A DNA stretch of 27,584 nucleotides from a virus. A model generated the notes under the pieces. That model was given only the letters and a program-made list of their open reading frames with translations, was not told where the DNA came from and made no database searches. Shown here piece by piece: positions 1-27,584 of this stretch. The DNA lies in the IMG/VR virus record IMGVR_UViG_3300047356_000215, positions 1-27,584 of that record; one strand, given 5' to 3'. Made by a program: the position numbers and the translations under genes. Position 1 is the stretch's first letter. Each line of letters opens with the position of its first letter.

Positions 1-69
1 TACAGTTCTTCTTATACCCCAATCAGATGTGGTAAACGCTGGACTTGTTGGCATTGCTATTACTGTCAT
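1..69 (-). CDS. Minor tail protein, N-terminal fragment (cut by window edge)
   Basis: Only the first 23 codons are present, starting at the ATG at 69-67, four bases after the tape measure stop codon. The peptide contains PTSPAFTTSDWGIRRTV. A Pro-rich opening followed by F-x(3)-W-x-hydrophobic-R is typical of minor tail proteins encoded just downstream of the tape measure in siphoviruses (recognised from memory). Position and orientation fit the tail operon. The rest lies beyond the left edge, so the exact family is unresolved. Confidence 0.6.
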   Translation of the reverse strand, partial: MTVIAMPTSPAFTTSDWGIRRTV

Positions 70-72
70 AAA

Positions 73-2271
73 TCACCCGAATGCTTGACCGAATGCACCG
101 CCGCGCCGTTTAGCATCGACGACAGCGTTCATTGTGTCTTGTTTAAATCTAGGCAGTAATGAAATCATTTCAGCCCTTACTGTTTGCGCTACGCCTGATT
201 GCACGTTGATTGTCTGATTGACAACTGTGCCACCACCGCGCCCCATTGCGTTTTTAGTGTTGTGGTTATTCATAATAGTACCAGCCGAACTAGGAACAAT
301 TAACTCTGGTCCACGCTCTCCAACTAAATATGGATTTCCACTTTGCAATGCACCGCCACCAGCCTTCCCTCCTGTTGCTTGTGCGCCCACAGCCGAAAAT
401 GCTGTTCCAATAGGTCCACCTATTGCAGTACCAATACCCCCGAATAAACCACCTATTAATGGCTTAATTACTTGTGCTTTGAGTGCATCAGCAATCATTT
501 GCCTTACCATATCTTTGAACATATCTTTCATAGTGCCAAAGTTAATCTTACCATTCATTACCATTTCAGTAAGGCTATCTGACAATTTATCAAAAGTTGT
601 TTGTATCCTGTCTTGCATTTGAACAAATGCTGGGTCTAGCTCTAATGCTTTTTGTTTCAATAGCTCTAAAGCTTCTGCTAATTCTGTATCAGTTATAGCG
701 CCGAAACTGTTTGCTTCTGTTAAATCACGCCTAAGTTGCAATAATTTTTCTTGCTCTGTAACCATACCAGCTACAAAATTTGTGCCTGATTGTATTGCAT
801 CGTTTTGTTGCTTTTGTAACTCATTGTAATTTTCTTGTGAAATTTCAGCATCTACCATTGCCATAGTTAGGTCATGTAAATTTTTTGGTGCCATTTCATC
901 AAATTGTTGTTTCAATCTATGATGTATTAACGCCGCACGTTGATGCCTTATTTCTTTGCTATTATTACCCATTCTAGCGCTATGCAGTGCGCCTTCTAAA
1001 TCAGCTTGTCTATTTGTAAGTTCAAGCAATGCTTTAGCACTTGCGGTTTGTTTACCACGCTCTGTATCTTCAAAAGCTACATCTGGATTTTCGAATATGT
1101 GTGGCGCATTGTTTGGGAAGTTTTGCGTAAAAGGATTTTCAAAAATATGTGGTGGATTATTCGGAAATGAGCCTGTTTCAATTCTTAGATCATGTATTGC
1201 TTTTTTTAATTCTTCAATTCTCTTTTTTTGATCTTCAACAAAATTTGGCAATAAAAGGTCTGGGTTTGAGATTGTAGCTGGTCCAAGCATTGGGTGCGTG
1301 GGCATTACCGTTAATGTTTTACCAGTTTTTTCTTCATAATCTTTTAATTGCTTTGTTGTTTTTTCTAATTGTTCTTCTAATTCTTTAAGCTCTGTAATTC
1401 TCCTAGATACGGCTGTCTCTGGTTCTTCATCAATAAGACCCATTTGTATTAAGAATTCTTTAGCCGCCTCCGCGCCTTCCGCAAGGGCATGAACAATTGC
1501 AGTAGCCATTGGTAATACATTGCCCATAATCCCAGCCGCTAGTTCTTTTAGCGCCGACATCAATCTTTTTGATTGGTTTGCAAAGCTTCCAGCAGTACGA
1601 GCCGCATCGTTATGTGCATCAGCTACACCAGAAGTTATAAGATTTAATCTTGCTTGTACTTTTTGTGCATTTGTAGCGGCTTTTGCTCCACCCTGTACGC
1701 CCATATTCAATAGTTCTTGGTTAAGAGTTGCCTCTGTAATTACAACACCAAACCTACGAACAGTTTCATGATTACCCACTAAGGCACTTTTGAAAGCTTC
1801 CATAGTTTGTGTATCACTAGCATTGTTAAAAGATGCTGTATCTACTGCTAGTTTTGTCAATTCAACTGATAGTTTAGAAGCCTCTCCACGAGCAAATCCC
1901 ATAGGTACAAAGGTATCTTGCACGCTAGAGGCCATTTCCTCTAGTTCAAAACTAGAACGCCCGACAGCATCACCAAATTCAGTTAATTCTTTTACTACAT
2001 TCTTTCTAAAATTACCGAAAACAACTTTAGACTTACCCTGCATTTCTTCAATATCAGAACTAAGACTAATTAAAGCGCTACCAGCACGCGCGCCTTGCCT
2101 TACGATTATAGCCGCAACACCGACTTTCATCGCTGTACCCATTTTCTTAAATGAGCTTGACATTTTGTTTGTTGATTTACTTACATCAGCCTCAAGACGC
2201 TTTAATCCGCGCCTCATATCTTTCATGTCGGCTTCTATTCGTACTACAAGGGTATCTACTGTTGTTGCCAT
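73..2271 (-). CDS. Tail tape measure protein
   Basis: A 732-residue protein that sets tail length and is threaded through the tail tube. Visible features are an N-terminal coiled-coil start, long charged helical stretches (about residues 285-370 and 400-560), a Gly/Ala-rich hydrophobic segment near residues 610-640, and the motif GNPYLVGERGPELIVP near 650, which recurs in lambda-type tape measure C-termini. It is the longest tail gene and follows the two tail chaperone ORFs, the standard order. Its ATG overlaps the stop of the upstream chaperone reading frame (TAATG), so translation is probably coupled. Taking about 1.5 angstrom per residue, the tail would be near 110 nm (inference). A short internal repeat, FPNN(P/A)PHIFENP, occurs twice near residues 365-395. 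Confidence 0.93.
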   Translation of the reverse strand: MATTVDTLVVRIEADMKDMRRGLKRLEADVSKSTNKMSSSFKKMGTAMKVGVAAIIVRQGARAGSALISLSSDIEEMQGKSKVVFGNFRKNVVKELTEFGDAVGRSSFELEEMASSVQDTFVPMGFARGEASKLSVELTKLAVDTASFNNASDTQTMEAFKSALVGNHETVRRFGVVITEATLNQELLNMGVQGGAKAATNAQKVQARLNLITSGVADAHNDAARTAGSFANQSKRLMSALKELAAGIMGNVLPMATAIVHALAEGAEAAKEFLIQMGLIDEEPETAVSRRITELKELEEQLEKTTKQLKDYEEKTGKTLTVMPTHPMLGPATISNPDLLLPNFVEDQKKRIEELKKAIHDLRIETGSFPNNPPHIFENPFTQNFPNNAPHIFENPDVAFEDTERGKQTASAKALLELTNRQADLEGALHSARMGNNSKEIRHQRAALIHHRLKQQFDEMAPKNLHDLTMAMVDAEISQENYNELQKQQNDAIQSGTNFVAGMVTEQEKLLQLRRDLTEANSFGAITDTELAEALELLKQKALELDPAFVQMQDRIQTTFDKLSDSLTEMVMNGKINFGTMKDMFKDMVRQMIADALKAQVIKPLIGGLFGGIGTAIGGPIGTAFSAVGAQATGGKAGGGALQSGNPYLVGERGPELIVPSSAGTIMNNHNTKNAMGRGGGTVVNQTINVQSGVAQTVRAEMISLLPRFKQDTMNAVVDAKRRGGAFGQAFG

Positions 2272-2498
2272 TAGTCGGGATTAAGCTCCATTAATTCATC
2301 GAGTTCACTCTTACTTAGAGCCGACGGTTGCCCTCCTGAGTGAAACTCTGCAAATCCTTCAAGCGCACAATTAAATTCATACATACTCATGTCCCAAAAA
2401 TCGTTTTTAGACATTTGCATTTTTCCAAGGGCAATATTTAAATAATTATCCCAAGGGAATTCTTCAACTGCTACGCCGCCGCCTCCTTTTCGTTTCCC
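2271..2498 (-). CDS. Tail assembly chaperone, T-like part, reached by -1 frameshift
   Basis: This open frame lies between the 113-residue chaperone ORF and the tape measure gene. Read in the -1 frame from the slippery site it encodes about 75 residues containing EEFPWDNYLNIALGKM and SKNDFWDMSMYEF, ending at TAA 2271-2273. The pattern W-D..L..A-L-G..........F-W-x-M....E resembles the small GTA-associated family (rcc01693 / TIGR02216) encoded just before the GTA tape measure gene. The conserved W-D motif lies upstream of the first usable ATG codons (2420, 2414), so independent initiation would lose it. The natural product is therefore probably the frameshift fusion of 2812-2271. Independent translation from 2420 (50 residues) is possible but has only a weak GGA as ribosome binding site. 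Confidence 0.75.
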   Translation of the reverse strand, partial: GKRKGGGGVAVEEFPWDNYLNIALGKMQMSKNDFWDMSMYEFNCALEGFAEFHSGGQPSALSKSELDELMELNPD

Positions 2499-2812
2499 GA
2501 TTGCTGTCCACCATTCAATGCTACAGATAATATGTCACCGACAGCTTTCATGCCCTCGGCTAACCCTGCATCCCAAACAGCACTTTGCACATCTTTGATT
2601 TGTATATCATTCCCACCAGCTCTAATTATGGGTAATAATACATTGCATATTTCTACTGTGGTCATATCGCCATCAGAAAGTTTATTTAATACCTTAACAA
2701 TTCCACAATTACAGGCGCTTTCTATTCTAGCTATCCCGTCCATTGTCACTCTTGCTTTGTACTTTTGCTGACCCAGATTTATCTCCAGCTCGCCGCGTTT
2801 TGGGTTTGTCAT
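2471..2812 (-). CDS. Tail assembly chaperone, G-like (GTA gp10 family)
   Basis: A 113-residue protein of the GTA-gp10 / Phage_TAC_11 type: N-terminal KRGELEI, a short beta segment, then GIARIESACNCGIVKVLNKL, the usual helix. It would coat the tape measure during tail assembly. The ATG at 2812 has a strong GGAGG six bases upstream, which fixes the start although the first 86 bases overlap the upstream gene in another frame. The C-terminus is Gly/Gln/Ala-rich and carries the slippery heptamer, so a minority product should continue into the -1 frame as a G-T fusion. Confidence 0.85.
   Translation of the reverse strand: MTNPKRGELEINLGQQKYKARVTMDGIARIESACNCGIVKVLNKLSDGDMTTVEICNVLLPIIRAGGNDIQIKDVQSAVWDAGLAEGMKAVGDILSVALNGGQQSGNEKEAAA
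2492..2498 (-). promoter_or_regulatory. Programmed -1 frameshift slippery heptamer GGGAAAC
   Basis: The heptamer GGGAAAC sits in the zero frame as G GGA AAC at codons 106-107 of the 113-codon chaperone ORF, the X XXY YYZ arrangement needed for tandem -1 slippage. Slipping one base gives GGG AAA and enters the -1 frame, which stays open to the tape measure start. Lambda G/GT uses GGGAAAG. The zero-frame stop lies only seven codons further on, so the unshifted product is just slightly longer than the slip point. Confidence 0.78.
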
Positions 2813-3017
2813 TCTTGACCTCCTTTATTTTAATTGTAAGCGTTTCGCCCCTACCATGTAGATCAGATACTTCTTCTGCTACATATGTCACCCCATCGGC
2901 CTTGAAGCTGTCACCAACCTCAAGACCTGATGCATAGGGTGCGGAGAAAAACATATTTTGACAGTGACCTGAATAAGTAACACCGTCAATTTCGATATTC
3001 GTATTAATCCAAGCCAT
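2727..3017 (-). CDS. Small tail-region protein, unknown
   Basis: A 96-residue protein between the tail tube and tail chaperone genes. Residues 1-67 look beta-rich (IEIDGVTYSG, KADGVTYVAEEV, ETLTIKIKEV); the repeated DGVTY phrase suggests two similar hairpins. Residues 68-96 are basic, polar and probably disordered, and this tail is the part whose DNA also encodes the start of the chaperone in another frame. No family is recognised with confidence. A barrel-like head-tail joining protein or tail accessory protein is possible from position alone. Confidence 0.7.
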   Translation of the reverse strand: MAWINTNIEIDGVTYSGHCQNMFFSAPYASGLEVGDSFKADGVTYVAEEVSDLHGRGETLTIKIKEVKNDKPKTRRAGDKSGSAKVQSKSDNGRDS

Positions 3018-3027
3018 TGTCTATTCC

Positions 3028-3453
3028 TTATACTGTTGCGAAGGTTGTTGCTCCAGAACTCTCTAAAGAGACTGAATAAGTTACTTCACCATTATATTCA
3101 CCTGCATACTCAAGAGTTGTAACAATAAACTTACCTGTGTATGTTCCAAAGTCAGGAATAATTATTTGAAAGTTTGGTATGCTAGAGCCGCCAAATGCAG
3201 TTCTTAGAGTTGCCTCAGAAGCCGCGTCTGTGAAAACACCTGACCCTGATATTGAAACGCTTTCAACGCCGCCATCTGCAAGCATTTCGCGTACATTTGC
3301 ACTGTCTTTATTTGTTACATCAACAGTTTCTTGGTTCATGCTGATTGATGTTGAGCGCAAGCCTCCTATTGTTGTGTATGTGTCAGAAGCCGCCGAGCCT
3401 GTCGGTGTTGCTCCAATCTTTAATAGTAGTAACGAACCTTTTTGAGCCGCCAT
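3028..3453 (-). CDS. Major tail (tube) protein, TP901-1 / GTA gp9 type
   Basis: A 141-residue protein that polymerises into the tail tube. The start AAQKGSLLLLKIG, the TSISMNQETVDVTNKDS segment (tube proteins commonly carry xxVDVTNKDS near residue 45) and the alternating beta pattern to the end (FIVTTLEYAGEYNGEVTYSVSLESSG) match the Phage_tail_2 / TP901-1 major tail family used by GTAs. The length is normal. It lies directly after the tail terminator gene in the head-to-tail order, twelve bases downstream. Confidence 0.9.
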   Translation of the reverse strand: MAAQKGSLLLLKIGATPTGSAASDTYTTIGGLRSTSISMNQETVDVTNKDSANVREMLADGGVESVSISGSGVFTDAASEATLRTAFGGSSIPNFQIIIPDFGTYTGKFIVTTLEYAGEYNGEVTYSVSLESSGATTFATV

Positions 3454-3464
3454 GTTTATTCTCC

Positions 3465-3869
3465 TTAGTTATCAAACACAACAGCGCGAAACCTAATAAC
3501 TCCGTGCCGTGTAATTCCGTCATTTTCCGATAGTGTTGTTGAAAACTCCTGTCTAACATTCACTAGCGATGCACCTGTTACACTTATAGCAGTATTATGA
3601 AGTAAATCATAGACCGATTTCATAATCGTCTTAATTTCCCTCCTACCTCTGTATTGTGACCATATATGCATGGTTAAGGTATGTTCTATGCCATCAAGTG
3701 TTTTTGTTCCATTATTAGCAGATGTTTCTTCACCGATCTGCACATAAGGGTAATTGGATTGCTGTGGTACATCATCATATACAGGAATGTTTGCACCATC
3801 TAGGCCATCAACATTTCCATTCAGCTTTGTAAATATTGCTTTTTGAAGCTCCCAAGAATGAAAAGACAT
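3465..3869 (-). CDS. Tail terminator / tail completion protein (DUF3168, GTA gp8)
   Basis: A 134-residue protein that caps the tail tube and joins it to the neck. The DUF3168 pattern is clear: an N-terminal helix (SWELQKAIFTKLN), then PVYDDVPQQSNYPYVQIGEET, a His/Trp-containing strand (HTLTMHIWSQYRGRREIKTIM) and a final beta strand (HGVIRFRAVV). The ATG follows the stop of the gp10-like gene directly, which suggests translational coupling. Confidence 0.9.
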   Translation of the reverse strand: MSFHSWELQKAIFTKLNGNVDGLDGANIPVYDDVPQQSNYPYVQIGEETSANNGTKTLDGIEHTLTMHIWSQYRGRREIKTIMKSVYDLLHNTAISVTGASLVNVRQEFSTTLSENDGITRHGVIRFRAVVFDN

Positions 3870-4271
3870 TTAACCCCTCGCTTTCAAGCGCTTAAATAAA
3901 GCTTTAATTTTTGCTCTTTGTGACTCTAATGCTGGTTGCATAAATGGCCTTGGTTGCATTTTTCTTGTACCAAATTCTAAGTGAATGCTATAATCAGCAC
4001 GACTTTCAACGTCAGCGCCCATTCCATCATTATCCTTATCTAAGAATATATTACTTACTAAGAAGCCTGTATCAGTGTTTGGTGGCTGACCAGCGGCTGA
4101 TGCTGTATGATTTCCATAAGTTCTACCGCCACCGCTACTAGATTGAATTGATCTTTTTGCCTCGTTCATAACTAAAAGGCCAGCTATTGAAATAGTGTCT
4201 CTAGTCTGCTTTGCATATTGACTATCTACATTGCTGTATCTTTTTTTACGTGCAACTTTTGTTCTTATCAT
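3870..4271 (-). CDS. Neck / tail-completion protein, HK97 gp10 family
   Basis: A 133-residue protein with the usual features of the HK97 gp10 family: a basic N-terminal helix with repeated Ala/Ile, a TDTGFLVSNI phrase (the family has TGxLrxSI), ADYSIHLEFGTRKMQPRPFMQPAL (the family hallmark is YA.fvEfGT....a.PFl.PA) and a Lys-rich C-terminal helix. It is thought to act at the head-tail junction. The ATG overlaps the stop of the adaptor gene (ATGA), and the DUF3168 gene follows without a gap. Confidence 0.9.
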   Translation of the reverse strand: MIRTKVARKKRYSNVDSQYAKQTRDTISIAGLLVMNEAKRSIQSSSGGGRTYGNHTASAAGQPPNTDTGFLVSNIFLDKDNDGMGADVESRADYSIHLEFGTRKMQPRPFMQPALESQRAKIKALFKRLKARG

Positions 4272-4618
4272 ATCGCAACGCCCTCAGTGCATAAAATCTT
4301 TTGATAACGATTACGCATATCAACATTAATTATTCCTGTGATATTGAATAATCTTTCTTGAGTAATACCATTATTTGTAAAGGCGTATTTAATTCTATGC
4401 TTTGCAGTAAGGCCATGGCGATAGCGAATTGTTATTTCATATTTAGTTGAGGCTTCTATTTGGTCGCCAAACTCTCTTTCACTACCTGATTTTGGCACAA
4501 TTTGAGCATGAACATATGCGTCAGTTTTCCAAAGCGTAATTGCTCTACCTCCGCCGCCATCACTTGCTACGGTCATAGACTGTATTTCTATTTTATGACG
4601 CATAGCACCTATAGCCAT
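4268..4618 (-). CDS. Head-tail adaptor / head closure protein (SPP1 gp16-like)
   Basis: A 116-residue protein resembling the Phage_H_T_join family: MRHKIEIQSMTVASDGGGG, then TDAYVHAQIVPKSGSEREFGDQIEASTKYEITIRYR, a predicted small beta barrel that closes the portal channel after packaging. The motif (a/d)..G..........a.....i.iRyr..v is diagnostic to my reading. The ATG overlaps the stop of the connector gene (TGATG), and the next gene overlaps its own stop (ATGA), a tightly packed connector operon. Confidence 0.87.
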   Translation of the reverse strand: MAIGAMRHKIEIQSMTVASDGGGGRAITLWKTDAYVHAQIVPKSGSEREFGDQIEASTKYEITIRYRHGLTAKHRIKYAFTNNGITQERLFNITGIINVDMRNRYQKILCTEGVAI

Positions 4619-5286
4619 CAGATAATTCCTGTCCTAAATGTTGTATCATATGGTGTAGAATTAAATCTAATTACCTTATAAGGGTCTAGTAAGCTTCTTA
4701 TAACCTTTGGTGGTTGAATAGCTACTTCGCTGTCGCCTCTATGTTCGAATAAATAAGCTGTATATTGCAGAATTCCTAGCTTTATAGCCTCTGGAACATT
4801 ATTCGGAGAAGTTCCATATCCAGCAGTGAAATTTATCTCAATACCATTAGAAACTCTAAGATCAGTGGGATAAGTGCCACCATCTCTTAATACTATCCTT
4901 GCTGGCTCAGAAAAGGTATCAACATAGTAATTTGTAGCGCTCCAAGTGCTTTGGACATCGCTATCATTATAATATTTTATACTCTCTACTGAAACTACTG
5001 GAGTTGCGGCTAATTCTATATGGTCAACATAGCTAAGAGATGAGTATCCAGTTCTCATGCCTTCCCATAGAATATCATCAATTTCTCTTGCTCCATCTAA
5101 CATCATTTGGCATGTGCGGCTTATGAAAAATCTGCCTGTATAATTTTCAGCCCAATCTATTGCGGCTTGAAGATAGCTACGAACTTGGTTGTCATCAATA
5201 TCTTCATCAAGGCTCAAGTGGTTACGAGCCTCAGTGCGGCTTACTGGTGTCACTGATGGACCTGCAATGATCTTTAATCCACTCAT
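4618..5286 (-). CDS. Head-tail connector, phiE125 gp8 / HK97 gp6-like
   Basis: A 222-residue protein of the gp6-like connector group. The N-terminus (PVSRTEARNHLSLDED followed by a helix containing AAIDWAENYTGR) matches the phiE125 gp8 form found in GTAs, in which the gp6-like helical head is followed by a long beta domain and a final segment with AIKLGILQYTAYLFEHRGDSE. It forms the ring below the portal. Length and order agree with GTA gp6. Confidence 0.88.
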   Translation of the reverse strand: MSGLKIIAGPSVTPVSRTEARNHLSLDEDIDDNQVRSYLQAAIDWAENYTGRFFISRTCQMMLDGAREIDDILWEGMRTGYSSLSYVDHIELAATPVVSVESIKYYNDSDVQSTWSATNYYVDTFSEPARIVLRDGGTYPTDLRVSNGIEINFTAGYGTSPNNVPEAIKLGILQYTAYLFEHRGDSEVAIQPPKVIRSLLDPYKVIRFNSTPYDTTFRTGII

Positions 5287-5301
5287 AAGCCTAACTCCGT
5301 T

Positions 5302-5610
5302 CTATGTATCTTTACGCTTTTTTGCGTTTTTTGGTGATTTACCGCCTACCCAAGCTTCATTTACATCAGGTGTAGATGGGTCATCGGCTTTTAATTTTCC
5401 TGATGCAGTTCTAGCTCTAACTGCTTTTGTTTCTGTTGGATTAGCGTTTCCGCCTATCTCATAAGCTACGCCCATATCCACGAAGCTTTTAAAAATTTCT
5501 TCTTGCCACTTACCTTGTGACTTATATTCTTTACCGATTTCGAATGTTGCTGTCTCCGCACCATCTTCCCTAGTAACTGCAATTTGTGATTTGCTCATGG
5601 TAATTTTCAT
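5302..5610 (-). CDS. Unknown capsid-operon protein with basic C-terminus
   Basis: A 102-residue protein between the capsid and connector genes. The N-terminal 60 residues have two short strands and a helix (QGKWQEEIFKSFVDMGVAYEIGG); the C-terminal part is a basic Pro/Lys linker ending in TPDVNEAWVGGKSPKNAKKRKD. A Thr-Pro-Asp-x-Asn-Glu-Ala-Trp phrase occurs in other phage small proteins at this place, but I cannot name a family. The start at 5610 has GGGAG nine bases upstream. A decoration or capsid accessory role is possible from position only. Confidence 0.72.
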   Translation of the reverse strand: MKITMSKSQIAVTREDGAETATFEIGKEYKSQGKWQEEIFKSFVDMGVAYEIGGNANPTETKAVRARTASGKLKADDPSTPDVNEAWVGGKSPKNAKKRKDT

Positions 5611-5631
5611 TTGGGTACTCCCTTATTGAAA

Positions 5632-5655
5632 GTTGGGGGGCGTAAACCCCCCGAC
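5632..5655 (-). terminator. G6/C6 hairpin just after the capsid gene
   Basis: Six G (5635-5640) and six C (5647-5652) flank a six-base loop, with two to three further pairs outside. It starts about ten bases after the capsid stop codon and lies before the 102-residue gene. No clear U run follows on the minus strand. It could be a partial terminator or an mRNA 3' stabiliser that raises capsid message relative to the downstream connector genes. Confidence 0.5.
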
Positions 5656-5660
5656 CATTA

Positions 5661-6884
5661 TTATGATGTAGCGTGCTTTAGAACGCGCATTGCTTCCGCT
5701 AATACAACCTCACCACCAACACGGCGACGAGCGATATAACGCACGTTACCAACTGATGCTTGTGAGTATGGGTCACGTAGAACTGATAAAGCTACACGAT
5801 CAACAACCATGTATCCGCGACGGAAATCTCCGAAGAATACTGATTTTGCACCAGAAGCCGCATCAGCAACATCAGGACACTCAAGATATGGTGAACCTAA
5901 GATTGTGTTTGGCAAGCCAGACTGACCAGAGAAACCAGTTTGGAAAATATACTGACCAGCAGTATCTTTCAACTTACGGATTATACCTAGCGTTGCACGA
6001 TTCATTAAGAATGTAGCATTGTTTGCATAATCAGTTTTAAGGCCATGAACCAAATCCATTAGGTTATCTGTAGAGATAGCCGCCGAAGCCGCACCTGTAG
6101 CTGTGTGTGCTACTGTGTTGCCATTAGCAATACCTGTTGGTTTGTTTGTGCCATTACCAGCAATGAACGCCGCGCCTTCTGCTTTTGCAAACTGTTCAGC
6201 AAATTCTTGGTTCATTTCAGCTTCAAGATTGAAAACACTATCTTCAAGTAACTGACCAGAAATATCTACAAGAGCATACATTTCATGAGTTGGGATAGTA
6301 TTCAAAGAAGTTGTGTAACCAGTTGTCTCTGCGCGAGTACCAGTTTCAGCAGTCCAAGCCGCCGCAAATGATGCAGTTTTGCTTGGAACTTCAATTTCTT
6401 TATTTGAAGTTTGACGAACACGAGCAACAGAACGTACAGGAGAAATCTCAGTAATTACCTTGATTAACTCGTCTACATACTCAGCTGGTGCTAAGTTACC
6501 AGCAGTAGCCGCAGTGCCAACAGTCAAAGCTTTCACTTCTTCTGGTGCCATATTCTGCTCACCTTTACGCATGAAGCTGTCCCAAGCCTTAACAGCCATG
6601 TCAACTTCTTTAGCTTCCATCATGTTTGCTGGACGCTTTAGCATAGTTTCGATTTCATTTAATTTTGCTTCGAAACCTTCCGCGTGCTTTTTTTGCTGTG
6701 TTAAAGACTGATTAATGTCTTCAAATTTGTCCATATCGGCTTCGATACGTGCAAGTTTAGCTTCAGTTTCGCCATCAGCAGAACCTTTAGATTCAATTTG
6801 TGCCAAACGATCATCATTTACTTTTTTAAATTCTTCAAAAGCACCTGACATCGCTTCTACGGCTGTTTTTACTTGATCTTCCAT
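5661..6884 (-). CDS. Major capsid protein, HK97 gp5 family
   Basis: A 407-residue HK97-fold capsid precursor. Residues 1-105 are a charged coiled coil (delta/scaffold domain). The mature part begins around residue 120 with TAATAGNLAPAEYVDELIKVI and continues with the E-loop and P-domain motifs (EISPVRSVARVRQTSNKEIEVP, FIAGNGTNKPTGI). The end (FFGDFRRGYMVVDRVALSVLRDP) matches the A-domain strand of this family. The prohead protease gene lies directly upstream, so the delta domain is probably removed by it. The ATG at 6884 is preceded by AAAGGG. Confidence 0.96.
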   Translation of the reverse strand: MEDQVKTAVEAMSGAFEEFKKVNDDRLAQIESKGSADGETEAKLARIEADMDKFEDINQSLTQQKKHAEGFEAKLNEIETMLKRPANMMEAKEVDMAVKAWDSFMRKGEQNMAPEEVKALTVGTAATAGNLAPAEYVDELIKVITEISPVRSVARVRQTSNKEIEVPSKTASFAAAWTAETGTRAETTGYTTSLNTIPTHEMYALVDISGQLLEDSVFNLEAEMNQEFAEQFAKAEGAAFIAGNGTNKPTGIANGNTVAHTATGAASAAISTDNLMDLVHGLKTDYANNATFLMNRATLGIIRKLKDTAGQYIFQTGFSGQSGLPNTILGSPYLECPDVADAASGAKSVFFGDFRRGYMVVDRVALSVLRDPYSQASVGNVRYIARRRVGGEVVLAEAMRVLKHATS

Positions 6885-6902
6885 TTGGTAGACCCTTTCC
6901 GT

Positions 6903-7619
6903 TTAAGTTTTAAGGATGTTGGTAAGGCTAGTGATAGCCTCAAGGACTTTAGGCGTTTCCTCTTTTACAGCATCCCGCTGTTCAAGTGCCTTGGAAACGG
7001 CTGTTGCCGCCGCCTTTGCTTCATTGCGTGATAGGTTTCCTTCATCCCGAAGAAAAGTCTCCCATTCACGAACGGAGCGTTCTGTGCCTTTAACCTGTTG
7101 AACCCTTGCGCGTGGGTTCATTGGAAAAGTAACAGCAGAAATTTCCATCAAATCGACTGATTTAAGTCTGCGAGTTTTGCCTTTCTCGTCGTAATCGACA
7201 TATTTAGGCTCTACACGGTATCCTATAGATAATCCATCAAGTGCGCCCATCTTCATAAGCTCATGCACCTCACGGCCTCTCTGAGTACCCATAGCGAGCC
7301 GACCCTTGACCTTTAAGCCACGATCATCTTCGATTATTTCATCGAATACGCCAATAGGCTCGTCTGATTTGTGTTGATATAATAATTTAACGGCCTTTGC
7401 GCCTTTGCGTCCGATTGATTTAGCAAACGCACCCTTTTCAATAACATCGCCACCTAAGTCTTTATTACCGAAAATAGACCCATATCCAGAAAATTCACCT
7501 TCATTTTCTTCGTTATCTTGTGCCTTAATTTCAAAAGATACATCAACGCGACCATCTTCGAACTTAGTTTCAAGACCAGAGGGTGTTATCTCTTGGTCAA
7601 TTTGGTTTGCGTCATCCAT
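6903..7619 (-). CDS. HK97-type prohead maturation protease
   Basis: A 238-residue serine protease that cleaves the capsid scaffold domain during maturation. Motifs: GEFSGYGSIFGNKDLGGDVI near residues 41-60, the catalytic His83 in LLYQHKS, Ser131 in LDGLSIGY, and an acidic residue near 159 in DLMEISAVTFPMNP. The ATG at 7619 was chosen over the in-frame ATG at 7640 because AGAGGT stands correctly upstream of 7619 and nothing similar precedes 7640. The C-terminal 60 residues are charged and helical. The capsid gene follows 18 bases downstream. Confidence 0.93.
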   Translation of the reverse strand: MDDANQIDQEITPSGLETKFEDGRVDVSFEIKAQDNEENEGEFSGYGSIFGNKDLGGDVIEKGAFAKSIGRKGAKAVKLLYQHKSDEPIGVFDEIIEDDRGLKVKGRLAMGTQRGREVHELMKMGALDGLSIGYRVEPKYVDYDEKGKTRRLKSVDLMEISAVTFPMNPRARVQQVKGTERSVREWETFLRDEGNLSRNEAKAAATAVSKALEQRDAVKEETPKVLEAITSLTNILKT

Positions 7620-7728
7620 ACTCTGACCTCTTACTTTCATTTAAACTTATATATCATCTGATATTTTCGTTTATTATTTAAATAGTTTTAAATCACACTG
7701 ACTAAAACTTAGAAACATATATAGCACA

Positions 7729-7757
7729 AGTATAGAGTATTTTAAATCGTTTGTTAA
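7729..7757 (-). promoter_or_regulatory. Predicted sigma70-type promoter for the capsid operon
   Basis: On the minus strand TTAACA (7757-7752) and TATACT (7734-7729) are separated by 17 bases, each five of six to consensus. It overlaps the stop codon of the MuF gene and would give a leader of about 100 bases before the protease start. The leader holds an ATATCA/TGATAT inverted repeat around 7652-7665. Confidence 0.5.
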
Positions 7758-8545
7758 TCCCTTTCATCAAGGACACTATCTTCTGGTGTTATATATAATA
7801 AAACGCATCTACAGTTTATCACATTTGCCGCGCCACCTCTTGGGTCAGCTGGCCTAGACATTAATCTAGTTCCAAAATCACTAGGAACTTCAAAGTCATC
7901 GTCCATAGGTACTATTTTTCCATTCATCTGCGCATGATTACTTCTAGTTCTATCATCAGATACAGAAACCCATTGCTTTTGTAGATCAGGTAAATTTAAA
8001 GATTTTGCCACACTGTGATTAGCATAACTTGCGGCATTATGTGTTTCAGTTCTCGCTATGGTTGCTGATCTTAATTGTGTGTACTGCCCTCTGGTAGACT
8101 GATAAATTGCGTCTGCAACAAATGCCACGCCCATTGCTTCTGCATCTGCCATGAGCATTACTTCAACAAGTTTTTTTCTAGTTGTGTCCGATATTTTCTT
8201 AACAGCCATAAGGCCAAAAAGACGCATATAGTCTCTAATCAAAACCTCAAATTGGCTATCTTGCTTTTGGTTTCTTAACATTCTAAGCCCAAATTCTTCG
8301 ATAACAGCTCGATAATGTGGCTCTAATATTTTTAGCAATCTACCTTCAATTAAATTCCCAGATAGCTCAATAGACCTACGCTCAGTATATTCACGCCTAG
8401 CTATATCACCAATTTTTGCAAATTCTGTCACTAAAAGTAGCGTTAGCTTACGTTCAAAAGATTGTCTTAATCTGTTTTGTTCAGCTATTTCACGTCTGGC
8501 ATTGTACCTAGTGCCACCTAATTTCTTTACTTCATACTTTGCCAT
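7754..8545 (-). CDS. Phage head morphogenesis protein (MuF / SPP1 gp7-like)
   Basis: A 263-residue minor head protein. The C-terminal domain shows the MuF signature: ATIARTETHNAASYAN, then WVSVSDDRTRSNHAQMNGKIVP and a closing NVINCRCVLLYI with the Cys-x-Cys motif. The N-terminal 150 residues are helical and charged. Members associate with the portal and are packaged in or near the capsid. In relatives the gene normally follows the portal gene directly; here the portal is 2.7 kb away, separated by an accessory cassette. Confidence 0.9.
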   Translation of the reverse strand: MAKYEVKKLGGTRYNARREIAEQNRLRQSFERKLTLLLVTEFAKIGDIARREYTERRSIELSGNLIEGRLLKILEPHYRAVIEEFGLRMLRNQKQDSQFEVLIRDYMRLFGLMAVKKISDTTRKKLVEVMLMADAEAMGVAFVADAIYQSTRGQYTQLRSATIARTETHNAASYANHSVAKSLNLPDLQKQWVSVSDDRTRSNHAQMNGKIVPMDDDFEVPSDFGTRLMSRPADPRGGAANVINCRCVLLYITPEDSVLDERD

Positions 8546-8582
8546 AGTCCACCTCTTTGTGTAGACTATAGCATTTTGTTAT

Positions 8583-8672
8583 TTATATCACCATCAATTT
8601 ATCAATATTTAAACCAGCTAGTACCATAAGTGCTGTAAATACTATTGCTATGAACCAATCATCCCTACTCAT
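8583..8672 (-). CDS. 29-residue single-TM peptide
   Basis: A short ORF whose ATG (8672-8670) overlaps the stop of the upstream 87-residue gene (ATGA). GAGG in the end of that gene serves as ribosome binding site. The peptide starts MSRDDW and then has one hydrophobic segment (FIAIVFTALMVLAGL, about residues 7-21). It could be a small membrane peptide (holin- or antiholin-like, or a membrane-protein modulator). The start overlap and single TM support it, but the length makes chance possible. Confidence 0.5.
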   Translation of the reverse strand: MSRDDWFIAIVFTALMVLAGLNIDKLMVI

Positions 8673-8932
8673 AATTCATCCTCTTCTTTATCACGCCCAA
8701 AATATCCTAGATTAAACCATTTCCCATTATCTGCTAGGGGAGTGATACCACCTTCTGGACCAGCTATATATCTATAATGACATCCTTTCATTTTAATTGG
8801 TGAGAATTGAAAATATCCTCTTTCACTACCAAGCCGTCTGATCATTCTAGTTGCGTGGTCAGCTATTTCTTGACCAGTATAATTTTCATCTGGTTCTTGA
8901 AGCTCAATCCATACATTCATTGTTGGTTTCAT
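8669..8932 (-). CDS. Hypothetical protein
   Basis: An 87-residue protein of unknown function, acidic at the C-terminus (GRDKEEDEL). It has a helix with ATRMIRRLGSERGYFQFSP followed by a Tyr/Gly-rich part (CHYRYIAGPEGG, WFNLGYFGRD). The start at 8932 has GAGAGGA eight to ten bases upstream. It lies in the minus-strand arm of the accessory cassette, and a hairpin leader (8958-8980) separates it from the gene before it. Confidence 0.72.
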   Translation of the reverse strand: MKPTMNVWIELQEPDENYTGQEIADHATRMIRRLGSERGYFQFSPIKMKGCHYRYIAGPEGGITPLADNGKWFNLGYFGRDKEEDEL

Positions 8933-8957
8933 TTTATTGTCCTCTCAAATTTAAGTT

Positions 8958-8980
8958 GCCCTAGCCGTTATGGCTAGAGC
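8958..8980 (-). repeat. Hairpin leader, copy A (minus-strand arm)
   Basis: On the minus strand GCTCTAGCC and GGCTAGGGC form a nine-base-pair stem around a five-base loop (ATAAC). One pair is G-U in the minus-strand RNA but C-A in the plus-strand RNA, so the minus transcript is the functional strand. It is followed by GAGAGGACAA and the next start codon. A near copy stands at 9907-9928 on the plus strand. Confidence 0.65.
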
Positions 8981-8986
8981 TGTTTA

Positions 8987-9304
8987 TTAAAAAAATGGCT
9001 CCCACCATTCACCATTTAATCTGCCAACATTAGTTGGCCGCTGTATTATAGTTTGCTTGACACCATCGCACTCACTATGTTCTTTGACCCTTGCTAGGCA
9101 GTCAATCAAAGTACCCTTTTTACCCCAACATTGTGTACCTTTGTAGATAACAATATTATTATTATTATCGCGGCAAATATTAACGTATTTTGTTCCTTGA
9201 TAAACGTGCTGTACTGTCAGTTCGAAACGTTGACGCTCATTAACAATACCCACATAGTCAGATTTACTATCAGATTCTTTTGAACATGATTTAGTTTTTT
9301 CCAA
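8987..9304 (-). CDS. Hypothetical protein with VKEHxxxxGVKQT motif
   Basis: A 105-residue protein starting at TTG 9304, eight bases after a strong GGAGG. The N-terminus is polar (Lys/Ser/Asp), followed by RDNNNNIVIYKG, a short beta pair, and LARVKEHSECDGVKQTIIQRP. The phrase VKEHxEYxGxKQTxxxR is familiar from many phage proteins without a firm function and resembles the end of a small beta-barrel domain. It is the first gene of the minus-strand arm transcribed from the consensus promoter at 9339-9367. Confidence 0.75.
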   Translation of the reverse strand: MEKTKSCSKESDSKSDYVGIVNERQRFELTVQHVYQGTKYVNICRDNNNNIVIYKGTQCWGKKGTLIDCLARVKEHSECDGVKQTIIQRPTNVGRLNGEWWEPFF

Positions 9305-9321
9305 TCTCTTGTCCTCCTTTC

Positions 9322-9332
9322 ATTAGTCTAAT
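9322..9332. promoter_or_regulatory. Palindrome near the transcription start of the minus arm
   Basis: ATTAGTCTAAT is a perfect five-base-pair inverted repeat around one base, seven bases beyond the -10 box of the minus-strand promoter. It is a candidate operator. The plus-strand promoter carries the related TCTAAT/ATTAGA pair at the same relative place. Confidence 0.4.
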
Positions 9333-9338
9333 AATAAC

Positions 9339-9367
9339 ATTATAATCTATTTAACATTTAATGTCAA
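9339..9367 (-). promoter_or_regulatory. Consensus sigma70 promoter, minus arm of accessory cassette
   Basis: TTGACA (9367-9362) and TATAAT (9344-9339) on the minus strand are separated by exactly 17 bases, a perfect consensus. It drives the gene starting at 9304. Confidence 0.8.
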
Positions 9368-9376
9368 TACCTAAAA

Positions 9377-9395
9377 TTATACTTATTTTAACATT
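9377..9395. repeat. 19-bp element shared by two divergent control regions, copy 1
   Basis: TTATACTTATTTTAACATT here and TTATACTTATCTTAACATT at 21558-21576 differ at one base. Both lie between divergently transcribed phage genes. TAACATT, its right end, also occurs at 9335, 9352 and 9449. A candidate binding site for a phage or host regulator. Confidence 0.5.
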
Positions 9396-9442
9396 TATAA
9401 ATAGTTTATATATTTTGTTAATGATAATATATATTTTGGGGC

Positions 9443-9471
9443 TTTACTTAACATTCGAATCATGCTATAAT
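9443..9471 (+). promoter_or_regulatory. Predicted sigma70 promoter, plus arm of accessory cassette
   Basis: TTTACT (9443-9448) and a perfect TATAAT (9466-9471) are 17 bases apart. The TAACATT box at 9449-9455 lies in the spacer. It drives the gene at 9502. Confidence 0.65.
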
Positions 9472-9485
9472 CTAATTATATTAGA
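9471..9485. promoter_or_regulatory. Palindrome near the transcription start of the plus arm
   Basis: TCTAAT and ATTAGA flank a three-base centre, starting at the last base of the -10 box and ending just before the ribosome binding site of the 9502 gene. It could act as operator or as a short 5' hairpin. Confidence 0.4.
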
Positions 9486-9501
9486 TTGAAAGGACACTAA
9501 T

Positions 9502-9897
9502 ATGGTTGATTTTATTTATAACGATGGCGGACGTATCGCATCAGGTCGCAGAGGCATAGCTGGTGATTGTGCAGTACGTGCAATGGCGATTGCTTTAGGG
9601 CTGGACTACGATGCTTGCTATAAAGAAATAGCACAGGCCAATAAAGATAATGGTCGCGCTAAGTCTGTTCGTCACGGCGTTATGAAAGACGTTTATGGCG
9701 CAGTTTTAAAGCGTCATGGGTGGGTTTGGCATTCAGCGCCAAAGTTTAAGCATGTTAAGGCTAGAGCCGAAGATATGCCTGATGGTGTTGTTATTGCCAG
9801 ACAAGCAAGGCACTTTGTTGCTGTTGTTGATGGAGCTGTTCACGACATATGGAACTGCTCTCACAAAATGGTCTACGGTTACTGGGCTAAAGCTTAA
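9502..9897 (+). CDS. Small papain/C39-like cysteine-protease-fold protein
   Basis: A 131-residue protein with the order Cys23 (GDCAVRAMAIALG), His104 (ARHFVAVVDG) and Asp115 (VHDIWN), matching a phage and plasmid family whose members start with DGGR.....-G-x-x-DC-x-x-R-A-x-A-x-A and end with HFVAVxxGxxHDxW. The Cys-His-Asp arrangement suggests a papain or C39-type fold; whether it cleaves peptides is unknown. It is the first gene of the plus arm, with AAAGGACA before its ATG and a promoter 30 bases upstream. It could modify a host protein or act as a small peptidase (inference). Confidence 0.75.
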   Translation: MVDFIYNDGGRIASGRRGIAGDCAVRAMAIALGLDYDACYKEIAQANKDNGRAKSVRHGVMKDVYGAVLKRHGWVWHSAPKFKHVKARAEDMPDGVVIARQARHFVAVVDGAVHDIWNCSHKMVYGYWAKA

Positions 9898-9906
9898 AAC
9901 CAAAAG

Positions 9907-9928
9907 CCCTAGCTGGTAACGGCTAGGG
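9907..9928 (+). repeat. Hairpin leader, copy B (plus-strand arm)
   Basis: CCCTAGCT (9907-9914) and GGCTAGGG (9921-9928) form an eight-base-pair stem, one pair G-U, around loop GGTAAC. It is followed by an AT stretch, GAGAGGATAA and the ATG at 9955. Sequence and spacing match the minus-strand copy at 8958-8980. Confidence 0.65.
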
Positions 9929-9954
9929 TTAATTTAATACGAGAGGATAAGAAT

Positions 9955-10272
9955 ATGAGAAGTATAACCACACATTTTGAATATGCTTTTAGGTATGGAA
10001 TTCAGAATAAAAAGAGCTGGCATTTAGGTAAGCCAGTTGAAACAAGGCTTAATTTTATCATTTGGAAATACATGTATATAGATAATCCATGTGGATTTAC
10101 TTCTGAACAGGTTAATTTGGCAATAAAACAAAACCTTGAAAGAAGCATTGGTAAATTTAAAGGTAAATGTATTGAGCAAGTCGAATTGCATTACCTTGGC
10201 AAAGATATACAAGAAGACCTAGATGCAAGAGGTGAGACTTTTGATGATTTTTTGAATTGGGGTTTATTATGA
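9955..10272 (+). CDS. Hypothetical protein
   Basis: A 105-residue protein, rich in aromatic residues in its first half (THFEYAFRYGIQNKKSWHLG, IIWKYMYID) and acidic at the end (GETFDDFLNWG). No family is recognised. GAGAGGA stands nine bases before the ATG. The next gene starts inside its stop codon (ATGA), so the two are translationally coupled. Confidence 0.72.
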   Translation: MRSITTHFEYAFRYGIQNKKSWHLGKPVETRLNFIIWKYMYIDNPCGFTSEQVNLAIKQNLERSIGKFKGKCIEQVELHYLGKDIQEDLDARGETFDDFLNWGLL

Positions 10273-10499
10273 CATATAAAAAAGATTCAGTAATAAATTT
10301 CAAATGCTTTGAAATAAGCAGAGTGCCATCCCTTAGAGAGAAAGGTTATGGTATTTTAAAGCATACAATTATAGCTCATTACGTGCATCACGATGTTAAT
10401 CGCAGTAGGTACATTTTCTTTCGTAAGGTTAATGAATGTAGGGGATTTGACAAAATTGTAGCTTCACTTTCTTTTAAAGACTACACCGTAAAGATTTAG
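10269..10499 (+). CDS. Hypothetical protein
   Basis: A 76-residue basic protein, start chosen at the ATG that overlaps the upstream stop (ATGA) rather than the earlier in-frame ATG at 10257, which lies inside the preceding gene. It has the phrases YGILKHTIIAHYVHHDVNRSR and FDKIVASLSF. No family recognised; the His-rich centre may bind a metal, but this is weak. Confidence 0.68.
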   Translation: MTYKKDSVINFKCFEISRVPSLREKGYGILKHTIIAHYVHHDVNRSRYIFFRKVNECRGFDKIVASLSFKDYTVKI

Positions 10500-10503
10500 T
10501 AAT

Positions 10504-10713
10504 ATGCAAACCAAAAAGAATTCCGCTTTAGAGGCAGTAACTAACATAATCATAGGGTATCTTATAAGCGTTACCTCTAACTGGTTAATACTGCCTTTAT
10601 TTGGCTACAATGTAACCTTATTAGATAGTTTTGGCATAGGTTTAGCATTTACATTCGTTAGCTTAATAAGAAGTTATTTGTTGCGCCGCATTTTCAATAA
10701 ATATGATGCCTAA
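10504..10713 (+). CDS. Two-TM membrane protein ending in RSYLLRRIFN
   Basis: A 69-residue protein with hydrophobic segments at about residues 14-33 and 41-55, then the conserved-looking end VSLIRSYLLRRIFNKY. Phage proteins with this pattern (Lys/Thr-rich start, EA-TNIIIGY, two TMs, RSY-LRR-FN) are common and, from memory, fall in a DUF7220-like family of unknown function. It lies between an unknown gene and the acetyltransferase gene, and its last codons overlap the next start. Confidence 0.72.
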   Translation: MQTKKNSALEAVTNIIIGYLISVTSNWLILPLFGYNVTLLDSFGIGLAFTFVSLIRSYLLRRIFNKYDA

Positions 10714-11257
10714 TATAGAAAAAACAATCGTAAGAGAAGCAAAGTTACAAGACGTTAAATATGTTATAAGTCTCAGTAAAAAAGAGAGCCTTAGTTTAGG
10801 GTTCATTCCTAAAATGGCGTATGAGGCGGCTATCACTGGAATTAAAACTGGTAAAAGATGGTCGCCTGTTTGCAATGACAAATTATTTGTATGCACTGTA
10901 AATGATGATCTTGTTGGATTTTGTCTGGCCAGTTTTGGTAAAAGAAACGCTATATATAGAAAAGGAAAGATTGCACAGATATGTCTTCAAGAAGATGCTA
11001 GAAAGTTTGAGCGAGGACGGTTGTTATTAAATAGTGTTGTCCAATGGGGTTTATCTATAGGAACATTATCGTTTGATGCTGGTTGCGCTGATGATTTAGA
11101 AAGTAACTTTTTCTGGCAAGCTATGGGCTGGGAGATGGCAAGCACTAGATTAGGTATAGGCCATAAAAATACTTGGGTGCAAACCAGTAAAAGAAAAATT
11201 AATATATATAATTATGACCCCAACTGGTTAGTTGGCCTTATGAGGTCACAAAAATAA
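10703..11257 (+). CDS. GNAT-family N-acetyltransferase
   Basis: A 184-residue protein with the layout of a phage GNAT: IVREAKLQDVKYVISLSKKE, a central strand pair ending in LVGFCLASFGKR, then IAQICLQEDARKFERGRLLLNSVVQW in place of the acetyl-CoA loop and helix, and a final beta part with FFWQAMGWEMA. Phages carry many such proteins; targets are mostly unknown (host or phage proteins, or small molecules). The start is the ATG at 10703 or 10706. It closes the plus-strand arm of the cassette and converges on the portal gene. Confidence 0.78.
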   Translation: MMPNIEKTIVREAKLQDVKYVISLSKKESLSLGFIPKMAYEAAITGIKTGKRWSPVCNDKLFVCTVNDDLVGFCLASFGKRNAIYRKGKIAQICLQEDARKFERGRLLLNSVVQWGLSIGTLSFDAGCADDLESNFFWQAMGWEMASTRLGIGHKNTWVQTSKRKINIYNYDPNWLVGLMRSQK

Positions 11258-11267
11258 CAATATTTTT
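11215..11267. terminator. Candidate bidirectional terminator between GNAT and portal genes
   Basis: An outer pair TGACC/GGTCA (11215-11219, 11244-11248) encloses a hairpin CCAACT/AGTTGG (11220-11235). It is followed by an AAAAATA/TATTTTT inverted repeat (11250-11267) that gives a U run to transcripts from either side. The two genes converge here. Confidence 0.4.
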
Positions 11268-13428
11268 ATTCTTTAGTGCTAAGTGGATGGTCTTTAGGCA
11301 GTAAATCAGTGTCATATTTTCCACTCTTAAAGCGCCCTGTTCTTACTGCGCTTAAAAACCCATTAACTCTAGCATAAGCCCACTGGTCGGCACTACTGAC
11401 GCTTGGGCGTACACTTTGTGGGTTGTTTTGATATGCTCCAACTCCACGTCTAAATACAGCCTCTAACATTCCTTGAGTTACACGCTTTCCTTTTTTATCA
11501 CCATGATTTTCATTATGATCTTTTACTTTCTCAGCAAGTCCTTTTTTTACAGCTTCACTAATTTTAGCTTTTACATCCATAATGTCTTCGTTTGTAAAAG
11601 ATTTTTCTAAATCATAATACTTTTCACGTTCCTTATCTAGCTGTGTTACTTTTCGATTTGCCCATGACTGACCTTCATCACCGCCCCAACCGAGCCAAGC
11701 TATTAGTCCAGCACTTGGGTATCCATCTTCACCACGCCTAAATCCTTGAGCTTGTTTATCAACCTCGTGTCTAGCAAAAAAAGACTTCATTCTTCTTACT
11801 GTTCTAGGTGATAGTCTTTCTCTAGCTATAAGCTGATTTGCCCTTGCAACCCCAACAGATGTCATGCCTCTTTTATGTTCTTTTCGTAAATCTAATGCGC
11901 GTTTACCATTAATTGCCATAGCTTCTGTTGGCTTTGTATCTATATCGCTTTCAGCCTTATCTTCACTATCCTTTAAATCTTCGCCTGTAGCTTCCACATA
12001 TGATGAATGAGTATTACATGGCATATAAATCGTTTCGCCGTTTTCAGTGTGGCTATGAGAGCCTACACAGCCGATCTCATTAGCCCTTTCGATTGCTTCG
12101 TCTTCTGTTGTGAAAACATCTTTTCTAATTTCAGATTTTTCCCCATATGCTGATTTAGAGTCATCTTCTGCATCACTACCACTAGCTGGAGGGATAATAG
12201 GGCTACCCAGTGGGAAAAGATTTGCGGCAATAAATACATCATCACCACCCTCAATAGGTGTTAATCCTAATCTATCTCTAGCCTCATTCCTTGTTATTAT
12301 ACCCTCACGGACTGCGGCTGTTACGTTTTCATAGACACGCTTTCTGCGTTCAACCATAGCTGGGATGCTGTCATAATCGTAATCAATTCTAATATCATCA
12401 CCATATGAGGGTGAAAGCCACTCATTTAGATCGTTACAGACACGCATAGCCAATGGTATGATTGTTTCTTCATACATGGCTAATCGAGCTTCCTGTATAT
12501 TCGAATATGTTTGGCTATCGGGGATACCGATAATCTGCGAGGGAATACCAAAACACAATGCAATATCTTTCGCCGCCATATGCTTGTTTTGTAAGAAATC
12601 CATGTCCTTTGGTGTCATACCCATTTCTTTCCAATCGAAATCACCTTCAAGCAACATAGGTTTGCCAGAGTTATTAGTACCACTCATTCTGCGGTCTAAA
12701 TCGTCTTTTATTTGTTTTCTTTGAACATCAGACATCATCATAGGTGCGCCAGATGTGTCTGTAGGCTTAAATATAACAGCCCCTGATGGTCTAGCTCCAT
12801 TAACAAGCAGTGCTATGTTATGTTTTGCTATGAGATTGTGTTGATCAACATCTATTGAAGCCGCCATAAGTGGTGACATACCTAGATAATCGTCTAATGG
12901 ATTCCAAGTTTTAAAATGCTTTACTTCTGATTGACCTGTAAATGGGTCAGCTTCATAAGTTTTTGCAACCTTTCCATTGAGCATATAATTATACCCTTTT
13001 GGTATAGAAGTATTGCTAGGGATTATTTCAACTCGATCTGGCCTTAAAAGGTGTAACTCAGATGGCACGCCCCCAGCGGTGCTACTAATAGCGAAACTAT
13101 TACCAGATAATAAAATATACGCATAAAGTGATTGAAAATATTCATTTCCTGCCTGTATTGGATTAGGTTTCTTTAAAAGAGTTAATAATGGGTGTTGCTC
13201 TAGCTCTACATCGCCTTGATATACTTTAAAATTTATAGAAGCGGCGGCATTTGATATTTCATTAACGCATTTAAAAACTACCGCATTTTGCTGATAACCC
13301 TCTTTGGCATAAGACTTATAATTATCTTGCCTATTATGATATGGGGTTGTTTGTTGCATATGCACTCTTGGCGCTTCTTTATGTTCTAAATTTAGATTGT
13401 TACGTTTTAAAAAATCAAAAAATGCCAT
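11266..13428 (-). CDS. Portal protein with three-part C-terminal extension
   Basis: A 720-residue protein. Residues 1-410 are an HK97-type portal (about 400 residues in relatives): AVVFKCVNEISNAAASI, LLSGNSFAI, GMSPLMAA, and ALCFGIPSQIIGIPDSQTYSN are portal motifs. After a linker come three further segments: residues 438-478, a Cys/His-rich motif (Cys454, His458, His460, Cys471, His474) that looks like a zinc site; residues 510-590, GVARANQL, RMKSFFARHEVDKQ and GWGGDEGQSWA; and residues 640-716, VFRRGVGAY, QWAYARVNGFL and DTDLLPKDHPLS. These segments occur in other phage head-operon proteins, from memory, with unknown roles. The ATG overlaps the terminase stop (TAATG). Confidence 0.92.
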   Translation of the reverse strand: MAFFDFLKRNNLNLEHKEAPRVHMQQTTPYHNRQDNYKSYAKEGYQQNAVVFKCVNEISNAAASINFKVYQGDVELEQHPLLTLLKKPNPIQAGNEYFQSLYAYILLSGNSFAISSTAGGVPSELHLLRPDRVEIIPSNTSIPKGYNYMLNGKVAKTYEADPFTGQSEVKHFKTWNPLDDYLGMSPLMAASIDVDQHNLIAKHNIALLVNGARPSGAVIFKPTDTSGAPMMMSDVQRKQIKDDLDRRMSGTNNSGKPMLLEGDFDWKEMGMTPKDMDFLQNKHMAAKDIALCFGIPSQIIGIPDSQTYSNIQEARLAMYEETIIPLAMRVCNDLNEWLSPSYGDDIRIDYDYDSIPAMVERRKRVYENVTAAVREGIITRNEARDRLGLTPIEGGDDVFIAANLFPLGSPIIPPASGSDAEDDSKSAYGEKSEIRKDVFTTEDEAIERANEIGCVGSHSHTENGETIYMPCNTHSSYVEATGEDLKDSEDKAESDIDTKPTEAMAINGKRALDLRKEHKRGMTSVGVARANQLIARERLSPRTVRRMKSFFARHEVDKQAQGFRRGEDGYPSAGLIAWLGWGGDEGQSWANRKVTQLDKEREKYYDLEKSFTNEDIMDVKAKISEAVKKGLAEKVKDHNENHGDKKGKRVTQGMLEAVFRRGVGAYQNNPQSVRPSVSSADQWAYARVNGFLSAVRTGRFKSGKYDTDLLPKDHPLSTKE

Positions 13429-14645
13429 TAGCTAATTCTCCACATTGGCTGTCCAGTAGACGCGCTCAGTTCTGTTAAAGCCCATACTAAGGCATCTAAT
13501 CTATCTGGGCTAATGTTACCACGTCCGTTATAAAAAATCATCTGTTCTTCCAGTTCTGGAAAATTACCAACATGAAATACCTTTTCACTTTCATATAGTG
13601 CCGCAATAGGTTCAGCACGTAACATTTTGCCTCTGGTCGCCCTTACTGAGCGATATGAAACATTCCTATCTGTATTTCTTAACAGATTTTCAACCAAATC
13701 ACCACCATTATTGACTTCCGCTATAATTCTATCTGCAGAGTATTGCTGATATTTACTTATAGCCCTTCTAATCCATTGATCAGGTGACCCTCTTAGAGAG
13801 CAATCTTCTAAAATATAATACTTATCAGTATGATTTTCTTTTCCAGCAACAACAATCCCAGTTTCATCTGATGTAGCTTTACCTGTTACAGATGGGTCAA
13901 CCGCGATAACTATACGATTTAACTCAGGTACTTCCTGATCTGTCACGCGACAGCTTTGTAGTAAATCTCCGTTCCATAAAGCACCTTCAACCTCTTTCAT
14001 ATAATCTCCAAGCCATATGTGATTATATTTAAGGATATTATTTACCATAGAACGTCTGGCCATCTCTTTTGTAGCTTCTGTTACAAATGGATTTTGCTGA
14101 TAATTTACGTGTACTAAAACGGCATTATCATTATTAATAAATATCTGCTCTACAGGGTCGGTATTTAAATTTGGATTCCAGCTAAACCATAACTCTGAAC
14201 CTTCTTTTCTAATTGTAGGGTCTAAAAGCTCTAATGACCTATTAGACATAGATTGTGCCTCTTCAACCCAAGCTACATCAAAACCTTCTAAAGATTTTAC
14301 ACTTTCAGCTGTATGATCTTGCATACCTTGAAAGATAACTATTCCATCACCACTCACCGACATTATTCTATTTTTTTGAATTTCAAAATAATGTCCTACA
14401 CCTAATGCTTCTATTTTATCCTTTAAAAGCTGTAGTGAAGAAAATTCTAATGATTTCTGCACCTCACGAATACAGATTATTTTTGTATCAGGTTCTTCTA
14501 TAAGTCTTTCAATAACAGCTTCGCCAAAGAAATGTGATTTACCAGAAGCTCGACCACCTTTAGCGCCTCTATATCTAGGCTTACCTCGTTCACCACTTAT
14601 TAGTGGAATAGCCCATCTAGGTGTTTGTATCGGTAGGGTCGACAA
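13428..14645 (-). CDS. Terminase large subunit
   Basis: A 405-residue packaging motor of the PBSX/Terminase_3 type. The ATPase part shows Walker A GGRASGKS at residues 30-37, Walker B FDVAWVEEA at about 122-130 and the coupling motif SWNPN at 155-159. The nuclease part shows the acidic residues Asp250 (IVIAVDPS), Asp260 and Asp384 (SPDRLDALVWAL). The start is TTG at 14645: an in-frame TAA stands directly before it and no other start codon occurs before Walker A, so it overlaps the small subunit gene by 29 bases. A rare start with a weak binding site suggests coupled, low-level translation. Confidence 0.95.
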   Translation of the reverse strand: MSTLPIQTPRWAIPLISGERGKPRYRGAKGGRASGKSHFFGEAVIERLIEEPDTKIICIREVQKSLEFSSLQLLKDKIEALGVGHYFEIQKNRIMSVSGDGIVIFQGMQDHTAESVKSLEGFDVAWVEEAQSMSNRSLELLDPTIRKEGSELWFSWNPNLNTDPVEQIFINNDNAVLVHVNYQQNPFVTEATKEMARRSMVNNILKYNHIWLGDYMKEVEGALWNGDLLQSCRVTDQEVPELNRIVIAVDPSVTGKATSDETGIVVAGKENHTDKYYILEDCSLRGSPDQWIRRAISKYQQYSADRIIAEVNNGGDLVENLLRNTDRNVSYRSVRATRGKMLRAEPIAALYESEKVFHVGNFPELEEQMIFYNGRGNISPDRLDALVWALTELSASTGQPMWRIS

Positions 14646-15039
14646 TTACACGCTCAATTTTTGTTATTACAGCGCCACCGTCTTCGCCAGTAAGCTCCAT
14701 ATTTGTTTTATCTTTTTGATTTAAATACTGCTTACCTAACCAAACCAGCATTTGAGAATTACCTTTTTCAGCCGCAGACCATTGCAATCTTCTTAAAGAC
14801 ATTTTGCCTTCATCATTATGTTTCCTATAGAGGTCTTCAAAATTTGCGTACCCCATTTCCTTTAAACGCCTATTTAAAGTGGTATCTGACATGTCTAAAA
14901 CAGAGCAACATTCTTTCTGTGTACACTGTATTCTAATCATATTTAAAAGTTTATTAAAATCTTTTGTATCCAAGGGTTTAGATGCACCTTTTGGCCCACG
15001 TTTATTTCCTTTTGTTTCCTCTTGATTTTCTTCTATCAT
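14617..15039 (-). CDS. Terminase small subunit
   Basis: A 140-residue DNA-recognition subunit. After a Lys/Gly-rich start comes a helix-turn-helix region (IQCTQKECCSVLDMSDTTLNRRLKE) and the segment SLRRLQWSAAEKGNSQMLVWLGKQYLNQKD, which small terminases use for oligomerisation. It lies directly upstream of the large subunit. A perfect inverted repeat TCATAA/TTATGA in the 67-base gap upstream could be an operator. Confidence 0.85.
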   Translation of the reverse strand: MIEENQEETKGNKRGPKGASKPLDTKDFNKLLNMIRIQCTQKECCSVLDMSDTTLNRRLKEMGYANFEDLYRKHNDEGKMSLRRLQWSAAEKGNSQMLVWLGKQYLNQKDKTNMELTGEDGGAVITKIERVIVDPTDTNT

Positions 15040-15106
15040 AACTTCACCTATTAAGCAGTAAATGTGTTCAATTCTATCATAAATTATGAATTATTTAAGA
15101 GTTAAT

Positions 15107-16360
15107 TTATTTAGGGCTTTTTTGGTCATCATATTCTACGCCTGTAGACTCTAATATAGCTTTTTCTCCAGTGAAATCTTCCCATCTTTTTATAATTACA
15201 TCACAATATTTAGGGTCTAGTTCCATCATACGACATACTCTATTTTTCTTTTCACTAGCTATCATTGTAGAACCAGAACCACCAAATAAATCTAAAACTA
15301 TGCCATTTACCTGACTTCCATCATCTATAGCCTTCTCAACTAGCTCAACTGGCTTCATAGTTGGGTGTAAATCATTTTTGGAAGTTCTTTTTATGCGCCA
15401 TATATCCATTCCATTTTTACCGCCATAAAACTTATGGTTATTAACCCATCCATAGAACATAGGCTCGTACATACTCATATAATCGCTATTGCTTAGAGTA
15501 TGATTACCTTTATCCCATATAACCAGAGAACGACATTGTAACCCTACACGGTCAAAACTAGAATAATACTGGGCTATTCCTAACCTATAGAAAGTAATAT
15601 AAAAAGCACCATCGACTTTTGCTTTTATTATTGTGTTTATACTATCTAAGAAATCATCACCATCTGCCTTAGACATTTTATCATTCTTTATAGCGCCGTG
15701 TTTTGCATTGAAAGATTTACTTCCATCAGCATGTATACCGCCAGTGAAGTCCATCAAGTAAGGTGGGTCTGTAAATATCATGTTAGCTGTCTCTGGCATA
15801 AGCTTATCAACACTATCAATCGAAGTGCTGTCACCACACATAAGTCTATGCTTTCCTAAAATCCAAACATCGCCCTCAACTGTTACAGGTGTTTCAGGAA
15901 TTTCAGGAACAGCGTCATCTTCTGTTAGACCTTCTTTTTCATCTTCTATGAGTAAATCTGATAATTCATCTGCACTAAAACCGATTAAATCTATATCAAA
16001 ATCTAACTCTTGTAGACCTTCGAATTCTAACTTTAACATCTCTTCGTCCCAAGTAGAATTCATAGCTAATTTATTATCAGCTATTACATATGCTTTTTTT
16101 TGCGCTTCAGTCCAGTTAGTAGCTTTCATAGCTGGAACTTCATCTAAAGAAAGCTTTCCAGCCGCCATAATTCTTCCATGACCTGCTAAAATAGTATTTT
16201 TTTCATCTATAAGAATAGGTACTGTAAAACCCCATTCCTGTATACTAGAGGCAATCTGATTTACCTGTTCATCACTATGTACCCTAGAGTTCATAGCATA
16301 AGGCAAAACATCTTTAACTTTGACTAATTCAACCTTAACCGCTGGCCATTCATTTTTCAT
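15107..16360 (-). CDS. ParB-like nuclease domain fused to N6/N4 DNA methyltransferase
   Basis: A 417-residue protein. Residues 8-130 form a ParB/Srx-like domain (VLPYAMNSRVHSDEQVNQIASSI, ILAGHGRI). Residues 165-410 are a beta-class S-adenosylmethionine-dependent methyltransferase: GDVWILGKHRLMCGDST, catalytic DPPY at 198-201, HPTMKP at 332-337 and the cofactor loop DLFGGSGST at 357-365. No restriction partner is visible, so it is an orphan enzyme that probably protects phage DNA or marks it for packaging or replication. Strong AGGAGG precedes the ATG, and a large hairpin (16385-16424) lies just above it. The recognition site cannot be read from the sequence. Confidence 0.9.
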   Translation of the reverse strand: MKNEWPAVKVELVKVKDVLPYAMNSRVHSDEQVNQIASSIQEWGFTVPILIDEKNTILAGHGRIMAAGKLSLDEVPAMKATNWTEAQKKAYVIADNKLAMNSTWDEEMLKLEFEGLQELDFDIDLIGFSADELSDLLIEDEKEGLTEDDAVPEIPETPVTVEGDVWILGKHRLMCGDSTSIDSVDKLMPETANMIFTDPPYLMDFTGGIHADGSKSFNAKHGAIKNDKMSKADGDDFLDSINTIIKAKVDGAFYITFYRLGIAQYYSSFDRVGLQCRSLVIWDKGNHTLSNSDYMSMYEPMFYGWVNNHKFYGGKNGMDIWRIKRTSKNDLHPTMKPVELVEKAIDDGSQVNGIVLDLFGGSGSTMIASEKKNRVCRMMELDPKYCDVIIKRWEDFTGEKAILESTGVEYDDQKSPK

Positions 16361-16384
16361 AAAGTATCCTCCTAGATACTAAAG

Positions 16385-16424
16385 CCACCTTTAGCGCATT
16401 GAATATTAGTGCAACTAAAGGTGG
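16385..16424 (-). promoter_or_regulatory. Ten-base-pair hairpin in the methyltransferase leader
   Basis: CCACCTTTAG (16385-16394) and CTAAAGGTGG (16415-16424) pair perfectly around a 20-base loop, which itself contains GCA/TGC. On the minus strand it ends about 11 bases before AGGAGG of the methyltransferase gene. No U run follows. Candidates are translational control or a protein-binding RNA site. The 238-base gap also holds AT-rich DNA with no gene; a weak TAGACA/CATATT promoter may lie near 16484-16512. Confidence 0.45.
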
Positions 16425-16522
16425 TAAGTAAAGTGTAAGAGGGGAGCAGTATACCCTGTATATACACTATTATTTGTATAAATATGCAATATATTAACTT
16501 TATTGTCTAGTATATTAATAAA

Positions 16523-16549
16523 TAGCTCCTCATAATAAACGAGGAGCTA
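16523..16549 (-). terminator. Terminator after the replication genes
   Basis: TAGCTCCTC and GAGGAGCTA form a nine-base-pair stem around a nine-base loop. On the minus strand the stem is followed by TTTATTAATA, which fits a Rho-independent terminator for the replication operon; the plus strand has no U run. It lies 50 bases after the end of the 16599 gene. Confidence 0.6.
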
Positions 16550-16598
16550 AGTGGGAGAGGAGGGAAATGATGTTCCCAGTTCTAATTATACACTAAAA

Positions 16599-16991
16599 TC
16601 ATCTAATTGTCCCTAATAATTCAATAGATAAGGCTTTTCTTTTTTCAGCATCTGGTTCTTTTCGACTTATTATTGGAATTTGTTTTTTAGGCTGTAAAGC
16701 TACAACTCTTTTTCTAGCCTTAATTATTAATTGTAAAACCAGACCTTCATGAGGTCGTTTAGATGGATATTCGATGAGATATTGCTTACAGGCATTATTA
16801 ATTTCAGTTTCAGTATAATCTTGCAACATATCCATCCACCCAAGTAAAATATCACGTTTTACCAATTCATCCTGTGGAACTTGAAAGTATCGCCCCATCA
16901 GAGCTTGTGCTTTGATAGCTATAAATGCTCTATGCTTAGATAATTGATCATCGTTTAAAACAGTTGTTTGTAATACTGGTAAATTACTCAT
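16599..16991 (-). CDS. Probable replication helper (P-like)
   Basis: A 130-residue protein directly after the O-like initiator, with overlapping stop and start (ATGA). The middle has ALMGRYF, ILLGWMDMLQDYTETEINNACKQYLIEYPSKRPHEGLVLQLIIKARKR. Small proteins with this layout (D-W-x-x-x-L, A-C-x-x-Y-L, K/RRP) follow the initiator in alphaproteobacterial phages and prophages and are thought to be helicase-loader-like helpers. This is known from gene order rather than biochemistry; no ATPase motif is present. Confidence 0.6.
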   Translation of the reverse strand: MSNLPVLQTTVLNDDQLSKHRAFIAIKAQALMGRYFQVPQDELVKRDILLGWMDMLQDYTETEINNACKQYLIEYPSKRPHEGLVLQLIIKARKRVVALQPKKQIPIISRKEPDAEKRKALSIELLGTIR

Positions 16992-17662
16992 CTTTGAACC
17001 CTCGCAATATCATTAACCATATTCCTAAATTGATAATCTATATTGTCATTTTTTTCATCATCTAAATCATCATTCCACCCATCCCTATTCAACCAAGTAG
17101 CAGGGTGAGGTATAAATTTCTTTGGCTTATGAGAAACACTATCAGCAAATGGTTTTACTGCATCTAATATTTTATCTACTCCGACACGTTGCGTTGCTTT
17201 TTTAAAAGCTTTTTCAGCATTTGGTTTACCTACGCTTCTAGGATACATTTTCCAGAAATGATTAAAAGCAATAGAAACTGATCTTAATACTGGTTCATTT
17301 ACATGGTTATTTATTACATGGTTATTGGTATCCAAATTCTGGACGGTGGGCTGTCCAGATTCTACACCCCCACCCTGCAAATTTTGCACCCCCTTATTTA
17401 TATGGAGATTATATAAGTTAGATGTTTGTTGCCCATTATGTCTAACCCTACCTATTCGCTCAATTAATCCTTTGCTTTCTAAAACTTTCAAGTGGTTAAA
17501 TATAGAGCTTTTAGACATATTACAGTCTTTTGCCATTCTGTTAGTACTGGGAAAACATCCATAATCAGGATTGTGCCTATTAGATAACATTAATAATACA
17601 ATTTTTTGTGATGGGCTTAAATCAGGCATATGTAATGCCCATACAACCGCTTTCATACTCAT
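16988..17662 (-). CDS. Replication initiator, O-like, N-terminal winged helix
   Basis: A 224-residue protein. Residues 10-85 are a winged-helix domain of the HTH_36 type (LSPSQKIVLLMLSNRHN, STNRMAKDCNMSKSSIFNHLKVLESKGLIER). Residues 90-125 are a low-complexity linker with repeated VQNL and NNHV units. Residues 130-224 contain FWKMYPRSVGKPNAEKAFKKA, a C-terminal segment common in phage replication proteins. The start is the ATG at 17662 because AAAGGACA stands just upstream; an ATG at 17701 has no such site. As in lambda O, the linker DNA carries repeats that may be the origin. Confidence 0.8.
   Translation of the reverse strand: MSMKAVVWALHMPDLSPSQKIVLLMLSNRHNPDYGCFPSTNRMAKDCNMSKSSIFNHLKVLESKGLIERIGRVRHNGQQTSNLYNLHINKGVQNLQGGGVESGQPTVQNLDTNNHVINNHVNEPVLRSVSIAFNHFWKMYPRSVGKPNAEKAFKKATQRVGVDKILDAVKPFADSVSHKPKKFIPHPATWLNRDGWNDDLDDEKNDNIDYQFRNMVNDIARVQR
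17299..17388. other. Candidate replication origin inside the initiator gene
   Basis: Within the linker-coding part lie two direct copies of TTACATGGTTATT (17299-17311 and 17314-17326, period 15), two 13-base near-palindromes TCCAAATTCTGGA (17331-17343) and TGCAAATTTTGCA (17376-17388), and a CTGGAC/GTCCAG inverted repeat (17339-17358). Repeats in the O linker define the lambda origin; the analogy is the basis of this call. Confidence 0.4.
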
Positions 17663-17726
17663 AATTTTGTCCTTTCTTTTTATATTAATATATTTAAACA
17701 AATAGTTATTAAAATCAACTTTTTTG

Positions 17727-17754
17727 TTGTGTTAATGTTTTTTTCATATATATT
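17727..17754 (+). promoter_or_regulatory. Weak promoter for the OOP-like RNA
   Basis: TTGTGT (17727-17732) and TATATT (17749-17754) are 16 bases apart on the plus strand. The -10 box is five of six to consensus, the -35 box three of six. It points away from the initiator gene toward the terminator at 17831-17880. Confidence 0.35.
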
Positions 17755-17760
17755 GGGTTT

Positions 17761-17880
17761 TGTGTAGTTTGCTTCACTGATCAGGTAATAATGCTTGTGA
17801 TGGGTTTGGTAGCCAACAAACTTCACCTAACCCCACACTAAGTCTCTTGTCCTTTCGTAGTGTGGGGTTTTATTTATTTT
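17761..17880 (+). ncRNA. Candidate antisense / trans-acting RNA (lambda OOP-like position)
   Basis: A transcript of about 120 bases from the promoter at 17727-17754 to the strong terminator ending near 17880 would contain no plausible gene. It runs opposite to the flanking minus-strand genes, covers the 5' leader of the initiator mRNA and the 3' end of the small HTH regulator gene, the same arrangement as lambda OOP RNA relative to O and cII. A short hairpin GTTTG/CAAAC lies near 17800-17820. Its terminator loop reads CTCTTGTCCTTTC, complementary to the GAAAGGACA(A) ribosome binding sites at 17670, 21694 and 9490. The promoter is weak and there is no expression evidence. Confidence 0.42.
17831..17880 (+). 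terminator. Strong Rho-independent terminator, plus strand
   Basis: CCCCACACTA (17831-17840) and TAGTGTGGGG (17858-17867) form a perfect ten-base-pair stem with a 17-base loop, followed by TTTTATTTATTTT. All nearby annotated genes run on the minus strand, so it must end a separate plus-strand transcript. The T run overlaps the stop codon of the minus-strand HTH gene. Confidence 0.82.
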
Positions 17881-18052
17881 CATCAAAGTATTCAGATAAT
17901 TTTTCTAATGTAGAGAGTGAAGGTTTTCCATCATTTTTTCTTATTCTAGATAAAGACATATATGTTAATCCGCATTTATCCGCTACATATGATAATCTTC
18001 TATCAACAAGTTTCTCTCTTACTTCTTGAGCTGTTAGTAATTTTGCTGTCAT
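17870..18052 (-). CDS. Small HTH regulator (Cro/CII-like)
   Basis: A 60-residue DNA-binding protein: AQEVREKLVDRRLSYVADKCGLTYMSLSRIRKNDGKPSLSTLEKLSEYF is a lambda-repressor-type helix-turn-helix, with LSYVADKCGLTYMSLSRI as the recognition part. The ATG at 18052 has GGAG seven bases upstream; an ATG at 18079 has none. It lies between the divergent promoter at 18087-18122 and the initiator gene, and so probably controls both operons. The candidate OOP-like RNA is antisense to its 3' end. Confidence 0.8.
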   Translation of the reverse strand: MTAKLLTAQEVREKLVDRRLSYVADKCGLTYMSLSRIRKNDGKPSLSTLEKLSEYFDENK

Positions 18053-18086
18053 TTTTTTCTCCAAAGTTAAATAATTCATTTTTATC

Positions 18087-18122
18087 TTTACAATAATTAA
18101 ATTAAAAGTTAATATTTGTAAA
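18087..18122. promoter_or_regulatory. Plus-strand promoter and inverted-repeat operator
   Basis: TTTACA (18087-18092) and TAATAT (18110-18115) are 17 bases apart on the plus strand, upstream of the recombination operon at 18150. TTTACAA (18087-18093) and TTGTAAA (18116-18122) form a perfect inverted repeat around the promoter, a candidate operator for the adjacent HTH protein. Confidence 0.5.
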
Positions 18123-18149
18123 TAGAGAATATATGGACAGGAGAAAATA

Positions 18150-18365
18150 ATGAAAAACCCACCAATAAGTTTTGTAAAATCTCAAATAATAAATGCGATT
18201 GCAAACCATACTTTAGAATTATTAGAACGTGAGAAATCAGGTGAAATTGATAACCAACATTTCTTAGCATGTAGTTTTCCAGCAAACGCTATAAAAACAA
18301 TAGATAAAGCAATAGCTAATTCTATTGAGTTATTTAATTCAAAGGACAGTAATAATGAGAATTGA
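18150..18365 (+). CDS. Hypothetical protein
   Basis: A 71-residue, helical protein (QIINAIANHTLELLEREKSGEI, ANAIKTIDKAIANSIELF). No family recognised. AGGAG eight bases upstream of the ATG. It is the first gene of the plus-strand recombination operon, and its last four codons overlap the next gene. Confidence 0.7.
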   Translation: MKNPPISFVKSQIINAIANHTLELLEREKSGEIDNQHFLACSFPANAIKTIDKAIANSIELFNSKDSNNEN

Positions 18366-18837
18366 TAGCGCAATGATTACGGCTATTTCAGAAGAGCTTG
18401 CTCCTTATCGTGATGATGAGGACGCTTTCTGGGATACACTAGATGGTGAAACAGACGTTCTTGATCTGGTCACTAAAATATTATTAAAAATTTCAGAGGC
18501 AGAAGCATGGTCAAATTCATGCGCCGAGGTTTCAAAGAAATATGCAGAACGCAAATCAGGTCATGACGCAAGAAAGCAAAAGCTTACTAAAATGCTCAAG
18601 ACGATTATGCTTTGTGCAAATCAAACTAAAATTCCACACGCTCTAGCAACCATATCTTTGAGGAAAGGTACTGAAAGCGTAAACATCATCAACCCTGATG
18701 AAATACCAACACAATTAACCAAGGTGTCTATCACACCAGATAAAACAGAAATCAAAAAACAATTAAAAGCGGGTGTCAAAATTGATGGGGCTGAATTAGT
18801 CACTGGCGCTCAAACTATATCAATTAGGACGAAATAA
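18355..18837 (+). CDS. Siphovirus Gp157-like protein
   Basis: A 160-residue protein with the Gp157 pattern: FWDTLDGETDVLDLVTKIL, an Arg/Lys-rich helix (KKYAERKSGHDARKQKLTKML), THR-like ISLRKGTESVNIINPDEIPTQL, and TPDKTEIKKQLKAGVKIDGAEL. Such proteins sit next to recombination or SSB genes in many siphoviruses; their role is not settled. The start at 18355 has AAAGGACA correctly spaced; the in-frame start at 18325 lies inside the upstream gene. Its stop overlaps the next start (TAATGG). Confidence 0.83.
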   Translation: MRIDSAMITAISEELAPYRDDEDAFWDTLDGETDVLDLVTKILLKISEAEAWSNSCAEVSKKYAERKSGHDARKQKLTKMLKTIMLCANQTKIPHALATISLRKGTESVNIINPDEIPTQLTKVSITPDKTEIKKQLKAGVKIDGAELVTGAQTISIRTK

Positions 18838-19460
18838 TGGAAAATAAATTTATAAAAGCTATGGATGGCGTTTCTGAGTTAAACGAAACACATGGTGTAA
18901 AACAAAAAGGTGGCAAACAATACACCGAAGTCGCAAAGCGCGTAGAGGTATTCAGACGTGAATTTGGTGGTGAATATGGCATACAAACCAAACTAGAATT
19001 AAATGATGGTAAGACTGTAGTATTCCAAGCTATTATTATAGAGCGCGAAACAGGATTTGTTATTGGCTCTGGATACGCCGAAGAGGTGCGCGGCTCGTCA
19101 TATATAACCAAAACATCAGCAATTGAGGTTTGTGAAACTTCTGCAATCGGACGTGCATTGGCTTCTCTAGGCTTACATGGCGGTCAATATGCTTCCGCAA
19201 ATGAAATGGTTGGTGTTGAAAGAAAAAAAGAGGCTATATCTCAACGCCGTATCGATACACCCCAAAAGCGTATCGAAACACCAGAAGAGCGTGGGATAAA
19301 GCTTATGAAATTTATTGAGACAGCGACACCAGAAAGCTTAGACGCTATGTTTGATAAGGGATTTAGCTTAATAAAAGAAATAGCTATAACGGATAAAGAT
19401 TTCTCGGAAAAGATAGCACACGCTTGGGAAAATAAATCACTGGAATTAGGAGTAAGTTAA
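18837..19460 (+). CDS. Putative single-strand annealing protein (Rad52/Erf-like)
   Basis: A 207-residue protein. The first 130 residues contain KQYTEVAKRVEVFRREFG, VVFQAIIIERETGFVIGSGYAEE, and EVCETSAIGRALASLGLHGGQYASANE. The phrase ETSAIGRALAxLG with ASANE is typical of phage recombinases annotated as Rad52- or Erf-like single-strand annealing proteins. The C-terminal part is charged and variable. Lying between Gp157-like and SSB genes fits a recombination or replication-repair role. The exact superfamily was not confirmed. Confidence 0.65.
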   Translation: MENKFIKAMDGVSELNETHGVKQKGGKQYTEVAKRVEVFRREFGGEYGIQTKLELNDGKTVVFQAIIIERETGFVIGSGYAEEVRGSSYITKTSAIEVCETSAIGRALASLGLHGGQYASANEMVGVERKKEAISQRRIDTPQKRIETPEERGIKLMKFIETATPESLDAMFDKGFSLIKEIAITDKDFSEKIAHAWENKSLELGVS

Positions 19461-19826
19461 ATGGGTGTAATGACAATATTTGGTAATATAACCAGAGATG
19501 CTGAAAACAGAACAACACAAGGGGAAAAGCCCACTAATGTTACAAGTTTTAGTGTAGCTGAAAATGATAGACGCACAAAAGAAACTATATTTTATGATTG
19601 TTCATACTGGGGGCAAGGTGGAAAAAACGTTAGTGAATACCTCAAAAAAGGAACTAGCGTTCTTGTAACTGGAAAATTTGGAACAAGAGAATATAATGGG
19701 AAGACTTATCTAACTGTTAATGTTTATGATTTACAACTTGCAGGAAGTCGGCCACGGAATAATTCTAATAATTATCAAGCACCAGCTCCAAGCCAAAATG
19801 ATTTAGACGATGACATCCCGTTCTAA
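19461..19826 (+). CDS. ssb: Single-stranded DNA-binding protein
   Basis: A 121-residue OB-fold SSB: FGNITRDAENRTT, TSFSVAENDR, FYDCSYWGQGGKNVSEYLKKGTSVLVTGKFGTREYNGKTYLTVNVYDLQL, followed by a short Asn/Gln/Pro linker and the acidic tail DLDDDIPF, which recruits partner proteins in bacterial SSBs. AGGAG precedes the ATG. The last codons overlap the next gene by 17 bases. It partners with the upstream annealing protein. Confidence 0.93.
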   Translation: MGVMTIFGNITRDAENRTTQGEKPTNVTSFSVAENDRRTKETIFYDCSYWGQGGKNVSEYLKKGTSVLVTGKFGTREYNGKTYLTVNVYDLQLAGSRPRNNSNNYQAPAPSQNDLDDDIPF

Positions 19827-20226
19827 AAAAATAGAAATACAAGTAAGGTTGTGTGATGGGGTGTTTATTCCTGTCACACAATATGATGCAGAAGCTATAG
19901 AGAACTGCAAGCAAAACCAGCTATTTAATTTAAAAATGACATCTAAAAGATCAGACCCACATCATAAATTATACTGGGTAATATTAAATAGAGTTGTTGT
20001 TTCAACAGGCAAATGGCCTACATCAGATCATCTTCATCACGATATTAAATATTTAACTGGTTATTATAAATCTCAAATTAATAAAATTACTGGTGAAGTG
20101 TTTTATGTAGTTGATAGCATAAAATTTGAAGCAATGGATCAAAATGAATTCAATGTATTTTTTAAAAATGCCATGCAGATTTTAACTGAAAAATTAGGAA
20201 TAGACCCAATGGAGCTATTAAAATGA
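19810..20226 (+). CDS. DUF1367-like / NinB-region protein
   Basis: A 138-residue protein. Readable features: GVFIPVTQYDAEAIENCKQN, SKRSDPHHKLYWVILNRVV, HHDIKYLTGYY and SIKFEAMDQNEFNVFFKNAMQIL. The R-S-x-x-x-H-x-x-Y-W phrase and the LH...K..LG arrangement resemble DUF1367 proteins found next to recombination genes in phages. The start overlaps the SSB end in another frame and lacks a good ribosome binding site, suggesting coupled translation. Function unknown. Confidence 0.65.
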   Translation: MTSRSKKIEIQVRLCDGVFIPVTQYDAEAIENCKQNQLFNLKMTSKRSDPHHKLYWVILNRVVVSTGKWPTSDHLHHDIKYLTGYYKSQINKITGEVFYVVDSIKFEAMDQNEFNVFFKNAMQILTEKLGIDPMELLK

Positions 20227-20567
20227 AATACCCTTATACCGAAGAGCAAATAATGATTAGATCAATGCCATGCCCAACTTGCTTTGCAAAACCAAGACAT
20301 CACTGCAAAAGAAAACCAAGAGAAGATGGTGGGATTAAAAACCATCAAGAACGTCAATGGTTGTGGCATGATTTTGTAAAAAGCTGTAAAAAGACAGGGC
20401 TTGTGCAATTGCATAAAGGTACGATTGAATGGGCAGTAAATGCAGAGCAATCATTTATAAATCAACATGAACGAGAATATAATGCATTAAAAAATATAAG
20501 ATATACTCAACAGGAACTTCATGATGAGTACGAAAGACAGCAAGAGTCAATGAGGACAGGAAAATGA
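20223..20567 (+). CDS. Small zinc-finger-like protein
   Basis: A 114-residue protein with CPTCFAKPRHHCKRK near residues 17-31, a Cys-x2-Cys...Cys cluster that with nearby His may bind one zinc, followed by an HQERQWLWHDF helix and a long charged helix (residues 70-114). Phage proteins with a C-x-x-C-x-A-x-P-G-x-x-C motif are common and unassigned. It overlaps its neighbours by four bases on both sides (ATGA). Confidence 0.68.
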   Translation: MKYPYTEEQIMIRSMPCPTCFAKPRHHCKRKPREDGGIKNHQERQWLWHDFVKSCKKTGLVQLHKGTIEWAVNAEQSFINQHEREYNALKNIRYTQQELHDEYERQQESMRTGK

Positions 20568-20785
20568 CTTTTTATACATTTCTTGTAATAACATATGTCG
20601 TAGCTGGCGTAGAGATAGAAAAGAAAACTTTATATAAAAGCGCATATGAATGTGGGAACGCATTGCCATCCGCATATAAACCATATGAAGATATGGACAG
20701 TATGGGTCAATGTATAGAAACAGATAAAATATCTGAAATTAAAACAAAGCCAAAATTAAGACCAAAAAATTTAGGAATTAAATAA
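20564..20785 (+). CDS. Small exported or membrane-anchored protein
   Basis: A 73-residue protein with a hydrophobic start (FYTFLVITYVVAGVEI), two Cys (about residues 30 and 50) and a basic Lys/Pro end (KTKPKLRPKNLG). It may be exported with a disulfide, or be anchored by its N-terminus. No family recognised. The ATG overlaps the upstream stop (ATGA). Confidence 0.62.
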   Translation: MTFYTFLVITYVVAGVEIEKKTLYKSAYECGNALPSAYKPYEDMDSMGQCIETDKISEIKTKPKLRPKNLGIK

Positions 20786-20787
20786 AC

Positions 20788-21081
20788 ATGTGGTCAAATT
20801 TAAAACAGCCAAAACCAATTAGAAATGAAAAGTTTCTAAATGAAATTAGACGCAGAAAGTGCGTAATTTGTCAAAAGTTTGGAGAGGTGCAAACTACTAT
20901 GACAACAGCACACCATGTTATCCACGATAGAAATAGCGGTGGAAAGACCTGTGATATGCGCGCTATACCTTTATGTGATGGGCATCATCAGGGAATGTGG
21001 GACACTACAAAGGTAGCTATACACAAAGAAAAAAAGAAATGGCGTGAGTTATATGGTGCTGATTGGTCGTATTCTGATTAG
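20788..21081 (+). CDS. HNH-type nuclease domain protein (Ref/DUF968-like)
   Basis: A 97-residue protein with KCVICQKFG (Cys-x2-Cys), TAHHVIHDRNSGGKTCDMRAIPLCDGHHQGMW and a closing KWRELYGADW. The AHH, D-x-x-x-I-P-L-C and HH elements form the zinc and catalytic pattern of the Ref and DUF968 HNH nucleases found in recombination regions of phages such as P1. It ends the first plus-strand operon and converges on rusA. Confidence 0.82.
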   Translation: MWSNLKQPKPIRNEKFLNEIRRRKCVICQKFGEVQTTMTTAHHVIHDRNSGGKTCDMRAIPLCDGHHQGMWDTTKVAIHKEKKKWRELYGADWSYSD

Positions 21082-21085
21082 GTCA

Positions 21086-21111
21086 ATGGAAAACGAAATT
21101 CATTTTTCCAT
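21086..21111. terminator. Candidate bidirectional terminator
   Basis: ATGGAAAA (21086-21093) and TTTTCCAT (21104-21111) form an eight-base-pair stem with a ten-base loop between the convergent HNH and rusA genes; the T-rich arm supplies the U run on the plus strand. It overlaps the end of rusA. Confidence 0.4.
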
Positions 21112-21540
21112 ATCATCCCATTGTATCTTTACATGAGTTTCTGCCTTCTGATCTAACTTGCAATAACTTTTAAAAGCAGACAAATGCCAAACCTGTGCAT
21201 CATCTCTATAAACAACTTCATTACACCCATCTAAGACAGCTTTAGCTAGGTTATCAATATCAGGCTTAGAAGGCACTAAAACGCCTGACTGACAAAGAAT
21301 TGTTTTAGTTTTTGTATATGATTTTGGAATATCAAAATAAAATGACACTATAAGGCTTACCCTTCTGTCAGTGACCTTTAACCTAGAGTTCTGCATAGCA
21401 ACCCAAGCGGTCTGTTTAATTAGAGTTTCTCGCTGGCGTGTTTCTTTTGGAGTATATGCGTGACCTTGTTTAGTAAATCTTGGTCTAGCCTTACCAGTTG
21501 GCTTTCCAGCTACTATAAACTCACAATTTTTTATTGTCAT
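21100..21540 (-). CDS. rusA: RusA-type Holliday junction resolvase
   Basis: A 146-residue endonuclease that resolves recombination and replication branches before packaging. Motifs: VAGKPTGKARPRFT near the N-terminus, PSKPDIDNLAKAVLDG at 90-105 and VVYRDDAQV at 109-117; Asp94, Asp96, and Asp113 or Asp114 are the likely metal ligands. The ATG at 21540 was chosen because the family starts there; the longer in-frame ORF up to 21702 covers an AT-rich promoter region. It is the only minus-strand gene among plus-strand DNA-metabolism genes, with a TATAAT in its own upstream region. Confidence 0.9.
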   Translation of the reverse strand: MTIKNCEFIVAGKPTGKARPRFTKQGHAYTPKETRQRETLIKQTAWVAMQNSRLKVTDRRVSLIVSFYFDIPKSYTKTKTILCQSGVLVPSKPDIDNLAKAVLDGCNEVVYRDDAQVWHLSAFKSYCKLDQKAETHVKIQWDDMEK

Positions 21541-21557
21541 AATGTTTTTCCATAAAT

Positions 21558-21576
21558 TTATACTTATCTTAACATT
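21558..21576. repeat. 19-bp element shared by two divergent control regions, copy 2
   Basis: TTATACTTATCTTAACATT, one mismatch to 9377-9395. On the minus strand it begins within the TATAAT of the predicted rusA promoter. An AACGCA/TGCGTT inverted repeat (around 21595-21621) lies beside it. Confidence 0.5.
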
Positions 21577-21646
21577 ATACATAAACGTATTAGAACGCAA
21601 AAAACTATTTCCAATGCGTTTATTCTTAAATAGCTTATAATTATTG

Positions 21647-21675
21647 TTGACATAGCTAACAAATTTACCTAATAT
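21647..21675 (+). promoter_or_regulatory. Sigma70 promoter for the second plus-strand operon
   Basis: A perfect TTGACA (21647-21652) and TAATAT (21670-21675) are 17 bases apart, 30 bases upstream of the start codon at 21706. Confidence 0.7.
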
Positions 21676-21705
21676 ATTTATATAACATAAATGAAAGGAC
21701 AAATT

Positions 21706-22101
21706 ATGAGTTTAGATAATTTTAGAACATTACAAGCTAACCGCATAATGCAAAGCAAGGCAAAACTGCAATCTAAAATAGTAGCTAATGGCGGTTTAGG
21801 CGTTATGGCAGGTTTATATGAAGGGGAACGCCGCGTCAGCGCTAAAATTATTACAACTAAATTTGGAAAAGCTTGGTTGTTGAATGACAATGAGGCTGAT
21901 CTAATTAAATTAAGAGGAAAGCCATATTTACCATTTGGAAAAACTAGCAGAGTATTAAAAAACTTAGGCTTATCGCAATGCGATGAATTAGCTCCAGCAA
22001 AGGCTGTTTTAACTAACTGCGCTACTAATGTTTTTCCATATCGTATTGGTAATGAGTGGGGATTAGATGCAGTTAAAGTAGGAGATCAAAATGCAAATTA
22101 A
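21706..22101 (+). CDS. Hypothetical protein
   Basis: A 131-residue protein. The start at 21706 has AAAGGACA in place; the in-frame ATG at 21691 lies before that site. The first 35 residues are helical (NFRTLQANRIMQSKAKLQ), followed by Gly-rich and beta parts (GGLGVMAGLYEGERRVSAKIITTKFGKAWLLND) and PYRIGNEWGLDAVKVG. No family recognised. It is the promoter-proximal gene of an operon of seven small genes. Confidence 0.7.
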   Translation: MSLDNFRTLQANRIMQSKAKLQSKIVANGGLGVMAGLYEGERRVSAKIITTKFGKAWLLNDNEADLIKLRGKPYLPFGKTSRVLKNLGLSQCDELAPAKAVLTNCATNVFPYRIGNEWGLDAVKVGDQNAN

Positions 22102-22255
22102 AGGTGCAACAACCATTTTAGAAAACCAATGCAAATGGCTTGGTATGGATTGGGATAAATTTATTGCTTTTGTTGATGAAGCACCACTAGCTCAAAATAA
22201 AAAAACGATTGAAGCTTACAAGGTTTGGAAAAGAAACAATGTATTACGCAAATGA
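22091..22255 (+). CDS. 54-residue hypothetical protein
   Basis: A short ORF with GGAG seven bases before its ATG, overlapping the end of the previous gene by eleven bases and the start of the next by seventeen. The peptide has TTILENQCKWLGMDWDKFIAF and EAYKVWKRNNVLRK, a compact, probably helical protein. The overlaps and ribosome binding site fit the packing of the operon. The shape recalls short HTH-like phage peptides, but no family is recognised. Confidence 0.62.
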   Translation: MQIKGATTILENQCKWLGMDWDKFIAFVDEAPLAQNKKTIEAYKVWKRNNVLRK

Positions 22256-22481
22256 ACATACATTAGAACTGGAATACAGGGGCTTCACATTTGAAGTCTC
22301 TGTAGAATACAACATTCAAATTGATCGCGGAACGCAATTTAGCCCACCAGAGGTCGATATTGATTTTGGCGACATATTTAGCGCTGAAACTCGTAACCCT
22401 ATCTCAAACAGGCTTAAAAACGCTCTTATGGTAGAATTTCAAGATCACTTTGAGGAAACAGTACAGGAGAACCACTTATGA
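22239..22481 (+). CDS. Hypothetical acidic protein
   Basis: An 80-residue acidic, beta-rich protein (HTLELEYRGFTFEVSVEYNIQID, EVDIDFGDIF) with a helical C-terminus (MVEFQDHFEETVQEN). The ATG at 22239 was preferred over the TTG at 22209, which lies fully inside the previous gene. No family recognised. The next gene starts at its stop (ATGA). Confidence 0.66.
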   Translation: MYYANEHTLELEYRGFTFEVSVEYNIQIDRGTQFSPPEVDIDFGDIFSAETRNPISNRLKNALMVEFQDHFEETVQENHL

Positions 22482-22654
22482 TAGATAAACTACATACAGC
22501 TATGGAAGCTTCACTTACAGATGCTAAATCAAAATTAGCTAATATCCAAATTGAAAAACAAAAACTAAATGAAAAAGAAAAAGTTCAAAACGAAAGGATT
22601 GCTTGGGTTAAAGAAGAATTAAATAAATTAGAAAAATTGATGGGAGATCAATAA
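22478..22654 (+). CDS. 58-residue coiled-coil peptide
   Basis: A short ORF between genes with coupled starts: its ATG overlaps the upstream stop (ATGATAG), AGGAG stands upstream, and its TAA overlaps the next ATG (TAATGG). Nearly the whole peptide is a Lys/Glu-rich helix with heptad-like Leu/Ile (SKLANIQIEKQKLNEKEK, WVKEELNKLEKLMG). Probably an oligomeric structural or regulatory peptide. Confidence 0.68.
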   Translation: MIDKLHTAMEASLTDAKSKLANIQIEKQKLNEKEKVQNERIAWVKEELNKLEKLMGDQ

Positions 22655-22851
22655 TGGAAAATCAAACTAAAATGATTAAAGCACACCTTGATAAAGGTCA
22701 TTCGATTACAGCTTTTGAAGCTCTTAAATTATATGGGTGCTTGAGGTTAGCGGCTCGTATGCATGATTTAAAACAATCAGGATATTCATTTCATAAAGAA
22801 ATGGTAACTGCAAGCAATGGAAAACGTATTGCTGAATATACGAAAATTTAA
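22654..22851 (+). CDS. Small winged-helix protein (HTH_39-like)
   Basis: A 65-residue protein matching the common phage pattern ik.hL..G.siT..eAl..yg..RLaarm.dLr..G: IKAHLDKGHSITAFEALKLY, LRLAARMHDLKQSGY and ASNGKRIAEY. This fold is a small winged helix; its members are thought to bind DNA. The start overlaps the upstream stop. It may regulate the operon or act in DNA metabolism. Confidence 0.8.
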   Translation: MENQTKMIKAHLDKGHSITAFEALKLYGCLRLAARMHDLKQSGYSFHKEMVTASNGKRIAEYTKI

Positions 22852-22852
22852 A

Positions 22853-23077
22853 ATGGAAACTTTAACAGAAACAAAAATAAAAAAATTAATAAAAAAAACT
22901 AAAAATGAAATTGAAATGCATAGAACCCATAAAAGGGTCTATAGGCGTAGTTTAAAAGAAAAAATACGTGATTATTATGAAAAAAGAAAACGATGTGATT
23001 ATTATCTTAAAGAATGTAGCCAGAAACTTTCTAATTTAAGAAATCAATTAAAAAAAATAAAACAGGAGAAAAAATGA
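22853..23077 (+). CDS. Lys-rich coiled-coil protein
   Basis: A 74-residue very basic helical protein (KIKKLIKKTKNEIEMHR, SLKEKIRDYYEKRKRCDYYLKE, KLSNLRNQLKKIKQEKK). The ATG at 22853 follows the upstream stop by one base; the in-frame ATG at 22817 lies inside the preceding gene. Its function is unknown; nucleic-acid binding would fit the charge. The next gene starts at its stop (ATGA). Confidence 0.66.
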   Translation: METLTETKIKKLIKKTKNEIEMHRTHKRVYRRSLKEKIRDYYEKRKRCDYYLKECSQKLSNLRNQLKKIKQEKK

Positions 23078-23415
23078 AAAACTACTTGAAAGAATTCATG
23101 GAAAAAAAAGGCAGAAAGCCTACGGAAGCAGAACTTGGTCAGATGATGCATATATCAGCAAAGGGTACTGCTGGCGCAAAGAAAGAAAAAGAAAGTGTTT
23201 ACGCATTTGGTAAAACTACTCAAACACACAATAATTTAGGGGGTAGAACTAAGATACCTCTAAAGCTTAGTGAAAATGCAAAAAGAATAAATAACTTAAT
23301 GCATAAAAAATTTGATCAAAAAACAATTTCTATAATACTAGACCTTAGAGAAACAACTGTAAGGAATATAGTAAAACACGCTAGATTGCCACGTACTGCT
23401 GATCAAATATTATAA
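23074..23415 (+). CDS. HTH-containing hypothetical protein
   Basis: A 113-residue protein. The middle (GRKPTEAELGQMMHISAKGTAGAKKEKES) is basic and flexible; residues 65-108 read as a helix-turn-helix: SENAKRINNLMHKKFDQKTISIILDLRETTVRNIVKHARLP, similar to homeodomain-like domains that recognise DNA. AGGAG precedes the ATG. It is the last gene of the plus-strand operon and could regulate late genes (inference from position only). Confidence 0.7.
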   Translation: MKNYLKEFMEKKGRKPTEAELGQMMHISAKGTAGAKKEKESVYAFGKTTQTHNNLGGRTKIPLKLSENAKRINNLMHKKFDQKTISIILDLRETTVRNIVKHARLPRTADQIL

Positions 23416-23421
23416 TTATCG

Positions 23422-23453
23422 TGTGGGTAATTTCATGCCCGATTTTACCCACA
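23422..23453. terminator. Hairpin between convergent operons
   Basis: TGTGGGTAA (23422-23430) and TTACCCACA (23445-23453) form a nine-base-pair stem with a 14-base loop, between the ends of the plus-strand operon and the lysis operon. No clear U run follows on either strand, so termination would be weak or Rho-assisted. Confidence 0.35.
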
Positions 23454-23696
23454 AGATGTTGTATCAGCATAATGCTCTGGACGCAATCCTGCCATTGCAG
23501 TTAATCTGTTTAATTCTTTTTTTCCGTCCTCAGTAATTTCGAAACCATCATCAATATCACGCAAAAAATTATTAGTTGTCAAATCTTCTAATATAACAGG
23601 ATAGGGGACACGTCCGCATGTAAAGGCAATTAATCCACCGAGCCTTGTTATTTGTTTACGTGATAATTTACCTTCGCTACCTAAAACAGTCTTCAT
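23445..23696 (-). CDS. Hypothetical protein, possible winged helix
   Basis: An 83-residue protein directly after the endolysin gene. LSRKQITRLGGLIAFTCG, PYPVILEDLTTNNFLRDIDDGFEITEDGKKELNRL reads like a winged-helix domain (helices followed by a DGFEITEDGKKEL wing). No function can be given; as the last gene of the lysis operon it may be regulatory. Confidence 0.62.
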   Translation of the reverse strand: MKTVLGSEGKLSRKQITRLGGLIAFTCGRVPYPVILEDLTTNNFLRDIDDGFEITEDGKKELNRLTAMAGLRPEHYADTTSCG

Positions 23697-23699
23697 TAC

Positions 23700-24521
23700 T
23701 TAGCCTATTAGTTTTTTATAGGTTTTATTTCCAACAATACCATCAGCAGTCAATCCGTTTTCTTCTTGCCATTCCATTACCTTCGACCTTGTTACTCTTC
23801 CAAAATGACCATCTGCATCAAGCCCCAAAGCTTCTTGTATATCTTTTACTTTATCGCCGATACTGCCAACTTTTAGAAGAATTGGACTTGGCTTTGGAAC
23901 ATAAGTGCCATCTAATATTTCTATGGCTCTAGCGTAATGATGCTTTCTGTCTTCAATGCCTATAGTACCACCATTAACAAGCTTGGTCATAGTAACAATA
24001 TCACCATCATCTGCCGATCTATTTATGTTTCTACTATTCCAATACCAACAAGCACTATGCAAAGCACCCATATTTGTTTCTAAATATTCTATTGCTTCTG
24101 AAATTGCCATGTTCATATCATTTGCAAATCTTGTGACATTTGAACGGCCTGTTAATTGAATAACCCCTCTACCACGAAATTTCCAGCCATCATTTGACTC
24201 TGTGTCGCCATTTTTCATTCTATTAGCATATACTACGTTTGCTATGTCTTGAGGCTTTCTGTGGTACTTCTCTGCATCTCTGCCAGCATTTTTGAAGTAT
24301 TTAGGAAAGATTGCATTCAAACCTTTGGCTGAATAATTCAAATTTTCTTCTAAAACTGTAAAATTTAAACTCTCATGACCGCATTGAGCTATGAAACCAG
24401 CTATACGCGCTGGAGTATTTATTTCATATTCTGGCAATAACTTTTGCATTGGCTTTACCCAATCAGCCCAATCTGAGTTTCCATGCAGTAAATCTTTTAC
24501 TTGACCATCAGTAAGTATCAT
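23700..24521 (-). CDS. Endolysin: GH19-type glycosidase with C-terminal PG-binding domain
   Basis: A 273-residue endolysin that cleaves peptidoglycan at the end of infection. Residues 30-205 show the GH19 chitinase/lysozyme pattern: RIAGFIAQCGHES with Glu50, the second acid Glu58 or Glu59 (LEENLNYSAKGL), and FRGRGVIQLTGRSNVTRFA at 115-133. Residues 215-272 are a PG_binding_1 repeat (DKVKDIQEALGLDADGHFG, GLTADGIVGNKTYKKL). No signal peptide is seen, so it depends on the holin encoded 12 bases upstream. AAAGGA precedes the ATG. Confidence 0.93.
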   Translation of the reverse strand: MILTDGQVKDLLHGNSDWADWVKPMQKLLPEYEINTPARIAGFIAQCGHESLNFTVLEENLNYSAKGLNAIFPKYFKNAGRDAEKYHRKPQDIANVVYANRMKNGDTESNDGWKFRGRGVIQLTGRSNVTRFANDMNMAISEAIEYLETNMGALHSACWYWNSRNINRSADDGDIVTMTKLVNGGTIGIEDRKHHYARAIEILDGTYVPKPSPILLKVGSIGDKVKDIQEALGLDADGHFGRVTRSKVMEWQEENGLTADGIVGNKTYKKLIG

Positions 24522-24532
24522 TTTCTATTCCT

Positions 24533-24928
24533 TTATTTCTCAATTTTTTTGAGTTTTTCAACTGATCTAAGACCACCTAATCCTAACATTCCCATCATCA
24601 CAGTTAAAAGTGAACCCATATCAAAACTTGGTAATTCTGGAATTTCAACACCAGCCGCCGTAACCCCAAAGACTATAAGTGGTTGCAATACAAAATGATA
24701 AGCAAACGCAAATCCACAAACCCAACCAATAAATGGTCGCCAACCGCCCTTAAATAAAGACCCAGACGCGGCTTCTGCTTTGTTTATCTCAAGTTGCCCC
24801 ATAAGCGCCTCTTGGGCGTGCTGGTCGGACATTGTGGCGATCTCATGGGCTAACGCGGCCTTTTGATCTTTATCTTCAATAACTTTATCCAATAAACCAG
24901 TTACTGGTCCAATTAAACTTGCTAACAT
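24533..24928 (-). CDS. Holin, GTA three-TM type
   Basis: A 131-residue membrane protein. The first 60 residues are amphipathic and charged; membrane segments run at about residues 66-85 (FIGWVCGFAFAYHFVLQPLI), near 86-95, and at 106-121 (SLLTVMMGMLGLGGL). GGWRPFIGWVCGFAFAYHFVLQP is characteristic of the three-TM holin family used for GTA release. It lies directly before the endolysin, and its ATG overlaps the stop of the nuclease gene (TAATG). Confidence 0.87.
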   Translation of the reverse strand: MLASLIGPVTGLLDKVIEDKDQKAALAHEIATMSDQHAQEALMGQLEINKAEAASGSLFKGGWRPFIGWVCGFAFAYHFVLQPLIVFGVTAAGVEIPELPSFDMGSLLTVMMGMLGLGGLRSVEKLKKIEK

Positions 24929-25323
24929 TATTGCATTCTCCTTTTATCAAGTAATTCTTGCAAATCCTTTTTCTTTGTACCTCCATCGTACATCCATGCA
25001 AAACCTTCATCTATGAGCATTTGGTTTAGTGACACTGTTGCATCAGGGTTCATATATAAATACCCAATCATTCTTCCAAATTTGCCATCTTTTTCTGTTC
25101 TAACAATCAATTTATCAGCGTTCATAATTAAGCTTTTTAAATAATCTTTAGCTTGAAGTCCTAGTTTTTTTTCTTCTAAATCTCTAGTTCTGCTTTCTGG
25201 AGTATCTATACCGCCTAATCTGACACGTTCTTTTTTCGTCAAATCAAAACCTAAATCAATTTCAACGTCTACGGTATCGCCATCGACAACCTTCAAAACG
25301 TTTTTTACAAAATATTGATACAT
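24928..25323 (-). CDS. Staphylococcal-nuclease-like (thermonuclease) protein
   Basis: A 131-residue SNase-fold protein: VVDGDTVDVEI, RVRLGGIDTPE with Arg35 and Glu43, and GKFGRMIGYLY with Arg84 correspond to the catalytic residues of micrococcal nuclease. The N-terminus has no clear signal peptide, so it is probably cytoplasmic; it could degrade host DNA or DNA released at lysis. Such genes recur in marine phages near lysis genes. Confidence 0.88.
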   Translation of the reverse strand: MYQYFVKNVLKVVDGDTVDVEIDLGFDLTKKERVRLGGIDTPESRTRDLEEKKLGLQAKDYLKSLIMNADKLIVRTEKDGKFGRMIGYLYMNPDATVSLNQMLIDEGFAWMYDGGTKKKDLQELLDKRRMQ

Positions 25324-25325
25324 AA

Positions 25326-25652
25326 TTAATCACCATTTCTTGGCTTAGAGCCACCCATTTTAGTAACACCAAAGAAAACACCGACTACACCAGCAACACT
25401 TAAAAAATAGATACTGGCCATATCACCGATAATATCAGCCGCTTTGTCTAGTCCTAGACCGCTAGTAACAACTACACCAGCTGGGTATAACAACATTCCC
25501 CATAAACAAAACCAAGCCATTTGACGCTGAGAGTCTCTCTGAGCATCTTCATCTTCCATGACTTTACGACGATTTTCGAGTTCTAGCGCGTCCCATTCTG
25601 ACTTATCAATAGTACCGCTTCCATCTGTATCAACTTTATCAAATTCACTCAT
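25326..25652 (-). CDS. EF-hand membrane protein
   Basis: A 108-residue protein. Residues 8-19 form a complete EF-hand loop, with Asp8, Asp10, Ser12, Thr14, Asp16 and Glu19 at the calcium positions. It is followed by a charged helix and two hydrophobic segments (about 46-65 and 77-97). Calcium binding on the cytoplasmic or periplasmic side may gate a membrane function. It sits between nuclease and coiled-coil membrane genes in the lysis block, so a holin-like or lysis-timing role is possible (inference). AGGAG precedes the ATG. Confidence 0.75.
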   Translation of the reverse strand: MSEFDKVDTDGSGTIDKSEWDALELENRRKVMEDEDAQRDSQRQMAWFCLWGMLLYPAGVVVTSGLGLDKAADIIGDMASIYFLSVAGVVGVFFGVTKMGGSKPRNGD

Positions 25653-25663
25653 TTTATTTACTC

Positions 25664-26176
25664 CTAATTTGCCAAGGGATTATCTAAAGCCCTTTGCACT
25701 AATTTTTCTAACCGAGCCTCTAGCTCTGCCATATCTCCTTTTTGAGTGCTTCTTAGCTGTTCTCTTTGTGTTTCAAAGCGCCTAGAAGCTTTATCAATCA
25801 TATCTCGTACATCATCTAAAACATTGCGTACCAATGCCTCTGTTCTATCCGCTTGTTTTTCAATTCTAAGAATGTCATTTTTTAAACTGTTCTTAATATC
25901 GCGTGTATAATCTATTCCTTGTTCTGATTTTTCGGTTAATGCTGTTATCTTATTATCTATAAACCTAATTTCTGCCTGATATTCGTCTAAATCAAGGCCA
26001 GCGACAGCTTCTATCCTTTGGTATAACACAAAACCGCCGTAAAGTCCCCCTACAACAGTGCTAATAAATGCTAAAATTGCCATAATTGATGCAAAAGTTA
26101 GCTTCATGCCACCAACTTTGACCTCTTTATCAGCCAATCCGTCTATTTCATCTGCAATTTTTGTTGTATCAACCAT
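25664..26176 (-). CDS. TM-anchored coiled-coil protein
   Basis: A 170-residue protein: a short N-terminal part, one membrane segment at about residues 28-52 (FASIMAILAFISTVVGGLYGGFVLY) and a long coiled coil to the end (IRFIDNKITALTEK, DILRIEKQADRTEALVRNVLDDVRDMIDK). Similar single-TM coiled-coil proteins occur beside lysis genes in marine phages. It could be part of an envelope-spanning (spanin-like) or channel assembly. The start overlaps the upstream stop (TAATG). Confidence 0.75.
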   Translation of the reverse strand: MVDTTKIADEIDGLADKEVKVGGMKLTFASIMAILAFISTVVGGLYGGFVLYQRIEAVAGLDLDEYQAEIRFIDNKITALTEKSEQGIDYTRDIKNSLKNDILRIEKQADRTEALVRNVLDDVRDMIDKASRRFETQREQLRSTQKGDMAELEARLEKLVQRALDNPLAN

Positions 26177-26640
26177 TAGTCCTCAAACTCCAAATTTTCA
26201 GTTTGCAAATTTTTAAGCGCTTCAATTTCATCACGTAACTTTTGTATTTCTAATCTGCGCTGTGCCAGTTCTATTTGATATAGGTCATCACAATTAATAC
26301 GCGCCTTGGGTTTATCTAATGGAATAACTATTCGAGCATATACACCTATATCTCGACCTTTGCTGTTTGTGTCTAATCCAGAAAGAACACCTGTAACTCC
26401 ATATTCAAGATTTACACCACCACCCACTGCATTACTGCAACGCATATTCCCTGTAGAAAAGCTGTCAGATTGATAATTCATTGGTGGATTAGGTAATGAA
26501 AGGGACAAGGCACTATTCTCTGCAAAAGATGTAGTTATGCTTAGAGCCAATATACCCCCTGTTAACTGTGTATACCTTGTTAACTTTTTAAAGAAGTATA
26601 CAAGGTTCATAGGGTTAACATATGCTATTATTAACTTCAT
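26176..26640 (-). CDS. Secreted or periplasmic protein with C-terminal coiled coil
   Basis: A 154-residue protein, start chosen at 26640 because GGAG stands upstream and the ATG overlaps the previous stop (ATGA). A signal-like segment runs to about residue 41 (LTGGILALSITTSFA), then a polar part with RCSNAVGGG, a beta part (DIGVYARIVIPLD), and a helix (YQIELAQRRLEIQKLRDEI). The pattern recurs in marine phages without a known role; export and oligomerisation are inferred. Confidence 0.7.
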   Translation of the reverse strand: MKLIIAYVNPMNLVYFFKKLTRYTQLTGGILALSITTSFAENSALSLSLPNPPMNYQSDSFSTGNMRCSNAVGGGVNLEYGVTGVLSGLDTNSKGRDIGVYARIVIPLDKPKARINCDDLYQIELAQRRLEIQKLRDEIEALKNLQTENLEFED

Positions 26641-27029
26641 AGTGGTTCTCCACCTAATTTTGAACATACGATGGACGAAACTATCGCCCTAGAACTATTT
26701 GATTTTAAAATTTTTGATGCAGTGCAAATATAAACTGCCTTATCTAAATCAGACTTTCTTAGATAAACATCAAAATCTATCGTTTCCTCATAATCTATTT
26801 TTATTATTTTTTGCTTCGAAGTAAAATCTATTTCATCAAAATCTTTATCAAAAAGACCAATTTCGTAATAGTTTATTTCTTTTCGTCTATTTAATAATCT
26901 CAATTGCACCTTAACCACGCCCTCGACGTGTGAAGGCAGTATTCTTGGATATGCTGGGGTTTGCTCATGTGCTTGAGCATATGACCCCAACATAAAAAAT
27001 AGGGCAAAGAATGCTACTTTGGTATACAC
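26637..27029 (-). CDS. Exported beta-sandwich protein, possible PapD-like partner of the pilin-like protein
   Basis: A 130-residue protein with a signal peptide (MYTKVAFFALFFMLGSYAQA, start GTG at 27029). A longer in-frame ORF to 27113 overlaps the pilin-like gene by 100 bases and is unlikely. The mature part has alternating beta segments (VVKVQLRLLNRR, YYEIGLFDKDFDEIDF) and two Cys near the C-terminus (YICTASK, IVCSKL). The layout resembles the N-terminal domain of fimbrial chaperones, but the match is not firm. Gene order with the pilin-like protein suggests they work together. Confidence 0.6.
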   Translation of the reverse strand: MYTKVAFFALFFMLGSYAQAHEQTPAYPRILPSHVEGVVKVQLRLLNRRKEINYYEIGLFDKDFDEIDFTSKQKIIKIDYEETIDFDVYLRKSDLDKAVYICTASKILKSNSSRAIVSSIVCSKLGGEPL

Positions 27030-27505
27030 GTTGCGACTACAGATGCTGTATATGTACCTCCAGCAAATGGTTTTGCAGAACCATAGACTGCGCTTGAAGC
27101 TGTAGAAAACCAAGTAGAACCAGCCAATGTCAAATTGAATATGGTCGTACTGTCCACCACAGTTTTTGCGGCTTCATATGCTGACATTCCAGAAACAGAT
27201 GTTTGCGTGACGCTTGTGCTACCAGTCCAAGCAACTGTGTCATTGAGAGTTGGGGATGAACTAAAAGAAGTTGGATGAGTTATGTTTGCTGTGTAACTAT
27301 CTGCAATAGAAACATCATATCTAATTACAGGCAATACACCACCATCGGATGGTGTTGTGCTTAATTTGCTGGCAATAGGGTTTCCATATACTCCAGATTT
27401 TGTTGTTTGAATTACGCATTTGGCCTCAACAGTTCCAACAATATCAACTGTTGCGACTGCTGGGCAAGCCAGTAATATAAAAATTGTACTTAAATATTTC
27501 ATCAT
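27014..27505 (-). CDS. Pilin-like secreted protein (spore coat protein U-like)
   Basis: A 163-residue protein with a signal peptide (KYLSTIFILLACPAVA) and a beta-rich mature part: VEAKCVIQ near the N-terminus, many Ser/Thr-rich strands, and the C-terminal GGTYTASVVATCIPK with the second Cys. Cys near both ends and a YTASVVATC strand are typical of spore coat protein U / chaperone-usher pilins. The start at 27505 has AAGGA in place. It is unusual for a phage and sits beside two further exported proteins and before the lysis genes. Confidence 0.68.
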   Translation of the reverse strand: MMKYLSTIFILLACPAVATVDIVGTVEAKCVIQTTKSGVYGNPIASKLSTTPSDGGVLPVIRYDVSIADSYTANITHPTSFSSSPTLNDTVAWTGSTSVTQTSVSGMSAYEAAKTVVDSTTIFNLTLAGSTWFSTASSAVYGSAKPFAGGTYTASVVATCIPK

Positions 27506-27515
27506 TCTTTTCCTT

Positions 27516-27584
27516 TTAATCATATTGCAAGTCTACTAATTGATTATGCAGAAGTTGCTGTGCTAAATTATTTCTTAAACCTTT
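27516..27584 (-). CDS. C-terminal fragment of an upstream gene (cut by window edge)
   Basis: An open frame enters the window from the right and stops at TAA 27518-27516, ten bases before the pilin-like start. The last 22 residues include RNNLAQQLLHNQLVDLQYD. With so few residues no function can be given; tail-fibre or baseplate genes would be expected if the genome is circularly permuted. Confidence 0.45.
   Translation of the reverse strand, partial: KGLRNNLAQQLLHNQLVDLQYD

Follow-up and report, generated by a model that had tools for sequence, protein, structure and literature searches.

The window analyzed here, the whole 27,584-nt stretch of IMG/VR record IMGVR_UViG_3300047356_000215, comes from an uncultivated marine phage. 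On its minus strand, genes for a small HTH regulator and a replication initiation protein form an operon; between them, antisense to this operon and flanked by its genes on both sides, lies a predicted small RNA (Table 1). A divergent plus-strand operon encodes, in order, the product of gene 18150, a Mu Gam-like protein (18355), an unknown protein, SSB, and NinB.

Table 1. Genes, predicted RNA elements, and candidate ribosome binding site (RBS) targets in the window
Feature	Position	Strand	Description
Replication initiation protein gene	16988-17662	-	phrog_270, E = 3e-41; HTH_36
Small HTH regulator gene	17870-18079	-	Upstream of the initiator gene, same operon; 3' end overlaps the RNA by ~11 nt
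Predicted target gene F (18150)	18150-18365	+	71 aa, no family; opens the divergent early operon
Predicted promoter	17727-17754	+	TTGTGT-16-TATATT; TTGT and TAT invariant, spacer variable
Predicted small RNA	17760-17880	+	~120 nt, putative ends; promoter to U run
5' stem-loop of the small RNA	17762-17826	+	Differs between relatives, not conserved
Terminator hairpin	17829-17869	+	12-bp stem, 17-nt loop, then U run
Recognition loop core	17842-17856	+	GTCTCTTGTCCTTTC; 15 nt, invariant in 12/12 group-1 sequences
RBS target, gene 18150	18135-18144	+	GGACAGGAGA; 10 bp with one G-U
RBS target, replication initiator	17667-17676	-	GAAAGGACAA; 10 nt
Candidate target, gene 21706	21693-21702	+	GAAAGGACAA; 10 nt
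Candidate target, gene 9502	9488-9496	+	GAAAGGACA; 9 nt
Candidate target, gene 18355	RBS		AAAGGACA; 8 nt
Candidate target, gene 9955	9941-9952	+	GAGAGGATAAGA; 12 bp
Candidate target, TTG-start gene at 9304	9304-9317	-	GGAGGACAAGAGAT; 14 bp, runs into the start
Candidate target, gene starting at 8932	8937-8946	-	GAGAGGACAA; 10 bp; G001 homologues also carry sites
Candidate target, gene 20564	20552-20561	+	GAGGACAGGA; 10 bp

The original prediction, made from the sequence of this phage, had placed here a plus-strand RNA with a terminator, a possible upstream promoter, and no ORF. We likewise found no convincing ORF within it. The terminator is present, although its stem has 12 bp rather than the ten first proposed: AACCCCACACTA (17829-17840) pairs with TAGTGTGGGGTT (17858-17869), and TTTTATTTATTTT follows directly 3'. 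A stock terminator scan, which allows loops of 3 to 8 nt only, missed it because the loop here has 17 nt. The promoter is a weak match to the consensus, and promoter-like sites are no commoner in the scanned stretch than in shuffles, but its -35 TTGT and -10 TAT are invariant in eight aligned group-1 sequences while the spacer between them varies. Folding of 17758-17880 on the plus strand gave -33.5 kcal/mol (z = -2.75 against shuffles). No Rfam family matched the window at the gathering threshold, and the phage collection held no DNA match.

A search with the initiator returned 13 viral loci, including one fragment of 100% identity. All 11 further contigs that reach far enough carry the hairpin with its loop core unchanged. 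Across the six distinct hairpins of this group (group 1), 5 of 13 stem pairs have changed on both sides, giving a covariation score of 0.41 versus 0.24 in shuffles (0 of 500 as good). Within the clade no part of the RNA is as well conserved as the loop; the stretch from promoter to hairpin diverges. The group-1 stems have G-U pairs only in the plus orientation; read from the minus strand these become A-C, which marks the plus-strand RNA as the structure under selection. When hairpins were picked symmetrically over all loci, 70 G-U pairs were counted against 21 A-C, and a T-rich stretch lay 3' of the stem in 59 of 68; these figures replace a count of 50 to 0 that was set aside as biased by stem picking. 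An exact scan of viral contigs for the loop found the hairpin confined to the same clade, the other exact matches having no stem and looking like chance or coding matches. Group 1 also shares an unchanged ATCAACTTT just 5' of the RNA promoter (17714-17722), possibly a promoter element or a binding site.

The loop is complementary to RBSs of the phage itself. The complements first listed, before the initiator, 21706, 9502, and 18355 genes, all exist at the lengths in Table 1, and the sites before 18150, 9304, 9955, 20564, and the gene starting at 8932 are additions to them. At gene 18150, the best-supported target, the loop segment UCUCUUGUCC is complementary to the RBS. Some of this complementarity is trivial, as UCCUUUC is also the anti-Shine-Dalgarno sequence. 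We kept that core fixed and shuffled only the rest of the loop: eight window RBSs are bound at -15 kcal/mol or better versus 1.5 expected (P = 0.01), and the energy of the best six gave P = 0.003 (0.007 when the first gene and the initiator were omitted). The corresponding values were P = 0.013 for relative G001 and P = 0.05 for relative G002. At -15 kcal/mol or better, the loop binds 17 of the 200 RBSs predicted in the group-1 genomes, one of them being antisense to the RNA itself (17680-17826) and dropped from the core-fixed test; the figure for relatives with other RNAs (six genomes or large parts of them) is 1 of 309. An unbiased scan placed strong matches at RBSs in 9 of 12 cases in the window, 8 of 17 in G001, and 8 of 10 in G002, and a reverse-complement probe gave 0 to 1. 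Sites are kept between the window and G001 despite different sequence, both at gene 9955 and its homologue and at 8669 and its homologues, and G009 has a site set of its own, GGAGGTTCA(C)ATG, that matches its own RNA. G005, G006, and similar relatives show a weak regulon, and that of G002 appears mainly in the unbiased scan, not in the gene-call statistics.

Initiator and Gam-like gene profiles were used to gather further loci. Most of the distant ones carry, at the corresponding position, a plus-strand terminator of unrelated sequence, and in clade after clade an unpaired segment of the RNA (8 to 15 nt) is complementary to the RBS of that phage's own first gene in the divergent operon. Thus GTGAACCTCCAA pairs with TTGGAGGTTCAC in L099 and L103, TGACCTCCA with TGGAGGTCA in L104 and L107, and TCCTTCGTTGCT with AGCAACGAAGGA in L164 (12 nt, the top match of the whole locus); the pairing spans 15 bp in L108 and 12 bp in L109. 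It was set down as a prediction before the next two scans; of the later clades, L164, L190, L183, L173, L153, and L134 fit it and L128, L136, and L182 do not. First-gene pairing is absent from 4 of 19 clades (L114, L128, L136, and L182), the RNA of L182 pairing with the initiator only. The original prediction had named a loop that drifts while the binding sites stay constant as evidence against it; what we see is a loop invariant within its clade and, across clades, an RNA segment and a target that change together.

This co-change was quantified by scoring ungapped helices between RNA and first-gene RBS in 19 clade representatives and permuting the assignments. Cognate pairs averaged -16.6 kcal/mol versus -11.3 kcal/mol for permuted ones, with 0 of 50,000 permutations as good. 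Leaving the window out did not change the outcome, and the nine later clades alone, collected after the prediction, gave P = 0.0007. For the initiator RBS the test gave P = 0.0012, driven by the window, L119, L123, L164, L173, L182, and L183. A Shine-Dalgarno sequence is present in every RBS, so that permuting the assignments also accounts for generic anti-Shine-Dalgarno pairing. Clades were picked by layout, by eye. Groups without a terminator (a subset of L168-L184, L158, and L163), with a different neighbouring gene (L147, L161, L165, and L166), or with a terminator nearly touching the initiator start (L175, L176, L181, L187, L192, and L196-L203) were left out, so the arrangement is to be read as common, not universal. 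Two other measures were abandoned: duplex energies with a pairing-probability mask, which were noisy because they joined distant short matches and were replaced by the ungapped helices, and the best complement of a 60-nt RNA over the whole locus, which was swamped by chance matches. Isolated phages with relatives of the initiator or the Gam-like protein are distant; two were inspected, Rhizobium phage RHph_X2_25, in which the divergent layout is absent, and Pseudoalteromonas phage HS2, which is unannotated. Although their first genes clearly differ, L099 and L134 share an RBS (GGAGGTTCACATG) and an RNA segment, suggesting that RBS and RNA travel as a pair upon gene swapping.

That the RNA and its predicted target sites changed together across many phage lineages points to a real switch. 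We put at roughly three in four the probability that a trans-acting phage small RNA represses the translation of the phage's own early genes. Action in trans on several early genes, already proposed originally, draws support from the covariation across clades and the core-fixed RBS statistics. Transcription of the RNA on the plus strand would start at a promoter of its own, located between the initiator and HTH genes, and end at the intrinsic terminator, whose 15-nt loop core would serve as the seed. Extended Shine-Dalgarno sequences of the phage's early genes would be the pairing partners of this seed, those of 18150 and several further genes in trans and that of the initiator leader, immediately adjacent to the RNA gene, as well. 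An RNA chaperone may take part. At every site the Shine-Dalgarno sequence lies within the complementary stretch, so the likeliest effect would be that ribosomes are blocked. Lying opposite the initiator operon and pairing in trans with the divergent one, the RNA could turn down both early operons together, probably at the shift from replication and early expression to late expression. A search of 14 records (17 to 50 kb) for a tyrosine integrase found none, which makes early shut-off or replication control likelier than lysogeny.

Could the RNA instead act purely in cis, like OOP of lambda, on the HTH-initiator message alone, by full pairing and RNase III, the other RBS matches being by-products of the Shine-Dalgarno sequence? 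Position and orientation are those of OOP, and the initiator leaders of most group-1 relatives do carry complements of 11 to 12 nt, with AGGACAAGAGA and GAAAGGACA at the initiator RBS. The leader message in most of them reads AGGACAAGAGAAAGGACA and holds overlapping 11-nt and 9-nt loop complements, of which the window keeps only the second (GAAAGGACAA, 10 nt) and L013/L102 only the first (12 nt). However, covariation is strongest with a gene that the RNA does not overlap, the one opening the divergent operon, and several clades show no notable initiator pairing, so that we find an exclusively cis role improbable. The initiator, a target in the original prediction, keeps its complementarity but yields first place to 18150, its pairing being clear in only some clades.

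We hold it to be just as improbable that the motif is a DNA site, an operator or iteron for a phage regulator or the initiator, inverted beside divergent operons, with the hairpin incidental. The matches are indeed short inverted repeats in DNA near divergent promoters, and mismatch types in the RNA-target duplexes (G-U versus A-C) show no preference for RNA over DNA and do not discriminate. Yet the group-1 motif sits inside a terminator loop flanked by a covarying stem, the pairing at 18150 in the window includes a G-U, and matches in the sense orientation fall at RBSs genome-wide (the 9 of 12 above), as against 1 of 6 for same-sense copies. An ordinary terminator that insulates the operons, its RNA having no regulatory role, is more doubtful still: plus-strand terminators exist in most relatives, some of them without pairing, but an invariant long loop and clade-by-clade covariation with the first-gene RBS would be unexpected. 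Least probable of all is a functional minus-strand hairpin in the HTH-initiator message acting as a decoy or leader element, as its loop does read like an RBS (GAAAGGACAAGAGAC) but both the U run and the G-U pairs point to the plus strand.

A translational repressor acting in trans, as we favour, has partial precedents. The likeness to lambda OOP lies in a short RNA against a message, with its own promoter (judged by sequence and conservation) and an intrinsic terminator, between small regulator and initiator genes. OOP is described as a cis antisense RNA to cII with 52 bases of overlap (PMC5869508). The original comparison with OOP therefore stands for position but not for extent, only ~11 nt of the HTH gene being overlapped here; moreover, the main predicted pairing is in trans with RBSs, and no sequence relation to OOP was shown. 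The c4 RNAs of P1 and P7 block translation of a phage gene through loops that pair with its RBS region (PMC12197685), and the loop here is likewise complementary to the RBS of a phage gene. The target of c4 is ant, in immunity control, whereas the RNA described here would use a terminator-loop seed and its own promoter against several early targets, in phages with no tyrosine integrase found. Homology to c4 in sequence or structure was not seen, with no Rfam family and no DNA match in the phage collection. P22 sar, another phage RNA, base-pairs with a phage mRNA and disturbs the initiation of its translation; it is described for a single target, ant, with no multi-gene regulon in that description (PMC12197685). 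The locus is best explained by an RNA that is placed like lambda OOP and would work more like c4 of P1.

Among bacterial small RNAs, NfeR1 and AbcR of alpha-rhizobia have an anti-Shine-Dalgarno loop whose seed pairs with several targets. They resemble our RNA in both respects; they act on bacterial chromosomal genes and have no sequence relation to it, whereas ours is phage encoded and would be directed against the phage's own genes. RNAII of plasmid pMV158 inhibits translation of a replication initiator (PMC4485353), a kind of target also predicted for the RNA described here, but serves plasmid copy control and is not a multi-gene regulator. The covariation of seed and target across lineages (none of the 50,000 permutations as good) fits a trans-acting small RNA. 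A wholly new kind of RNA, as first suggested, is too strong a claim, given that RBS-blocking phage RNAs and anti-Shine-Dalgarno bacterial small RNAs are known. The novelty lies in several predicted early targets of the phage itself, a seed in the terminator loop, and lineage-by-lineage co-evolution; we found no prior description of such a phage RNA in the open-access literature, within an incomplete coverage.

If this reading is right, many uncultivated aquatic phages control early translation through a small RNA that co-evolves with their own RBSs. Phage regulatory RNAs could then be found by sequence alone, from a terminator beside the initiator gene and covariation with the RBS of the divergent first gene. 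It would also become testable by what means early genes are shut off in phages with no integrase detected, and whether RNAs of this type keep related phages apart. A bolder and, in our estimate, unlikely extension is a lineage-private code, in which a set of early genes shares a lineage-specific extended Shine-Dalgarno sequence read by the lineage's own RNA; besides shutting off these genes, the RNA would silence the early genes of a superinfecting relative with the same code and spare phages with a different one. This would amount to RNA-based heteroimmunity in phages without a detected integrase.

A genome collection searched with the initiator profile gave one weak unrelated match, and no host was therefore assigned. 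Elsewhere in the window, a portal protein gene (11266-13428, minus strand) has a C-terminal extension that matches DUF3721 and, weakly, DUF5824, and a strong terminator-like hairpin of 11 pairs (16523-16549, minus strand) lies between the 16599-16991 gene and a ParB/methyltransferase gene. The latter, a single ParB-like/methyltransferase gene at 15107-16360, corresponds in relatives to a set of other genes whose N-terminal part is ParB-like, seen downstream of the initiator in L009 and L014. In L135 and L137, the stretch between the HTH gene and the initiator measures ~340 nt, apparently with an extra gene inserted.
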